A stretch of 42,993 nucleotides of DNA, taken from an uncultured Bacteroidia bacterium. Its GTDB lineage: Bacteria; Bacteroidota; Bacteroidia; Bacteroidales; UBA932. Made by a program: the position numbers and the translations under genes. The stretch spans positions 1-42,993 of the forward strand of contig CACZMF010000021.1 of the NCBI GenBank assembly GCA_902782225.1. The letters are read 5' to 3'. The notes beneath the pieces were generated by a model. That model saw nothing but the letters and a program-made list of their open reading frames with translations. It ran no database searches and was not told the DNA's origin. Below, piece after piece: positions 1 to 42,993 of the stretch (its first letter is position 1; each line of letters begins with the position of its first letter).

Positions 1-75
1 CATAAAACATGGGGAAAAGCCCCTCCGGGGAGTGCCCGTCCGCCGAAGAGACAGAATGAACCAAAACAAACCAAT

Positions 76-1662
76 ATGGCAGTAATTGACTGGTTAATCG
101 TCGCCCTGTTCCTTGGTGCCCTAGTCACCATCGGCTACCTTTTCTCCCACAAAAACAAGAACATAGAGGACTACTTCGTCGCCGGACGCTCGATGCCCGG
201 ATGGCTCGTGGCTATCGCAGCCACGGGCACTACCATCAGCGCCGGCACCTTCGTGGGCTCCCCAGAGCTTGGTTTCAACACCAACCTGACCTATGTCCTG
301 AACCTCCTGGGTTCGATTTTCGGCGGCATCCTCGTGGCTGCGCTGATACTCCCGAAGCTCTATAACGCCAAGACCATCACCATCTACGGCTTCATCGGCG
401 ACCGCTTCGGCGAAGGATCCAAGCAGGCCAACTCGGTGATGTTCCTAATCGGCCAGCTGCTGACCAGCGGCAGCCGCCTCTTCATCGCCGCCATAGCCAT
501 CAGCGTCATCGCCTTCGGCAGCATACAGTTCCAGTTCATGGTCTGGAGCATCATAATCCTCGGCGTCGTGTCCACTTTCTACACTATGATGGGCGGCATC
601 AAGGGCCTGCTCTACATCGACACCTTCCAGACGCTGCTGATGATCTTCACCGGTGTGGTGGGCCTCGTGCTCGTGGCCTGCGACCTGGGTGGCATCAGTC
701 TCCGGGAGGTCTGGGAGACCCTGACCACGAACGGAATGGTCAAGTCTCCTGCGGCCGCAGGTGTGGCCCCCGGCATTGCAGCGGACGGCACCCTGACCGG
801 CTGGGTCCCGGGCAGCAAGGTCCAGATGTTCGATCCCAGCATAGATTTCAGCAAGCCCTACACGATCATCGGAGGTATGATAGGAGTGGCGTTCTTCAAG
901 ATTGCCCAGTACACCACCGACCAGGAGTTCGTGCAGCGCCAGCTCGCCTGCAAGGACGTCAAGAAAGCCGGTTCGTCCCTGGTGGCCTCCCAGTTGCTCG
1001 CCCTCCCCGTGGTGCTTATCTTCCTCTGCATAGGACTCTTGCTCTATGTGAAGTACATCCACGATCCGCAGGCGGACGGGGCCCTCAGCGCGGCTTTCTT
1101 CACCGACGCGCGCGACGTGTTCCCTCAGTATATCAAGAATCACATTCCCGTGGGCGTGCGCGGCCTGATGATCACCGGCCTGCTCGCAGCGGCCCTTTCG
1201 AGCTTCAACTCCGCCATCAATTCGATGGCCTCAAGCTTCGTTGCCGACCTGTATCTTCCGCTGCGCGCCAGGCGCGGCAAGGCCGTCAAGAGCGACAAGG
1301 ACCAGATTGCCTCCTCCCGCTGGATGGTGGGCCTCATGGGTATGTGCCTCACCGGCTTCGCCATCGTGACCTGCGTGATGCAGCAGAGCAGCGGCCTCAA
1401 TCTCGTGGACTTCGCCACCGGCATCATGTGCTTCGCCTATGCCGGTATGATAGGTGTCTTCCTGACCGCCATTTTCACCAAACGCGGCAACAAGGCCAGC
1501 GTGCTGGCCGCCCTCGTGGTCGGCGCCCTCATAATCATCCCGCTGATGTTCCAGAAGGAGTTCTTCGGCCAGTCATACATCGCCTGGACCTGGTGGTGCC
1601 CCATCGGCGGACTCGTGTCCACTCTTGTATGTATGCTCGGTAAACCTAAAACCGTAAAATGA
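76..1662 (+). CDS. Sodium:solute symporter (SSS family)
   Basis: A 528-residue polytopic inner-membrane protein of the sodium:solute symporter (SLC5-like) family, which imports a small solute with Na+. Most of the length is hydrophobic helices, enough for about 13 membrane segments, the usual SSS number. The family signature region is clear: YFVAGRSMPGW at residues 33-43, followed by a Gly/Thr/Ser-rich helix (ATGTTISAGTF, 49-59) of the Na+-site type, and a later ALSSFNSAINSMASSF helix. The length is normal for the family. The start at 76 is the first ATG in a frame that stays open upstream, so an earlier start outside the window cannot be fully excluded. The stop overlaps the start of the metallophosphoesterase gene by 4 bases, so the two are probably one transcript. 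The substrate cannot be told from sequence; sugars, sialic acid-like acids or amino acids are all possible. Confidence 0.9.
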   Translation: MAVIDWLIVALFLGALVTIGYLFSHKNKNIEDYFVAGRSMPGWLVAIAATGTTISAGTFVGSPELGFNTNLTYVLNLLGSIFGGILVAALILPKLYNAKTITIYGFIGDRFGEGSKQANSVMFLIGQLLTSGSRLFIAAIAISVIAFGSIQFQFMVWSIIILGVVSTFYTMMGGIKGLLYIDTFQTLLMIFTGVVGLVLVACDLGGISLREVWETLTTNGMVKSPAAAGVAPGIAADGTLTGWVPGSKVQMFDPSIDFSKPYTIIGGMIGVAFFKIAQYTTDQEFVQRQLACKDVKKAGSSLVASQLLALPVVLIFLCIGLLLYVKYIHDPQADGALSAAFFTDARDVFPQYIKNHIPVGVRGLMITGLLAAALSSFNSAINSMASSFVADLYLPLRARRGKAVKSDKDQIASSRWMVGLMGMCLTGFAIVTCVMQQSSGLNLVDFATGIMCFAYAGMIGVFLTAIFTKRGNKASVLAALVVGALIIIPLMFQKEFFGQSYIAWTWWCPIGGLVSTLVCMLGKPKTVK

Positions 1663-3299
1663 AAAGAATCACCATTTTGACAGCGTGCCTGCTGGCCTCC
1701 GCACTCGCCCTTGCAGGCAATGTCAGGGGCCGCGTCATCTGTGACGGCCTGCCCGTGCAGGGAGTGCCCGTGTCCGACGGCGCCTCCATCGTGCTCACCG
1801 ACGCCTCCGGCCGCTACGACCTGGACTCTGACAAGAGCGACGGCTCCGTGTTCATAATCACTCCTTCCGGCTTCATCGCCCGCACCCTGGACGGCTTGCG
1901 ACCCGGCTTCTGGCAGCCGCTCTATCTCCCTGCCACCCAGGAAGAAGTCCACGATTTCGTGCTTGAAAAGCAGGACCAGAGCCGCTACACGATGCTCATG
2001 CTTGCCGACCTCCACCTCACCAACGACCCCGACCGCCAGGACCTGCGCCGCTTCAGGGAAGAGGTCCTGCCCTGCATTCGTGAGCAAGCCGCCAGGGCCG
2101 CGTCCAAAGGCCCCGTGTACACCGTCAACCTTGGCGACACCACCCACGACGTCTATTGGGGCGAAATGGGGTTCAACGAGTTCGACGGCCTGCGCTCTCT
2201 CCAGGACCTGCCGTATCCCACGCCCTTCTACAGCATCATGGGCAACCACGACCACGATCCTTCCGTCGTGGGCGAGGATGTGGACAGGCGGGCCGGCTGG
2301 CTCAACCGCGACTGCTGGGGCCCCGGAGCCTATTCCGTGAACATCGGCGGCGACCACTGGGTGTTCCTGGACAACATCTTCTACATCAACGTGGAGGGCA
2401 AGGGGAAGAAGGCCCCGGGCGTCAAGGGCGACCGCAGCTATAAGTCCAAACTCACCACCCGCCAGATTGAGTGGCTTGCCGCCGATCTCGCCCTCGTGGA
2501 CAAGGATGCCCGCATCTACATATGCACCCACGCTCCCGTGCTCTACACGGGCGGCAAAAACGGCCTGCTGATGCCGCAGTCGCAGGTGGAACGCATTGCG
2601 GCCCTCTGCGCCCCGTTCCGGCACGACGTGACGGTCTTCTCCGGCCACATCCACCGCAACGACATCTGCGACCATCCGGACTTCCCGCGCATCCACCAGC
2701 GCTCGCTGCCGGCCACATCCGGAATAATGTGGACCACCCCCGTGGACTGGCCGCTCTACGGCAACGAAGGCTCGGACGCCGGCTTCTGGGTGGGTGAATT
2801 CGAAGCGGGAGCGGCTCCGCGCTACCGTCTGGAGACTTATCTCTACGGCGAAAAGTACTGCCGCATCTACGACATGAACGAGGTCGGCAAGGCCTACCGC
2901 TCGAGCGAAGGCATCAAGAAAATGAAGGAACTCTACAGCGACGGCTCACGCCTGGACTATGGCGACAAGAAATGGCGCAACTACGTGTTCCTGAACTACT
3001 GGGGCTGGGAGCCCGGAGATTCCGTGCAGATACTGGAAAAGAACCGCAGCCTCAAGGTGGAGGCCACCCGCTATGAGGATCCGGCGAAGACCTTCGCCTA
3101 TGAGCTTCCCCGTATCATGAACCCCTACAAGCACAGTACGCCCAAGCCCAAGGACAACACCTTCCATATGTTCGTGGCCAGGGCCTCGTCCGCCAAATCA
3201 CCTGTGACGGTGCGCATCTACGCTTCCGACGGCCGTCTGAAGTTCGAGAAGACCGTCCAGCGGCCGATAACGTTCGATCCGTCGGAGAAGGAGGAGTAA
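1659..3299 (+). CDS. Secreted calcineurin-like metallophosphoesterase
   Basis: A 546-residue exported phosphoesterase with a signal peptide at residues 1-19 (ending ALALAG). A small beta-rich N-terminal domain (about 20-105) resembles the metallophosphoesterase N-terminal domain seen in Bacteroidota. The calcineurin-like catalytic core follows, with all metal-binding motifs visible: LADLHL (115-120), GDTTHD (159-164), GNHDHD (195-200), a CTHAP histidine (289-293) and SGHIH (328-332). A C-terminal beta domain runs from about residue 390. It should hydrolyse a phosphomonoester or diester in the periplasm or at the surface using two metal ions. Its ATGA overlap with the symporter gene suggests that it releases the solute that the symporter takes up, which is an inference. 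The exact substrate is unknown. Confidence 0.88.
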   Translation: MKRITILTACLLASALALAGNVRGRVICDGLPVQGVPVSDGASIVLTDASGRYDLDSDKSDGSVFIITPSGFIARTLDGLRPGFWQPLYLPATQEEVHDFVLEKQDQSRYTMLMLADLHLTNDPDRQDLRRFREEVLPCIREQAARAASKGPVYTVNLGDTTHDVYWGEMGFNEFDGLRSLQDLPYPTPFYSIMGNHDHDPSVVGEDVDRRAGWLNRDCWGPGAYSVNIGGDHWVFLDNIFYINVEGKGKKAPGVKGDRSYKSKLTTRQIEWLAADLALVDKDARIYICTHAPVLYTGGKNGLLMPQSQVERIAALCAPFRHDVTVFSGHIHRNDICDHPDFPRIHQRSLPATSGIMWTTPVDWPLYGNEGSDAGFWVGEFEAGAAPRYRLETYLYGEKYCRIYDMNEVGKAYRSSEGIKKMKELYSDGSRLDYGDKKWRNYVFLNYWGWEPGDSVQILEKNRSLKVEATRYEDPAKTFAYELPRIMNPYKHSTPKPKDNTFHMFVARASSAKSPVTVRIYASDGRLKFEKTVQRPITFDPSEKEE

Positions 3300-3302
3300 A
3301 TT

Positions 3303-3336
3303 AAAAAATCAGGGGCGTCCGTATGGGCGCCCCTGA
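3303..3336 (-). terminator. Intrinsic terminator of the ribosomal protein operon
   Basis: Perfect 9-bp inverted repeat TCAGGGGCG / CGCCCCTGA (3309-3317 and 3328-3336) with a 10-base loop, followed on the minus strand by a run of six T (3303-3308). It lies 20 bases past the rpsC stop and shows that the ribosomal transcript really ends here. Transcripts from the symporter side also run into the hairpin, but the plus strand has no T run after it. Confidence 0.9.
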
Positions 3337-3356
3337 TTGGTATCGGAAGGTTAGAA

Positions 3357-4115
3357 TTACTTCCTGTCTTCGCCACGACGTCCGCCACGACGGTCGCCAC
3401 GGCCACGACGGTCACCACCACGGCGGTCTCCGCGAGGAGCGCCGGCGGCCTGTGCGTTGGCTGCTGCGAGAGCGGCGGGGGTCAGGTCCTGACGGCCGTA
3501 CTTCTCACCGTTGCAGATCCACACCTTGATACCGAGGGTACCGACTTTGGTGTTGGCCACGGCAAGGGCGTAGTCGATGTCTGCGCGGAAGGTGTGCAGA
3601 GGGGTGCGACCCTCTTTGAACATCTCGCTGCGAGCCATTTCAGCGCCACCGACACGGCCTGCGATCTGGATCTTGATGCCCTCTGCACCGACACGCATGG
3701 TGTTGGCGATGGCCATCTTGATGGCGCGGCGATAGCTCACGCGGCCCTCGATCTGACGGGCGATGGAGTCTGCCACGATGTGGGCGTCAACCTCGGGGCG
3801 CTTGACCTCGTAGATGTTGATCTGGATGTCCTTGCTCGTGACTTTCTTGAGTTCTTCCTTGAGTTTATCAACCTCGGTGCCGCCCTTGCCGATGATGAAA
3901 CCGGGGCGTGCGGCGTAGATGGTCACGGTAATGAGCTTCAGTGTGCGCTCGATGACAATCTTGCTGAGGCTGGCCTTGGCAAGGCGGTTGCCGAGATACT
4001 CGCGGATCTTGTAGTCTTCAGCGATCTTCTCTGCATAGTTGCCACCACACCAGTTGGAGTCCCAACCACGGGTGATACCGATTCTGTTGCTGATAGGATT
4101 AGTTTTCTGTCCCAT
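3357..4115 (-). CDS. rpsC: 30S ribosomal protein S3
   Basis: Full-length S3 of 252 residues, a small-subunit protein at the mRNA entry site. It opens with [13 protein letters not shown]. The KH domain has its GFIIGKGG loop at about residues 72-79, and the C-terminal S3 domain follows ([18 protein letters not shown]). The last 30 residues form a low-complexity tail of repeated RGD, RRGG and RGR triplets, longer and more charged than in most relatives and likely RNA-binding and disordered. One base separates it from rplV. It is the last gene of the transcript: a terminator follows within 20 bases and no rplP (L16) or rpmC (L29) is present, which is unusual. Confidence 0.97.
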
Positions 4116-4116
4116 A

Positions 4117-4533
4117 TTACTTATTCTCCACTGGTTGTTTTACATCGAGGATCACGGTCACGTGGTTCGAACGCTTGCGGATGCGGCCGGCGCGGCCCTG
4201 AGGGCACGGACGGATGCGCTTCAGCGTGCGACCTTCGTCGACCATGATGGTCTTGACATAGACGTTGCCGTTGTCCAGTTCCTTGGCCTGATCCTGGTTC
4301 TTGGCTTCCCAGTTCGCAATTGCGCTGCGGAGAAGCTTCTCCAGGCGGATGGATGCCTCACGCTTGCTGAACTTGAGCAGGTCGAGGGCGAGGTTGACCT
4401 CCTTGCCGCGGATGGTGTCTGCTACCAGACGCATCTTGCGGGGGGAAGTGGGGACGTCATTCAGCTTGGCAACAGCTGTAACCTTCTTAGCCTCCTTGAG
4501 GCTTTCGGCCATAAGTCTTTTACGCTTTCCCAT
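4117..4533 (-). CDS. rplV: 50S ribosomal protein L22
   Basis: L22 of 138 residues, which lines the peptide exit tunnel of the large subunit. Family hallmarks are the [15 protein letters not shown] helix (residues about 30-44), the central [16 protein letters not shown] segment, and the C-terminal beta-hairpin region [19 protein letters not shown] that enters the tunnel. The start chosen is MGKRKRL. It lies 5 bases after the place where an unshifted rpsS frame would stop (4539), which supports both this start and the reading that rpsS has been frameshifted. Confidence 0.96.
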
Positions 4534-4551
4534 AGTGATTACTTCTTATTG

Positions 4552-4791
4552 TTACCTGAATGACCCGAACTCGCCGAGCTTGTGGCCGACCATCTGCTCA
4601 GTAACGTAAACAGGAATAAACTTGTTTCCATTATGAACGGCGATTGTGTGGCCGATGAAGTCCGGGGAGATCATGCTGGCACGAGACCAGGTCTTGACCA
4701 CCTCTTTCTTCTTGCTACCATCATTCATAGCAAGAACTCTTTTCTCCAGGGCTTCCTGGATGTACGGTCCTTTTTTAAGTGAACGACTCAT
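4552..4791 (-). CDS. rpsS: 30S ribosomal protein S19, C-terminus altered by an apparent 20-base deletion
   Basis: S19 is a small-subunit head protein that pairs with S13. The first 73 residues match the family closely ([45 protein letters not shown]). After GEF the frame gives only GSFR and stops at 79 residues, while Bacteroidota S19 proteins are about 89 and end APTRTFRGHxGxKKK. In the next frame the same DNA reads GHSGNNKK and then a stop at 4539, 5 bases before rplV. The normal ending is therefore present but out of frame, and the seven residues APTRTFR are missing. The arithmetic fits a 20-base deletion near 4560-4562. As S19 is essential, an assembly or consensus error is the likeliest cause, though a real mutant cannot be ruled out. 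Confidence 0.93.
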
Positions 4792-4814
4792 AATCTCTTA
4801 CTTGTTTTATTCCG

Positions 4815-5639
4815 TTATTTCTTTCTTCTCTCAATGATGAACTTGTTGGACGCAGCCTTCGGGTTGCGGGTCTTGTAGCCCTTTGCAGGCAGACCCTTGC
4901 GCGAACGGGGATGTCCGCCGGATGCACGTCCTTCGCCACCACCCATCGGGTGATCGACAGGGTTCATAACGACACCACGGTTGTGGGGGCGCTTGCCGAG
5001 CCAGCGGCGGCGACCAGCCTTGCCATGGGATTCGAGATTGTGGTCGGTGTTGGACACCACGCCCACGGTGGCGCGGCAGCTGACGAGGACCATGCGGGTC
5101 TCGCCGGAGGGCAGACGCAGGACAGCGTGGTTGCCTTCGCGGGCTGCGAGCTGAGCGGAAGTACCGGCGGAACGGGCCATAGCGGCGCCCTGGCCGGGAC
5201 GGAGCTCGATGTTGTGGACGAGGGTACCGACAGGAATTTCAGAAAGAGGGAGTGCGTTACCTACCTCGGGAGCGACGCCGCTGCCGGAGGCGATGACCTG
5301 TCCCACCTTGAGACCGTCGGGGGCGATGATATAACGCTTCTCGCCATCCTCATACTGCACGAGGGCGATGCGGGCGCTGCGGTTCGGATCATACTCGATG
5401 GTCAGAACGGTTGCGGTGCACTCATCCTTGGAGCGGAGGAAGTCGATGATACGGTACATTCTCTTGTGGCCGCCGCCGATGTAGCGGACGGTCATCTGGC
5501 CGGTGTTGTTGCGGCCGCCAGTGCTCTTGAGGGGCTCAAGCAATGATTTCTGGGGCTTCCTGGTGGTGATTTCGCTGAAAGCGCTGATCACTTTGTTCCT
5601 TTGACCGGGAGTAACCGGTTTGTATTTCTTAACTGCCAT
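4815..5639 (-). CDS. rplB: 50S ribosomal protein L2
   Basis: Full-length L2 of 274 residues, a 23S-binding protein next to the peptidyl transferase centre. Visible landmarks are [16 protein letters not shown] at the start, GGGHKRMYR in the OB-fold domain, the SH3-like domain [18 protein letters not shown], and the conserved C-terminal loop [14 protein letters not shown], with the histidine needed for peptidyl transferase assembly, ending in a basic tail. The gene is intact and typical. It lies between rplW and rpsS in the standard S10 order. Confidence 0.98.
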
Positions 5640-5653
5640 AGCTTGATCCTCCC

Positions 5654-5944
5654 TTAAATATTAGCGTAGAAGTCGATCTTGTCTTCACCGGCAAGCGTGA
5701 TGTACGCCTTCTTGAAGTGGTTGGCGCGTCCGCGGAGAAGGCCGGCCTTGGTGTAGCGGCTCTTCCTCTTGCCATGGTAATTGACTGTGTTGACATCTGC
5801 CACGGAGACATTGTACATCTTCTCCACGGCGTCCTTTATCTGAAGCTTGTTGGCCTTACGATCAACGATAAAGCCGTAACGGTTCAACTTTTCGCCCTGA
5901 GCCGTCAACTTCTCTGTAACGATTGGCTTAATAATGATTCCCAT
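5654..5944 (-). CDS. rplW: 50S ribosomal protein L23
   Basis: L23 of 96 residues, a domain III 23S-binding protein at the exit of the peptide tunnel, where trigger factor and SRP dock. It starts [14 protein letters not shown], the family opening. The following [24 protein letters not shown] segment and [13 protein letters not shown] match the L23 fold. Length is normal. It is 14 bases upstream of rplB and 12 downstream of rplD, all in one transcript. Confidence 0.97.
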
Positions 5945-5956
5945 CTTCTTGTGCTT

Positions 5957-6580
5957 TTAGGCTCTCTCCGAGAGGATGTCCTGCACGCCGTCGATGAGCA
6001 CCAGGGAATTGGCGTTCATGATTGCGTAGGTGTTGATCTCGTCAACGGTGATGACGTTGACCTGCTGGAGATTGCGGGATGAAAGGAAAATATTGTCGGA
6101 GTTCTGGGGAAGCACGACGAGGACCTTGCGGTCGCCGGCCTTGATGGCCTTCATGATTCCGAGGAGCTCCTTGGTCTTGGGGGCCTCCATCTTGAAGGGC
6201 TCGAGCATGATGATGGCGTTCTCCTGAGCCTTGTAGCTGAGAGCGGAGAAGCGGGCAAGCTTCTTGACCTTCTTGTTGAGCTTGTTGTGGTAGAAACGGG
6301 GCACGGGGCCGAACACGCGGCCGCCACCGACGAAGATATTGGCCTTACGTGAACCGTGACGTGCGCCGCCGCCGCCCTTCTGGCGACCGAGCTTCTTTGT
6401 GCTGAAGGCGGTCTCGCTGCGGTCCTTGGTCTTGGCATTGCCATGACGCTGGTTGGCAAGGTACTGAACTACATCCAGATAGATGGCGTGGTCGTTCGGG
6501 GTGATGCCGAAAACCTTCTCGTCGAGAGTGACGTTCTTACCGGACTGGGTACCGTCGATTTTCAATACTGCAAGTTCCAT
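5957..6580 (-). CDS. rplD: 50S ribosomal protein L4
   Basis: L4 of 207 residues, an early 23S assembly protein whose extended loop lines the exit tunnel. The loop is clear: LGRQKGGGGARHGSRKANIF (about residues 68-87), then GGGRVFGPVPRFYHNKLNKK. The globular part ends with IDGVQDILSERA. It is adjacent to rplC (4-base gap). In some bacteria L4 represses its own operon by binding the mRNA leader; whether that happens here cannot be seen. Confidence 0.97.
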   Translation of the reverse strand: MELAVLKIDGTQSGKNVTLDEKVFGITPNDHAIYLDVVQYLANQRHGNAKTKDRSETAFSTKKLGRQKGGGGARHGSRKANIFVGGGRVFGPVPRFYHNKLNKKVKKLARFSALSYKAQENAIIMLEPFKMEAPKTKELLGIMKAIKAGDRKVLVVLPQNSDNIFLSSRNLQQVNVITVDEINTYAIMNANSLVLIDGVQDILSERA

Positions 6581-6584
6581 ACTC

Positions 6585-7211
6585 TTAAGCCTCCACTAAT
6601 ACATAAGAACCTCTGGCTCCGGGGACGGAACCTTTGACTACGATGATGTTGTTCTCGGGGAGAATCTTGACAACCTTGAGGTTGAACACCTTCACACGGG
6701 CGTTGCCCATGTGGCCGGCCATGCGCATACCGGGAAGTACGCGGGAAGGCCATGAGGATGCTCCCATGGAACCGGGGTGACGAAGACGGTTGTGCTGACC
6801 GTGGGTCTTGCCGCCGACTCCTGCGAAGCCGTGGCGGTGCACAACGCCCTGGAAACCCTTACCTTTAGAGGTGCCGACCACGTCCACGAAGGGGACCTCA
6901 GCCTTGAGGATATCCTCAACGGTGAGAACGTCGCCAAGCTTGAGCTCCCTGCTGTAGTCAGCGGGGAATTCCACGAGCTTGCGCTTGGGAGTGGTACCGG
7001 CCTTTTTGAAATGCCCCATCAGAGGCGCGCTGGCGTGCTTTTCGGTGGTTTCGTCATAGGCAAGCTGCACTGCTTCGTAACCGTCGGTCTCGACAGTGCG
7101 GATTTGCGTGACTACGCACGGACCAGCCTCGATAACAGTGCACGGTATGTTCTTACCGTCGGCACTGAAAACGGAAGTCATTCCGATTTTTTTTCCAATT
7201 AATCCAGGCAT
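6585..7211 (-). CDS. rplC: 50S ribosomal protein L3
   Basis: L3 of 208 residues, an early-binding large-subunit protein near the peptidyl transferase centre. It begins [15 protein letters not shown] and contains the signature [19 protein letters not shown] and the central loop [22 protein letters not shown]. Here it is the first gene of the transcript, driven by its own promoter. In most bacteria rpsJ (S10) lies immediately upstream; instead a divergent nadE follows, so the operon head has been rearranged in this genome. Confidence 0.97.
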
Positions 7212-7272
7212 TGGTTTTGTTAATTAATTGATAATAAATAAATTAGTCTCCGCATCACAATTTTGCGGGCTG

Positions 7273-7303
7273 CAAAGATACAACTAATTTTTTGATTTAC
7301 AAA
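7273..7303 (-). promoter_or_regulatory. Bacteroidota-type promoter for rplC operon
   Basis: On the minus strand TTTG (7300-7303), exactly 19 bases, then TATCTTTG (7273-7280). This is the ideal TTTG-N19-TAnnTTTG housekeeping promoter of Bacteroidota. The expected transcript start is near 7267, giving a leader of about 55 bases that includes a small CCGCA/TGCGG hairpin before the AT-rich stretch ahead of the rplC start codon. Confidence 0.85.
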
Positions 7304-7330
7304 ATATTACCGAATCTGTGGAAAAATATT

Positions 7331-7338
7331 TATTTTTG
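7331..7338 (+). promoter_or_regulatory. Probable -7 element for nadE
   Basis: TATTTTTG matches TAnnTTTG and ends only 4 bases before the nadE ATG at 7343, so the message would be leaderless or nearly so. No good TTTG is seen 19 bases upstream, so the call is moderate. Confidence 0.45.
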
Positions 7339-7342
7339 TGGT

Positions 7343-8080
7343 ATGAAAAAACTCACGCAAGATTGTATCGACTGGATACGGGGCTGGTTCGACGCCAACG
7401 GCCCCGCCTGCACCGCAGTGCTCGGGATGAGCGGCGGTAAAGACAGCACCATAGCGGCGGCCCTCTGCGCCCGCGCCCTCGGCCCGGAACGCGTTGTGGG
7501 AATAGCCATGCCCGCCGAGGGCCAGGGTCTCAATGAGGCCGACGAAATCTGCCGCTACCTCGGAATCCGTTACCTCTGCCTGCCGATAGGCCGCATCGAG
7601 GCCGAATGCGACGCCCTGGGCGCCCTGATGCCCGGCGGCGAATTCTCCCTGCAGAGCATCCAGAACATCCCGCCCCGCATACGTATGACCGTGCTCTACG
7701 CCGCGGCGCAGTCGCTGGGCGGCATGGTGGCCAACACCTGCAACCACAGCGAAGACTACATCGGCTACGCCACCCTCTACGGCGACGCCGCCGGCTCCTT
7801 CTCGCCCCTGGGCGGGATGGTGGTGCGCGAAGTGCTGGAAGTCGGCCACGACCTGGGACTCCCCGCCCGCTGGGTGGACAAGACTCCCGACGACGGCCTG
7901 CCCGGCTCCTGCCCGGACGAGGCCAAGTTCGGATTCAGCTATGCCACGCTGGACCGCTACATCCGCGAAGGGGTGTGCGAAGATGAGGAAATCCGGGCCA
8001 AGATCGACCGGATGCACCGCCGCAACTTCTTCAAGACGGAGATACTCCATATCCCCACATTCATCCCTTCCGACTTATGA
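7343..8080 (+). CDS. nadE: NH3-dependent NAD+ synthetase
   Basis: A 245-residue cytoplasmic enzyme that amidates nicotinic acid adenine dinucleotide to NAD+ with ATP and ammonia, the last step of NAD synthesis. The adenylation P-loop SGGKDST is at residues 30-36. The conserved NTCNHSEDYIGYATLYGD region and the later PDDGLPGSCPDEAKFGFSY segment fit the NadE synthetase domain. There is no glutaminase domain, so it uses free ammonia or a partner. The frame is open to an ATG at 7292, but the start at 7343 (MKKLTQDC) is preferred because the extra 17 residues lie over the promoter and match nothing in the family. The stop overlaps the next gene by 4 bases. Confidence 0.9.
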   Translation: MKKLTQDCIDWIRGWFDANGPACTAVLGMSGGKDSTIAAALCARALGPERVVGIAMPAEGQGLNEADEICRYLGIRYLCLPIGRIEAECDALGALMPGGEFSLQSIQNIPPRIRMTVLYAAAQSLGGMVANTCNHSEDYIGYATLYGDAAGSFSPLGGMVVREVLEVGHDLGLPARWVDKTPDDGLPGSCPDEAKFGFSYATLDRYIREGVCEDEEIRAKIDRMHRRNFFKTEILHIPTFIPSDL

Positions 8081-9891
8081 ACATCTATGCCGGGCGCATA
8101 GCCTCGCTGCGGGCCCTTATGCGCGCCAGGGACTGGGACGCGGTGGTCCTGACCGGTTCCGACCCCCACGGCAGCGAATACCCCGCCGAGCGCTACAAGC
8201 AGGTCCGCTGGCTTACCGGATTCACCGGCGAGGCGGCCGACCTGGTGGTGACCCTCGACCACGCGGGCCTCTGGACCGATACGCGCTACTTCATCCAGGC
8301 CGCTGCGCAGTTGGCCGGCACCGGAGTGGAGCTCCACAAGACCCGGGTACCGGAGCAGGTGCTCATTCCCGAATGGCTGGCAGCTCGCTTCGCAGATGCC
8401 CCGGAGCCCGTCATCGCAGTGGACGGCGCCAGCATTATGGACGCGTTCGTGGATGAAATCGTGGGCGCGTTCGAGCTCGGCGGAGCGCAGCCATATATCG
8501 TGAGCTCCCCGGATTTCATCAACTACCTCTGGACCGACCGGCCCGCGATTCCGCAGACCCCGGTGTTCACCGTGGACAGCGGCTCCGACCGCGCTTCGAA
8601 GATCGCCCGCCTCCGGGAGTTCTGCGCTTCGCAGGGCTGCGACGGCATACTGCTGTCGGCTCTCGACGAAATAGCGTGGACGCTGGATGTGCGAGGCTCG
8701 GACATTGAATATAACCCCTACGTTATCAGTTACTTGCTGGTCACGGAAGAGGACGTCCGCTGGTTTGTGCTGAAGGAGAAGATCGAGGATCCCGATTCTG
8801 AACGTACCTTCGACCTGCTGGCGGAGGACGGGATACAGCTCGAGCGCTACGACGCCCTGGATGAGTTCCTGTCCGAATGCGGCGGGATGAGCATCTACGT
8901 GGACTGCAGGGCTATAGGCCGCCAGCTCGCGGACGTCATCCGGTCTTCCGGAGTTGCCGCCCGGCCCGGGGTGTCTCCCGTGGGGCTCTGGAAGGCGGTG
9001 AAAAACCCGTTCGAGATAGAAGGGATGCGCGCCGCCCACATACGCGACGGGGTGGCTGTGGTGCGCTTCCTCCACTGGCTGGAAAAGTCGCTCGGAGCCG
9101 ACAGGCGAGTCACCGAATGGGACGCCGCCGTGAAGCTCGGCGAATTCCGTTCGCAGGTCGCCGGCTACCAGGGCGACAGTTTCGAGACGATTTCCGCCTG
9201 GGGGCCCGGCGCCGCCTTGCCGCACTACGTAACCCCCTGCACCGACGCTCCCGAACTCGAGCCGCACGGGCTGTACCTGTGCGATTCGGGCGGCCAGTAC
9301 CTCGACGGCACTACCGACATCACCCGCACCGTCCCGCTCGGCGAGCTGACCCCGCTCGAAAAGGAGGACTACACCCTCGTGCTCAAGGGGCACATCGACC
9401 TTGCGATGGCCGTTTTCCCCGAAGGCACTCCCGGCTGCCGGCTCGACGCCCTCGCGCGCGCCCCGCTCTGGAGGGCACGGCGCAATTTCGGGCACGGCAC
9501 GGGGCATGGCGTCGGCTGCTTCCTCGGAGTCCACGAAGGTCCGCAGGACATCAGGCAGAATCTCAATCCCGTGCCCTTGCAGCCGGGAATGATCACGTCC
9601 GACGAGCCCGGAATCTACCGTGAAGGCCAGCACGGCGTGCGGCACGAAAACCTTATTCTATGCGTGTCCAGGGGCGAAAATGAATTCGGCCGCTGGCTGG
9701 GCTTCGAGCCGCTGACTCTATGCCCGTTCGACACTTCCGCCCTTGACCTTGACCTTCTGGACCGGGAAGAAACAGAGTGGCTTGACGCCTACCACCGGAA
9801 GGTCTTCGAGACACTCTCTCCGCTGCTGGAAGAAGACGTGGCCCGATGGTTGCAGCAAAAGTGCCGGAAAATTGCTAATTTTGCAGACTAA
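8077..9891 (+). CDS. pepP: Xaa-Pro aminopeptidase (M24B)
   Basis: A 604-residue three-domain aminopeptidase P-like enzyme that removes N-terminal residues preceding proline. Two creatinase-like N-terminal domains (about 1-300) precede the pita-bread M24 domain. The five metal ligands are visible: Asp in CDSGGQYLDG and Asp in GTTDITRT, His in FGHGTGHGVG, Glu in ITSDEPGIY and Glu in HGVRHENLI. The length matches the long cytosolic APP form found in Bacteroidota and eukaryotes rather than the roughly 440-residue E. coli PepP. No signal peptide is seen. It is translationally coupled to nadE through an ATGA overlap; no shared function is evident. Confidence 0.93.
   Translation: MNIYAGRIASLRALMRARDWDAVVLTGSDPHGSEYPAERYKQVRWLTGFTGEAADLVVTLDHAGLWTDTRYFIQAAAQLAGTGVELHKTRVPEQVLIPEWLAARFADAPEPVIAVDGASIMDAFVDEIVGAFELGGAQPYIVSSPDFINYLWTDRPAIPQTPVFTVDSGSDRASKIARLREFCASQGCDGILLSALDEIAWTLDVRGSDIEYNPYVISYLLVTEEDVRWFVLKEKIEDPDSERTFDLLAEDGIQLERYDALDEFLSECGGMSIYVDCRAIGRQLADVIRSSGVAARPGVSPVGLWKAVKNPFEIEGMRAAHIRDGVAVVRFLHWLEKSLGADRRVTEWDAAVKLGEFRSQVAGYQGDSFETISAWGPGAALPHYVTPCTDAPELEPHGLYLCDSGGQYLDGTTDITRTVPLGELTPLEKEDYTLVLKGHIDLAMAVFPEGTPGCRLDALARAPLWRARRNFGHGTGHGVGCFLGVHEGPQDIRQNLNPVPLQPGMITSDEPGIYREGQHGVRHENLILCVSRGENEFGRWLGFEPLTLCPFDTSALDLDLLDREETEWLDAYHRKVFETLSPLLEEDVARWLQQKCRKIANFAD
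9876..9883 (+). promoter_or_regulatory. Probable -7 element for the coiled-coil gene
   Basis: TAATTTTG inside the last codons of the aminopeptidase gene fits TAnnTTTG and would place a transcript start about 13 bases ahead of the ATG at 9903. The -33 box is poor. Confidence 0.4.
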
Positions 9892-9902
9892 AACTCATTG
9901 AT

Positions 9903-10817
9903 ATGGAAAGAGAAGATCCCCTTGAAAGAATAGAAAGAAGGGAGCGCGAGCGCAAACAGAACGGCGGTTCCAAGACCGTTATGTACGTGATGATCGCCGT
10001 GGCCGTGCTGCTTGCCGCCGCCCTTGCCTACGTGCTCTACCAGAAGAACACCCTGGTGGGCCAGCTCAATATCGAGAAGCAGGAGCTGACCGAGCAGATC
10101 GAGGCCCTGCAGAGCGACTACGAGGGCCTTTCCTCGGACTACGATGCCATCAACCTCCAGCTCGACTCCTCCCGCGAGGAGGTGGCCCAGCTCGTGGACC
10201 GCATCAAGAAAACCGAGGCCACAAACCGCGTGAAGATGCGCCAGTATGAAAAGGAACTCGGCACCCTCCGCAGCATCATGCGCGGCTACATCGTGCAGAT
10301 CGATTCGCTCAACCAGCTGAACCACAAGCTCACCGTGGATGCCGCCAACGCACGCAGGGAAGCCGCCGAGCACCGCAAGATGAACGAGCAGCTGACCGCC
10401 CAGGTCGAGGACCTGACCGGCAAGGTGGTCACCGGTTCCGTGATCAAGGCCCGCGGCTTGCGCATGGAGGCCTACAACAACGCCGGCAAGCTGATTGACC
10501 GCAGCAAGAATGTGGCCCGCCTGCTCGTGACCCTGAGCCTCGTGGAGAACGCACTGGCCGAGCCCGGCCCGGTCCGCGTGTATGTGCGTGTGAAGGATCC
10601 TTCCGGCAAGCTGCTGGACGACGGCCGGGGCGCCACCTTCACCCTGGCAGGCCAGGAGCTGGCCGCCACTGCATCCCGTGAGGTCGATTACCAGGGACAG
10701 GAGGTCGAGCTGAGCATCTACGTGAACAACATTCCCGCCTTCGAGAAGGGAATCTACACGGTCGAGGCCTTCACCGAGCAGGCCCGCCTTGGCTCCGCCG
10801 AACTGATGCTCCGCTAG
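9903..10817 (+). CDS. Membrane-anchored coiled-coil protein of unknown function
   Basis: A 304-residue protein with a charged N-terminus (about 1-25, rich in Glu and Arg), one membrane helix (about 27-46, VMYVMIAVAVLLAAALAYVL), and then a long heptad-rich coiled coil (about 50-175). The last 120 residues form a beta-rich domain (VARLLVTLSLVENALAEPG, VYVRVKDPSG, VELSIYVNN) that resembles conserved C-terminal domains of other Bacteroidota proteins of this layout. The topology suggests a cytoplasmic N-terminus and a periplasmic coiled coil. I do not recognise a named family and assign no function. It starts 12 bases after pepP and is followed by a hairpin terminator. Confidence 0.8.
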   Translation: MEREDPLERIERRERERKQNGGSKTVMYVMIAVAVLLAAALAYVLYQKNTLVGQLNIEKQELTEQIEALQSDYEGLSSDYDAINLQLDSSREEVAQLVDRIKKTEATNRVKMRQYEKELGTLRSIMRGYIVQIDSLNQLNHKLTVDAANARREAAEHRKMNEQLTAQVEDLTGKVVTGSVIKARGLRMEAYNNAGKLIDRSKNVARLLVTLSLVENALAEPGPVRVYVRVKDPSGKLLDDGRGATFTLAGQELAATASREVDYQGQEVELSIYVNNIPAFEKGIYTVEAFTEQARLGSAELMLR

Positions 10818-10855
10818 CGGTGCCGCTTATCTCGCTGAATAGCAATGTCTTACGC

Positions 10856-10890
10856 AATTTGCCTGCATGTTATTCCGTGCAGGCAAATTT
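10856..10890. terminator. Hairpin terminator after the coiled-coil gene
   Basis: Perfect 12-bp inverted repeat AATTTGCCTGCA / TGCAGGCAAATT (10856-10867 and 10878-10889) with a 10-base loop. The T tail is short, so termination may be partial. It separates the upstream genes from hemW. Confidence 0.75.
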
Positions 10891-10927
10891 AGGAAGTAGC
10901 TGGTATATAGGTAATTAGCCGCCACCG

Positions 10928-11911
10928 ATGATTTACGTTCATGTGCCGTTTTGCAGGAGCTTCTGCCTGTACTGCGGGTTTTACTCGGAGTGCGTCGAGC
11001 CGACCGAGGATTATGTTGCCGCGGTGTGCAGGGAAGCGACTGCCAGGAGGGCGGAAATAGCCGCATCGGCGGCGGTGGATACGTTATATATAGGAGGCGG
11101 CACTCCATCGGTGCTGCCTCTTGAGTTTATCGGCCGCATCGCCGACGCCTGCGGGAGCCGCCGCTACAAGGAGTGGACGGTGGAGGTGAATCCGGACGAC
11201 GTTACCCGTGAATATGCCCTGGGGCTGCGTGAGCTTGGGGTGAACCGGGTCAGCATGGGCGTGCAGTCGCTGGACGACGGGATGCTGAAGTGGATGCGCA
11301 GGCGGCACTCTGCGGTCGGTGCGCGGCGGGCGTTCAGCTTCCTACGGGAGGCAGGCTTCGACAACATCAGCGTGGACATAATCTACGGCGTCAACGGGAT
11401 GAGCCTTGAGATGCTGAAGGCTACTGTGCAGGAGGTGCTGGAATGGCACCCGGAGCACATTTCCGCTTATCATCTGTCCATCGACGACAACAGCGATCTG
11501 CGTGAGCTCAACAAGGTCGGAAAGTACATTGAAATCGATGACGACGAGAGCCAGGTGCAGTATAAGTTCGTCTGCTCGGCCCTTGCCGCCGCCGGTTATG
11601 AACATTATGAGATTTCCAACTGGGCCCTTCCCGGCCGCCGTGCCGTGCACAACAGTGCCTACTGGACACGCGCCCCTTATGTAGGACTCGGGCCCGGGGC
11701 GCACAGCCTGCGGCGGAATCCCGACGTGCGGAGCTGGAATTCAGAGGCGCTGAGCGGGTGGACCTCTTCTTCGGAGATTCTCTCCCCGGACGAAATCCGG
11801 GAAGAGCAGATAATGCTGGGACTGCGGACCGCCGATGGCGTCCCCGGATATGGCCGCATCCCTGAAGACCGATGGTTCGTTGCGGACAGCATAATCGCCG
11901 GCCTCATTTAA
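10928..11911 (+). CDS. hemW: HemW-like radical SAM heme chaperone
   Basis: A 327-residue radical SAM protein of the HemN/HemW family. The [4Fe-4S] cysteines are in the C-x3-C-x2-C form at residues 9, 13 and 16, the pattern of HemW and HemN. It also shows GGGTPS, VEVNPDD and GVQSLDDGMLKWMRRRH, all typical HemW segments. HemW binds heme and delivers it to target proteins; most proteins annotated as oxygen-independent coproporphyrinogen oxidase without the extra N-terminal cysteine belong here. It is about 50 residues shorter than usual, with a reduced C-terminal HemN domain. The start chosen is the first ATG, directly ahead of YVHVPFC. Confidence 0.88.
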   Translation: MIYVHVPFCRSFCLYCGFYSECVEPTEDYVAAVCREATARRAEIAASAAVDTLYIGGGTPSVLPLEFIGRIADACGSRRYKEWTVEVNPDDVTREYALGLRELGVNRVSMGVQSLDDGMLKWMRRRHSAVGARRAFSFLREAGFDNISVDIIYGVNGMSLEMLKATVQEVLEWHPEHISAYHLSIDDNSDLRELNKVGKYIEIDDDESQVQYKFVCSALAAAGYEHYEISNWALPGRRAVHNSAYWTRAPYVGLGPGAHSLRRNPDVRSWNSEALSGWTSSSEILSPDEIREEQIMLGLRTADGVPGYGRIPEDRWFVADSIIAGLI

Positions 11912-11937
11912 CTGAAGATTTGCAGCTTTGAGATACG

Positions 11938-11963
11938 AAAAACCCGGGCGCTCGACCCGGGTT
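11938..11963 (-). terminator. Terminator between convergent hemW and the LTXXQ-like gene
   Basis: Inverted repeat AACCCGGG / CCCGGGTT (11941-11948, 11956-11963) with a 7-base loop. On the minus strand it is followed by a T run (11938-11942 complement), which suits the lepA-sigma transcript. It may also stop hemW transcripts. Confidence 0.8.
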
Positions 11964-11982
11964 AATCATTGATGCCTGACAG

Positions 11983-12501
11983 CTACTTGCTTTTCTCGCC
12001 TCTGGGCTTGCGTCCCTGAGGGGCGCCGCGGCCGTCATTGTGGCCCCGTCCGCCCAGTTTGCCGATCTGCTGCCTGCGGAATTTTTCGTCGCAGGTGTAG
12101 AACCTGGCCACTTTCTCGACGGAAAGAATCTTGAGGTACTTGTCGGAGGCAGCCAGCTGGAGGTTCTGGTTGGCGGATTTGGCTTTGAGATAGGCGTCCA
12201 GAAGTGCGGCGGTGTCGCCCTGCCCCTCGCCGAGAGCCTTGCAGAGAGCCATATAAGCCTTGCGTTCGGCTATCATAAGCTCTTTCTGCTGATTCTCGAT
12301 TTCGTTGTAGAGAGGCCAGAATGCCTGGGCCTCCTCGGCGGTCAGGCCCACCTCGCTCGTGATGAAGGCCACTTTTTCAGCCCTGATCTTCTCAAAGTCG
12401 TGCTTGTGCTGTCCTTTGCCGGGACCGTTCTGCGGCTGTGCAAGCGCCGCGACTGAAATGCTGAGTGTCAGCAAAATGGAAATCAACTGTTTCATAATCA
12501 A
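11983..12501 (-). CDS. Periplasmic Spy/LTXXQ-like protein
   Basis: A 172-residue secreted protein. A signal peptide covers about residues 1-21 (ending AALAQ), and the mature part is helical and highly charged. It resembles the Spy/CpxP LTXXQ-type envelope stress proteins: it has LTAEEAQAFWPLYNEIE (about 53-69) followed by long helices rich in Lys, Glu and Ala, and a Gly/Arg-rich basic tail. It ends the transcript that also encodes an ECF sigma factor and a small membrane protein, so it is probably an envelope stress sensor or chaperone under that sigma factor's control; this is inference. The start could be the ATG at 12501 or the one two codons later (MKQLIS). Confidence 0.75.
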   Translation of the reverse strand: MIMKQLISILLTLSISVAALAQPQNGPGKGQHKHDFEKIRAEKVAFITSEVGLTAEEAQAFWPLYNEIENQQKELMIAERKAYMALCKALGEGQGDTAALLDAYLKAKSANQNLQLAASDKYLKILSVEKVARFYTCDEKFRRQQIGKLGGRGHNDGRGAPQGRKPRGEKSK

Positions 12502-12510
12502 TACTTTTAA

Positions 12511-12777
12511 TTAATAATCAACCGCGTTTTCAAGCTGGGCGAGTGTGGTGCCCGAGTCTATGAGGTATTCGATAATCGCTTCGTCGCTTGCCGGCTGGCT
12601 TGCCGTGGATTTGGTGAGGATGTAGTTGCCGATGAGTACCAGCAAGGAAAAGCTCACTGCCAGTGCCAGGTACGGAACGAAGTTGAACCGTGTCCTGCGG
12701 GCTGGAATCCTGGAAAGCCGCGACTGGAGACTGTCGAAATATCCCGAAGGGGTCGAATATGGTAGTTTCTTGTTCAT
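12511..12777 (-). CDS. Small single-pass membrane protein, candidate anti-sigma factor
   Basis: An 88-residue protein. The N-terminal cytoplasmic part (KLPYSTPSGYFDSLQSRLSR) is of a kind often found just after ECF sigma genes in Bacteroidales. A single membrane helix spans about residues 33-54, and a short acidic tail follows (SDEAIIEYLIDSGTTLAQLE), predicted periplasmic. It starts 38 bases after the sigma gene ends. Position and topology fit an anti-sigma or sigma-accessory protein, but it lacks any zinc-binding anti-sigma motif, so the role is inferred only. Confidence 0.7.
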   Translation of the reverse strand: MNKKLPYSTPSGYFDSLQSRLSRIPARRTRFNFVPYLALAVSFSLLVLIGNYILTKSTASQPASDEAIIEYLIDSGTTLAQLENAVDY

Positions 12778-12815
12778 TTCGCTTGTTTAGACGCCGAAGC
12801 CCGGCGAAGGTTTAA

Positions 12816-13316
12816 TTATTCGGTCAGATGCTGTTTGATTTTCTCGTATGCTATATGGTAGGAGGCCTTGAGGGCGCCCACGGACGTGCCGGTGATTTCT
12901 GAGATCTGCTCGTAGCTCAGGTCTTCATAATAGCGCATCGTGAACACCAGGCGCTGCTTGTCGGGAAGGGATGCGATTGCCTTTCGCAGGGCGCGGAGCG
13001 CTTCGTTGCCGTCGAAATACGGGTCGGGGTCGGAAATGCGTTCTGCTTCAGTGTCGATACGCACGAAACTGAGGGCCGCACGCACGCGGGCCTTGCGCAG
13101 ATGGCTGAGGGTCTCGTTTGTGGCTATGCGCCAGAGCCAGGTGAACACGTCGGAATCTCCCCGGAAGCGGGGCATGGCATTCCACACCTTTATGAATATT
13201 TCCTGGAGCAGGTCGTCGGTGTCTTCGTGGCTTCCGACCATGGCACGGACGTGCCAGTACAGCGGTTCGCTGTACTTCTTCACCAGATCGTTGAAATATT
13301 TTTCCTGCTCGGGCAT
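12816..13316 (-). CDS. ECF RNA polymerase sigma factor
   Basis: A 166-residue sigma-70 family ECF factor with only regions 2 and 4. Region 2 holds DTDDLLQEIFIKVWNAMPRF and VFTWLWRIATNETLSHLRKAR (the -10 recognition part). Region 4 has LPDKQRLVFTMRYYEDLSYEQISEITGTSVGALKASYHIAYEKIK, a complete helix-turn-helix for the -33 box. The start chosen is MPEQEKYF at 13316. The frame extends another 24 codons upstream, but those overlap the lepA end and match nothing. It lies 37 bases after lepA, with the small membrane protein and the LTXXQ-like protein downstream, so it probably governs an envelope stress response. Confidence 0.92.
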   Translation of the reverse strand: MPEQEKYFNDLVKKYSEPLYWHVRAMVGSHEDTDDLLQEIFIKVWNAMPRFRGDSDVFTWLWRIATNETLSHLRKARVRAALSFVRIDTEAERISDPDPYFDGNEALRALRKAIASLPDKQRLVFTMRYYEDLSYEQISEITGTSVGALKASYHIAYEKIKQHLTE

Positions 13317-13353
13317 ACGCTCCTTAGACGCAAAAACCCAGCCAGGGTTTAAA

Positions 13354-15138
13354 CTAGCTGTCGAGTTTGAGCACCGCCATGAAGGCACTCTGCGGCACCT
13401 GGACCGTGCCTATCTGGCGCATACGCTTCTTGCCTTCCTTCTGTTTTTCAAGGAGTTTGCGCTTGCGGGTCACGTCACCGCCGTAGCACTTGGCGGTCAC
13501 GTCCTTGCGCACCTGCTTGACGGTCTCGCGGGCGATGATCTTGGCTCCGATGGCCGCCTGGATGGGGATGTCGAACTGCTGGCGGGGGATCAGGTCCTTG
13601 AGCTTCTCGCACATCTTGCGGCCGAAGGTGTAGGCATTGTCTTCGTGGATCAGGGTGGAAAGCGCGTCGGCGGGCTCGCCGTTCAGCAGGATGTCGAGCT
13701 TCACGAGCTTCGCGGGGCGGTAGCCGTTGACGTGGTAGTCGAAAGATGCGTAGCCCTTGCTGATGGTCTTGAGCTTGTCGTAGAAGTCGAACACGATTTC
13801 GCTCAGGGGCATGTCGTAGTTGAGCTCCACGCGCTCTGCGGTGATGTAGTGCTGGCTGATGAGGGTGCCGCGGCGGTCGAGGCACAGCTTCATGATGGGC
13901 CCGAAGAACTCTGTCTTGCTGATGATCTGGGCACGGATGAAGGGCTCCTCGATGTGGTCGATGAGGGTGGGCGCCGGCAGGCCCGAGGGGTTGTGGACGT
14001 CCAGCACCTCGCCCTGCATCGTGTACACTTTATAGGACACGTTTGGCACGGTGGTGATTACGTCCATGTCGAATTCGCGGAACAGGCGCTCCTGCACGAT
14101 TTCAAGGTGCAGAAGGCCGAGGAAACCGCATCTGAAGCCGCTGCCCAACGCAAGCGAGCTTTCGGGTTCATAGACGAACGAAGCGTCGTTGAGCTGGAAT
14201 TTTTCCAGCACGCTGCGCAGTTCCTCGAACTTGTCGGCCTGCACGGGGTACATGCCGGCGAACACCATAGGCTTCACTTCCTCGAAGCCGGCGATCGCCT
14301 TGTCGCAGGGGCGGGCCACATGGGTGATGGTGTCGCCGACCTTCACCTCCACGGCGCTCTTGATGCCGGTGATGATGTAGCCCACGTCGCCGCAGTCAAC
14401 TTCTGTGCCGGGGATGAGCTTCATCTTCAGCGAACCGACCTCTTCGACTTCATATTCCATCCCGGTGGCGACGAATTTCACCTTGTCGCCTTTGCGCACG
14501 CTTCCGTTCATGACCTTGAAATAGGCGATGACGCCGCGGAAGGAATTGAACACGGAGTCGAAGATCAGGGCCTGCAGGGGGGCTGAAGGGTCGCCGGAGG
14601 GGGCGGGAATCTTTTCCAATATTGCATCCAGGATGGGCGGCACGCCCTCGCCGGTGCGGGCGGACACGCGGAAAATGTCGTCCGGGTCGCAGCCCAGCAG
14701 GTCGCAGATCTCGTCGGCCACGATGTCGGGCTGGGCCGAATCCATGTCTATCTTGTTGAGGACCGGAATGATTTCAAGGCCGTGGTCTATGGCCATGTAG
14801 AGGTTGGAAATGGTCTGTGCCTGAACGCCTTGCGTCGCGTCCACCACCAGCAGGGCGCCTTCACAGGCGGCGATGCTGCGCGAGACTTCATAGGAGAAGT
14901 CCACGTGGCCGGGGGTGTCGATGAGGTTGAGCCTGTAGCCGTTGTAGTTCATCTGGATGGCGTGGCTCTTGATGGTGATGCCCTTTTCCTTTTCAAGGTC
15001 CATGTCGTCGAGCACCTGGTTCTCCATGTCGCGTGCGGACAGGGTGCTGGTGAGCTCGAGCAGACGGTCGGCCAGGGTGCTTTTGCCGTGGTCGATGTGG
15101 GCGATGATGCAGAAGTTGCGAATCCGGTTCATTTCCAT
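13354..15138 (-). CDS. lepA: Elongation factor 4 (LepA)
   Basis: A full-length 594-residue translational GTPase that acts on the ribosome during initiation and stalled translocation. The GTPase motifs are AHIDHGKST (G1, about 13-21), the switch region [22 protein letters not shown] (G3) and NKIDMD (G4). EF-G-like domains and the LepA-specific C-terminal domain follow, including [22 protein letters not shown] and [12 protein letters not shown] at the end, both strong LepA signatures. It heads the minus-strand transcript with the sigma factor and shares a short promoter region with the divergent transketolase genes. Confidence 0.98.
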
Positions 15139-15146
15139 AACGGATG

Positions 15147-15154
15147 CAAAGATA
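15147..15154 (-). promoter_or_regulatory. Probable -7 element for lepA
   Basis: Minus strand TATCTTTG, a perfect TAnnTTTG, ending 9 bases ahead of the lepA start, so the leader would be very short. No clear TTTG box lies 19 bases upstream, where the plus-strand element of the transketolase genes sits. Confidence 0.5.
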
Positions 15155-15166
15155 ATTTATTTTTAG

Positions 15167-15174
15167 TATCTTTG
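15167..15174 (+). promoter_or_regulatory. Probable -7 element for the transketolase genes
   Basis: TATCTTTG, 27 bases before the transketolase start. With the lepA element on the other strand it forms a compact divergent promoter in a gap of only 63 bases; the two -7 boxes are 12 bases apart, so the polymerases would compete. Confidence 0.5.
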
Positions 15175-15201
15175 TGAACTGGACACTAAAATAAACTCTA
15201 T

Positions 15202-16041
15202 ATGGCAAACGCTCAAGAATTAAGCAGAATCGCCTCCCAGGTGCGCAGGGACATCGTCCGTATGGTCACCAGCGCCAAGTCAGGGCACCCGGGCGGCTCA
15301 CTGGGCATCACCGACGTGATGACTGCACTTTATTTCAGCGAAATGAAACACGATCCCGCCACCTGGACACGCAGCGCCAAGGGGCAGGATGCGTTCATAA
15401 TCTCGGCCGGACACCTCGCTCCGGTGTATTATTCCATCCTTTCCCGTGCCGGTTATTTCCCTGTCTCTGAGCTCGGTACGCTCCGTAAGTTCGGCAGCCG
15501 CCTGCAGGGGCACCCGTGCATCACGGACGGCCTTCCCGGTGTGTTCCAGAGCTCCGGTTCCCTTGGCCAGGGACTCTCCTGCGCCGCCGGCATCGCCCTC
15601 GGCAAGAAGCTGGACGGCGAGAGCGAGCGCGTATTCTGCCTTCTGGGCGACGGCGAGAGCGAGGAAGGACAGATCTGGGAGGCCGGCATGTGGGCAGCCC
15701 ACCACAAGCTGGACAACCTGGTGGCCTTCACCGACTGGAATGGCCAGCAGATCGACGGCCCCGTGGAGGCCGTGGGCGGAGTCGGCGACCTGCGCGACAA
15801 GTGGACCGCCTTCGGCTGGGACGTCATCGAGGCCGACGGTCACGATTTCGACTCCATTCTCAAAGCCTTCGAACTGGCCCACGCCGCCGACGGCAAGCCC
15901 AAGATGATACTTTTCCGCACCGAGATGGGCCACGGCGTCGATTTCATGGCCGGCACCCACAAGTGGCACGGCAAGGCCCCCAGTGCCGAGCAGTGCGAGG
16001 AAGCCCTCAAGCAACTGGAAGAAACTTTAGGAGACTATTAG
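15202..16041 (+). CDS. Transketolase, N-terminal subunit
   Basis: A 279-residue thiamine diphosphate-binding half of a split transketolase, a pentose phosphate pathway enzyme moving two-carbon units between sugar phosphates. The ThDP/Mg motif is at GDGESEEGQIWEAGMWAAHH with its Asn in KLDNL. The substrate-binding histidines in SGHPGGSLG and GHLAP are present, and the subunit ends with GTHKWHGKAP. The C-terminal half follows one base later as a separate gene. Split transketolases are common in Firmicutes and archaea and also occur in some Bacteroidota. Both halves are intact, so this is a true two-subunit form and not a frameshift. Confidence 0.95.
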   Translation: MANAQELSRIASQVRRDIVRMVTSAKSGHPGGSLGITDVMTALYFSEMKHDPATWTRSAKGQDAFIISAGHLAPVYYSILSRAGYFPVSELGTLRKFGSRLQGHPCITDGLPGVFQSSGSLGQGLSCAAGIALGKKLDGESERVFCLLGDGESEEGQIWEAGMWAAHHKLDNLVAFTDWNGQQIDGPVEAVGGVGDLRDKWTAFGWDVIEADGHDFDSILKAFELAHAADGKPKMILFRTEMGHGVDFMAGTHKWHGKAPSAEQCEEALKQLEETLGDY

Positions 16042-16042
16042 A

Positions 16043-16996
16043 ATGAAAAAATACACAGACCAGGGTAAGGTTGATACCCGAAGCGGCTTCGGAGCAGGGC
16101 TCGTCGAAGCCGGACGCAAGGACGGCAGGGTCGTTGCAATGACCGCGGACCTCAAGGGTTCGCTGAAGATGGACGCTTTCGCCGCAGAGTTCCCCGACAG
16201 ATTCATCCAGTGCGGCATTGCCGAGGCCAATATGGTCGGTGCCGCCGCCGGTCTCGCCATAACCGGCAAGGTGCCTTTCATCGGCTCCTTCGCCGAATTC
16301 GTGACCGGCCGCGTCTATGACCAGCTCCGCCAGGAAGTTGCCTATGGCCACACCAACGTGAAGATAGCTTCCTCCCACGCCGGCATCACCCTTGGCGAGG
16401 ACGGCGCCACGCACCAGACGATGGAAGACATGGCCCTGATGCGCGCCCTTCCCGGAGTGGCCGTCGTGGTGCCCTGCGACTACAACCAGACAAAGCAGGC
16501 CACCATCGCCGCCGCCGAATGGGACGGTCCTGTGTACCTACGCTTCGGCCGTCCTTCCGTGCCCAATTTCACCGATCCCGACGAGCCGTTCGTGATTGGC
16601 AAGGCATACGTGATGAATGAGGGCAAGGATGTGTCCATCCTCACCTGCGGGCACCTTGTATGGGAAGCCCTTCAGGCCGCGGAAGCCCTTGAGGCTGAGG
16701 GCATAAGCGCTGAAGTGGTCAATGTGGCCACGGTCAAGCCCCTCGATGAGGAGGCTGTGCTGGCATCGCTCAGGAAGACCCGCTGCGCCGTGGTTGCCGA
16801 GGAGCACAACGCCGCCGGCGGCCTTGGCGAGGCAATCGCAAACCTTGCCGCCGCAAAGCTCCCTACGCCCATCGAGTTTGTCAACGGCCTCGACAAGTTC
16901 GGCCAGTCCGGCACTCCGGCCGAGCTGATGAAGGCCTGGGGCTTCGACGCCGCCCACCTCGCCGAGGCAGCCAAGAAGGCGATTTCTCGTAAGTAA
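16043..16996 (+). CDS. Transketolase, C-terminal subunit
   Basis: A 317-residue partner of the preceding gene, carrying the pyrimidine-binding and C-terminal domains. It shows RSGFGAGLVEAGRKDGRV at the start and the catalytic glutamate that activates the thiamine ring in the GIAEANMVGAAAGLA segment (about residue 58). SHAGITLGEDGATHQ and the C-terminal domain from about 195 (ILTCGHLVWEAL) follow. The start lies one base after the N-terminal subunit stop, and the stop shares one base with the next gene's ATG, so all three genes should be translated from one message. Confidence 0.95.
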   Translation: MKKYTDQGKVDTRSGFGAGLVEAGRKDGRVVAMTADLKGSLKMDAFAAEFPDRFIQCGIAEANMVGAAAGLAITGKVPFIGSFAEFVTGRVYDQLRQEVAYGHTNVKIASSHAGITLGEDGATHQTMEDMALMRALPGVAVVVPCDYNQTKQATIAAAEWDGPVYLRFGRPSVPNFTDPDEPFVIGKAYVMNEGKDVSILTCGHLVWEALQAAEALEAEGISAEVVNVATVKPLDEEAVLASLRKTRCAVVAEEHNAAGGLGEAIANLAAAKLPTPIEFVNGLDKFGQSGTPAELMKAWGFDAAHLAEAAKKAISRK

Positions 16997-17475
16997 TGAG
17001 ATACATTGTACGTGCTGTAAAGTACTTCTTTCAGCTGATGGTGATCCTGGCGCTCATCATCGCTATACTCATCGTCGCCAAGGTCGTGGACGCCGATATT
17101 TCGAAGATTTTCGTCAACGGCTATGACTCCCTGTGGCAGATTGCCTTGATGATGGCGGCGTTTGCAGCCATATATCCCCGCTTCGGTTATGTCCGGCGCC
17201 AGGCACTTGTGCCCGGCGCCGACGAGGAGGTGGAGCCGGTGCTGAGGCGGGTTATGGAGTTTCACGGCTACGTCGAGGAGCCGGCCGGTTCCTCGCGTCC
17301 ACTCGGAATGACGGACGCGAGCGTCCGCCGCTTCCGCAAGAAGTCCGTTGCCGACCGCCTTATGCGCATCTGGGAAGACCGCATCACCGTGGAGCGCTGC
17401 GCCACCGGCTTCGAGCTGGAAGGCATCTCCCGCGATGTGGTGAGGCTTGTCAATGCTCTGAGAAGCCAGGAATAA
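16996..17475 (+). CDS. Conserved two-helix membrane protein of unknown function
   Basis: A 159-residue protein. Two membrane helices (about 10-32, FFQLMVILALIIAILIVAKV, and 45-60, LWQIALMMAAFAAIYP) precede a basic cytoplasmic domain (about 62-159) with FGYVRRQALVPG and a well-conserved-looking end, DRLMRIWEDRITVE. I do not recognise a functional family. Residues about 98-106 are encoded by a sequence resembling the dispersed repeat also seen at 22807 and 34270, so this short segment may be an in-frame insertion. TAATG overlap with the transketolase gene. Confidence 0.75.
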   Translation: MRYIVRAVKYFFQLMVILALIIAILIVAKVVDADISKIFVNGYDSLWQIALMMAAFAAIYPRFGYVRRQALVPGADEEVEPVLRRVMEFHGYVEEPAGSSRPLGMTDASVRRFRKKSVADRLMRIWEDRITVERCATGFELEGISRDVVRLVNALRSQE

Positions 17476-17559
17476 AGCGCTCGTTGCCATACTGCTTACC
17501 GCATTGTTTGGTTGTTCTGCTTTTTCTTTGCATATTTGCAATGGATTAAGACAAAGGTT

Positions 17560-17919
17560 ATGACCAATAATTACATTCATATTCATGACGGATTTGTAGA
17601 TGTGTGCCTCGATGTATTGATCAGAAAGGACAAAGACGATGTCTATCTGTCGTATGCTCCGGCCCTTGATCTCAGTGGTTGCGGTCATAGTGTTGAGGAA
17701 GCGAAAAAATCTTTCGCAACGGTTTTGACCGAGTATTTGAAGTTTACCATTGCTAATGGGACCCTTGAGAAAGATTTGTTGGAGCACAAGTGGAAAAAAC
17801 AAGAAGAGAGATACTCATCACCTGCCTTTTGGGCTATATTCAGAACGAATAAAGTTGCTCAGGAGATGTATGCCGGCGATTTTTCCAAGAGTCAAGAAAG
17901 AATTACCATTGCTTGTTAG
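17560..17919 (+). CDS. HicB-like protein (orphan antitoxin fold)
   Basis: A 119-residue protein starting MTNNYIHIHDGF. The VYLSYAPALDLSGCGHSVEEAKKSF stretch is typical of the HicB-type partially degraded RNase H fold, in which a strand pair with a pathway-like DLSGCG turn is followed by a helix. HicB proteins normally neutralise a HicA RNase toxin encoded next door. No HicA is found on either side. The gene has lower GC and a more AT-rich codon choice than its neighbours, which suggests transfer. The frame also opens at 17512, but the added residues are hydrophobic junk over a likely promoter (TTTG near 17507 and a CATATTTG box), so 17560 is preferred. Confidence 0.65.
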   Translation: MTNNYIHIHDGFVDVCLDVLIRKDKDDVYLSYAPALDLSGCGHSVEEAKKSFATVLTEYLKFTIANGTLEKDLLEHKWKKQEERYSSPAFWAIFRTNKVAQEMYAGDFSKSQERITIAC

Positions 17920-18199
17920 TTAGTCCGGAGGGTTGGTATGGGGAGGTTGGGAGCAAAAAACAGCAAAAGTCATCAAAGAAATAGCTTAGCACACTCTGGT
18001 GTATTACCGGGTTGTCCTTCAGCGAACAGCTCCGGGCCGTCCGCTTTGTGTAGTCAAGGCGTTCCGTTTTTCCTTGCGGTAAGCAGTTGATGAGAGTTCC
18101 CGTGCAGAAGCTGTGTTTTTAAATTGAATGTGAGCGAGTTAAGAGCTTTGCGGTGCAAAATTTCCTCCACAATAGGCCGCATATCAGCCATTTTCTTTA
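17920..18199. other. Intergenic stretch without recognisable gene
   Basis: About 280 bases between the HicB-like gene and the GH109 promoter. I see no convincing gene, hairpin terminator or RNA here. A faint GWY ... GSK reading just after the HicB stop is reminiscent of a HicA remnant but is too weak to call. Confidence 0.5.
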
Positions 18200-18207
18200 T
18201 ATATTTG
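18200..18207 (+). promoter_or_regulatory. Probable -7 element for the GH109 gene
   Basis: TATATTTG, 36 bases before the chosen ATG at 18244. The -33 box is not obvious. Confidence 0.45.
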
Positions 18208-18243
18208 TGCTATATAGAAATGGCTTTCATCGCTCGTGTTTTT

Positions 18244-19629
18244 ATGAAACGTCTCCTCTTGCTTGCCGCGCTACTTGCGGGCTTCTGCTCCTGCGCAGAT
18301 GAATATGGATATTCGGTCAGGGACCACAAGATCGTGTACAACACGCCGCCGCGGCCTGCGGGGCAGCAGAGTATGCTGGGCTTTGCCTGCGATCCGATCG
18401 ATACCGTCCGGATAGGGGTTATCGGCCTGGGAGACAGAGGGAAAGACGTGCCCAAACGTATGGCCTACATCGAGCACGCGTCGGTGGTGGCTCTCTGTGA
18501 CCTGATGCCAGAGCGCGTGGAACGGGCGCAGAAAAGCCTCGTGAAGAGAGGCGCCCCGAGGGCGAAATATGAGTTCACTGGGGAGGACGGATGGAAAGAG
18601 CTTTGTGCGCTGGAAGGCCTTGACCTTGTGTATCTTGCGGTCCCCTGGCAGCTCCACACGAAGATGGCGGTGTATGCTATGGAGCACGGCAAGCACGTGG
18701 CTGTCGAAGTGCCGGCGGCGACCAGCATCGAGGAATGCTGGGCCCTGGTGAACACCTCCGAGCGCACCCGCCGCCACTGCATGATGCTGGAGAACTGCTG
18801 CTACGACTTTTTCGAACTGACCTGCCTGAACATGGCCCAGCACGGGCTTTTCGGGGACGTGGTCCACGCTGAAGGCTCCTACATCCACAACCTCGACCCT
18901 TGGTGGGACAATTACCAGGGCGACTGGCGCATGACCTACAACAAAGACCACCACGGCGACGTCTATCCGACCCACGGAATCGGCCCGGTCTGCCAGGTGC
19001 TGAACATCCACCGTGGCGACAAGATGGACCTGCTTGTGTCTATGGACACCGACGCTTTCGCGGGCCAGGACAAGGCCGATGCGCGTTACGGGAAAGGCAC
19101 CGTGGACTACCAGAACGGCGACCTCGCCGCCACTCTCATACGCACCCGCAAGGGCAAGACCATCCTGGTGGAGCACGACGTGGTCACGCCGCGGCCCTAC
19201 AACAGGATGTACCAGATAGTTGGCACGAAGGGTTATGCCAACAAGTACCCATCGCCCGGACTGGCGCTCGGAAGCGAGTCGCTGGAGGGGGCGGCCTACG
19301 ATAACCTTGATGCGGAAAAGTATATGAGCGCAGAGCAGAGGGATTCGCTGCTTGCTGCTTATAAGCACCCGATAGCCAGGGAGATAGAGGCGCTGGCCCG
19401 GAAGGTCGGCGGCCACGGGGGGATGGACTTCATCATGGATTACCGCCTCATCTACTGCCTCCACAACGGCCTCCCGCTGGACGAAGACGTCTATGACGCC
19501 GCCGAATGGAGTTCACTGGTGGAGCTTTCCGAAGTCTCCATCAAGCACGGCTCGATGCCGGTCGTCATGCCCGATTTCACCCGCGGCGAGTGGGACCGCA
19601 CCGACGGCCTCCGTTTCGCAGTCAAGTGA
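18244..19629 (+). CDS. GH109-type NAD-dependent glycosidase lipoprotein (Gfo/Idh/MocA fold)
   Basis: A 461-residue exported lipoprotein; the signal sequence ends in a cysteine-rich lipobox near residues 15-17. The Rossmann motif IGVIGLGDRG (57-66) binds NAD(H). Segments such as MAYIEHASVVALCDL, YAMEHGKHVAVEVPAA and ERTRRHCMMLENCCYDF closely follow GH109 alpha-N-acetylgalactosaminidases. The catalytic-region YPTHGIGPV, with the Tyr and His used by that family, is intact. These enzymes cleave by transient oxidation at C3 and elimination, with NAD+ bound throughout. The start at 18244 (MKRLLLL) gives a proper signal peptide; the frame opens 40 codons earlier over the promoter. Substrate is likely an alpha-linked GalNAc or related sugar, but relatives act on other glycosides. 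Confidence 0.88.
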   Translation: MKRLLLLAALLAGFCSCADEYGYSVRDHKIVYNTPPRPAGQQSMLGFACDPIDTVRIGVIGLGDRGKDVPKRMAYIEHASVVALCDLMPERVERAQKSLVKRGAPRAKYEFTGEDGWKELCALEGLDLVYLAVPWQLHTKMAVYAMEHGKHVAVEVPAATSIEECWALVNTSERTRRHCMMLENCCYDFFELTCLNMAQHGLFGDVVHAEGSYIHNLDPWWDNYQGDWRMTYNKDHHGDVYPTHGIGPVCQVLNIHRGDKMDLLVSMDTDAFAGQDKADARYGKGTVDYQNGDLAATLIRTRKGKTILVEHDVVTPRPYNRMYQIVGTKGYANKYPSPGLALGSESLEGAAYDNLDAEKYMSAEQRDSLLAAYKHPIAREIEALARKVGGHGGMDFIMDYRLIYCLHNGLPLDEDVYDAAEWSSLVELSEVSIKHGSMPVVMPDFTRGEWDRTDGLRFAVK

Positions 19630-19643
19630 TTCGGTAGCTAAGC

Positions 19644-20120
19644 TCACTTCAGGAGCACGCTTTTCTCCCGCTTTACGAACTGGATGGAGATTCCGAATGG
19701 GTCTTTCATCATGGCGCCTTCGAATCCGGGGACTTTCTCGTGCACGACGAGGGTGGCTCCGGCCTTGGTGAGGCGCTCGATGTCTGCGTCCACGTCTTTC
19801 GAGCTGAAGCCGAAGTGCATCGTGAGCGGATCCATTGATGCGTAGTCGGGCGCAACCGGCTGTGTCTGAGCACGGTAAACCTCCAGGGCAATGCGCCCGG
19901 TGGCATCTACGATGAAGATAGTGTGGGCGGCGTCGGGTTTGCGGGCGGTCACCGTGAATCCGAGATTCTCGCACCACCAGGCAGCGGTGGCGTCGGGATC
20001 TGCGACATCCAGGGCAAAGTGTTCCATGACGAAGCCGTCCGGATTGACGAGTTCGGTTCCTCTCTGGCCGCATCCGAGCAGGGCCAGAAGAGAGGCAAGG
20101 GTGATAATAATCTTCTTCAT
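19644..20120 (-). CDS. Glyoxalase/VOC-fold lipoprotein
   Basis: A 158-residue single-domain vicinal oxygen chelate protein with a lipoprotein signal (LLALLGC, Cys at about residue 17). The core shows MEHFALDVADPDATAAWWCENLGF, HTIFIVDATGRIALEVYR, LTMHFGFSSKDVDADIERL and a final MMKDPFGISIQFV with metal-ligand-like His and Glu in the usual VOC places (H near the first strand, E in ALEVY, H in TMHFGF). VOC lipoproteins outside the cytoplasm are uncommon. It is convergent with the GH109 gene and divergent from the FAD oxidoreductase. A role in isomerising or cleaving an oxidised sugar made by those enzymes is possible but speculative. Confidence 0.8.
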   Translation of the reverse strand: MKKIIITLASLLALLGCGQRGTELVNPDGFVMEHFALDVADPDATAAWWCENLGFTVTARKPDAAHTIFIVDATGRIALEVYRAQTQPVAPDYASMDPLTMHFGFSSKDVDADIERLTKAGATLVVHEKVPGFEGAMMKDPFGISIQFVKREKSVLLK

Positions 20121-20360
20121 CGCTGTATTAATCAGTTATGCCGTAAATATAACACTATTATTTGTTATCTTCCCCCTTCCTCTCGGCTTTTTGCGCTGCC
20201 GGCCTGCCACCGCATGCTCCCTCCGTGAGCAAATCAGTCGCCCCTTGCCCCCGGCCGGGCCTGCCTCGCCTACCCCGTGCGCAAAACGATGTTTTTTTGA
20301 TTACGGTGGTGATGAGTTTCGGGGAATTTGATTATTTTTACCGATGTTGTAGAGGTAAAT
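20121..20360. other. Divergent intergenic region
   Basis: 240 bases between the VOC lipoprotein and the FAD oxidoreductase. It holds an AT-rich stretch near 20140-20170 that may contain the minus-strand promoter (TATATTTA on the minus strand, 20143-20150) and a second AT-rich stretch at 20325-20345 for the plus-strand gene. The C-rich middle shows no gene. Confidence 0.5.
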
Positions 20361-22250
20361 ATGAAACGATTGATAGCGACAGTTTCGGTGCTTTTTATTT
20401 TCGGTGTCTTGGCCTCGGGGTGCCGGGATGCGTGCCGACTGGCGGGGGATGGAGCATTGGTTTTGCTTGATGCTGAGGTATTTGCCGAGCCGGGGGGCTG
20501 GGTGGTCGACCAGCAGGGGATGGATGTGCGTGGGACGGCGTGGCTGCTGGCACACGGCGCCGGAGTGCCGGTCCCGGACGCATCTACGGTAGTCTCCCTT
20601 CCGGGCATGGGACGCTGGTATGTCTGGGTGCTGACCCGGAATTGGACGGCCCCATGGTTGGACAAGGAGGGCCCAGGAGCATTCCGCCTCGCGGTCGACG
20701 GCGTGGACCTTCCGTCAGTGTGCGGCACCATCGGAGGCGAGTGGCACTGGCAGTACGCCGGCTCATTCGAGGCTGCGGCTCCCGATGTGACCCTTACCCT
20801 GAAGGACCTGACCGGTTTCGACGGGCGTTGCGACGCTGTGTGCCTGAGCCGCAGCAGGCGTCCCGCCCTTCCTGCTGACAAGGAGGGGTTGCACCGGCTT
20901 CGACTTGCCGTGAACCCGGGTTACGATGAGCCGGCAGTGTCCGGAAACTATGACTTCGTGGTAGTGGGGGGCGGCATTTCAGGTATCTGCGCTGCGGTGG
21001 CGGCGGCCCGGCAAGGGCTTAAGGTGGCCATTGTGAACAATCGTCCCGTGCTTGGCGGCAACAACAGCGCCGAGGTCCGCGTGCACCTGGGCGGGCGCAT
21101 CGAGCTGGATCCGTATCCCAACCTTGGTAACCTGATCAAGGAATTCGGCCACAAGAAATGCAAGAACGCCGACTCCGGCAAGAAGTTCGAAGACTGGAAG
21201 AAGGAGGACATTCTGCGGGAAGCGGGCGTGGATATATATATGCCGTACCACGCTTATGCTGTGGATATGGACTCCACCAGCATCAGGAGCATACTGTGCC
21301 GGCACATCTCTGACGGCTCTGTCCTGTCCCTGAGCGCCCCTCTTTTTGCCGACTGCACGGGCGACGGCACCATTGGCTACCTCGCCGGCGCCGACTACCG
21401 CGAAGGGCGGGAGGCAAGGAGCGAGCATAACGAATCCATGGCTCCGGAAGTCGCTGACAACGAACACCTTGGCGCGTCACTCCTTTGGAACTCCCGCAAA
21501 ACAGACGGACCGACGGAATTCCCCGAATTCAACTACGGAATGGAGTTCACGGACGAGAGCGTGGTGCGCGCCACCAGCAGCAAGTGGGACTGGGAGACAG
21601 GACTGGACATGGACATGATCACCGACGTGGAGGAAATCCGCGACTACGGGCTGCTGGCCATCTACTCCAACTGGTCATTTCTGAAGAACCACGCCACCGG
21701 GGCTGACGAGTTCCGCGACCGTTCACTGAACTGGGTTGCGTACATCACCGGCAAGCGCGAATCCCGCAGGCTGCTGGGTGACCACATACTCACAGAGAAC
21801 GACATCGTTGACGCCGTTCCCTATCCGGACGGCACATGCTCCACCTCCTGGTCCATCGACCTTCATTACGCTGACTCCCTGAATGCCAGCCAGTTCCAGG
21901 GCCGGCCGTTCAAGTCTTATGCCATCCATAAATACTTCGATCCTTATCCCATCCCGTACCGCTGTCTCTACAGCCGCAACGTCGGCAACTTGTTCATGGC
22001 CGGGCGCGACATCAGCTGCACCCACGTGGCTATGGGCTCGGTCCGCGTGATGCGCACCTGCGGGATGATGGGAGAGGTGGTCGGCCTTGCCGCAGCCGTG
22101 TGCAGGCACCACTCCTCCCTCCCCAGGAGCGTGTACACCGACTATTTCCAGGAGCTTGTCCCGCTGATGCGGCAGGGAGCCGGTCGCCCTGGCCTCCCCA
22201 ACGACCAGGACTTCTGCATCCACGGCTGCTTCCCTCCCGCCACCCCGTAA
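20361..22250 (+). CDS. Exported FAD-dependent oxidoreductase with N-terminal beta domain
   Basis: A 629-residue lipoprotein (lipobox LASGC near residue 21). Residues about 35-185 form a beta-rich domain (WYVWVLTRNW, IGGEWHWQYAG, LTGFDGRCDAV) often fused to this oxidoreductase family in Bacteroidota. The FAD-binding core begins VVVGGGISGICAAVAAA, followed by NRPVLGGNNSAEVRVHLGG, and contains FADCTGDGTIGYLAG and, near the end, NLFMAGRDISCTHVAMGSVRVM. The family (FAD_oxidored type) is common in polysaccharide utilisation loci but its substrate is unproven. The start at 20361 gives the signal peptide. The last codons and the stop lie in the first unit of a 28-bp tandem repeat. Confidence 0.85.
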   Translation: MKRLIATVSVLFIFGVLASGCRDACRLAGDGALVLLDAEVFAEPGGWVVDQQGMDVRGTAWLLAHGAGVPVPDASTVVSLPGMGRWYVWVLTRNWTAPWLDKEGPGAFRLAVDGVDLPSVCGTIGGEWHWQYAGSFEAAAPDVTLTLKDLTGFDGRCDAVCLSRSRRPALPADKEGLHRLRLAVNPGYDEPAVSGNYDFVVVGGGISGICAAVAAARQGLKVAIVNNRPVLGGNNSAEVRVHLGGRIELDPYPNLGNLIKEFGHKKCKNADSGKKFEDWKKEDILREAGVDIYMPYHAYAVDMDSTSIRSILCRHISDGSVLSLSAPLFADCTGDGTIGYLAGADYREGREARSEHNESMAPEVADNEHLGASLLWNSRKTDGPTEFPEFNYGMEFTDESVVRATSSKWDWETGLDMDMITDVEEIRDYGLLAIYSNWSFLKNHATGADEFRDRSLNWVAYITGKRESRRLLGDHILTENDIVDAVPYPDGTCSTSWSIDLHYADSLNASQFQGRPFKSYAIHKYFDPYPIPYRCLYSRNVGNLFMAGRDISCTHVAMGSVRVMRTCGMMGEVVGLAAAVCRHHSSLPRSVYTDYFQELVPLMRQGAGRPGLPNDQDFCIHGCFPPATP

Positions 22251-22340
22251 CGACGGCTTCCCTCCCGCCACCCCGTAACGACGGCTTTCCTCCCTCCGCC
22301 CCGTAACGGCGACTTCCCTCCCGCCACCCCGTAACGACGA
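22229..22340 (+). repeat. 28-bp tandem repeat, four copies, spanning a gene end
   Basis: Four head-to-tail units of 28 bases (22229-22256, 22257-22284, 22285-22312, 22313-22340), each built on CTTCCCTCCCGCCACCCCG then TAACGACGG. Units 1 and 2 are identical, unit 4 differs at its last base and unit 3 is diverged. Unit 1 encodes the final residues FPPATP and the TAA stop of the FAD oxidoreductase. Units have no spacers. Confidence 0.93.
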
Positions 22341-22613
22341 TCAGCCTCTTGAGCGGTTACCAACCTCTTGGACCGGTTACCAGCCTACCGCAACGGACCA
22401 GGTCCTCCCAGAGCGGCGCAGGTCCTCCCGGTATTTGGTGCAGGTCCTGCTGGTTTCTGGCGCAAGTCCGAAAACAACTGGGGGACCCGCGCCGCAAAAC
22501 GGCATCCTATAGCCTTCCAGTGGCGCAGGACCCCAAACAAAAAACTGACCTGCACCGCTCAGCCAGGAGACCTGCGCCAGAAGTATGTGGGACCTGCGCC
22601 ACCGGTATGTTAT
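22341..22613. repeat. Non-coding region with dispersed GCGCAGGTCC-type inverted repeats
   Basis: About 270 bases of low-information sequence with repeated short words: GCGCAGGTCCT and AGGTCCTCC several times in 22401-22450, and the reverse form GACCTGCGCC at 22570 and 22591. The opposite copies could fold into a long imperfect hairpin. A GGTTACC word also recurs at 22355-22382. I see no protein-coding gene. Confidence 0.6.
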
Positions 22614-22759
22614 GGGTGCGTTGCGGGCAAATCTGTACAGCGACGGGACTGTGGTGGCGCTGCCGATCCTTTCGCGGAGGGGCGGAGGGTGCGTTGCGGG
22701 CAAATCTGTGCAGCGACGGGACTGTGGTGGCGCTGCCGATCCTGTCGCGGAGGGGCGGA
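22614..22759 (+). repeat. 73-bp direct duplication
   Basis: Two near-identical adjacent copies (22614-22686 and 22687-22759), each starting GGGTGCGTTGCGGGCAAATC and ending in GCGGAGGGGCGGA; they differ at only a couple of positions. Copy 2 is followed by more GGGGCGGA units, a small satellite. Function unknown; it may be part of a mobile or slippage-prone element. Confidence 0.9.
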
Positions 22760-22806
22760 GGGGCGGAGGGGAGTTCGGAGGATGCGTTTGGGGCGCTGCC
22801 GGGGGC

Positions 22807-22834
22807 AGATTCTTCGCTGCGCTCAGAATGACAG
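22807..22834 (+). repeat. Dispersed 28-bp repeat, copy B
   Basis: AGATTCTTCGCT then GCGCTCAGAATGACAG. Matches the reverse complement of 34270-34297 at 25 of 28 positions. This word family is widely scattered in bacterial genomes and often leaks into gene ends. Confidence 0.85.
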
Positions 22835-22908
22835 GGTCTCCAACCGGCAATGCTAGCCACAAGCCAAACTGCTCCGACCGATAAAGCTCGGATTGTCGGA
22901 GAATTTAT

Positions 22909-22916
22909 TATATTTG
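22909..22916 (+). promoter_or_regulatory. Probable -7 element for the rhamnosidase gene
   Basis: TATATTTG, 30 bases before the ATG at 22947; it marks the end of the repeat-rich gap and the start of the GH78/GH28-CE15 transcript. A weak TTG lies upstream at shortened spacing. Confidence 0.45.
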
Positions 22917-22946
22917 TAGTTGCCTGAAAAATCAAACACCAAGATA

Positions 22947-25550
22947 ATGAAGACCTTTTTCCGCTTATTCCTTTCTCTGGCCGTGACGGCAACATGTCTG
23001 GCTGCCTGTTCGGCTCCCGCAGACTACGCGGGGAGCCTCGTCGAACCCCTCGGAGACTATGCCTGGGACAGCTCCCAGTGGATTTCAGCAGCAAATGCGC
23101 CGGTCGTGACCGGAATCGTGAAGGGCAAGGAGAACTGCCGCGCCGCCGACGGCGCCAGCTGGTTCCTCGCCACCGTGAGGAACGAAAAGCCCGTGGCCCG
23201 CGCCACCTGGATGACCACCGGCCTCGGCGTCTATGAGCTCTACATCAACGGCACAGTCATCGGCAGGGAAGTCCTGAAGCCCGGTTTCACCCACTTCGGC
23301 AAGACGAAGATTTCCTACACCTACGACGTGACGGACGTCTTCAACAAAAAGGCCGGTGCCGAGAACCAGCTCTCCGCCCAGCTGACCCCCGGCTGGTGGG
23401 CAGACAAGATTGTGACCGCTGAAGGCACCGAAGGCATGAAAGGCAAGAAGTGCGCCTTCCGCGCCGTGCTCGAGATCAACTACGCCGACGGCACCAAGGA
23501 GCTTTTCGGCACTGATACCGAGCACTGGAAAGCCGGAATCGCGGGCCCCGTGAAGCACGCCGCCATCTTCGACGGCGAGGAGTATGACGCCCGCGAAAAG
23601 CCCGGCTTCGAGACCCCCGGACTGCTTGAGACTCCGGAAATCAACACGGAATTCCCCGGCGAGATTGTGCCCACCGTGGGCGCTGAAATCTACCTCCGTC
23701 CCGACCTTGCCCTCAAGCCGGTCAAGGCCTACATCTGGAGCGACATCGAGGGCGCCAGCGAAGAGGCGTTCGGCAAGGTGGTGATAGCCAGGGAGTTCGC
23801 CCCCGGCGCCACGATGACGCTGAAGCCCGGCGAGACCCTCGTCGTGGACTTCGGACAGAACGCTTCAGCCGTGCCTTCATTCGTGTTCAAGGCGGAGGAG
23901 GGCACTGAGCTGACCTGCCTTCCCGCCGAGCTGCTTAACGACGGCAACGGCGCCAAGAGCCGCGGCATGGACGGCCCCGAAGGCAGCTGCCACCGCACCA
24001 ACCTGCGTATCCCCGACCAGGGAATGATACTGAAATACACCTTCGGTCCCTCCAAGGGTTACGTGGCCTACCAGCCCCGCTGCACCTTCTTCGGCTACCG
24101 ATTCATTTCCGTGACAGCCACCGGCGAAGTCAGCATCAAGAAGCTGGAGTCCGTCCCCGTGACATCCATCGCCAAGGAACTGGAGACCGGCCGCATCACC
24201 ACCGGCGACGAGTCTGTGAACAAGCTGATATCCAACACACTGTGGGGCCAGCGCTCCAACTACCTCTCCGTGCCCACCGACTGCCCGCAGCGCAACGAGC
24301 GCCTCGGCTGGACGGCCGACACCCAGGTGTTCACCGAGACCGGCACCTTCTTCGCCAACACCGACGCCTTCTTCCACAAATGGATGCGCGACATGCGCGA
24401 CACCCAGCTGCCTTCGGGCGCATATCCCGGCGTGGCCCCGCTCGCCCAGTACGGTTCCCTTCCGTCCTCGATGTCCCGCCTCGGCTGGGCTGACGCCGGC
24501 GTGATCGTGCCCTGGACCATCTGGAAGCAGTTCGGAGATGCGACCATCATCCTTGAGAACTGGGATTCGATGGAGCTCTGGATGGACCACATCGCAGAGG
24601 TGAAATACGACCACGCCTCCCTTGCCCACGAAAACGGCAACTACCAGTGGGCCGACTGGCTCAGCTATGAGCCCCTCGAGTCCTGCGGCGGCGGCATCTA
24701 CAACAAGAACACCGACAAGAAGCGCGAGCGTCTTCCAGAGGCCATCGAGTACTGGAACTACCTCTGCTCATCCTACTGGGCTATCGACTCCGACATGATG
24801 GCCGACATGGCGAAGGCCACCAATAAGGACCCCGGGAAATACATCAAGATGGCGGAAGAGGCGAGGGCAAAGCTAAGGGAGACCTTCCTCACCCCCGAAG
24901 GCACATTCAAGACCGAGATTCTCAACACCATGCAGACCCCGGCCCTCTTCGCCCTGAAGAACAGGATAGTCGAAGGAGAGGCCCGCGAAGCTATGATCCG
25001 GCGCCTGCGCGAGAACTTCGCCGCCCACGACGGATGCCTGCAGACGGGCTTCCTCGGCACTTCCATCCTGATGCAGACCCTGACCGACAACGGCATGGCC
25101 GACGTGGCCTGGGACCTGCTCTTCCAGCGCAAGAACCCCAGCTGGCTGTACTCCGTCGACAATGGCGCCACCACGATCTGGGAGCGCTGGAACAGCTACA
25201 TGATCGAGAAAGGCATGGGACCGAAGGGCATGAACAGCTTCAACCACTATGCCTACGGCTGCGTGTGCCAGTGGATCTGGGAGACTGCCGCCGGCATCTG
25301 CGCCGACCCTGCCGATCCCGGTTTCAAGCACATAATCATGAGCCCCGTTCCTGACCGCCGCCTGGGCAGCATCAAGGCCGAGTATCCTTCCGCCGCGGGC
25401 CTGATCAGGAGCGCCTGGCGCTTCGAAGGCGATGAGTGGCACTGGGAGATCACCGTGCCCGACGGAGCCGTTGCCACCGTGACCTTGCCCGGTGAGACCG
25501 AGTCCACCGACTACGCTGCCGGCAGCTACAAGTTCCATAAGACTCTGTGA
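22947..25550 (+). CDS. GH78 alpha-L-rhamnosidase lipoprotein
   Basis: An 867-residue exported enzyme; lipobox LAACS near residue 21. N-terminal beta domains include the rhamnosidase substrate-binding region (GLGVYELYINGTVIG, LKPGFTHFGKTKISYTYDVT). The catalytic (alpha/alpha)6 barrel carries CPQRNERLGWTADTQVF with the acidic residues that act as general acid and supporting groups, then LPSGAYPGVAP, and ATTIWERWNSY near the end with the second catalytic glutamate. A C-terminal beta domain closes the protein. It should release terminal L-rhamnose from rhamnogalacturonan or other glycans in the periplasm or at the surface. The start at 22947 (MKTFFRLF) is taken because the nine codons before it spoil the signal peptide. 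Its stop overlaps the GTG start of the next gene. Confidence 0.93.
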   Translation: MKTFFRLFLSLAVTATCLAACSAPADYAGSLVEPLGDYAWDSSQWISAANAPVVTGIVKGKENCRAADGASWFLATVRNEKPVARATWMTTGLGVYELYINGTVIGREVLKPGFTHFGKTKISYTYDVTDVFNKKAGAENQLSAQLTPGWWADKIVTAEGTEGMKGKKCAFRAVLEINYADGTKELFGTDTEHWKAGIAGPVKHAAIFDGEEYDAREKPGFETPGLLETPEINTEFPGEIVPTVGAEIYLRPDLALKPVKAYIWSDIEGASEEAFGKVVIAREFAPGATMTLKPGETLVVDFGQNASAVPSFVFKAEEGTELTCLPAELLNDGNGAKSRGMDGPEGSCHRTNLRIPDQGMILKYTFGPSKGYVAYQPRCTFFGYRFISVTATGEVSIKKLESVPVTSIAKELETGRITTGDESVNKLISNTLWGQRSNYLSVPTDCPQRNERLGWTADTQVFTETGTFFANTDAFFHKWMRDMRDTQLPSGAYPGVAPLAQYGSLPSSMSRLGWADAGVIVPWTIWKQFGDATIILENWDSMELWMDHIAEVKYDHASLAHENGNYQWADWLSYEPLESCGGGIYNKNTDKKRERLPEAIEYWNYLCSSYWAIDSDMMADMAKATNKDPGKYIKMAEEARAKLRETFLTPEGTFKTEILNTMQTPALFALKNRIVEGEAREAMIRRLRENFAAHDGCLQTGFLGTSILMQTLTDNGMADVAWDLLFQRKNPSWLYSVDNGATTIWERWNSYMIEKGMGPKGMNSFNHYAYGCVCQWIWETAAGICADPADPGFKHIIMSPVPDRRLGSIKAEYPSAAGLIRSAWRFEGDEWHWEITVPDGAVATVTLPGETESTDYAAGSYKFHKTL

Positions 25551-28255
25551 GGCTGTTATTTCTCATACTCCTCTCCGGAGTTATCGGGGCTGCTTCAGTC
25601 CCCGGAGCTTCCCGGGTGTCCGGTCCGGAAGACGTCGCTTCGCGACCCTTTCCTAAAGGGCCCCTCCCTCTTATGGAGCCGAGGGTGGCTACAGTCCCCG
25701 GAGCTTCCCGGGTGTCCGGTCCGGAAGACGTCGCTTCGCGACCCCTCCCTAAAGGGCCCCTCCCAACAAGCTGGGACACTTCTTCCAATTTGCCCTTCGG
25801 GGTGGAGCCGAGGGTGGCTACAGTCTCCGGACCGGACACCCGGGAAGCTCCGGCTTGCTGGCCCGACGGCAGCGTAATTGACAAGTGGTTCAGCCAGAAG
25901 GAGAAGCAGGTCAGGAAATGTGAGCAGAAGCGCTTCAGCATACTTGACTTCGGCGCCGTGCCCGACAGCACGGTGCTGCAGACCGAGGCAATCCAGAGAG
26001 CCATCGATGCGGCGGCCAGGCGTGGCGGCACCGTGGTGGTGCCCGAAGGGGTGTTCCTCAGCGGTGCGCTCTTCTTCAGGCCCCGCACCCACCTGCTGCT
26101 CGAAAAAGGCGCCGTGCTCAAGGGCAGCGACGACATCTCCGCCTACCCCGACGCCCCCGTCCACATCGAAGGCGTGCTGCAGCCCTACGCTGCCGCCCTC
26201 GTGAACGCATACAACGCTGACGGCTTCACCATCAGCGGCCCCGGCACGCTCGACGGCGGCGGCGCCCGCTACTGGGATGCCTTCTGGGCGCGCCGCAAGG
26301 AGAATCCAGCCTGCACCAACCTGGAAGTCCGCCGTCCCCGCATGATAAGCGTCAGCGGCTCTTCCGACGTGCTCATAAAGGACGTCAGGCTTCGCAACGC
26401 CGGCTTCTGGAACATCCACCTCTACAAGTGCCGGCGCGTGCGTCTGCGGGGCGTCAGCGTCTATGCGCCCGTCCGGCCCGTGAAGGCGCCCAGCACCGAC
26501 GGCGTGGATATCGACGCCTGCTGCCAGGTGCACATCGATTCCTGCAGCTTCGCCACCGGCGATGACCTCATAGCAATCAAGGGCGGCAAGGGCCCCTGGG
26601 CCGACACCGATCCCGACAACGGCACCAACTCCGAAATCCTGGTGGAGCGCAGCAGCTTCGGTCACGGCGCAGGCGTGCTGGTGTTCGGCAGCGAATGCGT
26701 GGGCGCGCGCAACGTGGTGCTTCGCGACTGCAAGGTGAAGGGCACCGACCGCCTTCTGTGGCTGAAAATGCGTCCCGACACGCCCCAGAACTACTCCCAC
26801 ATACTCATCGAGCGCGTCAAGGGACAGGCGGACCGGCTGCTCTACATCAAGCCCTGGCGCCAGTTCTTCGACCTTAAGGGGCGGGATGACATACCGATGT
26901 CGTATGCCTCCGACGTGACGATACGTGGCTGCGACCTCAAGTGCCGCGTGCAGGAGAGGGTGGAACGTGACGAGGGCCAGTACCTGCTTGAACGTATCCG
27001 GTGGAAAGACAATAAGATACGTCTGACGTACAACACCGACGAAAGCAAAGTCGGCCCCTACATGCTCGAAGATCCGCTCCGTTTTGCGGACGGCCGTCCG
27101 GTGCAGGACAATGCCCAGTGGCGCGAGCGCCGGAAGGAGATCCTTTCCATTTTCGAAAAGGAAATGTACGGCCGCATCCCGGGCCCGTCCCCTGTCTGGC
27201 TCGACTCGCTCGAAGGGGGTGTCACGATGGCCCGGTTCGCCAGGCGCAAGCAGGTCCGCATGTGGTTCAGCCCGGACCGCACGGGGCCGAAGATAGACTG
27301 GCTCATCCTCAGTCCTGCCGACGCAAAGGGCCCGGTGCCGGTCATCATGCTGCTGAACTACTACGGCAACCACACCTTGCTGTCCGACCCCGAGGTGCTC
27401 GTGCCTGACTGCTGGCTGGACGACAGTAAGACCTACAGGATCAGCGGCAACCGCGCATCGGAAGAAGGCCGTGGCATCTTCCTGGACAAGAACCTGCTCT
27501 CCACATTCCCCGTGGATATGATCCTTTCCCGTGGATATGCCTTCGTGACTGCATGTTACGGGGATGTCAGCGCCGATCCCGAGGCTCCCGAGCTGCAGGA
27601 TTCCCTCGCCTACGGAGGGGTGTTCAAACTATGGCCAGACGCCGGCAAGCCTGACGGCCCCAGGGCTCTGGGAGCCTGGGCCTGGGCACTTATGCGGGGG
27701 CTCGATATGATTGAGACTGAACCTGCCCTGGATGCGTCCAGGGTGCTTGTGACCGGCTCTTCCCGGCTCGGAAAGGCGGCGCTGCTCGCAGGCGCATGGG
27801 ATGAGCGCTTCAAGGCGGTGGTGGTGAACCAGACAGGCGGCGGGGGAGTGCCCCTCGCCAAGCGGAATTTCGGCGAACACGTGCTGTCGGAGACCACCCG
27901 ATTCACCCACTGGTTCGCGCCTTCTTATGCGAAATACGCTGAGAAAGAGGCCTCCACGATGCCCTTCGACCAGCACCTCCTGGTGAGCTGTCTCGCTCCG
28001 CGGGCCTTCCTCGTGGAGGGATTCAATAATCCGTGGTTCGACACTAAGGGAGAGTTCCTCTGCCTGCAGGCGGCCTCGCCCGTGTGGACGTTCCTGGGGG
28101 TTCCCGGGCTTCCTGCGGTCGACTGGCCGGAAGACTATGATACTTCCGCGATAGGGCCGCGTCTCGGCTACGTGCGCCATCCCCACGGCCACGGCTTTGC
28201 CGCCATAGACTGGACGTGGATTTTGGATTTCGCCGACATTAGCGTGAAAAATTGA
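25547..28255 (+). CDS. GH28 pectinase fused to CE15-like glucuronoyl esterase
   Basis: A 902-residue exported two-domain enzyme starting at GTG, overlapping the rhamnosidase stop. Signal peptide about 1-17. Residues 17-107 are a repetitive linker made of in-frame DNA repeats. The GH28 beta-helix (about 125-480) shows TDGVDIDACC, ATGDDLIAIKGG and FGHGAGVLVFGSE with the catalytic Asp pairs and GHG. The usual R-I-K motif reads LLWLKMRP, so the Arg is replaced. From about residue 500 (ESKVGPYMLEDPLRFADG) the sequence is CE15-like, with the nucleophile in GSSRLGKAALLAGA, VNQTGGGG, and a HPHGHGF histidine. GH28 members hydrolyse galacturonan or rhamnogalacturonan; CE15 cleaves ester-linked glucuronic acid. 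The pair would act together on pectin or hemicellulose. Confidence 0.88.
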   Translation: MRLLFLILLSGVIGAASVPGASRVSGPEDVASRPFPKGPLPLMEPRVATVPGASRVSGPEDVASRPLPKGPLPTSWDTSSNLPFGVEPRVATVSGPDTREAPACWPDGSVIDKWFSQKEKQVRKCEQKRFSILDFGAVPDSTVLQTEAIQRAIDAAARRGGTVVVPEGVFLSGALFFRPRTHLLLEKGAVLKGSDDISAYPDAPVHIEGVLQPYAAALVNAYNADGFTISGPGTLDGGGARYWDAFWARRKENPACTNLEVRRPRMISVSGSSDVLIKDVRLRNAGFWNIHLYKCRRVRLRGVSVYAPVRPVKAPSTDGVDIDACCQVHIDSCSFATGDDLIAIKGGKGPWADTDPDNGTNSEILVERSSFGHGAGVLVFGSECVGARNVVLRDCKVKGTDRLLWLKMRPDTPQNYSHILIERVKGQADRLLYIKPWRQFFDLKGRDDIPMSYASDVTIRGCDLKCRVQERVERDEGQYLLERIRWKDNKIRLTYNTDESKVGPYMLEDPLRFADGRPVQDNAQWRERRKEILSIFEKEMYGRIPGPSPVWLDSLEGGVTMARFARRKQVRMWFSPDRTGPKIDWLILSPADAKGPVPVIMLLNYYGNHTLLSDPEVLVPDCWLDDSKTYRISGNRASEEGRGIFLDKNLLSTFPVDMILSRGYAFVTACYGDVSADPEAPELQDSLAYGGVFKLWPDAGKPDGPRALGAWAWALMRGLDMIETEPALDASRVLVTGSSRLGKAALLAGAWDERFKAVVVNQTGGGGVPLAKRNFGEHVLSETTRFTHWFAPSYAKYAEKEASTMPFDQHLLVSCLAPRAFLVEGFNNPWFDTKGEFLCLQAASPVWTFLGVPGLPAVDWPEDYDTSAIGPRLGYVRHPHGHGFAAIDWTWILDFADISVKN
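25596..25853 (+). repeat. In-frame direct and inverted repeats inside the GH28-CE15 gene
   Basis: Direct copies about 70 bases long begin at 25596 and 25692 (offset 96 bases, 32 codons), each starting CAGTCCCCGGAGCTTCCCGG. The words TGGAGCCGAGGGTGGCTAC recur at 25675 and 25804. At 25826-25853 a 28-base segment is the reverse complement of 25601-25628. All copies keep the reading frame, producing the repeated SRVSGPEDVASRP and PRVAT segments. Confidence 0.92.
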
Positions 28256-28265
28256 GATTATTTAG

Positions 28266-28273
28266 TAAATTTG
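28266..28273 (+). promoter_or_regulatory. Probable -7 element for the GH3 gene
   Basis: TAAATTTG, 19 bases ahead of the ATG at 28293, in the only AT-rich stretch between the two genes. The -33 box is not clear. Confidence 0.45.
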
Positions 28274-28292
28274 GAGAAAATTGTACCGTAAT

Positions 28293-30344
28293 ATGAAAAG
28301 AAGCTTATCCGTTGTTGTCCTGCTGCTTGCCGCGCTTGTGAGCCAGGCCCAGATTCTTGTCACCCGCGAAGACCGCGAAAGGGCTGAGGCTCTGGTGAGC
28401 CAGATGTCCCTCCAGGAAAAATGTGCCCTCATAACCGGTCAGGACGACGGCTTCCACACCGCCGCCTTCGAGCGCCTGGGCATCCCCTCGGTGCGTATGG
28501 CCGACGGCCCCCAGGGCGTCCGCAACAAGACCAACAGCACCTATTACCCCTGCGGTATCAGCCTCGCAGCTTCCTTCAACCGCGAGATTGCCCACGGCGT
28601 GGGCACCGGAATCGGCTGGGACGCCAGCGCGAGAGGCGTGCGGATAATGCTCTGCCCGGGCGTGAATATCTACCGTTCACCTCTCTGCGGCCGCAATTTC
28701 GAGTATTACGGCGAGGATCCCTACCTCTCCTCGGAGACGGCAGTCCAGTATATCCGCGGCATCCAGGAGCAGCGCGTGATCGCCACGATCAAGCACTTCG
28801 CCCTCAACAACCAGGAGTACGACCGCCACTGGACCTCCTCCATCGCCGATGAGCGCACCATCAACGAAATCTACTTCCCGTCGTTCCGCAAGGCCGTCGA
28901 AGAGGCTCGCGTCGGCGCTGTGATGACCAGCTACAACCCTGTGAACGGCTCCCACGCCGCTGAAAACGGCTGGCTCATCGGCCATCTCCGCCGCTGGGGC
29001 CACGAAGGCATCGTGATGTCCGACTGGACCTCCACCTACACCACCCTCGGCTGCCTGCTCGGCGGCCTCGACCTCGAGATGCCGAAGGGTTACGTGATGA
29101 ACTATGAGGCTGTCAGCGAGCTGGTGAAGAACGGTACGGTCAGCGAATCCGTGATCGATGAGAAGTGCTGCCACATACTGCAGACTTTCGCCGCGTACGG
29201 CCTACTCGACAAGCCCATGAAGGATGAAAGCATTCCCGAGAACAACCCCGCTTCCCGCGAAAAGGCCTATGCCGCCGCCCTCGAAGGCCCCGTGCTTCTC
29301 AAGAACGAAGGCATCCTGCCCATCAAGGCATCGAAGAAAAACAATATCATCGTGCTTGGCCCCAATGCCGACTGCATCCCCTACGGCGGCGGTTCCGGAC
29401 GCATGGATCCGATCGAAGGCACCACGACCACACTCTACCAGGGTCTTGCAGCCCTCGGCAAGAAATACAGCACCACGCTGATGGACTGGATGGAAATCGA
29501 TGAGGCGGCTCTGAAGAAGGCCACCGCCGTGATCGTGGCCGTGGGCTTCAACCACGACACCGAGAAGGAAGGCGCCGACCGAAGCTACTCTCTCCCCAAG
29601 GGCCAGAACAAGCTGATTTCCAGGGTGGCATCCATCAATCCCAACGTGATCGTCGTGGCCAACAGCGGCGGCGAGTTCGACGTGAACCCCTGGATAGGCA
29701 GCGTCAAGGCCCTTATTATGGCATGGTACGGCGGACAGGAAGGCGGCCGTGCCCTTGCGGCAATCATTTCCGGAGCCGTGTCTCCTTCCGGCCGCCTCCC
29801 GTTCACGTTCTGGGGCTCCGAAGCCAAGAATCCCGCGGCCAGATACTACCACGCCGCCATGCCCGAAGTCAAAAAGGCGAAGAAGAACCGCGACCCCTTC
29901 CCGAACACCCAGTACAGCGAAGGCATCTTCCTGGGCTACAGGGGGGTGGAGCGCTTCGGCGTGAAACCTATGTTCCCCTTCGGCTACGGCCTGACCTACG
30001 GCAGCTTCGAGTATTCCGGCGGCTCCGTGGAGCAGCTTCCTTATGGCCTTAAGGTGAGCTTCACCGTGAAGAACACCAGCAAGGTGACGGCTTCCGAAGT
30101 CGCCCAGGTATATGTGTCCAAGGTGGACTCCAAGATTCCGCGTCCCGCCCGTGAGCTCAAGGGCTACGAGAAAGTGACGCTCAGCAAGGGCGAATCGAAG
30201 ACAGTGAGCGTGACCCTCACGCCCAACGATTTCAGCAGTTACAGCGCCAGCAGCCACGACTGGGTCGTGACCCCGGGCGAGTACAGGATCATCGTTGGTG
30301 ACTCTTCCGCCTCCGTCAAGATCGACCTGCCGGTGAAGCTTTAG
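28293..30344 (+). CDS. GH3 beta-glycosidase, secreted
   Basis: A 683-residue glycoside hydrolase family 3 enzyme with a signal peptide (1-20, ending VSQAQ). The (beta/alpha)8 domain includes RMADGPQGVRN, NFEYYGEDPYLS and KHFALNNQEYDRHW, and the nucleophile aspartate lies in IVMSDWTSTYT. The alpha/beta sandwich (from about 330) carries VLLKNEGILPI and GADRSYSLPKGQ, and a fibronectin type III-like domain (about 575-683) ends the protein. Architecture and length match beta-glucosidases and beta-xylosidases of Bacteroidota, which release terminal sugars from oligosaccharides in the periplasm. The start four codons after the first ATG is preferred, since it gives MKRSLSVV. The exact sugar is unknown. 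Confidence 0.93.
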   Translation: MKRSLSVVVLLLAALVSQAQILVTREDRERAEALVSQMSLQEKCALITGQDDGFHTAAFERLGIPSVRMADGPQGVRNKTNSTYYPCGISLAASFNREIAHGVGTGIGWDASARGVRIMLCPGVNIYRSPLCGRNFEYYGEDPYLSSETAVQYIRGIQEQRVIATIKHFALNNQEYDRHWTSSIADERTINEIYFPSFRKAVEEARVGAVMTSYNPVNGSHAAENGWLIGHLRRWGHEGIVMSDWTSTYTTLGCLLGGLDLEMPKGYVMNYEAVSELVKNGTVSESVIDEKCCHILQTFAAYGLLDKPMKDESIPENNPASREKAYAAALEGPVLLKNEGILPIKASKKNNIIVLGPNADCIPYGGGSGRMDPIEGTTTTLYQGLAALGKKYSTTLMDWMEIDEAALKKATAVIVAVGFNHDTEKEGADRSYSLPKGQNKLISRVASINPNVIVVANSGGEFDVNPWIGSVKALIMAWYGGQEGGRALAAIISGAVSPSGRLPFTFWGSEAKNPAARYYHAAMPEVKKAKKNRDPFPNTQYSEGIFLGYRGVERFGVKPMFPFGYGLTYGSFEYSGGSVEQLPYGLKVSFTVKNTSKVTASEVAQVYVSKVDSKIPRPARELKGYEKVTLSKGESKTVSVTLTPNDFSSYSASSHDWVVTPGEYRIIVGDSSASVKIDLPVKL

Positions 30345-30452
30345 GCGGCAATCGCACACATAGCAAAACGAAAATTGCAATTGACAATCCCGGTTTGTCT
30401 TGCCATTAGGGCGGTTATTTTCCTTTGACAGGCAGGCCTCAAGCCTCAAAAG
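30345..30452. promoter_or_regulatory. Leader of the arginine operon, with a possible promoter
   Basis: 108 bases before the GNAT gene. TTTG at 30394-30397 and TTCCTTTG at 30420-30427 resemble a Bacteroidota promoter, though the spacing is long (22) and the -7 box starts TT. I see no ARG-box-like palindrome and no attenuator. Confidence 0.35.
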
Positions 30453-31013
30453 ATGAGCATACAAGTCACTGTGGCCGACGGCAGCCACCTGAAATTTGCC
30501 GAAGCGATATGCGAGGAGATTTACGTCTCCTCGTTGGAGCGTAATACGGGTATTGCGAACCGTACGCCCGAGTATATCAACGAGAAGATCCTTGCCGGCA
30601 AGGCCGTGATCGCGGTCAGCGACGAAGGGGAATTCGCCGGATTCTCATACATAGAGTCCTGGGGAGGAAAGAGTTTCGTGGCCAACTCCGGCCTCATCGT
30701 GGCCCACAAGTTCAGGGGCCTGGGCCTGGCGAAACGCATTAAGGAGCAGACCTTCATCCTTTCGCGGAAGCTCTTCCCGCAGGCCAAGATTTTCTCCATC
30801 ACCACGGGAGCTGCGGTGATGAAGATGAACTACGAGTTCGGCTTCCGCCCCGTGCCCTATGCCGAACTGACCGACGACCCGGAGTTCTGGAAGGGCTGCG
30901 AAGGCTGCCGCAACTTCCACATACTCAAGGCAAACGATTATAAAATGTGTCTCTGTACGGGCCTGCTCTACGACCCGGACGAGCATCTTGAAATACATCA
31001 TCCAGGGGAATAG
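30453..31013 (+). CDS. GNAT N-acyltransferase heading the arginine operon (ArgA-like candidate)
   Basis: A 186-residue GNAT-fold protein. The acyl-CoA-binding motif A is in LIVAHKFRGLGLAKRIKEQ (about 86-104), and the following FSITTGAAVMKMNYEFGF strand-helix fits the fold. No amino-acid kinase domain is present, so it is not a classical ArgA. It sits 3 bases before argG and begins the arginine operon, where Bacteroidales commonly carry a GNAT gene. The operon otherwise lacks both argA and argJ, so this is the natural candidate for acylating glutamate at the first step. Whether it uses acetyl- or succinyl-CoA cannot be told. Confidence 0.8.
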   Translation: MSIQVTVADGSHLKFAEAICEEIYVSSLERNTGIANRTPEYINEKILAGKAVIAVSDEGEFAGFSYIESWGGKSFVANSGLIVAHKFRGLGLAKRIKEQTFILSRKLFPQAKIFSITTGAAVMKMNYEFGFRPVPYAELTDDPEFWKGCEGCRNFHILKANDYKMCLCTGLLYDPDEHLEIHHPGE

Positions 31014-31016
31014 ATC

Positions 31017-32216
31017 ATGAAAAAGAAAGTAGTAGTAGCATTCAGCGGAGGTCTCGACACCTCCTACACCGTAATGTACCTTGCGAAGGAAAAGGGCTAT
31101 GAGGTCCACGCCGCCTGCGCCAATACGGGCGGTTTCAGCGAAGCCCAGCTGAAGACCAACGAGGAGAACGCCTACAAGCTTGGCGCGACCCGGTACGTGA
31201 CCCTCGACGTGACCCGCGAGTATTACGACAAAAGCTTGAAATACATGGTGTTCGGCAACGTGCTCCGCAACGGCACCTACCCGGTGTCGGTTTCATCCGA
31301 ACGTGTGTTCCAGGCGCTTGCAATCGCCCGCTACGCCAAGGAGATAGGCGCCGACGCCATTGCCCACGGCTCCACCGGCGCAGGCAACGACCAGGTCCGT
31401 TTCGACATGACTTTCCTGGTGCTCTGCCCGGAAATGGAAATCATCACCCTCACCCGTGACGGCAACCTCAGCCGCAAGGAGGAGGTCGATTATCTCAATT
31501 CCCACGGCTTCCCGGCCGACTTCGCAAAACTCAAATACAGCTACAACGTGGGCCTCTGGGGCACATCCATCTGCGGCGGCGAGATACTCGATTCGTCGCA
31601 GGGCCTCCCCGAAAGCGCCTACCTGAAGCAGGTCACCAGGACCGGCAGCGAAATCCTCGCACTCGGCTTCGAGAAGGGCGAACTCAAGGCGGTGAACGGC
31701 AAGCGGATAGACGATCCTATCGAAGCCATCCGGGCCGTCGAGGCCATAGGTTCGGCCTACGGGATCGGCCGCGACATGCACGTCGGCGACACCATCATCG
31801 GCATCAAGGGGCGCGTGGGCTTCGAAGCGGCCGCTCCCATGCTCATCATCGGCGCCCACAAGTTCCTGGAGAAGTTCACCCTCAGCAAGTGGCAGCAGTA
31901 CTGGAAGGACCAGGTGGCAAACTGGTACGGAATGTTCATCCACGAAAGCCAGTACCTGGAGCCAGTGATGGACGACATCGAGGCCATGCTCGACAGCAGC
32001 CAGCGCAACGTCACCGGCACCGTGACCCTCGAACTGAGGCCGTACTCCTTCTCCACAGTGGGCTGCGACGCTCCCGGCGACCTCGTGCACAACAAGCTCG
32101 GCGAATACGGCGAGACGGCGAAGGCCTGGACGTCCGAAGATGCCAAGGGCTTCATAAAAGTAAGTTCCACGGCCCTGCGTGCCTTCTACAGCGTCCATCC
32201 GGACCAGGTGCGGTGA
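31017..32216 (+). CDS. argG: Argininosuccinate synthase
   Basis: A 399-residue enzyme joining citrulline and aspartate with ATP. The N-type ATP-binding loop AFSGGLDTSYT is at about residues 8-18. GSTGAGNDQVRFDMTF, a citrulline and aspartate-binding signature, follows, as does VGLWGTSICGGEILDS. The C-terminal helix region (TVGCDAPGDLVHNKLGEYGE) is intact. Length is normal. It lies second in the operon, 3 bases after the GNAT gene and overlapping argC by one base (TGATG). Confidence 0.97.
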   Translation: MKKKVVVAFSGGLDTSYTVMYLAKEKGYEVHAACANTGGFSEAQLKTNEENAYKLGATRYVTLDVTREYYDKSLKYMVFGNVLRNGTYPVSVSSERVFQALAIARYAKEIGADAIAHGSTGAGNDQVRFDMTFLVLCPEMEIITLTRDGNLSRKEEVDYLNSHGFPADFAKLKYSYNVGLWGTSICGGEILDSSQGLPESAYLKQVTRTGSEILALGFEKGELKAVNGKRIDDPIEAIRAVEAIGSAYGIGRDMHVGDTIIGIKGRVGFEAAAPMLIIGAHKFLEKFTLSKWQQYWKDQVANWYGMFIHESQYLEPVMDDIEAMLDSSQRNVTGTVTLELRPYSFSTVGCDAPGDLVHNKLGEYGETAKAWTSEDAKGFIKVSSTALRAFYSVHPDQVR

Positions 32217-33160
32217 TGATACGCGCAGGCATCATAGGCGGCGCCGGCTACACGGCGGGCGAGCTGATACGCCTCCTCCTCAACCATCCGGAGGCGGAAA
32301 TCTCCTTCGTGCACTCGGAAAGCAGCGCAGGAAAGCTGCTCAGCGAGATTCACGAAGGCATCTACGGCGACACGGACCTGCGTTTCACGCCGGAAATCTG
32401 CCTGGACGGCATCGACGTGCTCTTCCTGTGCTCGGCTCACGGAGCGAGCCGCGCCTTCTGGGAGTCGCACCCCAGGCCCGAAGGCCTGAAGGTCGTGGAC
32501 CTCGCGCAGGACTTCCGCGACGGCTCCTGCGGCTATGTCTATGGCCTGCCGGAATGCAACGCGGCTGCGATTCGGGGCGCCGAGAGCGTGGCGAATCCGG
32601 GATGCTTCGCGACGGCGATCCAGCTCTCGCTTCTGCCCCTCTCGGCTGCCGGACTGCTGAAATCCGCCGTCCAGGTCACGGCCATCACCGGCTCCACCGG
32701 CGCAGGCGCCCGTCCCGGCCCCACCACCCATTTCAGCTGGCGCTCCGGCAACATCTCCGCCTACAAGATATTCGAGCATCAGCACCTCGCCGAAATCCGC
32801 CGCACCCTTGCTTCCCCTGAAATCCACTTCATCCCTCTCCGGGGCGACTTCCCCCGCGGAATTTTCGCTGCGGTCCACACCGAGTGCCCCCTCGACGAAG
32901 CCGCCGCCCGCAAGCTCTACGAAGACTACTACGCCTCGGCCCCATTCACTTTCGTGGCTCCTGGCGCCGTGGATCTGAAGCAGGTCACGGGCACGAACAA
33001 GTGCCTCCTCCAACTGGAAAAGCACGGCGACCGCCTCGTCGTCTGCTCGGTCATCGACAACCTCCTCAAAGGCGCCTCCGGCCAGGCGGTCCAGAATATG
33101 AACCTGATGTTCGGACTCCCGGAAACATCCGGCCTGCGCCTGAAGGCAACAGCATTTTAG
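32216..33160 (+). CDS. argC: N-acyl-gamma-glutamyl-phosphate reductase
   Basis: A 314-residue NADPH-dependent reductase making the glutamate semialdehyde intermediate. NADP motif GIIGGAGYTAGELIRLL at residues 5-21; the active-site cysteine lies in NPGCFATAIQLSLLPL; HHxH-like and GTNKCLLQL C-terminal elements are present. I set the start at 32216 (MIRAGI), which overlaps the argG stop. The same frame stays open further upstream, inside argG, but that extension is a shadow. The next gene starts one base after the stop. Confidence 0.96.
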   Translation: MIRAGIIGGAGYTAGELIRLLLNHPEAEISFVHSESSAGKLLSEIHEGIYGDTDLRFTPEICLDGIDVLFLCSAHGASRAFWESHPRPEGLKVVDLAQDFRDGSCGYVYGLPECNAAAIRGAESVANPGCFATAIQLSLLPLSAAGLLKSAVQVTAITGSTGAGARPGPTTHFSWRSGNISAYKIFEHQHLAEIRRTLASPEIHFIPLRGDFPRGIFAAVHTECPLDEAAARKLYEDYYASAPFTFVAPGAVDLKQVTGTNKCLLQLEKHGDRLVVCSVIDNLLKGASGQAVQNMNLMFGLPETSGLRLKATAF

Positions 33161-33161
33161 C

Positions 33162-34301
33162 ATGGAACTGTTTGACGTATATAATCTTTTTGATGTCGTG
33201 CCGGTGCGGGCAAAGGGATGCCGGGTGTGGGACGACAAGGGGACTGAGTATCTGGACCTGTATGGAGGCCATGCCGTCATTTCAGTGGGCCACAGCCACC
33301 CTTCGTACCTTAAGGCCCTGTCGGAGCAGGCAGCAAAGATCGGCTTCTACTCCAACAGCGTCCGCAATCCGCTGCAGGAAAAACTGGCGGCGAGAATAGG
33401 CCAGGTCAGCGGCTACGACGACTACAGCCTCTTCCTTGACAACAGCGGCGCGGAATCCAACGAAAACGCCCTGAAACTGGCCTCCTTCGCCACCGGCCGC
33501 GACCGCGTTGTCGCCTTCCGGAAGAGCTTCCACGGCAGGACTTCAGGAGCCGTGGCAGCCACAGACAACCCCGCAATAGTCTCGCCCTTCAACTCCCACC
33601 ACCGCATCACCTTCTGCGAACTCGGCGACAGCGAGGCAGTTGAAAAAGAGCTCGCCATGGGCGACGTAGCCGCCGTCATCATTGAGGGTATACAGGGCTG
33701 CGGAGGCATTAACATCCCCTCCGGTGAATTCCTCCGGGAGCTGTCGGATCTTTGCAAAAGATACGGCGCCGTGCTCATCCTCGACGAAGTCCAAAGCGGC
33801 TATGGCCGCACCGGCAGGTTTTTCGCCCACCAGTGGGCCGGCATACGCCCAGGCATCATATCGATGGGCAAGGGCATAGCCAACGGCTTCCCCTGCGGAG
33901 GCATCCTGATCGCTCCTGAGTTCCAGCCGAAAAAGGGGATGCTCGGCACCACTTTCGGCGGCAACTACCTTGCCTGCGCCTGTGCCCTCGCGGTGCTCGA
34001 TATCATTGAGAAAGAGGGGCTTATGGCCAATGCCCTGGCCTGCGGCGACTACCTTCTTGGGGAGCTTTCGGAGATGGCTCCCGGCACCCACGTCAAGGAA
34101 GTCCGCGGCAAGGGCCTGATGATAGGAATAGAGTTCGACGAGCCCATCGACGAGCTTCGCCGCCGCCTGCTCTACGACCACCACATCTTCACAGGCGTCG
34201 CCGGCAAGAACATCATCCGCCTTCTCCCTCCCCTCTGCCTCTCCCTCCAGGACTGCGACCGCTTCCTCTCTGTCATTCTGAACGAAGTGAAGAATCTATA
34301 A
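33162..34301 (+). CDS. argD: Acylornithine aminotransferase
   Basis: A 379-residue class III PLP aminotransferase converting N-acyl-glutamate semialdehyde to N-acylornithine. The PLP lysine is in SMGKGIANGFPCGG (about 234-247), with LDEVQSGYGRTG ahead of it and NSGAESNENALKLA near residue 90. The protein resembles both acetylornithine and succinylornithine transaminases. The final residues SVILNEVKNL are encoded by a dispersed repeat (34270-34297), so the natural C-terminus was probably a few residues different. The carbamoyltransferase follows after 4 bases. Confidence 0.93.
   Translation: MELFDVYNLFDVVPVRAKGCRVWDDKGTEYLDLYGGHAVISVGHSHPSYLKALSEQAAKIGFYSNSVRNPLQEKLAARIGQVSGYDDYSLFLDNSGAESNENALKLASFATGRDRVVAFRKSFHGRTSGAVAATDNPAIVSPFNSHHRITFCELGDSEAVEKELAMGDVAAVIIEGIQGCGGINIPSGEFLRELSDLCKRYGAVLILDEVQSGYGRTGRFFAHQWAGIRPGIISMGKGIANGFPCGGILIAPEFQPKKGMLGTTFGGNYLACACALAVLDIIEKEGLMANALACGDYLLGELSEMAPGTHVKEVRGKGLMIGIEFDEPIDELRRRLLYDHHIFTGVAGKNIIRLLPPLCLSLQDCDRFLSVILNEVKNL
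34270..34297 (-). repeat. Dispersed 28-bp repeat, copy C, forming the argD end
   Basis: On the minus strand AGATTCTTCACT then TCGTTCAGAATGACAG, 25 of 28 identical to copy B at 22807. Read on the plus strand in frame it encodes the last residues of ArgD just before its stop. Confidence 0.88.
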
Positions 34302-34305
34302 CCAT

Positions 34306-35268
34306 ATGAAGCAATTCTTTTACGCAAAAGACATAGGTGATATCAAAGCGGCGCTCGAAGAAGCGCGGCAGGTTAAGGCGAACCGGCTGGCGTGGCGCGG
34401 GCTGGGAGAAGGGAAGACCATAATGCTGGTCTTCTTCAACAGCAGCCTCCGCACGCGCCTGAGCAGTCAGAAAGCCGCCCTGAATCTCGGCCTCAGCCCC
34501 ATAGTGCTCAACATAGGCCAGGACAGCTGGAAACTTGAGACCGAACTCGGAGTGGTTATGGACGGTGACAAGTCCGAGCACCTGCGCGAGGCCATCCCCG
34601 TGATGGGTTGCTACTGCGACCTCATCGGCGTGCGCTCATTCGCCGGCCTGACTGACCGCGAAGCCGACTACGCCGAATCCGTGCTGCAGCAGTTCGTGCA
34701 GTACAGCGGCCGCCCGGTGATAAGCCTCGAGTCCGCCACCGTCCACCCCTGCCAGGCCTTCGCCGACCTTATCACCATCGACGAACACAAGCGCAAGCCC
34801 CGTCCTAAGGTGGTCCTGACCTGGGCTCCGCATCCCCGCGCCCTGCCCCAGGCAGTGCCCAACTCCTTTGCTGAATGGATGATAGCAGCCGGAATGGACC
34901 TTGTCATCACCCAGCCCGAAGGCTACGAACTCGACCCCCGCTTCACGTCCGGAGCCCGTATCGAGTACGACCAGATGAAGGCTCTCGAGGGCGCCGACTT
35001 CGTGTATGCAAAGAACTGGAGCTGCCCCGGGGTCACAAATCCGGAGCAGTATGGACAGATACTCAGCCACGACAGGTCCTGGACCGTGGATGAGGCGCAT
35101 ATGGCGGTCACGGACAACGCCTTCTTTATGCATTGCCTGCCGGTGCGGCGCAACGTGATCGTGTCCGACGCCGTCATCGACGCGCCCACGAGCCTCGTGA
35201 TCCCTGAGGCGGCGAACAGGGAGATTGCGGCGCAGGTGGTCATGAAACGAATGCTTGAGAGTCTATGA
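34306..35268 (+). CDS. argF': N-succinylornithine carbamoyltransferase-type enzyme
   Basis: A 320-residue transcarbamylase. The carbamoyl-phosphate loop reads FFNSSLRTRLS (about 43-53), the form used by acylornithine transcarbamylases rather than STRT of ordinary ornithine enzymes. Long stretches such as MDGDKSEHLREAIPVMGCYC, TWAPHPRALPQAVPNSFAEW and FMHCLPVRRN follow the Bacteroides fragilis succinylornithine enzyme as I recall it. Residue 90, which decides succinyl versus acetyl substrate there (Pro versus Glu), is Ser here. It makes N-acylcitrulline, so the later deacylase must remove the group. Stop overlaps the argB start by 4 bases. Confidence 0.92.
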   Translation: MKQFFYAKDIGDIKAALEEARQVKANRLAWRGLGEGKTIMLVFFNSSLRTRLSSQKAALNLGLSPIVLNIGQDSWKLETELGVVMDGDKSEHLREAIPVMGCYCDLIGVRSFAGLTDREADYAESVLQQFVQYSGRPVISLESATVHPCQAFADLITIDEHKRKPRPKVVLTWAPHPRALPQAVPNSFAEWMIAAGMDLVITQPEGYELDPRFTSGARIEYDQMKALEGADFVYAKNWSCPGVTNPEQYGQILSHDRSWTVDEAHMAVTDNAFFMHCLPVRRNVIVSDAVIDAPTSLVIPEAANREIAAQVVMKRMLESL

Positions 35269-36044
35269 TTACGGTAGTCAAGATAGGGGGCCATGTGCTC
35301 GACGATGAAGCGCTCCTTGGGCGCTTCTGCAAGGATTTCATCGCCCTGGCCGGCACGAAGCTGCTGGTCCATGGCGGCGGAGCCCTGGCCGGCGATGTAC
35401 AGAAGGCGCTGGGCATTGAACCTCAGATGGTTGAAGGGCGCCGGGTCACTGACGCCGACACGCTCCGCGTGGTCACGATGGTCTATTCCGGCTGGTGCAA
35501 CAAGCGCCTGGTGGCTCTGCTCCAGAGCCTTGGGTGCAACGCCATAGGCCTTTCGGGCTGCGATGCCGGATGCATCACCTCGGCCATGCGCCTGCCCCGC
35601 GTGCTTGCCGACGGCAAGACGAAGGTGGATTACGGATTTGTGGGCGATGTGCGCCCTTCGAGCATCGACACCCGCTTCGTGCGCAACATACTGGGAATGG
35701 GGTTGGTGCCCGTGTTCAGCGCCATCAACCACGACGGCCGCGGGCAGCTTCTGAACACCAATGCCGACACCGTGGCCTCCAGCATCGCCGCCGCCCTTGG
35801 TGCGCGCCTGGTGTGCTGTTTTGAGAAGGAAGGGGTGCTTTCCGACGTGGACGATCCTTCCAGCGTGATTCCTTTTATCGATTCCGCTGAATTTGAGAGG
35901 CTTAAGGCGTCCGGCACCGTGGCCGGAGGGATGCTCCCGAAACTGGAAAATGCTTTCGCCGCCCTGCGTCAGGGTGTGCCCGAGGTCATCTTGAAGTCGG
36001 CGTCGGGACTGCTCAGCAGGGGTGGCACCAAGATATGTTTATGA
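35265..36044 (+). CDS. argB: N-acylglutamate kinase
   Basis: A 259-residue amino-acid kinase-fold enzyme phosphorylating N-acylglutamate. It starts MITVVKIGGHVLDDE; LLVHGGGALAGDVQKAL is the substrate loop, and INHDGRGQLLNTNADTVASSIA is the nucleotide and acyl-glutamate region. It is the short, non-fused form without an N-terminal extension for arginine inhibition, so feedback control may lie elsewhere. It overlaps argE by 10 bases. Confidence 0.95.
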   Translation: MITVVKIGGHVLDDEALLGRFCKDFIALAGTKLLVHGGGALAGDVQKALGIEPQMVEGRRVTDADTLRVVTMVYSGWCNKRLVALLQSLGCNAIGLSGCDAGCITSAMRLPRVLADGKTKVDYGFVGDVRPSSIDTRFVRNILGMGLVPVFSAINHDGRGQLLNTNADTVASSIAAALGARLVCCFEKEGVLSDVDDPSSVIPFIDSAEFERLKASGTVAGGMLPKLENAFAALRQGVPEVILKSASGLLSRGGTKICL

Positions 36045-37126
36045 AGTACCTGGATGATTCGATAGAGCTGCTGCGCCGTATGGTCCGTGTCCCGTCTCCG
36101 TCTTTTGAGGAGGCTGCGGTTGTGGATCTGATTTCCAACGCTTTGCGCGATTGGGGAGTGCCGCATTCGGTGGATAGGGGCAACATTCTTGCCGTCTCCG
36201 AAGGCTTTGATCCCGCCCGCCCGACGCTCGCCCTTGATGCCCATATCGACACTGTGCCTCCATGCGAAGGCTACAGTTTCGACCCCTTCGATCCGGGGGC
36301 CGATCCTGCCGTGGTCCGGGGCCTTGGAAGCAATGACGACGGGGGCAGCGTGGCGGCAATGGTATCCGTGTTCCGCGCCCTGCGCTCCGAGCCGCTGCCG
36401 TTCAACCTGCTGTTGACCCTGTGTTGCGAGGAGGAGCGCTCCGGGCCGGACGGAGCCGCCTGGGTGTATGCTCCCGACGGCCTGCTTTCTTCCCGGGGAA
36501 TGCTGCCCCGCTGGGCCATCGTGGGCGAGCCCACCGGCCTTCGCGCTGCCACCAGCGAACGTGGCCTGCTGGTGCTGGACGGCGAAGCGCACGGGGTGGC
36601 CGGGCACGCTGCGCGCGGCGAGGGGGTGAATGCGCTCTACATTGCCTTGGACGACATCGCCGCCCTGCGTGCGCACCGCTTCGGGCGCGTGTCTCCCGTG
36701 ATGGGGGAAGTGCGGCTGAGCGTGACGCAGATCCAGGCGGGCACGGCTCATAACGTGGTGCCGGACAGTTGTCGCTTCGTCGTGGACGTGCGCCCCACGG
36801 AACTCTACAGCCCCGAGGAACTGCTCACCGAACTGCAGGGCCTCTGCCGCAGCACGCTGGTGCCAAGGCGCATGGGCAACCGTTCGTCCGCCAGCTTCCC
36901 CGGCTCGCCCCTCGTGCGCACCGTGGAGGCGCTGGGGATCCCCGTGTTCTCGTCTCCTACGACTTCCGACTGGATGCGTATGGGATGCGACGCCGTGAAG
37001 CTCGGCCCCGGGGAGTCTTCCCGTTCCCACCGCCCCGACGAATATGTGACGCGGGATGAAATAGCCGGCGCTATCAAGATGTACACCGATATAATTATGA
37101 ATCTATATGGCAACATTGTGGAATAA
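36035..37126 (+). CDS. argE: M20 deacylase (acetylornithine/acetylcitrulline deacetylase type)
   Basis: A 363-residue M20 family metallohydrolase that removes the acyl group from N-acylornithine or, in this pathway, N-acylcitrulline. The first zinc motif LDAHIDTVPP (about 69-78) and the bridging Asp in GLGSNDDGGSVAAM are present, with the catalytic Glu pair in CCEEERSG. The lid domain includes GVAGHAARGEGVNALY. Starts at 36035 (MFMKY) or 36041 (MKY) are possible; both overlap the argB end. argH begins 20 bases before its stop, in another frame. Confidence 0.92.
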   Translation: MFMKYLDDSIELLRRMVRVPSPSFEEAAVVDLISNALRDWGVPHSVDRGNILAVSEGFDPARPTLALDAHIDTVPPCEGYSFDPFDPGADPAVVRGLGSNDDGGSVAAMVSVFRALRSEPLPFNLLLTLCCEEERSGPDGAAWVYAPDGLLSSRGMLPRWAIVGEPTGLRAATSERGLLVLDGEAHGVAGHAARGEGVNALYIALDDIAALRAHRFGRVSPVMGEVRLSVTQIQAGTAHNVVPDSCRFVVDVRPTELYSPEELLTELQGLCRSTLVPRRMGNRSSASFPGSPLVRTVEALGIPVFSSPTTSDWMRMGCDAVKLGPGESSRSHRPDEYVTRDEIAGAIKMYTDIIMNLYGNIVE

Positions 37127-38423
37127 GGGCACCGAGGCCGATGCACGGGTGGAAGATTTCACCGTGGGAAACGACAGGGTGCTGGACCTGCGGCTGGCGC
37201 GCTACGACGTCTCGGGCTCGCGGGCGCATATCAGCATGCTTTGCAGCATAGGGCTGCTGACGAAGGAGGAGTGGCGGACGCTCGACGCCGCGCTTGCGGA
37301 CATTGCTGCGAGCGTGGAGGACGGGAGCTTCGTGCTCGAACCGGACGTGGAAGACATCCACTCGCAGGTGGAGCTGCTGCTCACGCGCCGGCTCGGTGAA
37401 GTCGGGAAGAAGATCCATTCCGGCCGTTCGCGCAACGACCAGGTGCTAGTGGACGTGAAGCTGTTCCTGAAGGATGAACTTATCTCGGTGCGGGGTGAGG
37501 TGGCCGCTCTGTTCCGGACGCTGCAGGAGCTCAGCGAGCGGCACAAGGAGGTGCTGCTGCCGGGCTACACACACGGGCAGATAGCAATGCCGTCGTCGTT
37601 CGGGCTCTGGTTCGGGGCTTATGCGGAGGCGCTCGTGGAAGATGTGTATATGCTGCACGGAGCTTTTAAAGTGGTGGACAGCAATCCTTTGGGCTCCGGC
37701 GCCGGCTACGGGGGCTCCTTCCCGCTCGACCGGGAGATGACCACGCAGCTGCTGGGCTTTGGGAGCATGAGCTACAACAGCGTGGGCGCGCAGCTCGGGC
37801 GCGGCAAGGCTGAGAAGTGCGTCGCATCGGCCCTCGGCAGCGTTGCGCTCACCCTGAACAAGTTCGCCGCCGACTGCTGCATGTACATGTCGCCCAACTA
37901 CGGATTCATTTCGTTCCCCGACAATCTGACCACCGGCTCCAGCATCATGCCGCACAAGAAGAATCCGGACGTGTGGGAGATTATGCGTGGGCGCTGCAAC
38001 CGCATCATGGCGGCCGAAAATGAGATATCCCTGCTCTGCGGCAACCTGCCGCACGGCTACCACCGCGACCTGCAGCTCCTGAAGGACATTCTGTTCCCCG
38101 CCCTGGAGTCCTTGCACGAGTGCCTTAAGATGGCGGATTATATGCTTAAATATATAAAGGTAAACGAGCACATACTGGATAATCCACTCTACGAGCACCT
38201 GTTCACAGTCGAGGAAGTCAACGCCCGCGTGCTGGCAGGGACACCGTTCCGTGATGCCTACAGGCAGGTGGGAATCGAAGTGGGAGAAGGGCGCTTCAAA
38301 TATTCCCGCGGTTCCGGCTCCGGGCTTTCCGCATCGGCTCTTGGCCACACCCATGCCGGCAGCATCGGCAATCTCTGCAACGACAAGATTGCCCTGCGTA
38401 TGGAGCAGGCGCTGAAGTGGTGA
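37107..38423 (+). CDS. argH: Argininosuccinate lyase
   Basis: A 438-residue fumarase/aspartase superfamily enzyme that splits argininosuccinate into arginine and fumarate. The three conserved regions are DIHSQVELLLTRRLG with HSGRSRNDQ, LPGYTHGQIAMPSSFG, and the family signature GSSIMPHKKNPD (catalytic Ser in the mobile loop). Length is slightly short but complete. It is the last gene of the arginine operon and is convergent with the PIN toxin gene 18 bases away. Confidence 0.97.
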   Translation: MATLWNKGTEADARVEDFTVGNDRVLDLRLARYDVSGSRAHISMLCSIGLLTKEEWRTLDAALADIAASVEDGSFVLEPDVEDIHSQVELLLTRRLGEVGKKIHSGRSRNDQVLVDVKLFLKDELISVRGEVAALFRTLQELSERHKEVLLPGYTHGQIAMPSSFGLWFGAYAEALVEDVYMLHGAFKVVDSNPLGSGAGYGGSFPLDREMTTQLLGFGSMSYNSVGAQLGRGKAEKCVASALGSVALTLNKFAADCCMYMSPNYGFISFPDNLTTGSSIMPHKKNPDVWEIMRGRCNRIMAAENEISLLCGNLPHGYHRDLQLLKDILFPALESLHECLKMADYMLKYIKVNEHILDNPLYEHLFTVEEVNARVLAGTPFRDAYRQVGIEVGEGRFKYSRGSGSGLSASALGHTHAGSIGNLCNDKIALRMEQALKW

Positions 38424-38441
38424 GTGATCCGGCCTGGCAAA

Positions 38442-38858
38442 TCAGCCGGCGCTGATATTGGCGAGAAACTCCCCGGGAGTGCACACTTCAAGGGCCGTGT
38501 GGCCTTTGAAGTGTTTTGTGTTGTTGGTCACGATCACGTCGCAGTCGCCCTCGGCGATGGATATCTGCAGGGCGTCTTCGAAATCGGGGCAGTCCGAGCG
38601 CAGGGCGTCGAAAATATTGTATTCGTCCAGTTTAAGAACCCGCCATGTTTTTCGCATGGCGTCAACGCTTGTCAAAATGGCCTTGTGGTCGAAGAGTTTA
38701 CGGCAGGAGTAAACAGCATCGGCTATGCTGAGGGCGGATATGCTGATGCGTATGACGTCCAGCTTTGCCAGTTGGGCAATCTGTCTGGATGCTTCTGATG
38801 ATGGACGCCCTTCAATCATGGTGTCCATAATGACATTGGTGTCAAAGAATACTCTCAT
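38442..38858 (-). CDS. PIN-domain toxin (VapC-like)
   Basis: A 138-residue PIN ribonuclease domain. It begins MRVFFDTNVIMD with the first conserved Asp; later acidic residues lie in SISALSIADAVY and in DCPDFEDALQISIAEGDCDVIVTNNTKHF, which holds the FEDA..A and VTxN pattern of PIN toxins. It likely cleaves a structured RNA when freed from its antitoxin. Its start overlaps the upstream antitoxin stop by 4 bases, the usual antitoxin-toxin arrangement. Confidence 0.9.
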   Translation of the reverse strand: MRVFFDTNVIMDTMIEGRPSSEASRQIAQLAKLDVIRISISALSIADAVYSCRKLFDHKAILTSVDAMRKTWRVLKLDEYNIFDALRSDCPDFEDALQISIAEGDCDVIVTNNTKHFKGHTALEVCTPGEFLANISAG

Positions 38859-39136
38859 ATCTCACCAAGCGCATGAGCAAGCCGTTCATCGGCTGCGATT
38901 TCTTCTTTCGTGAATGTGGCTTTCCCGGGAAGTCTCATTGCAAGTATATCCGGGCTGATTTCCGTAGGGATTACTACTTTAGGCCATTCAAGTTCCTGCG
39001 GCATCATCCGCTCAAGGGCTTCTTCGACCAGGCTGTTGAGGCTGCGTTGCTCTCTCTTGGCGCGAAGCTTTGCCCTCATCAGAAGGTTTTCGTCCAGCCG
39101 GAAGGCGGTTTGGATTTTTTTCGAGCTTGTCTGCAT
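38855..39136 (-). CDS. Antitoxin, ribbon-helix-helix type
   Basis: A 93-residue protein starting MQTSSKKIQTAFRLDENL. Residues about 7-45 look like a ribbon-helix-helix DNA-binding domain (KIQTAFRLDENLLMRAKLRAKREQ, split here by the strand-helix junction), followed by a disordered toxin-binding arm ending GKATFTKEEIAADERLAHAL. It precedes the PIN toxin gene and overlaps it by 4 bases. The frame stays open far upstream, but that part overlaps the rRNA promoter and leader and is not coding. It probably represses its own promoter in the AT-rich region 39137-39180. Confidence 0.82.
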   Translation of the reverse strand: MQTSSKKIQTAFRLDENLLMRAKLRAKREQRSLNSLVEEALERMMPQELEWPKVVIPTEISPDILAMRLPGKATFTKEEIAADERLAHALGEI

Positions 39137-39251
39137 ACCATATATATTAAAGGCGAAGATAAAAAGAATATAACAAAAATCAAAAGTGTTATATATGTTT
39201 TTGGGGTCAAAAAAGATTTTTGAAAAATATTTAAAAAAAATCGAGAAAAAA

Positions 39252-39282
39252 TTTGGTGGGTAAAAAAAAATGTGTACCTTTG
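39252..39282 (+). promoter_or_regulatory. Bacteroidota-type promoter for 23S rRNA
   Basis: TTTG (39252-39255), 19 bases, TACCTTTG (39275-39282): an ideal match to the Bacteroidota consensus, preceded by a strongly AT-rich stretch (39150-39250) of the kind that boosts rRNA promoters. The expected start near 39289 leaves about 175 bases of leader, which includes GTTCATTGACAATACTG at 39318, a motif often found in rRNA leaders of this phylum. Confidence 0.85.
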
Positions 39283-39462
39283 CATCCCCTTCGGAAAGGA
39301 GGGGAAACAAAACAAAAAGTTCATTGACAATACTGAGAGAGATAACGAGGTAAAAAGAGATTATAGTCTGTAATATAATTCGAGTTTTTTCGAGTTGTAG
39401 GGCTACAATTTCAAGGCAAAACGAGTAAAACTTGAGACGAAGAGTCGCAAGTGATTCACAAA

Positions 39463-40870
<1,408 letters not shown>

Positions 40871-40871
<1 letters not shown>

Positions 40872-42993
40872 GCATTGAAGCCATCATATCGCTGATGAAA
40901 TCCGGAAGACCTGCACTCAGCAGATTTGAAAACATGACGATGATAAGAATAAATACGCAAAGAGAAATTGTAGACCGGTTTAATCGAAGGTATAAAGACT
41001 TCGGTATCTCGGCAAAATGGGATGCCGAAAGTGGAAATCTTACGGCAGACTATGGTGAGCCTGGTAAGCTGCGCCGCATTAATGCAGCCATCATCAAGAA
41101 CATGGAAGAGGAAATTGTCCGTGGCCAGGGCTTTGGTGCAGTCTGGGGCGAAGGACTTAATGACAATGGTGTTCGCGGCGTCATTATCGATGGTCATATC
41201 CATGCAGATGATTTGCGTGAGTTAAAAGAGCGCGGCATCAGTGAAGAGTCTATCAATACCATGATTAAGGCGTACGAGGAAGCCCATGGTGCTAAGATTA
41301 TCGGCATAAATAACTTCCTGAGTCAGTATTCTTACCAGTCCAGTGCGGCGGCAAATGAGTTTAATGCACAGATGGCCAGGGCAGAAACGGATGCGGAAAA
41401 AGCAGAGCTTATCGAGCGCTTTACAAAATCAAATCCGGATTTTTCTATACAGGATATCGCAAATCTGCATACGGACAGACAGTTTGGGCAGAATGACCCA
41501 TTTAATCCCACGAACCGCAACATGATTATCGATTTGGGGGAAAATTCCAAGCAACGGTATGTGGCCGTTCCACTGGAAAATCTTTCCGTAATGGATGCTT
41601 CAAGCGGCAGCGGTGTAATCTCAAGTTCAGAAATCCGCGACAGTATTGGCTCCTTGTCCCATTATTATCAGGAACAGGTTAATCGGGGAGCAACGGTCAG
41701 CCAATTCTACAAAGAGGAATTTGATAAAGGCGTTGACAAGCTGTTAAAAGCCGTTGTAAATCTTTCCGTCCACAAAGAAGGTGCAGCAGCCCAGGTAACC
41801 AGCGACTATATCACAGGTTCTGGAATCTTCAAGGCGGATATTATTCGCATGACGGCCGACAACACCTTTGAGACGTTAACCCGTAACGAGGCAGGAGAAA
41901 TCACTTATGTTGGTAAGAAAAAAGCTTTCAGCTTAATGAACACTGCAATGGTTGATGGCATGAGCCTTGCCGAACACACAAGGCTTGGCCACAACATCAA
42001 TGCAACATTCCTGGGGGAAGATTTCTTCCTGAATGCGCTCCAGGATGAGAGTATGAATAACATCCTTGGGCAGCTCGGAATAAGCGATAGCAAGGCTACG
42101 ATAAACAACTTCCTCGACAACATTAACGACGGCGGCGGTCTTGGTCTGCAGATGCGTCAACCTGCAGAGTATAATACTTCCGTCGGTGGCTCCTATTTGT
42201 TCCTCGACAGAACTTTATCCCGCAATCAGGCGCGTATCACACAAAGCACGCTTGCCGGTCAGAACGGTGATAAGGACGGTGACTTGGTGTACGCCCTCCT
42301 TGCCCGTGCGGATGCCGAAATCAAGGTAACGGGAACAAATGAAAATGGTGAAGCAGTCGTCTTAAAATCATTTAATGCCCGTATCAATAATCTCCAAAAG
42401 AGCCTTATTGAAAACAATCTTGATGTGGATAAAATGGGGATTGAAGGGCTGGACAAGTACTCTAATGTGCAGCTTAGCGTTGGCTTTGCGGGAGGAGACC
42501 CGTTCGAAGCTTATGCTCGTTCAGCAGAGGTAATTGGGACATCATCACTTACCGGTATTAACCGTGATGTTCTGGCGCTTAACGATTTAGATAAAGCCAT
42601 CAGAATCCGCAACGAAAAAGCAGAGACAATGGTCGGCGGCATGGTATGGGATTCCCGTAAACTCACTGTAGGTGAGCGCAATGAGTTTAGCGAAACATTC
42701 GAGCGGGAAATCCAGAACAGCGAAGAATTCCGTCAGGCTATCGAGCAATATAACAGTACAAACAAAAAAGAAATAACGCTGGAAACCTTAGCGTCGGACA
42801 ACCTGGCTACAACGTCTGACGGCAAGGGGATTGCCGATATATATCTGGAAAACAAGTATGGCGGGAAGACCGATTCAGCTGCTTATGGACGGGAAGCAGA
42901 GGTACTTGCCAATCAGGTGAATAAACTCAACATTGATGAGGAAATCGCGGCCCATATGGGTAGAGAACGGGCAGGTATTTTCAACATGAATAC
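40871..42993 (+). CDS. Interior fragment of a large phage-like protein, candidate two-barrel RNA polymerase
   Basis: A frame open for 707 codons from the rRNA junction to the window edge without a stop; both ends are cut off. The base composition is visibly poorer in GC than the host genes, and codon use is different. Upstream of the first ATG (40934) the frame already reads protein-like (IEAIISLMKSGRPALSRFEN), so the true start is lost. At codons 429-431 RQP, and 38 residues later NGDKDGD (465-471, bases 42263-42283). This mirrors the R-x-P and N-A-D-F-D-G-D elements of beta-prime, which are 35 apart, with ARITQSTLAGQ in between like the strand before the metal loop. Three Asp could bind the catalytic Mg2+. 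No other family resemblance is recognised; large tailed phages encode such enzymes. Confidence 0.6.

Follow-up and report, generated by a model that had tools for sequence, protein, structure and literature searches.

The window, by which we mean the whole stretch of DNA analysed here (42,993 nucleotides), is the entire contig C21 of a 34-contig assembly. Near its right end, on the forward strand, lies a 23S rRNA gene of bacterial origin, represented by its 5' portion (39477..40872; Rfam LSU_rRNA_bacteria, 1044 bits), whose end is uncertain within 40862-40872. The match to a 23S copy from a genome of the same order stops at 40862, and judged by the general 23S sequence the gene may extend to about 40872; the alignment of the LSU_rRNA_bacteria model continues to 40970, that is, into phage sequence. 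A 34-base tandem duplication within the 23S fragment (40586..40653, forward strand, copies at 40586 and 40620) is probably an assembly or sequencing fault. There follows a joint of about 85-95 bases (40873..40957) that matches neither the 23S copy nor related phages, and then, from 40958 onward, DNA similar to phage relatives. This last part (40958..42991, forward strand, 678 codons) corresponds to about residues 2038-2725 of a protein of 3081 residues that occupies the tape-measure position of a jumbo phage.

The phage part is read in a 707-codon forward frame (40871-42991) that is open throughout on translation of the window. The initial annotation described this frame as cut at both ends. 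At the 3' side the phage gene is indeed truncated by the end of the contig, but at the 5' side there is no such cut, the frame being open from 40826, inside the 23S rRNA sequence. Nor does translation truly begin at the ATG at 40895, since the homologues extend about 2,000 residues further upstream. On re-reading, the frame itself, the R-Q-P at codons 429-431 (42155..42163, forward strand) and the N-G-D-K-D-G-D at codons 465-471 (42263..42283, forward strand) all stand as first annotated. In the beta-prime subunit the catalytic loop is NADFDGD, and an R-x-P element precedes its Asp triad by about 35-38 residues. The R-Q-P of the window would thus be the counterpart of the beta-prime R-A-P, and N-G-D-K-D-G-D the proposed catalytic Mg-binding loop; five of its seven residues are identical to those of NADFDGD, as the annotation had claimed. 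When the 649 ORFs of the window and one related phage are scanned for the loose pattern R-x-P(33-40)D-x-D-x-D, two match, the window frame and its homologue. Since 0.42 matches are expected per shuffled set of those ORFs, the loose pattern alone is within chance; the strict form R-x-P(35)D-x-D-G-D has an expectation of 0.01 in the same ORF set. It is conservation in relatives that raises the motif above chance; the motif is real and resembles an RNA-polymerase active site.

The frame was called phage-like from the outset, and it is homologous, over ORF residues 22-699, to proteins of six viral contigs (79-235 kb, in three pairs) at 76-83% identity. In these contigs the full-length gene has 3,080-3,102 codons. 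The next gene downstream encodes a protein of 2,907 residues that matches the PHROGs family phrog_20474, labelled endolysin (E 2e-177). Three named phages have relatives of this downstream gene, with annotations as baseplate protein, hub or endolysin: KLEB27-3 of Bacillus, ME3 of Acinetobacter and MTATph1 of Moorella. Each of them also has an annotated tail sheath gene. The related phage G001 (235,547 bases) encodes DNA polymerase III alpha, an NAD ligase and a giant hub, together with a domain resembling a tail sheath, whose E of 5e-4 falls short of the curated cut-off. The parallel with crAss-like phages, which are short-tailed, that was drawn in the initial annotation does not fit this context of annotated sheath genes in MTATph1, KLEB27-3 and ME3 and of a giant hub and DNA polymerase III alpha in G001. 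The annotation of ME3 connects its hub block to phage 0305phi8-36, where the tape measure has been assigned to the gene that directly precedes the hub (PMC2147016). Given the hub downstream, the tie of ME3 to 0305phi8-36 and the sheath genes of the relatives, we conclude that the fragment comes from the gene at the tape-measure position in a jumbo phage of the 0305phi8-36 kind, most likely contractile. The related gp034 of KLEB27-3 carries the record label 'structural protein'.

A lone query with KLEB27-3 gp034 matched no viral contig, and the genome contigs that were scanned gave no relatives. Of 24 stretches picked up with a degenerate DNA pattern encoding NGDKDGD, tblastn detected the encoded protein only in those from the six known contigs. 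Repeated words upstream of G001 genes did not exceed those in shuffled sequence. Elsewhere in G001, positions 197761-210553 (L083-L084) hold an RRXRR-HNH protein (L084:8467-9732), 13 tRNA-like genes and a tmRNA gene with the tag DEVEYRLAA. In MTATph1 (L031:12039-17552) the gene at the tape position has only 1,309 codons and lacks the polymerase motif, and a transposase gene comes after it; one stretch retains similarity to the part of KLEB27-3 gp034 that holds the exonuclease (E 1.5e-7), and the polymerase part may have been lost.

How far does the motif extend beyond these close relatives? Further phages were collected by their hub rather than by the motif, and the gene upstream of each hub was then read; the one exception, L066, was found through a search with a motif-bearing pattern. 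The loose pattern R-x-P(33-40)D-x-D-x-D turned up in 21 of the 26 genes read upstream of a hub, against 0.175 expected by chance; near-identical members are entered separately in this count. Twenty of these genes form groups A-D, which are linked by BLAST or profile matches outside the motif as well; R-x-P and the three Asp residues are found in all twenty, 19 of which were found without use of the motif. The 21st is the gene of ME3. The full pattern is absent from L054, L056, L057, L058 and MTATph1 within the set, and likewise from L052 and L053 outside it. L058 has K-T-P and DTDGD instead. The genes of L054, L056 and L057, which are more distant phages, contain DVDGD, DFDGD or DNDGD without R-x-P at the usual spacing and perhaps encode more divergent polymerases.

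The alignment A8, of 19 rows with a mean column identity of 23%, has just five invariant columns, namely R, P and three Asp, and in a smaller set of 12 rows two Gly join these five. All rows of A8 and of a further alignment, A4, hold the pattern and are anchored on it, so that the invariance in A8 is partly a matter of selection and the count of twenty genes is the fairer figure. The fourth position of the loop varies among relatives (G, S, T or Q). Sequences dropped as repeats from the same contig were L037-L039, L043, L047, L050, L051, L059 and re-returned rows; L052 and L053 were dropped for want of the full pattern upstream of their hub. L054-L058 and MTATph1 lie outside both A4 and A8, L045 lies outside A8, and KLEB27-3 is in neither of the alignments used for folding.

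Structure prediction places the loop in a double-psi beta-barrel of the beta-prime type (41804..42316, forward strand; residues 229-399 of the AlphaFold model). The model is of modest confidence (pLDDT 57); a first model, of 1011 residues and from 12 sequences, was poor (pLDDT 43). For the model with pLDDT 57, the 50 matches listed from the PDB are all RNA polymerases (best E 7.5e-6), and it superimposes on residues 345-475 of E. coli beta-prime with an rmsd of 4.0 Å over about 120 residues. Its DxDGD loop falls between a helix (375-380) and a strand (389-394), in model numbering. The NGDKDGD loop is thus predicted to sit where the initial annotation had proposed, in a barrel that matches beta-prime. 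The second-best structural match to the model in BFVD is A0A8S5SD80, a 'minor tail protein' of Siphoviridae sp. ctnpt50, possibly another tail-fused polymerase from a third lineage.

Profile searches point the same way. Alone, the window protein gave nothing of weight against families, the PDB and the phage collection. An HMM built from more distant relatives, with the window's own group excluded, finds the window frame with E 4.3e-6 (next unrelated ORF 0.53), and relatives match RNA-polymerase families, the gene of one of them reaching E 4e-9 against a PHROGs RNA-polymerase family; the profile comparison thus agrees with the annotated likeness. PF00623 matches group C and has no match in the related phage, and the T7-like polymerase family PF00940 matched none of 11 records, its controls being equally silent. 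In hhalign comparisons multisubunit beta-prime gives the active-site region better scores than the crAss-like or P23-45 enzymes do, with the qualification that the two beta-prime sequences compared came from a search that required the motif.

Elements flanking the barrel are also conserved. Upstream, a K-x-G ... S-G element (41774..41833, forward strand) is aligned by the family profile with the K-x-G ... S-x-R of AR9 beta-prime. Its Lys (K2310 in the numbering of L035) is invariant in all 12 members of groups A and B; considered as the Lys of a beta-type barrel, it was rejected, as the AR9 alignment fits it to the beta-prime element. After the barrel, a G-x-x-N element begins at 42947..42991 (forward strand; L035 G2720 and N2723), with the Gly in 12 and the Asn in 11 of the 12 A/B members. 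An invariant Lys 2768 past this element falls beyond the end of the contig. The proposal of a divergent two-barrel RNA polymerase is supported for the predicted beta-prime-type barrel but not for the second barrel, which was not found; from the window alone 'two-barrel' is not open to judgement because the fragment has only the beta-prime-type barrel. The region of the full-length protein where the beta-type barrel would lie, outside the window, has no polymerase match in the PDB. Two lysines upstream, K1667 and K1674 of L035, about seven residues apart, are invariant in the 12 A/B members and are candidates for the basic pair of the partner barrel.

The full-length relatives carry a second enzymatic signature, also outside the window. 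DEDDh exonucleases are marked by D-x-E, D and H-x4-D in three motifs. All 12 A/B proteins share D197, E199, N365, D370, H483, A485 and D488 without exception, and the same residues occur in the eight C/D proteins, one of them with G at the position of A485. On this signature the full-length protein has an N-terminal DEDDh (DnaQ-like) 3'-5' exonuclease domain. Profiles of the exonuclease region from groups A/B and C/D (A12 and A9) align over 262 columns with E 1e-14. The C/D profile matches exonucleases in the PDB (E 4.2e-4) and L066 matches phrog_192, 'DNA polymerase exonuclease subunit' (1.3e-8); the A/B profile alone reaches only E 0.66 against DnaQ. The domain could serve in trimming DNA ends, in attacking host DNA or in proofreading. 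The exonuclease, the tape-measure position and the 23S chimera discussed below all lie beyond what the initial annotation foresaw.

We consider it probable that the frame derives from a giant virion protein, made by a jumbo phage with a contractile tail, in which an exonuclease and a C-terminal RNA polymerase are carried in the tail. The homology, the residue conservation, the predicted barrel, the signature of the exonuclease and the gene position were computed here; that the protein polymerises RNA, is present in the tail and acts in early transcription, and what its exonuclease does, we infer. By analogy with P23-45, the giant protein would be housed in the tail tube, the most likely location for the product of a tape-measure slot, and would pass into the cell with the DNA at injection. 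The three Asp residues of the DxDGD loop would bind Mg, and the polymerase would then transcribe the earliest genes of the phage, in the manner of the tape-fused P23-45 enzyme.

Is the protein the tape measure itself? It may instead be a true virion RNA polymerase that is ejected as a separate protein and coded between tape measure and hub, an alternative that overlaps with the tail-carried polymerase we favour and differs only in the location within the virion. The neighbouring upstream gene in the related phage has 2,234 codons, sufficient for a tape measure, and at least two giant genes lie at this locus in KLEB27-3 and in MTATph1. Against this, the C-terminal end of the protein is conserved between groups, as are the last 60 residues of gp146, the gene product before the hub that is assigned as tape measure in 0305phi8-36 (PMC2147016). 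We regard a separate ejected protein as possible, if somewhat unlikely.

A polymerase-derived barrel that no longer polymerises, whether as a structural or DNA-gripping relic or as a lone barrel in a tail protein, would account for the failure to find the beta-type barrel in the PDB search of the upstream region, for the variable fourth position of the loop and for the absence of the motif from part of the lineage. A relic would have no need of R-x-P and three Asp residues in every one of the twenty sequence-linked genes despite their wide divergence, and the invariant K1667 and K1674 are a candidate basic pair of a partner barrel; this explanation seems to us doubtful.

The contig passes straight from the 23S rRNA gene into the phage frame, as it would if phage sequence were truly integrated in the 23S rRNA gene of the host. 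Such an insertion would have to begin mid-way through a phage gene, and it would leave the 85-95 bases of the joint and the duplication within the 23S unexplained. The G+C content steps from 60% over positions 1-38000 to 47% from 40958, the 23S stretch has a single match within the 34-contig assembly, and the hub protein of a related phage had no match there in a search run without a positive control. A profile of the fragment matched only the window's own genome among 393 genomes of the order. Integration is thus very improbable, and the join is most likely an assembly chimera through which a phage fragment was placed in a bacterial genome bin. Least credible of all is a calcium-binding loop in an ordinary structural protein, in which DxDGD also occurs and with which the sole PDB match of the upstream region, a calmodulin-related protein at E 0.37, would agree, against the near-constant spacing of R-x-P, the predicted barrel and the polymerase matches.

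Among the closest known systems, the precedent is gp96 of Thermus phage P23-45, a virion RNA polymerase fused to the tail tape measure that transcribes pre-early genes, its polymerase lying in the N-terminal portion (crystallised fragment 327-1124); the part of the paper available describes a metallopeptidase domain and mentions no exonuclease (PMC10770324). It is a giant tape-measure protein with R-N-P ... D-F-D-G-D, and the present giant protein is encoded in the tape-measure slot. In contrast, the present family belongs to a contractile jumbo lineage, its polymerase is beta-prime-like and lies near residue 2,450 of about 3,080, and it has an N-terminal DEDDh exonuclease. Profile alignment of gp96 with the family is not significant (hhalign E 0.16 and 0.21), although the aligned region falls near the motif. 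The multisubunit beta-prime of cells and of AR9/phiKZ-type jumbo phages shares the predicted barrel, R-x-P, DxDGD and, for AR9, the upstream K-x-G; here, however, the polymerase is part of a giant tape-position product rather than a separate subunit, and the fourth position of the loop varies. The polymerase of crAss-like phage phi14:2 (gp077 of KC821624, which we take to be the virion RNA polymerase gp66 of the literature) is likewise a structural protein of giant size whose DxDxD loop reads DFDID (at 1361), but it belongs to a different phage order and gene context and its alignment is not significant (hhalign E 0.34). Phage 0305phi8-36, compared by gene order, shares the succession of a tape measure (gp146) and a giant hub, and its RdRP-like polymerase gp99 is coded on the right arm, away from the tail genes (PMC2147016). 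In the literature searched, P23-45 is the only tape-measure-fused polymerase, with the proviso that the survey in PMC10770324 may list some of the present genes; the names KLEB27-3 and MTATph1 occur in none of the papers searched.

Some of these phages may encode a second polymerase. In two of 11 records (L105 and L106) another large protein elsewhere has a DxDxD loop (DHDGD and DFDID). The two came to light through weak similarity to PF05183, an RdRP family, at E 1.6e-4 and 1e-3, values that fall short of the cut-off, and in L106 the match lies off the loop. By analogy with phages that have both a virion and a non-virion polymerase, they are possibly non-virion polymerases. G001 encodes at 147702-151004 (L081:7702-11001) a protein of 1,100 residues with K-Y-P followed about 70 residues on by D-R-D-G-D. 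It has no Pfam or PHROGs match, and hhalign against L105 and A8 was not significant; possibly it too is a second, non-virion polymerase.

A wider proposal, to which we give even chances, is that a whole lineage of jumbo phages with contractile tails shares a combined machine in the tail tube. It would be a single protein of about 2,400-3,100 residues, the exonuclease at one end and the beta-prime-like polymerase near the other, of separate origin from the tape polymerase of P23-45, and would reach the cell before the DNA or together with it; some members would also encode a second polymerase for later genes. If true, this would be a second lineage of tape-fused polymerases, in very large contractile phages, differing by a polymerase placed toward the opposite end and by an additional exonuclease. 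It would offer a candidate early-transcription enzyme for phages of the 0305phi8-36 kind, including the cultured phage KLEB27-3, which may inject their own transcription enzyme along with their DNA, and would suggest that a tail-loaded polymerase is a recurrent solution for starting transcription independently of the host in large phages.
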